Source of the DNA: Candidatus Altarchaeum sp.
Lineage (GTDB): Archaea > Altiarchaeota > Altiarchaeia > Altiarchaeales > Altiarchaeaceae
Assembly: GCA_018260755.1 (NCBI GenBank)
Contig: JAGTWP010000067.1
Location: 1-7,274 of the forward strand
Direction: 5' to 3'
Length of the DNA: 7,274 nucleotides
The notes beneath the pieces are model-generated. The model was not told the origin of the DNA. It did no database searches and saw only the letters and a program-made list of their open reading frames with translations. A program made the position numbers and the translations under genes. Shown here in pieces: positions 1-7,274 of this stretch. How positions within the stretch are numbered: the stretch's first letter is position 1; the number at the start of each line of letters is the position of its first letter.

Positions 1-396
1 ATTTTGATAAGATCCCAAATGCAGCAAAAATTATAGAAAGATTGGCAAATGATAAAGATGGCGGTGGTAGATGGGCTGTTGTTAGAGTTTTAGGAGAACA
101 TTTTGATAAGATCCCAAATGCAACAAAAATTATAGAAAGATTGGCAAATGATAAAGATGATGGTGTTAGATATGCTGTTGTTAAAGTTTTAAAAGACCAT
201 TTTGATAAGATCCCAAATGCAGCAAAAATTATAGAAAGATCGGCAAATGATAAAGATAGAGATGTTAGATATAATGTTATTTCTACAATACAGTTTAATT
301 TTGATAAGATTCCAAATGCGAGTAAAATATTAGAAAAATTGGCTCGAGATGAAGATGCAGAAGTTAGAAATAAAGTAATAAACCTAATTAAAGATG
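1..396 (+). repeat. 99-nt in-frame tandem repeat within the HEAT gene
   Basis: Units start at 1, 100, 199 and 298, exactly 99 nt apart. The first 60 nt of units 1 and 2 differ at one position, and units 1 and 3 at two. The remaining 39 nt of each unit are clearly more divergent, and unit 4 is more divergent throughout. Identity at synonymous positions in the 60-nt block points to recent duplication or gene conversion rather than only protein-level constraint (inference). Confidence -1.
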
Positions 397-929
397 AGAT
401 ATATTGTTATCATAATCCTGAATATAAGGATAAATTTTCAAAAGATTTCGTTAATGAAATTTTAAGTAAAAACGAAAGTATGGAAATACAAATGTTAATA
501 GATTTAATTTCAGGTGAAATAAATGAAGAAAAGGCAAAACGAATTTCTGATATTGTGGAGAGGATTTTATCAGAATATAAAAGTGAAAATAAACTTGCTT
601 TGTGCATGCTTATTTCAGAAAATTTTGACAGATTTCCAAATACAGGGAAAATTGTAGAAAAATTATTAAATGATAAGGATGAGAGTGTTATAGATGCTGC
701 TGTTGAGGTTTTAACAACACATATTAATGAAATTCCAAATGCAGCAAAAATTATAGAAGGGGTGATAAAGAATGGAAATAACTATATACAAGAGTGTATA
801 GCAGATATATTCATCCATTATTTTGATAAAATTCCAAACGCAAAAGATATTTTAGAAAGATTAGCAAATGATTCAGATTCGTATGTTAGAGAAAAGGCAA
901 AATCTTTTTTAGAAGGTAGAAATATCTGA
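1..929 (+). CDS. HEAT-repeat protein, 5' end cut by window edge
   Basis: This is the 3' part of a gene that enters from outside the window. The frame is open from the first base (first full codon at 3) and ends with TGA at 927-929, giving 308 codons. A TTG at 42 is not the start, because the repeat pattern continues unbroken before it. The protein is built of 33-residue units containing F-D-K-I-P-N-A near the front, then a K-I-I/L-E-R/K-L-A helix, then N-D-x-D followed by V-R. This is the pattern of paired-helix HEAT or armadillo-like repeats. Clear units begin at 1, 100, 199, 298, 622, 721 and 820; the part between 397 and 621 is degenerate. No signal peptide, membrane segment or catalytic motif is visible. 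HEAT solenoids are usually protein-binding scaffolds. The partner and role are unknown, and nothing ties it to the hydrogenase genes. Confidence is high for a real repeat protein and low for any function. Confidence -1.
   Translation, partial: FDKIPNAAKIIERLANDKDGGGRWAVVRVLGEHFDKIPNATKIIERLANDKDDGVRYAVVKVLKDHFDKIPNAAKIIERSANDKDRDVRYNVISTIQFNFDKIPNASKILEKLARDEDAEVRNKVINLIKDEIYCYHNPEYKDKFSKDFVNEILSKNESMEIQMLIDLISGEINEEKAKRISDIVERILSEYKSENKLALCMLISENFDRFPNTGKIVEKLLNDKDESVIDAAVEVLTTHINEIPNAAKIIEGVIKNGNNYIQECIADIFIHYFDKIPNAKDILERLANDSDSYVREKAKSFLEGRNI
622..918 (+). repeat. C-terminal block of three 99-nt HEAT units
   Basis: Units start at 622, 721 and 820 and keep the 99-nt spacing, but they are far less alike at DNA level than the first block. 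The protein cores are F-D-R-F-P-N, I-N-E-I-P-N and F-D-K-I-P-N. These look like older copies of the same repeat. The block is offset by 27 nt from the register of the N-terminal block. Confidence -1.
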
Positions 930-1066
930 ATAATACACTTTGCCAGTTCGTTTATTTCGCTTATTATTTTTGAGCTTTGCTTTGAAATCTCTGAATGAAA
1001 TGAGGATATTGCTTGAATTTAAAATTTTTCAGGATCTTCACGATTTGAAAAAAGCATAAATCCAAA
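930..1066. other. 137-bp spacer between HEAT gene and nadE
   Basis: No supported gene lies here. A T-rich stretch at about 948-970 follows the HEAT stop codon and could serve as an archaeal-style oligo-T terminator, but there is no hairpin to strengthen the call. A TATA-like AT block (TTTAAAAT) at about 1018-1025 sits some 45 nt before the nadE start and could be its promoter with a short leader. Neither call is firm in sequence this AT-rich. Confidence -1.
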
Positions 1067-1846
1067 ATGGAAAATTTAAATTTTAACTGCGAGGAATTTG
1101 AAAAAAAATGCGTGAAATTTATTGACGATTATGTAAAAAGAAATAAAGTAAAATGCATAGTTTTAGGTGTTTCAGGAGGTATTGATTCTGCTGTTTGTGC
1201 ATATTTGCTTGCAAAAGTGAATATTAGAAAAATTTTTGTTATAATGCCAATGAATAGAATAACTCCAAAAGAGGATATAGAGGATGCAGAAGAAATTTCA
1301 AAAATTTTAAATGTTGAAACGATGGACATAGAAATAAACCCTGTGGTTGAGAAATTTAAGGAAATTTTAAATTTTGACGAAGAAAAGGATAAGAAAACGA
1401 TAGGAAATTTGATTGCACGGATTAGAATGAGCATTCTTTATGCTATTGCTAATAAAAATAATGGTATCGTTTGTGGAACAGGTGATAAATCGGAAATTTT
1501 AATAGGATATTTCACAAAATACGGAGATGGCGGCTGCGATATAATGCCAATAGCAGACCTTTACAAAACACAGGTTAAAATTTTGGCGAAACATTTGGGA
1601 ATTTCCGAAAAGATAACTGCAAAGAAATCATCTCCGCGACTGTGGAAAAATCAGAAAGCAAGCGATGAAATAGGAATGGATTATGAAGAAATAGATAAAA
1701 TTTTAGTCCTGATGGAAAAAGGAATGAGTAAAGATAAAATTTCCGAAGAAACCGGAATTCCAACAAATAAGGTTGAGAAAATTTCTGAAATGAATAAAGC
1801 AAGCCAGCATAAAAGAAATTTACCTGCGGGTTTTAAATTTTTCTAA
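1067..1846 (+). CDS. nadE: NH3-dependent NAD(+) synthetase
   Basis: This cytosolic enzyme makes NAD+ from deamido-NAD+ (nicotinate adenine dinucleotide), ATP and ammonia, the last step of NAD synthesis. The 259-residue length fits the archaeal, ammonia-using form: there is no N-terminal nitrilase (glutaminase) domain. The ATP-pyrophosphatase P-loop G-V-S-G-G-I-D-S-A is at residues 34-42. The G-N-L-x-A-R-x-R-M helix is at 113-121, G-T-G-D-K-S-E at 137-143, and the Y-G-D-G-G-x-D loop at 152-158. The region S-P-R-L-W (189-193) corresponds to the usual S-A-x-L-W segment. A C-terminal H-K-R-x-x-P motif (248-253) is typical of the family. The start is ATG, with no Shine-Dalgarno sequence before it. 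The last 27 bp overlap the 3' end of the opposing ABC ATPase gene. Identification is firm; no functional link to the hydrogenase genes is evident. Confidence -1.
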   Translation: MENLNFNCEEFEKKCVKFIDDYVKRNKVKCIVLGVSGGIDSAVCAYLLAKVNIRKIFVIMPMNRITPKEDIEDAEEISKILNVETMDIEINPVVEKFKEILNFDEEKDKKTIGNLIARIRMSILYAIANKNNGIVCGTGDKSEILIGYFTKYGDGGCDIMPIADLYKTQVKILAKHLGISEKITAKKSSPRLWKNQKASDEIGMDYEEIDKILVLMEKGMSKDKISEETGIPTNKVEKISEMNKASQHKRNLPAGFKFF

Positions 1847-2644
1847 AACAGCATCTAATGAAAGCGGAATGTCCGTACAGTCACATCTCAAATTTGTTAA
1901 TGTCTTAAAAAGAATGGCAATATTCGGAACATCTAAATTTTCATCCTCAAATAATTTTTCGTTTGTTATTATTTCTCTTGTTTTGCCGTAAGCAACAATT
2001 GTCCTGTTTAAAATAGCGATTCTGTCAACAACCTCTAAAACAGAGTCCAAATCATGTGTCGCTATGATGATCGTTTTTCCGTCTTTTTTTAAATTTTTTA
2101 TAATTTTAATAATATCTTTTTTGCTTTTTGCATCTAAATTTGCAGTCGGCTCGTCAAATACAACAATCTTTGGATTCATTGAAAGGATGGTTGCTATTGA
2201 AATTTTCTTCTTTTCCCCGAAACTCAAATGATAGGAAAAGCGATTTTCATAATTGTTCATATCGACTGCCTGCAACGCATTTTTAACCCTTACCTTTACC
2301 TCTTTTTCATCCAAATTCATATTTAGCGGAGCAAACGCAACATCATCAAAAACAGTCGGCATAAAAAGCTGGTCATCTGGATTCTGAAACACAATTCCAA
2401 TATCCTTTCTTATTTCTTTCAAATTTTTGTCGCTGATTTCTTTATTAAAAATTTTAAGATGTCCTTTTCCTTTGAGAATTCCGTTTAAATTTAAAATCAG
2501 GGTTGTTTTTCCGCTTCCGTTTGAGCCGATTAAAGCGAGGCATTCGTTCTCAAAAATTTCCAGATTTATATCTTTCAATGCAATATTGCCGTCAGGATAG
2601 GTGTAGGATAAATTTTTTATTTCGATTGCTTTTTGAATGGTCAT
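1820..2644 (-). CDS. cbiO: ECF-type ABC transporter ATPase (cobalt/nickel family, CbiO/NikO-like)
   Basis: This is the ATP-binding subunit of an energy-coupling-factor importer, which works at the inner face of the membrane with a T component and a substrate-binding S component. Over 274 residues it shows Walker A G-S-N-G-S-G-K-T (40-47), a Q-loop F-Q-N-P-D-D-Q (86-92, the form typical of CbiO/EcfA), signature L-S-F-G-E-K-K (140-146), Walker B with catalytic glutamate V-V-F-D-E-P (161-166), and H-loop T-H-D (196-198). The signature has Phe in place of the usual first Gly. The C-terminal tail carries C-D-C (254-256), which is not part of the ATPase core. No transmembrane partner (CbiM/NikM or CbiQ/NikQ type) is adjacent. 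Nickel is the likely substrate given hypA, hypB and the [NiFe] hydrogenase beside it, but this is context only; cobalt or a vitamin is possible. The start ATG faces hypA across a 47-bp divergent spacer. Confidence -1.
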   Translation of the reverse strand: MTIQKAIEIKNLSYTYPDGNIALKDINLEIFENECLALIGSNGSGKTTLILNLNGILKGKGHLKIFNKEISDKNLKEIRKDIGIVFQNPDDQLFMPTVFDDVAFAPLNMNLDEKEVKVRVKNALQAVDMNNYENRFSYHLSFGEKKKISIATILSMNPKIVVFDEPTANLDAKSKKDIIKIIKNLKKDGKTIIIATHDLDSVLEVVDRIAILNRTIVAYGKTREIITNEKLFEDENLDVPNIAILFKTLTNLRCDCTDIPLSLDAVLEKFKTRR

Positions 2645-2661
2645 TTTAATATTTGAAATTG

Positions 2662-2680
2662 AAATTTATAAATTATAAAT
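2662..2680. promoter_or_regulatory. Putative bidirectional TATA-box region between ABC ATPase gene and hypA
   Basis: The near-palindromic block ATTTATAAATTATAAAT (2664-2680) lies in the 47-bp divergent spacer. A TATA box here would be centred about 26 nt before the ATPase ATG (2644) and about 24 nt before the hypA ATG (2692). That spacing would produce leaderless or nearly leaderless transcripts in both directions. Neither start has a Shine-Dalgarno sequence, which fits. The spacer is very AT-rich, so chance occurrence is a real alternative. Confidence -1.
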
Positions 2681-2691
2681 CTAAATTTAAG

Positions 2692-3057
2692 ATGCACGAA
2701 ATTTCAATCGCAACAAGTATCATTGATAGTGTAATTGAACTGGCAGCGCAAAATAATGCCAAAAAAGTTAAGGAAATTTCTATTGAGATAGGAAAACTTG
2801 CAATGATTGACAAAGAACAATTAAAATTCGGGGTTGAAATTTTAGCAAATGATACGCTCTGCAAAGGGATGAATGTTGAAATTAAATTTTTGCCCGTAAA
2901 AATCAAATGCAAAAACAAGCACATAACCACAATTGACGAGGATGTTGAATTCTTGGATATCCCGAAATATTTAAAGTGCGGCAAATGTGGAGATAATGAA
3001 GGAATAGAAATTTTACAGGGAAAGGAAATTTTAATCAGGAAGGTTGTTTTTGAGTAA
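2692..3057 (+). CDS. hypA: Hydrogenase nickel incorporation protein HypA
   Basis: HypA is a cytosolic nickel metallochaperone that works with HypB to insert nickel into the [NiFe] hydrogenase large subunit. I place the start at ATG 2692, not at an in-frame TTG at 2653. The resulting protein begins Met-His-Glu, the invariant HypA N-terminus whose His2 binds nickel, and its 121 residues fit the family. Supporting family features include I-E-I-G near residues 31-34 and the paired zinc-ligand region near the C-terminus. That zinc site is unusual. The first pair reads C73-K-N-K-H77, where the family normally has C-x-x-C, while the second pair is normal (C96-G-K-C99). The zinc may therefore be held by Cys3-His (inference). 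The gene diverges from the ECF ATPase gene and converges on hypB with only a 2-bp gap, so it is transcribed apart from its usual partner. Confidence -1.
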   Translation: MHEISIATSIIDSVIELAAQNNAKKVKEISIEIGKLAMIDKEQLKFGVEILANDTLCKGMNVEIKFLPVKIKCKNKHITTIDEDVEFLDIPKYLKCGKCGDNEGIEILQGKEILIRKVVFE

Positions 3058-3059
3058 AT

Positions 3060-3743
3060 TCAGATTTCTATTTTTGATTTGTTATTTTGTTTATAGTCAT
3101 CCATATTTTTAACAATCCAGTTAATCACCTCATCAATCCCATCCCCGTTTTTAAAACTTGTCTTGAACACTTTAATCCTTGGATTTATCTTTTTTGCATC
3201 ATCTACCATTTTTTCAACATCAGCATTAACTGCATCCGCTATATCTATCTTATTTATGATGCACAAATCAGCAGTAAGAAAAATCATCGGATGCTTTTCA
3301 ACGGTATCATCACCTTCGCTTGAACTTACAACAACTATTCTTTTATGCTCGCCCAGGTCAAAGTCAGTGGGACAGATTAAATTTCCGACATTCTCAATCA
3401 AAAGCAAATCGGTATCTTTTAAATCCATATATTCAATTGCATGACTGATTAAATGCGAATCCAGATGGCATTCTGTTCCGGTATTTATTCCCTTTGCTTC
3501 AATTCCCGTATTCTTTATCCTGTCCGCATCAAGTTTGCTTACAATGTCTCCGACAAGTGCTTTAATTTTAAATTCACTCTTCAATTTCTTTGACAACATT
3601 TCAATCATTATTGTCTTTCCGGAGCCGGTTGCACCCATAATATTTATTGCAAAGACATTGTTTTGAGCAAAAATTTTTCTGTTTCTTTCTGCAATCGTCT
3701 TATTTATTTCTATTATATTTTTGTGTGCGTCTATTGTGTGCAT
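3060..3743 (-). CDS. hypB: Hydrogenase nickel incorporation GTPase HypB
   Basis: HypB is a SIMIBI-class GTPase whose GTP-dependent dimerisation drives nickel transfer, with HypA, into the hydrogenase large subunit. The 227-residue protein has a P-loop G-A-T-G-S-G-K-T at 37-44 and V-G-D-I at 64-67. The nickel/zinc ligand motif C-H-L-D is at 92-95, E-N-V-G-N-L-I-C-P at 117-125 supplies the third metal cysteine (C124), and N-K-I-D at 164-167 gives guanine specificity. It lacks both the N-terminal CxxCGC motif of the E. coli protein and the histidine-rich stretch of some bacterial HypBs, as expected for short archaeal forms. It is the last gene of the hydrogenase unit: its ATG lies inside the maturation protease gene, overlapping it by 13 bp, and its stop is 2 bp from the hypA stop. 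Translation is probably coupled to the protease. Identification is firm. Confidence -1.
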   Translation of the reverse strand: MHTIDAHKNIIEINKTIAERNRKIFAQNNVFAINIMGATGSGKTIMIEMLSKKLKSEFKIKALVGDIVSKLDADRIKNTGIEAKGINTGTECHLDSHLISHAIEYMDLKDTDLLLIENVGNLICPTDFDLGEHKRIVVVSSSEGDDTVEKHPMIFLTADLCIINKIDIADAVNADVEKMVDDAKKINPRIKVFKTSFKNGDGIDEVINWIVKNMDDYKQNNKSKIEI

Positions 3744-4267
3744 TTTAAATAATTATTACAAATTTCCATGACTCTTTCGGCAACCTTTTCGCTTGCTTCT
3801 GATGCCTCGTCAGATAATCCGATTTCCGCTTTAATTGTTTTCGGCTCGCAACCGATTATAATTATCTGTTCGGGCAGAAATTTCATTTTCTTTGCAAATA
3901 CGAGCATATCCCGAAGGTCTGAATCATGGAAACCGAAAGAAAATTTAAACGGATCAAAATCATCCCTTACTTCATCGTTTTTGATTCGGAATTCATAAAT
4001 TTCCCCCGGACTTTTGTTCTGATGAATCGTATCAATAAAAATTGCGGATTTATAGCCTTCAAGGTAATTTGCCATCGTAAAATTTACCGTTCCGAATTCG
4101 ACAAGTTCGATGTCTGAGCCATCAGGCAAATTACCTTTAAACCAGTCAAGTTTGTCTTCTAAAATTTCAACGACATAATGGGCAAATCCGTCATCATACA
4201 TCAGCAAATTTCCAATTCCGCAAATTAAAATTTTATTTAATTTTTCAGATTGTGCAGGTGGTTCCAA
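3731..4267 (-). CDS. [NiFe] hydrogenase maturation endopeptidase (HyaD/HybD/HoxM family)
   Basis: This cytosolic protease removes the C-terminal peptide of the hydrogenase large subunit once nickel is in place. The 178-residue protein has the N-terminal family motif G-I-G-N-L-L-M-Y-D-D-G at 17-27. The three positions that bind nickel in E. coli HybD are matched by D26 (Glu in HybD), D79 (F-I-D-T) and H114 (F-H-D-S). The segment I-G-C-E-P-K-T-I-K at 138-146 corresponds to the usual I-G-x-x-P region. The start is the TTG at 4265-4267. It is the first start-like codon after an in-frame stop at 4283-4285, and the next ATG falls inside the conserved motif. The gene overlaps the 3' end of the large-subunit gene by 23 bp and the start of hypB by 13 bp, so the three are surely one transcript. 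Its position immediately after the large subunit indicates dedication to this enzyme. Confidence -1.
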   Translation of the reverse strand: MEPPAQSEKLNKILICGIGNLLMYDDGFAHYVVEILEDKLDWFKGNLPDGSDIELVEFGTVNFTMANYLEGYKSAIFIDTIHQNKSPGEIYEFRIKNDEVRDDFDPFKFSFGFHDSDLRDMLVFAKKMKFLPEQIIIIGCEPKTIKAEIGLSDEASEASEKVAERVMEICNNYLKCTQ

Positions 4268-5963
4268 TCTCTTCTGTTTTTTTTAAAACACCTTTTCCGT
4301 TATATATATGAATTGCACATCCCAGACACGGATCAAAACTTCTTATTGTTCTGACAACATCAATTCCGTCATAAGTTCCTTTTTCAGTCAGAGGAGTTCC
4401 GATTATCGCCTGTTCGTAAGGTCCAGGATTTCCGTTTTTATCTCTCGGGGATGCGTTCCATGTTGTTGGTGAAATTATCTGATATTTATTAATTTTTCCG
4501 TCCTTCATTATGCACCAGTGAGCAACAACCCCTCTCATTGCCTCAACAATTCCGACACCTATTCCGTCTTTTGGTTTTTCATACTTTGTCCACACCTTTG
4601 AGGCACCGCCTTTAATTGCAGCCAATGCAGCAAGTACCTGCTCATATGTGACATAAGCAGTATACGCATGGAAATATACCCTTGCCCTGATTCTTTCAAG
4701 TGCATTTATTTTTGAAGGAATGTTCCATTCAACATCCATTGCACCCGGTACTTTGGCATCAATTCTGTTTGTTCTTGGCAGAGTAAATTTAAGCGATTTT
4801 CCAGTAGATTCCGGAACTTTTTTTGAAACGGTAGTTATATACATTCTTGCCAAAGGTCCTACTTCAACAACATAAATTTTTCCGTCCTTACTTTGCCATC
4901 TTGGACATTTAAGCCAGGTATATTTATCGTCCCATTTCTTTGCTTCCTGCGGCTTTGGATTTGTATGTTCGTTCCACGGATGATTCTTGTCCAATTCATT
5001 CCCAAGCGGATCTTTTTCCATATCCTTTCCATCCCATTCCTCATAATAGGAATGATTGACATATTCTCTGACACCTAAATTTATTTCAATCAAATCATTT
5101 GTTATAATTTTTCCGCCTGCAAATACACCGGGAGTTACTGCTCTTTTTTCTCCCCATTTTCCCATATCTGCGTATTTTGCGTTGTAATCGGCAAGACCTT
5201 CATAACAGCCCGCACTTAAAAATGTTGCCTCTCTTTTACCTGTTTCGCTGTAAAACCGGGACATAAAATTGAGCAAATCGTCAAATATTAAAACAAATTC
5301 CTTGCTAAAAGCCACATGCCGAGAAAGCATATCTGCATATTGTTCGAGGTCGCTTGCTGTAAGTGTTTTTCCGATCCCCCCTGGAACAAATGAATTCACA
5401 TGCGGATGTTTTCCTGCAAGTAACGAAGCCATCTTTCTCCCGAGTTTTGACATTTCCAGACCCTTAAGCCATAATGCTCCAGTTATCGGATTTAATGCCT
5501 TACAAATATCTGCAATTGTTGAAAATCCATGCATACCAGAATGTTCCGCCTTTGTTTTTTGTGCCTCTTGGAGAACATCAGGGGCATATTTGTTAAGTAT
5601 CACTTCGGAATAATCCGGACCTTCCAAAATACAACATCCGAGTGAGGCATCATAAAGCTCTTCTGCCATTAATGTAAAATTTCTCAATGCTATTCCAATA
5701 GGCGGAGGAGGCGCATTATACGCCATTTCAACACATTCAACACTTGCCGTTGCATGCGGAACAGGACAGACGCCGCAAATTCTCTGGGTTATCCAGATCG
5801 CATCTGCTGGCTCTCTGTTTTTAAGTATTATTTCAAAGCCCCTGAACATCGTTCCATAAGAATGTGCATCAATATATTTATTTGTTTTCTCGTCAGCGAT
5901 TGCATGAATTGCCAGATGCCCTTCAATCCTCGTTAATGGTTCTATAATAATTTCTTTTGCCAT
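4245..5963 (-). CDS. [NiFe] hydrogenase large (catalytic) subunit, group 1-like
   Basis: This catalytic subunit binds the Ni-Fe(CN)2CO centre and interconverts H2 with protons and electrons. The 572-residue length matches group 1 enzymes. Residues seen are R-I-E-G-H at 12-16 (E14, proton path), the first metal pair C63-G-V-C66 within R-I-C-G-V-C-P-V-P-H, the E-A-M-R-G segment with conserved R477, and the second metal pair in D-P-C-L-G-C-A-I-H at 544-552 (C546, C549). Group 1 signatures include the H-P-H-V region (186-189), H-P-W-N with T-N-P-K-P (329-338), Y-T-W-L-K-C-P-R (348-355) and E-V-G-P-L-A-R-M (367-374). The endopeptidase should cut after H552, removing 20 residues. Both cysteine pairs are cysteine, with no sign of selenocysteine. 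The start is ATG without a Shine-Dalgarno sequence, 75 bp downstream of the small-subunit stop. The exact group 1 subclass is not assigned. Confidence -1.
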   Translation of the reverse strand: MAKEIIIEPLTRIEGHLAIHAIADEKTNKYIDAHSYGTMFRGFEIILKNREPADAIWITQRICGVCPVPHATASVECVEMAYNAPPPPIGIALRNFTLMAEELYDASLGCCILEGPDYSEVILNKYAPDVLQEAQKTKAEHSGMHGFSTIADICKALNPITGALWLKGLEMSKLGRKMASLLAGKHPHVNSFVPGGIGKTLTASDLEQYADMLSRHVAFSKEFVLIFDDLLNFMSRFYSETGKREATFLSAGCYEGLADYNAKYADMGKWGEKRAVTPGVFAGGKIITNDLIEINLGVREYVNHSYYEEWDGKDMEKDPLGNELDKNHPWNEHTNPKPQEAKKWDDKYTWLKCPRWQSKDGKIYVVEVGPLARMYITTVSKKVPESTGKSLKFTLPRTNRIDAKVPGAMDVEWNIPSKINALERIRARVYFHAYTAYVTYEQVLAALAAIKGGASKVWTKYEKPKDGIGVGIVEAMRGVVAHWCIMKDGKINKYQIISPTTWNASPRDKNGNPGPYEQAIIGTPLTEKGTYDGIDVVRTIRSFDPCLGCAIHIYNGKGVLKKTEEIGTTCTI

Positions 5964-6038
5964 TTTTATTTTAATAAATTTAATAAATTTTAAATTTTTT
6001 TAGTTTAAATTTTTGGTCTAAATTCTTATTTTAAATTT
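5964..6038 (-). other. AT-only-like spacer between small and large hydrogenase subunits
   Basis: The 75-bp gap is almost entirely A and T. On the coding strand it carries repeated A-tract/TTTAAA elements like those upstream of the small subunit. There is no Shine-Dalgarno sequence before the large-subunit ATG. A TATA-like ATTTAAAATTTA at 5984-5995 is centred about 27 nt before that ATG, so an internal promoter giving a leaderless large-subunit transcript is possible. Chance occurrence is equally possible at this base composition. Confidence -1.
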
Positions 6039-6998
6039 TTAAATTTTTCTTGACAACAGTCGTGAAAGTACTGCTTTTACCTTTGCGACCATATCTTCCA
6101 TTGCCTCCGAAGCATAAGGTCCTACAGGTGCTTTTTGTAAGAACGGTGAGAATGGTTCATCAGGAAATTCTGGCTCTGTGCATCCTATACAAATTCCTCC
6201 GACTGTTGTGCATCCTCCGGCACCTTCAACAAATCCCTTTTTCGGAACCTGACAATGTGTGATTATTCCTTTGCATCCGAGCATTCCCATACAATACGGC
6301 TCGCCGAATTCGGAAGAATATTTCCCACCTGCGAAATATCCTGCTCTCGGACAAATTTCATGCACCTTCGGACCATACAAAAATACTGGCCTGTTATCTG
6401 CATCGAGTTCCGGAACAGGTAAAGCACCTCTCGCTGTTAAAACAAGATGTCCCAAGGCCTCAATTATTGTTTCTCCCGAAGGCGGACACCCTGGAAGATT
6501 AATGACTGGCAGTCCTAAACCGCTTTTATAATCCTTTCCTAAGAAATTTATAACTCCTTTTGCTCCTGTCGGATTTGGATTCCCATGCGGAATTCCGCCA
6601 AATGATGCACACGCACCGACAGCAACAACCACTCCTGCCCTTTTTGATAATTTTAAAAGCACATCATCAAATAACATCATTTTCCCATCTATTTCCCCGA
6701 CACCGCAATAATACCCGCCTGTTTCTTGTGCTTTTTTCTCGTCCGGAACAGCACCTTCAACAACAAGAACAAACGGATCATACTTCCCATTTATTACATC
6801 ATCTAAAATTTTTGAGGCAGCTTCTCCCCATGGAACCATAATTGTCGGATGATAGACCAAATTTATTCCTTCAATTTGCGGCAGAAAGCCGGTAAAAACA
6901 TTAATTAAGTCCGGGTTTGTTCCCCCTGTCACAGAAACCGTACAGCCCGTGCATCCCTGTCCCTGTATCCATACAACATTTATTTTTTCAAGTGTCAT
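6039..6998 (-). CDS. [NiFe] hydrogenase small (electron-transfer) subunit
   Basis: This iron-sulfur subunit carries electrons between the Ni-Fe site and an external partner. In 319 residues all twelve expected cluster ligands are present. The proximal set is C16, C19, C130 and C171. The distal set is H213, C216, C236 and C242. The medial set is C249, C270 and C273, plus an extra C263 at the place usually held by proline. The CTGC motif has Gly at position 18, and Gly follows at 135. The extra cysteines of oxygen-tolerant [4Fe-3S] enzymes are therefore absent, and a standard proximal cluster is expected. The protein starts directly at the cluster domain: there is no twin-arginine signal. Upstream codons back to the in-frame stop at 7071-7073 contain no usable start and no RR motif. 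It ends shortly after the cluster domain without a membrane helix. A cytosolic location is inferred. It is probably the first gene of the unit. Confidence -1.
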   Translation of the reverse strand: MTLEKINVVWIQGQGCTGCTVSVTGGTNPDLINVFTGFLPQIEGINLVYHPTIMVPWGEAASKILDDVINGKYDPFVLVVEGAVPDEKKAQETGGYYCGVGEIDGKMMLFDDVLLKLSKRAGVVVAVGACASFGGIPHGNPNPTGAKGVINFLGKDYKSGLGLPVINLPGCPPSGETIIEALGHLVLTARGALPVPELDADNRPVFLYGPKVHEICPRAGYFAGGKYSSEFGEPYCMGMLGCKGIITHCQVPKKGFVEGAGGCTTVGGICIGCTEPEFPDEPFSPFLQKAPVGPYASEAMEDMVAKVKAVLSRLLSRKI

Positions 6999-7101
6999 TT
7001 TAAATTTTTTAAATTTTTCTTTAAATTTTTTAAGTTTAATAGGACTTGTTAAATTTAAAACAAATTGAAATTACATCAAATTTAATAAAAAACAATAAAA
7101 T

Positions 7102-7145
7102 TTTGACATTAAATAAATAATAAAAGTTTGATATTAAATAAATAA
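7102..7145. repeat. Pair of 19-nt direct repeats, 25-bp period
   Basis: TTTGACATTAAATAAATAA (7102-7120) and TTTGATATTAAATAAATAA (7127-7145) differ at one base and are spaced 25 bp start to start. They lie about 105-145 bp upstream of the small-subunit start. They may be a double binding site for a regulator, alternative TATA elements, or a small local duplication. Confidence -1.
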
Positions 7146-7209
7146 CGCTCATATGTTGATTTTTACTTATAGAGATAAACACATTGTTGAAGTTTTGCAA
7201 ATTTTAAAA

Positions 7210-7269
7210 TTCAAGCACAAACTCAAATATAAATCCAAGTTCAAATACACTATAAAATGCAAAACACAA
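7210..7269. repeat. 12-nt imperfect tandem repeat series
   Basis: Five consecutive 12-mers can be read: TTCAAGCACAAA, CTCAAATATAAA, TCCAAGTTCAAA, TACACTATAAAA and TGCAAAACACAA. The third and fourth bases (CA) are shared by all five, and the end is AAA or close to it. The first three are the most alike. The series may continue beyond the window. It is degenerate and gives no convincing coding frame. Confidence -1.
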
Positions 7270-7274
7270 AAGTT

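Follow-up and report, generated by a model that had tools for sequence, protein, structure and literature searches.

A group 1 [NiFe]-hydrogenase of Candidatus Altarchaeum without Tat signal or membrane anchor, and a NuoEFG-less complex I as its candidate electron acceptor

The hydrogenase genes of Candidatus Altarchaeum analyzed here encode a heterodimeric [NiFe]-hydrogenase together with its own maturation factors, and no signal peptide, membrane anchor or electron partner is encoded in the unit. Our reading, in which confidence and doubt weigh about the same, is that of a cytoplasmic H2-uptake enzyme feeding a complex I that lacks NuoEFG, possibly via a ferredoxin insert in that complex; the coupling is suggested by gene order and co-occurrence. 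The electron donor of the 11-subunit complex I is a standing question in most organisms that have it. If the reading is true, H2 becomes a testable electron donor for this complex in uncultured archaea of the subsurface, supplied by way of a group 1 hydrogenase, and the use of geological H2 by Altiarchaeota without a hydrogenase cytochrome b is explained. Group 1 enzymes are typically H2-uptake hydrogenases feeding higher-potential acceptors.

Group 1 hydrogenases in Altiarchaeota are already on record, and what is new here are the candidate electron acceptors. According to the accessible text of the respective study, Ca. Altiarchaeum GA and other Altiarchaea carry a group 1 [NiFe]-hydrogenase, which was lost in Ca. 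A. hamiconexum (PMC8755723). In the accessible text of a study on Acidianus brierleyi, at least three undescribed group 1 clades are distinguished across Altarchaeota, Thermoproteota and other phyla (PMC11018855), and the Altiarchaeota/Bathyarchaeia clade described below is probably one of them. That text gives no partner, localization or gene order for the undescribed clades, the accessible part of PMC8755723 gives no subunit topology or electron partner, and no published statement on the topology or partner of these archaeal hydrogenases was found in the accessible papers.

Gene Organization of the Hydrogenase Locus

The window, i.e., the whole stretch of DNA that was analyzed, is an entire contig of 7274 bp (G000:C24) from a 1.32-Mb Ca. 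Altarchaeum genome (85% complete). The following features of the unit were assigned:

6998–6039, minus strand: [NiFe]-hydrogenase small subunit, 319 aa (PF01058 and PF14720)
5963–4245, minus strand: [NiFe]-hydrogenase large (catalytic) subunit, 572 aa (PF00374; 430 bits with HofG, 5aa5_C; motifs; tree)
4267–3731, minus strand: HycI/HupD-type hydrogenase maturation endopeptidase, 178 aa (TIGR00072 above cut-off; PF01750)
3743–3060, minus strand: HypB nickel-insertion GTPase, its start overlapping the protease gene (TIGR00073, 282 bits against a cut-off of 121)
2692–3057, plus strand: HypA nickel metallochaperone (PF01155; NCBIfam hypA scores just under the cut-offs)
6999–7274: gene-free AT-rich stretch 5' of the small subunit, to the contig end (ORF list and contig limit)

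The protease gene begins with TTG and overlaps the large-subunit gene by 23 nt, and hypA converges on hypB with a gap of two bases. An earlier note on this DNA had proposed a complete hydrogenase unit without signal peptide, anchor or electron partner, and the open reading frames, protein families, motifs and hydropathy agree with it. The same note regarded the unit as bounded on both sides. This holds downstream, where the opposing hypA lies; the 276 bp upstream of the small subunit stop where they do because the contig finishes at 7274, and this assembly does not show that boundary. Where the contigs of relatives extend further, the gene next upstream is a divergent hypD, an unrelated gene at 0.5 kb or a GET3/ArsA ATPase gene, and among the Altiarchaeota relatives with longer contigs it is never an electron-transfer gene. 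The hydrogenases of same-genus genomes are 91–92% identical to that of the window, and the named records that match it are Candidatus Altarchaeum HURL_140 and Altiarchaeales A3.

Several neighboring features were observed in addition. In IMC4, the GET3/ArsA-type ATPase gene directly precedes the hydrogenase, and in three Bathyarchaeia it is found a few kb away:

L029:7816–8724; L121:871–1851; L122:154–1167; L124:3–749: GET3/ArsA-type ATPase, IMC4 and three Bathyarchaeia

A gene for an ECF-type (CbiO/nickel-cobalt-like) ABC transporter ATPase (1820–2644 of the window) adjoins hypA, and in the HURL genome (L026) this ATPase occurs twice, once complete and once as a fragment of 97 aa, which suggests insertion or duplication at this gene. 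Positions 3–929, at the contig end, encode a HEAT-repeat protein with near-identical 99-bp repeats (2.7–3.5 copies at 82–90%), and this array is the likely cause of the assembly break.

Catalytic Motifs and the Absence of Export Signals

The large subunit has kept both [NiFe] motifs (RICGVCPVPH and DPCLGCAIH), and a C-terminal tail of 20 residues is available for the protease to cleave; the group 1 hallmarks RxCGxCxxxH, DPCxxCxxH and a cleavable tail are thus all present. The small subunit likewise has the Oxidored_q6 and NiFe_hyd_SSU_C domains of group 1 and ligands for three clusters, namely C16, C19, C130 and C171 (proximal), C249, C263, C270 and C273 (medial), and H213, C216, C236 and C242 (distal). 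From the cysteine pattern, all three are predicted to be [4Fe-4S] clusters. A variant of the C-terminal motif, DPCxxCxxQ in place of DPCxxCxxH, was seen in the large subunits of three Bathyarchaeia (L041, L042 and L125).

The small subunit ends in an amphipathic tail with the residues SRKI. The highest Kyte-Doolittle mean over 19 residues is 1.48 for the small and 1.42 for the large subunit, and therefore neither resembles a membrane protein; the absence of a C-terminal helix, noted earlier, is borne out. Read 5' of the small-subunit ATG, the frame is closed by a stop some 25 codons away, with neither an RR motif nor a hydrophobic stretch in between; the lack of an RR motif had been claimed earlier from the upstream in-frame codons. 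It might be objected that the small subunit is truly exported and that its signal is hidden by a misassigned start codon or by misassembly, as Tat signals are present in two relatives outside the clade (G043 and G269). Given the in-frame upstream stops and the agreement of the seven clade small subunits that were aligned, none of which has an RR signal, we consider this barely credible. TatC, too, was not found in several carriers, namely the Altarchaeum genome (G000), the single-scaffold IMC4 (G012), G061 and six Bathyarchaeia (G288–G291, G293 and G310), most carrier genomes being drafts and IMC4 itself estimated at 90% complete. Tat export therefore looks impossible in these carriers, as far as incomplete genomes can tell. 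A Tat signal from an upstream start was accordingly rejected on the signal-free upstream frame and the missing TatC.

Most group 1 subgroups combine a Tat signal with a cytochrome b or another membrane partner, and the window enzyme has neither. This combination does not define all of group 1, because the small subunits of group 1h are also without it. The earlier note had treated the lack of export and of a cytochrome b as a departure for an enzyme of this kind. This view finds no support, since the nearest solved relative, HofKG, and other bacterial 1h enzymes are Tat-less as well; the exported, cytochrome-b-linked expectation applies to other branches of group 1.

Placement Among [NiFe]-Hydrogenases

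The nearest solved relative of the large subunit is by far HofG of the group 1h enzyme HofKG (430 bits; the next scores 205), and the nearest PDB chain to the small subunit is HofK (5aa5_A). HofKG of Cupriavidus necator (Ralstonia eutropha) is the actinobacteria-type hydrogenase, formerly group 5 (PDB 5aa5), a group further characterized by high affinity and insensitivity to oxygen. Like the window enzyme, it has a small subunit without Tat signal and anchor, and the medial-cluster cysteine pattern C-x-V-P ... C ... CIGC is common to both. The missing Tat signal is expected here, because in HofK, as in the small subunits of other bacterial 1h enzymes, the cluster domain stands at the very N-terminus. 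However, identity to HofKG is only about 40%, and the two differ in several motifs. The proximal motif is CTGC in all aligned clade members and CDGD in all four 1h sequences, and the L1 motif is RICGVCPVPH in the window against RICGICGDNH in 1h. Furthermore, the NifU-like, DUF5947 and DUF6084 genes that come after the 1h structural genes are absent from the window. Because the proximal motif, the L1 motif and the gene neighborhood differ, the clade was not filed as 1h.

A phylogeny of the large subunit, as the earlier note had called for, did yield a separate clade near 1h, though not a firm order around it. The 13 large subunits from Altiarchaeota and Bathyarchaeia all fall on one branch (100/99), outside the bacterial 1h sequences, which form another (100/100). 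The two Tat-bearing archaeal sequences (G043 and G269) lie near both branches, with a branching order at 81/64 (AU p 0.07), values at which one Tat-less origin common to the clade and bacterial 1h is neither demonstrated nor rejected.

Soluble Tat-less sensors exist in group 2b (HoxBC), and by analogy the window enzyme could serve in regulatory H2 sensing or in some other role outside respiration. We judge this very improbable: a long distance separates the clade from HoxC in the tree, the clade retains a cleavable tail and a dedicated protease whereas HoxC ends at the histidine, and the neighborhoods examined showed no gene for a sensor kinase.

Complex I as a Candidate Electron Acceptor

That the acceptor is encoded elsewhere, as proposed earlier, fits the absence of a partner gene from the unit and the candidate complex I on another contig of the Altarchaeum genome. 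This contig (C27) carries nuoA-B-CD-H-I-J-K-L-N and no nuoEFG. The operon is thus without NuoF, and its NuoD is without an NiFe motif, as befits an 11-subunit complex I. In Altarchaeum the hydrogenase and complex I lie on different contigs, and their adjacency is seen in relatives only, which counts against the coupling.

In five Bathyarchaeia (G062, G288, G289, G290 and G291), the hydrogenase pair has as its immediate divergent neighbor a nuoA-B-C-D-H-I... operon, which encodes an 11-subunit complex I without the NADH module, and in G063 Nuo antiporter genes occur within about 5 kb of the pair. The five adjacent cases represent about two lineages and G063 a third, which counts against the independence of this link. 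A close NuoD (at least 73% identity) was found in 7 of 8 Bathyarchaeia with the hydrogenase versus 11 of 248 without it (Fisher p 2e-8, a value that ignores kinship). In the 28 bacterial 1h-type loci checked, no flank contained complex I genes. Beyond these 28, a Mycobacterium intracellulare subsp. chimaera plasmid (NZ_CP012886.2; L130) has a 1h operon and, after it, a nuo operon with all 14 genes.

In hydrogenase-bearing Altiarchaeota, the complex shows a feature that sets it apart from other 11-subunit, Fpo-like complexes. The NuoC-NuoD proteins of four hydrogenase-bearing Altiarchaeota with complex I contain, in the NuoC part, a ferredoxin-like insert of roughly 100 residues with eight cysteines for two clusters:

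G000:C27:23001–25001 (L091:3001–5001): NuoC-NuoD fusion with 8-Cys ferredoxin insert

The hydrogenase-negative G002 has the NuoC-NuoD fusion and no insert. As G002 is the sole negative genome, the correlation of insert and hydrogenase is a lead and not proof. The bathyarchaeial NuoC is without the insert, which counts against the insert as a general port. Two candidates for a further hydrogenase were rejected: that on C27 is the NuoC-NuoD protein, there being no [NiFe] motifs in the NuoD proteins, and the Hyf-like complex near the hydrogenase in IMC4 (L093:8387–9964) has a large-subunit homologue without NiFe motifs, as judged by eye.

On the preferred reading, HypA, HypB and the dedicated protease would mature the hydrogenase in place, and H2 would be oxidized at the NiFe site in the cytoplasm. 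Electrons would then pass the three small-subunit clusters to the histidine-ligated distal cluster and enter the membrane chain at the 11-subunit complex I without NuoEFG, directly or via the ferredoxin insert. A second partner, either alternative or downstream, may be a DsrK/HdrD-like protein acting together with a small membrane subunit. In a stricter form, the heterodimer would dock on complex I as an H2-input module in place of NuoEFG, making it an H2-oxidizing ion pump with the ferredoxin domain of the Altiarchaeal NuoC-NuoD as docking port; we put this forward tentatively, as a possibility that falls well short of even confidence.

The gene-order link could also be functional and indirect, with the hydrogenase reducing free cytoplasmic ferredoxin, or forming H2 from it, and complex I oxidizing the ferredoxin. 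This does not by itself account for the tight linkage to nuo genes, and group 1 enzymes, as uptake hydrogenases, would be expected to serve higher-potential acceptors; nevertheless, ferredoxin is described as the donor of other archaeal 11-subunit Fpo-like complexes (PMC7886697). CODH/ACS-like genes near complex I on C27, as read from sequence starts, need low-potential electrons, and complex I persists in G002 without hydrogenase. We regard such an indirect link as rather unlikely, albeit worth keeping in view. Since G002 and 11 Bathyarchaeia have complex I and no hydrogenase, complex I must have another electron source in those genomes.

DsrK-Like Proteins and Other Partners

A DsrK-like gene and a membrane protein of roughly five helices are encoded on C27 divergently from the complex I operon, and in IMC4 a DsrK-like gene is divergent from nuoA. 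Such genes are present in G000, G003 and G012 and were not found in the hydrogenase-negative G002. The DsrK/HdrD-like protein with its small membrane subunit could therefore be the main partner in the fashion of the Isp-type enzymes (1e, 1g and SUL2), complex I being a mere neighbor in the same respiratory chain. In the Isp type, isp1 and isp2 lie between or after the structural genes of a Tat-bearing enzyme, as, in the accessible text, after those of SUL2 of Acidianus (PMC11018855). Two relatives resemble this arrangement in that genes for DsrM/Isp1-like and DsrK/Isp2-like proteins adjoin the structural ones. In G310, which has no Tat signal, DsrM-like and DsrK/TmcB-like genes, and not complex I, adjoin the pair as divergent neighbors, and in the Tat-bearing G043 the small-subunit, large-subunit, membrane-protein and DsrK-like genes form a single run.

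The window itself has no isp-like genes, and whereas the 1g and SUL2 enzymes are modelled as extracellular in the accessible text of PMC11018855, the window enzyme is without a Tat signal. G001 and G026, two incomplete genomes with the hydrogenase, yielded no more than distant DsrK-like proteins, which counts against such a partner. A 271-aa Altarchaeal membrane protein matched no family and no profile of Isp1-like proteins, so that its candidacy as Isp1 found no support. A main role for the DsrK-like protein thus appears distinctly unlikely to us, and complex I is kept as the preferred acceptor.

In the genome check for partners recommended earlier, neither a cytochrome-b561-type hydrogenase subunit (PF01292) nor NuoF of a NAD-type partner (PF01512) was found in the 85% complete Altarchaeum genome. 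An FrhB/F420 partner was set aside, as the two FrhB-like matches in this genome lie among genes that look unrelated to the hydrogenase.

A partial duplication was observed on C27. Positions 32312–32614 encode 100 aa that match the beginning of the DsrK-like gene (38178–39539) at 93% identity; this fragment lies 6 kb before the full gene and is followed by a gene for a membrane Fe-S protein and a CBS-domain-like gene.
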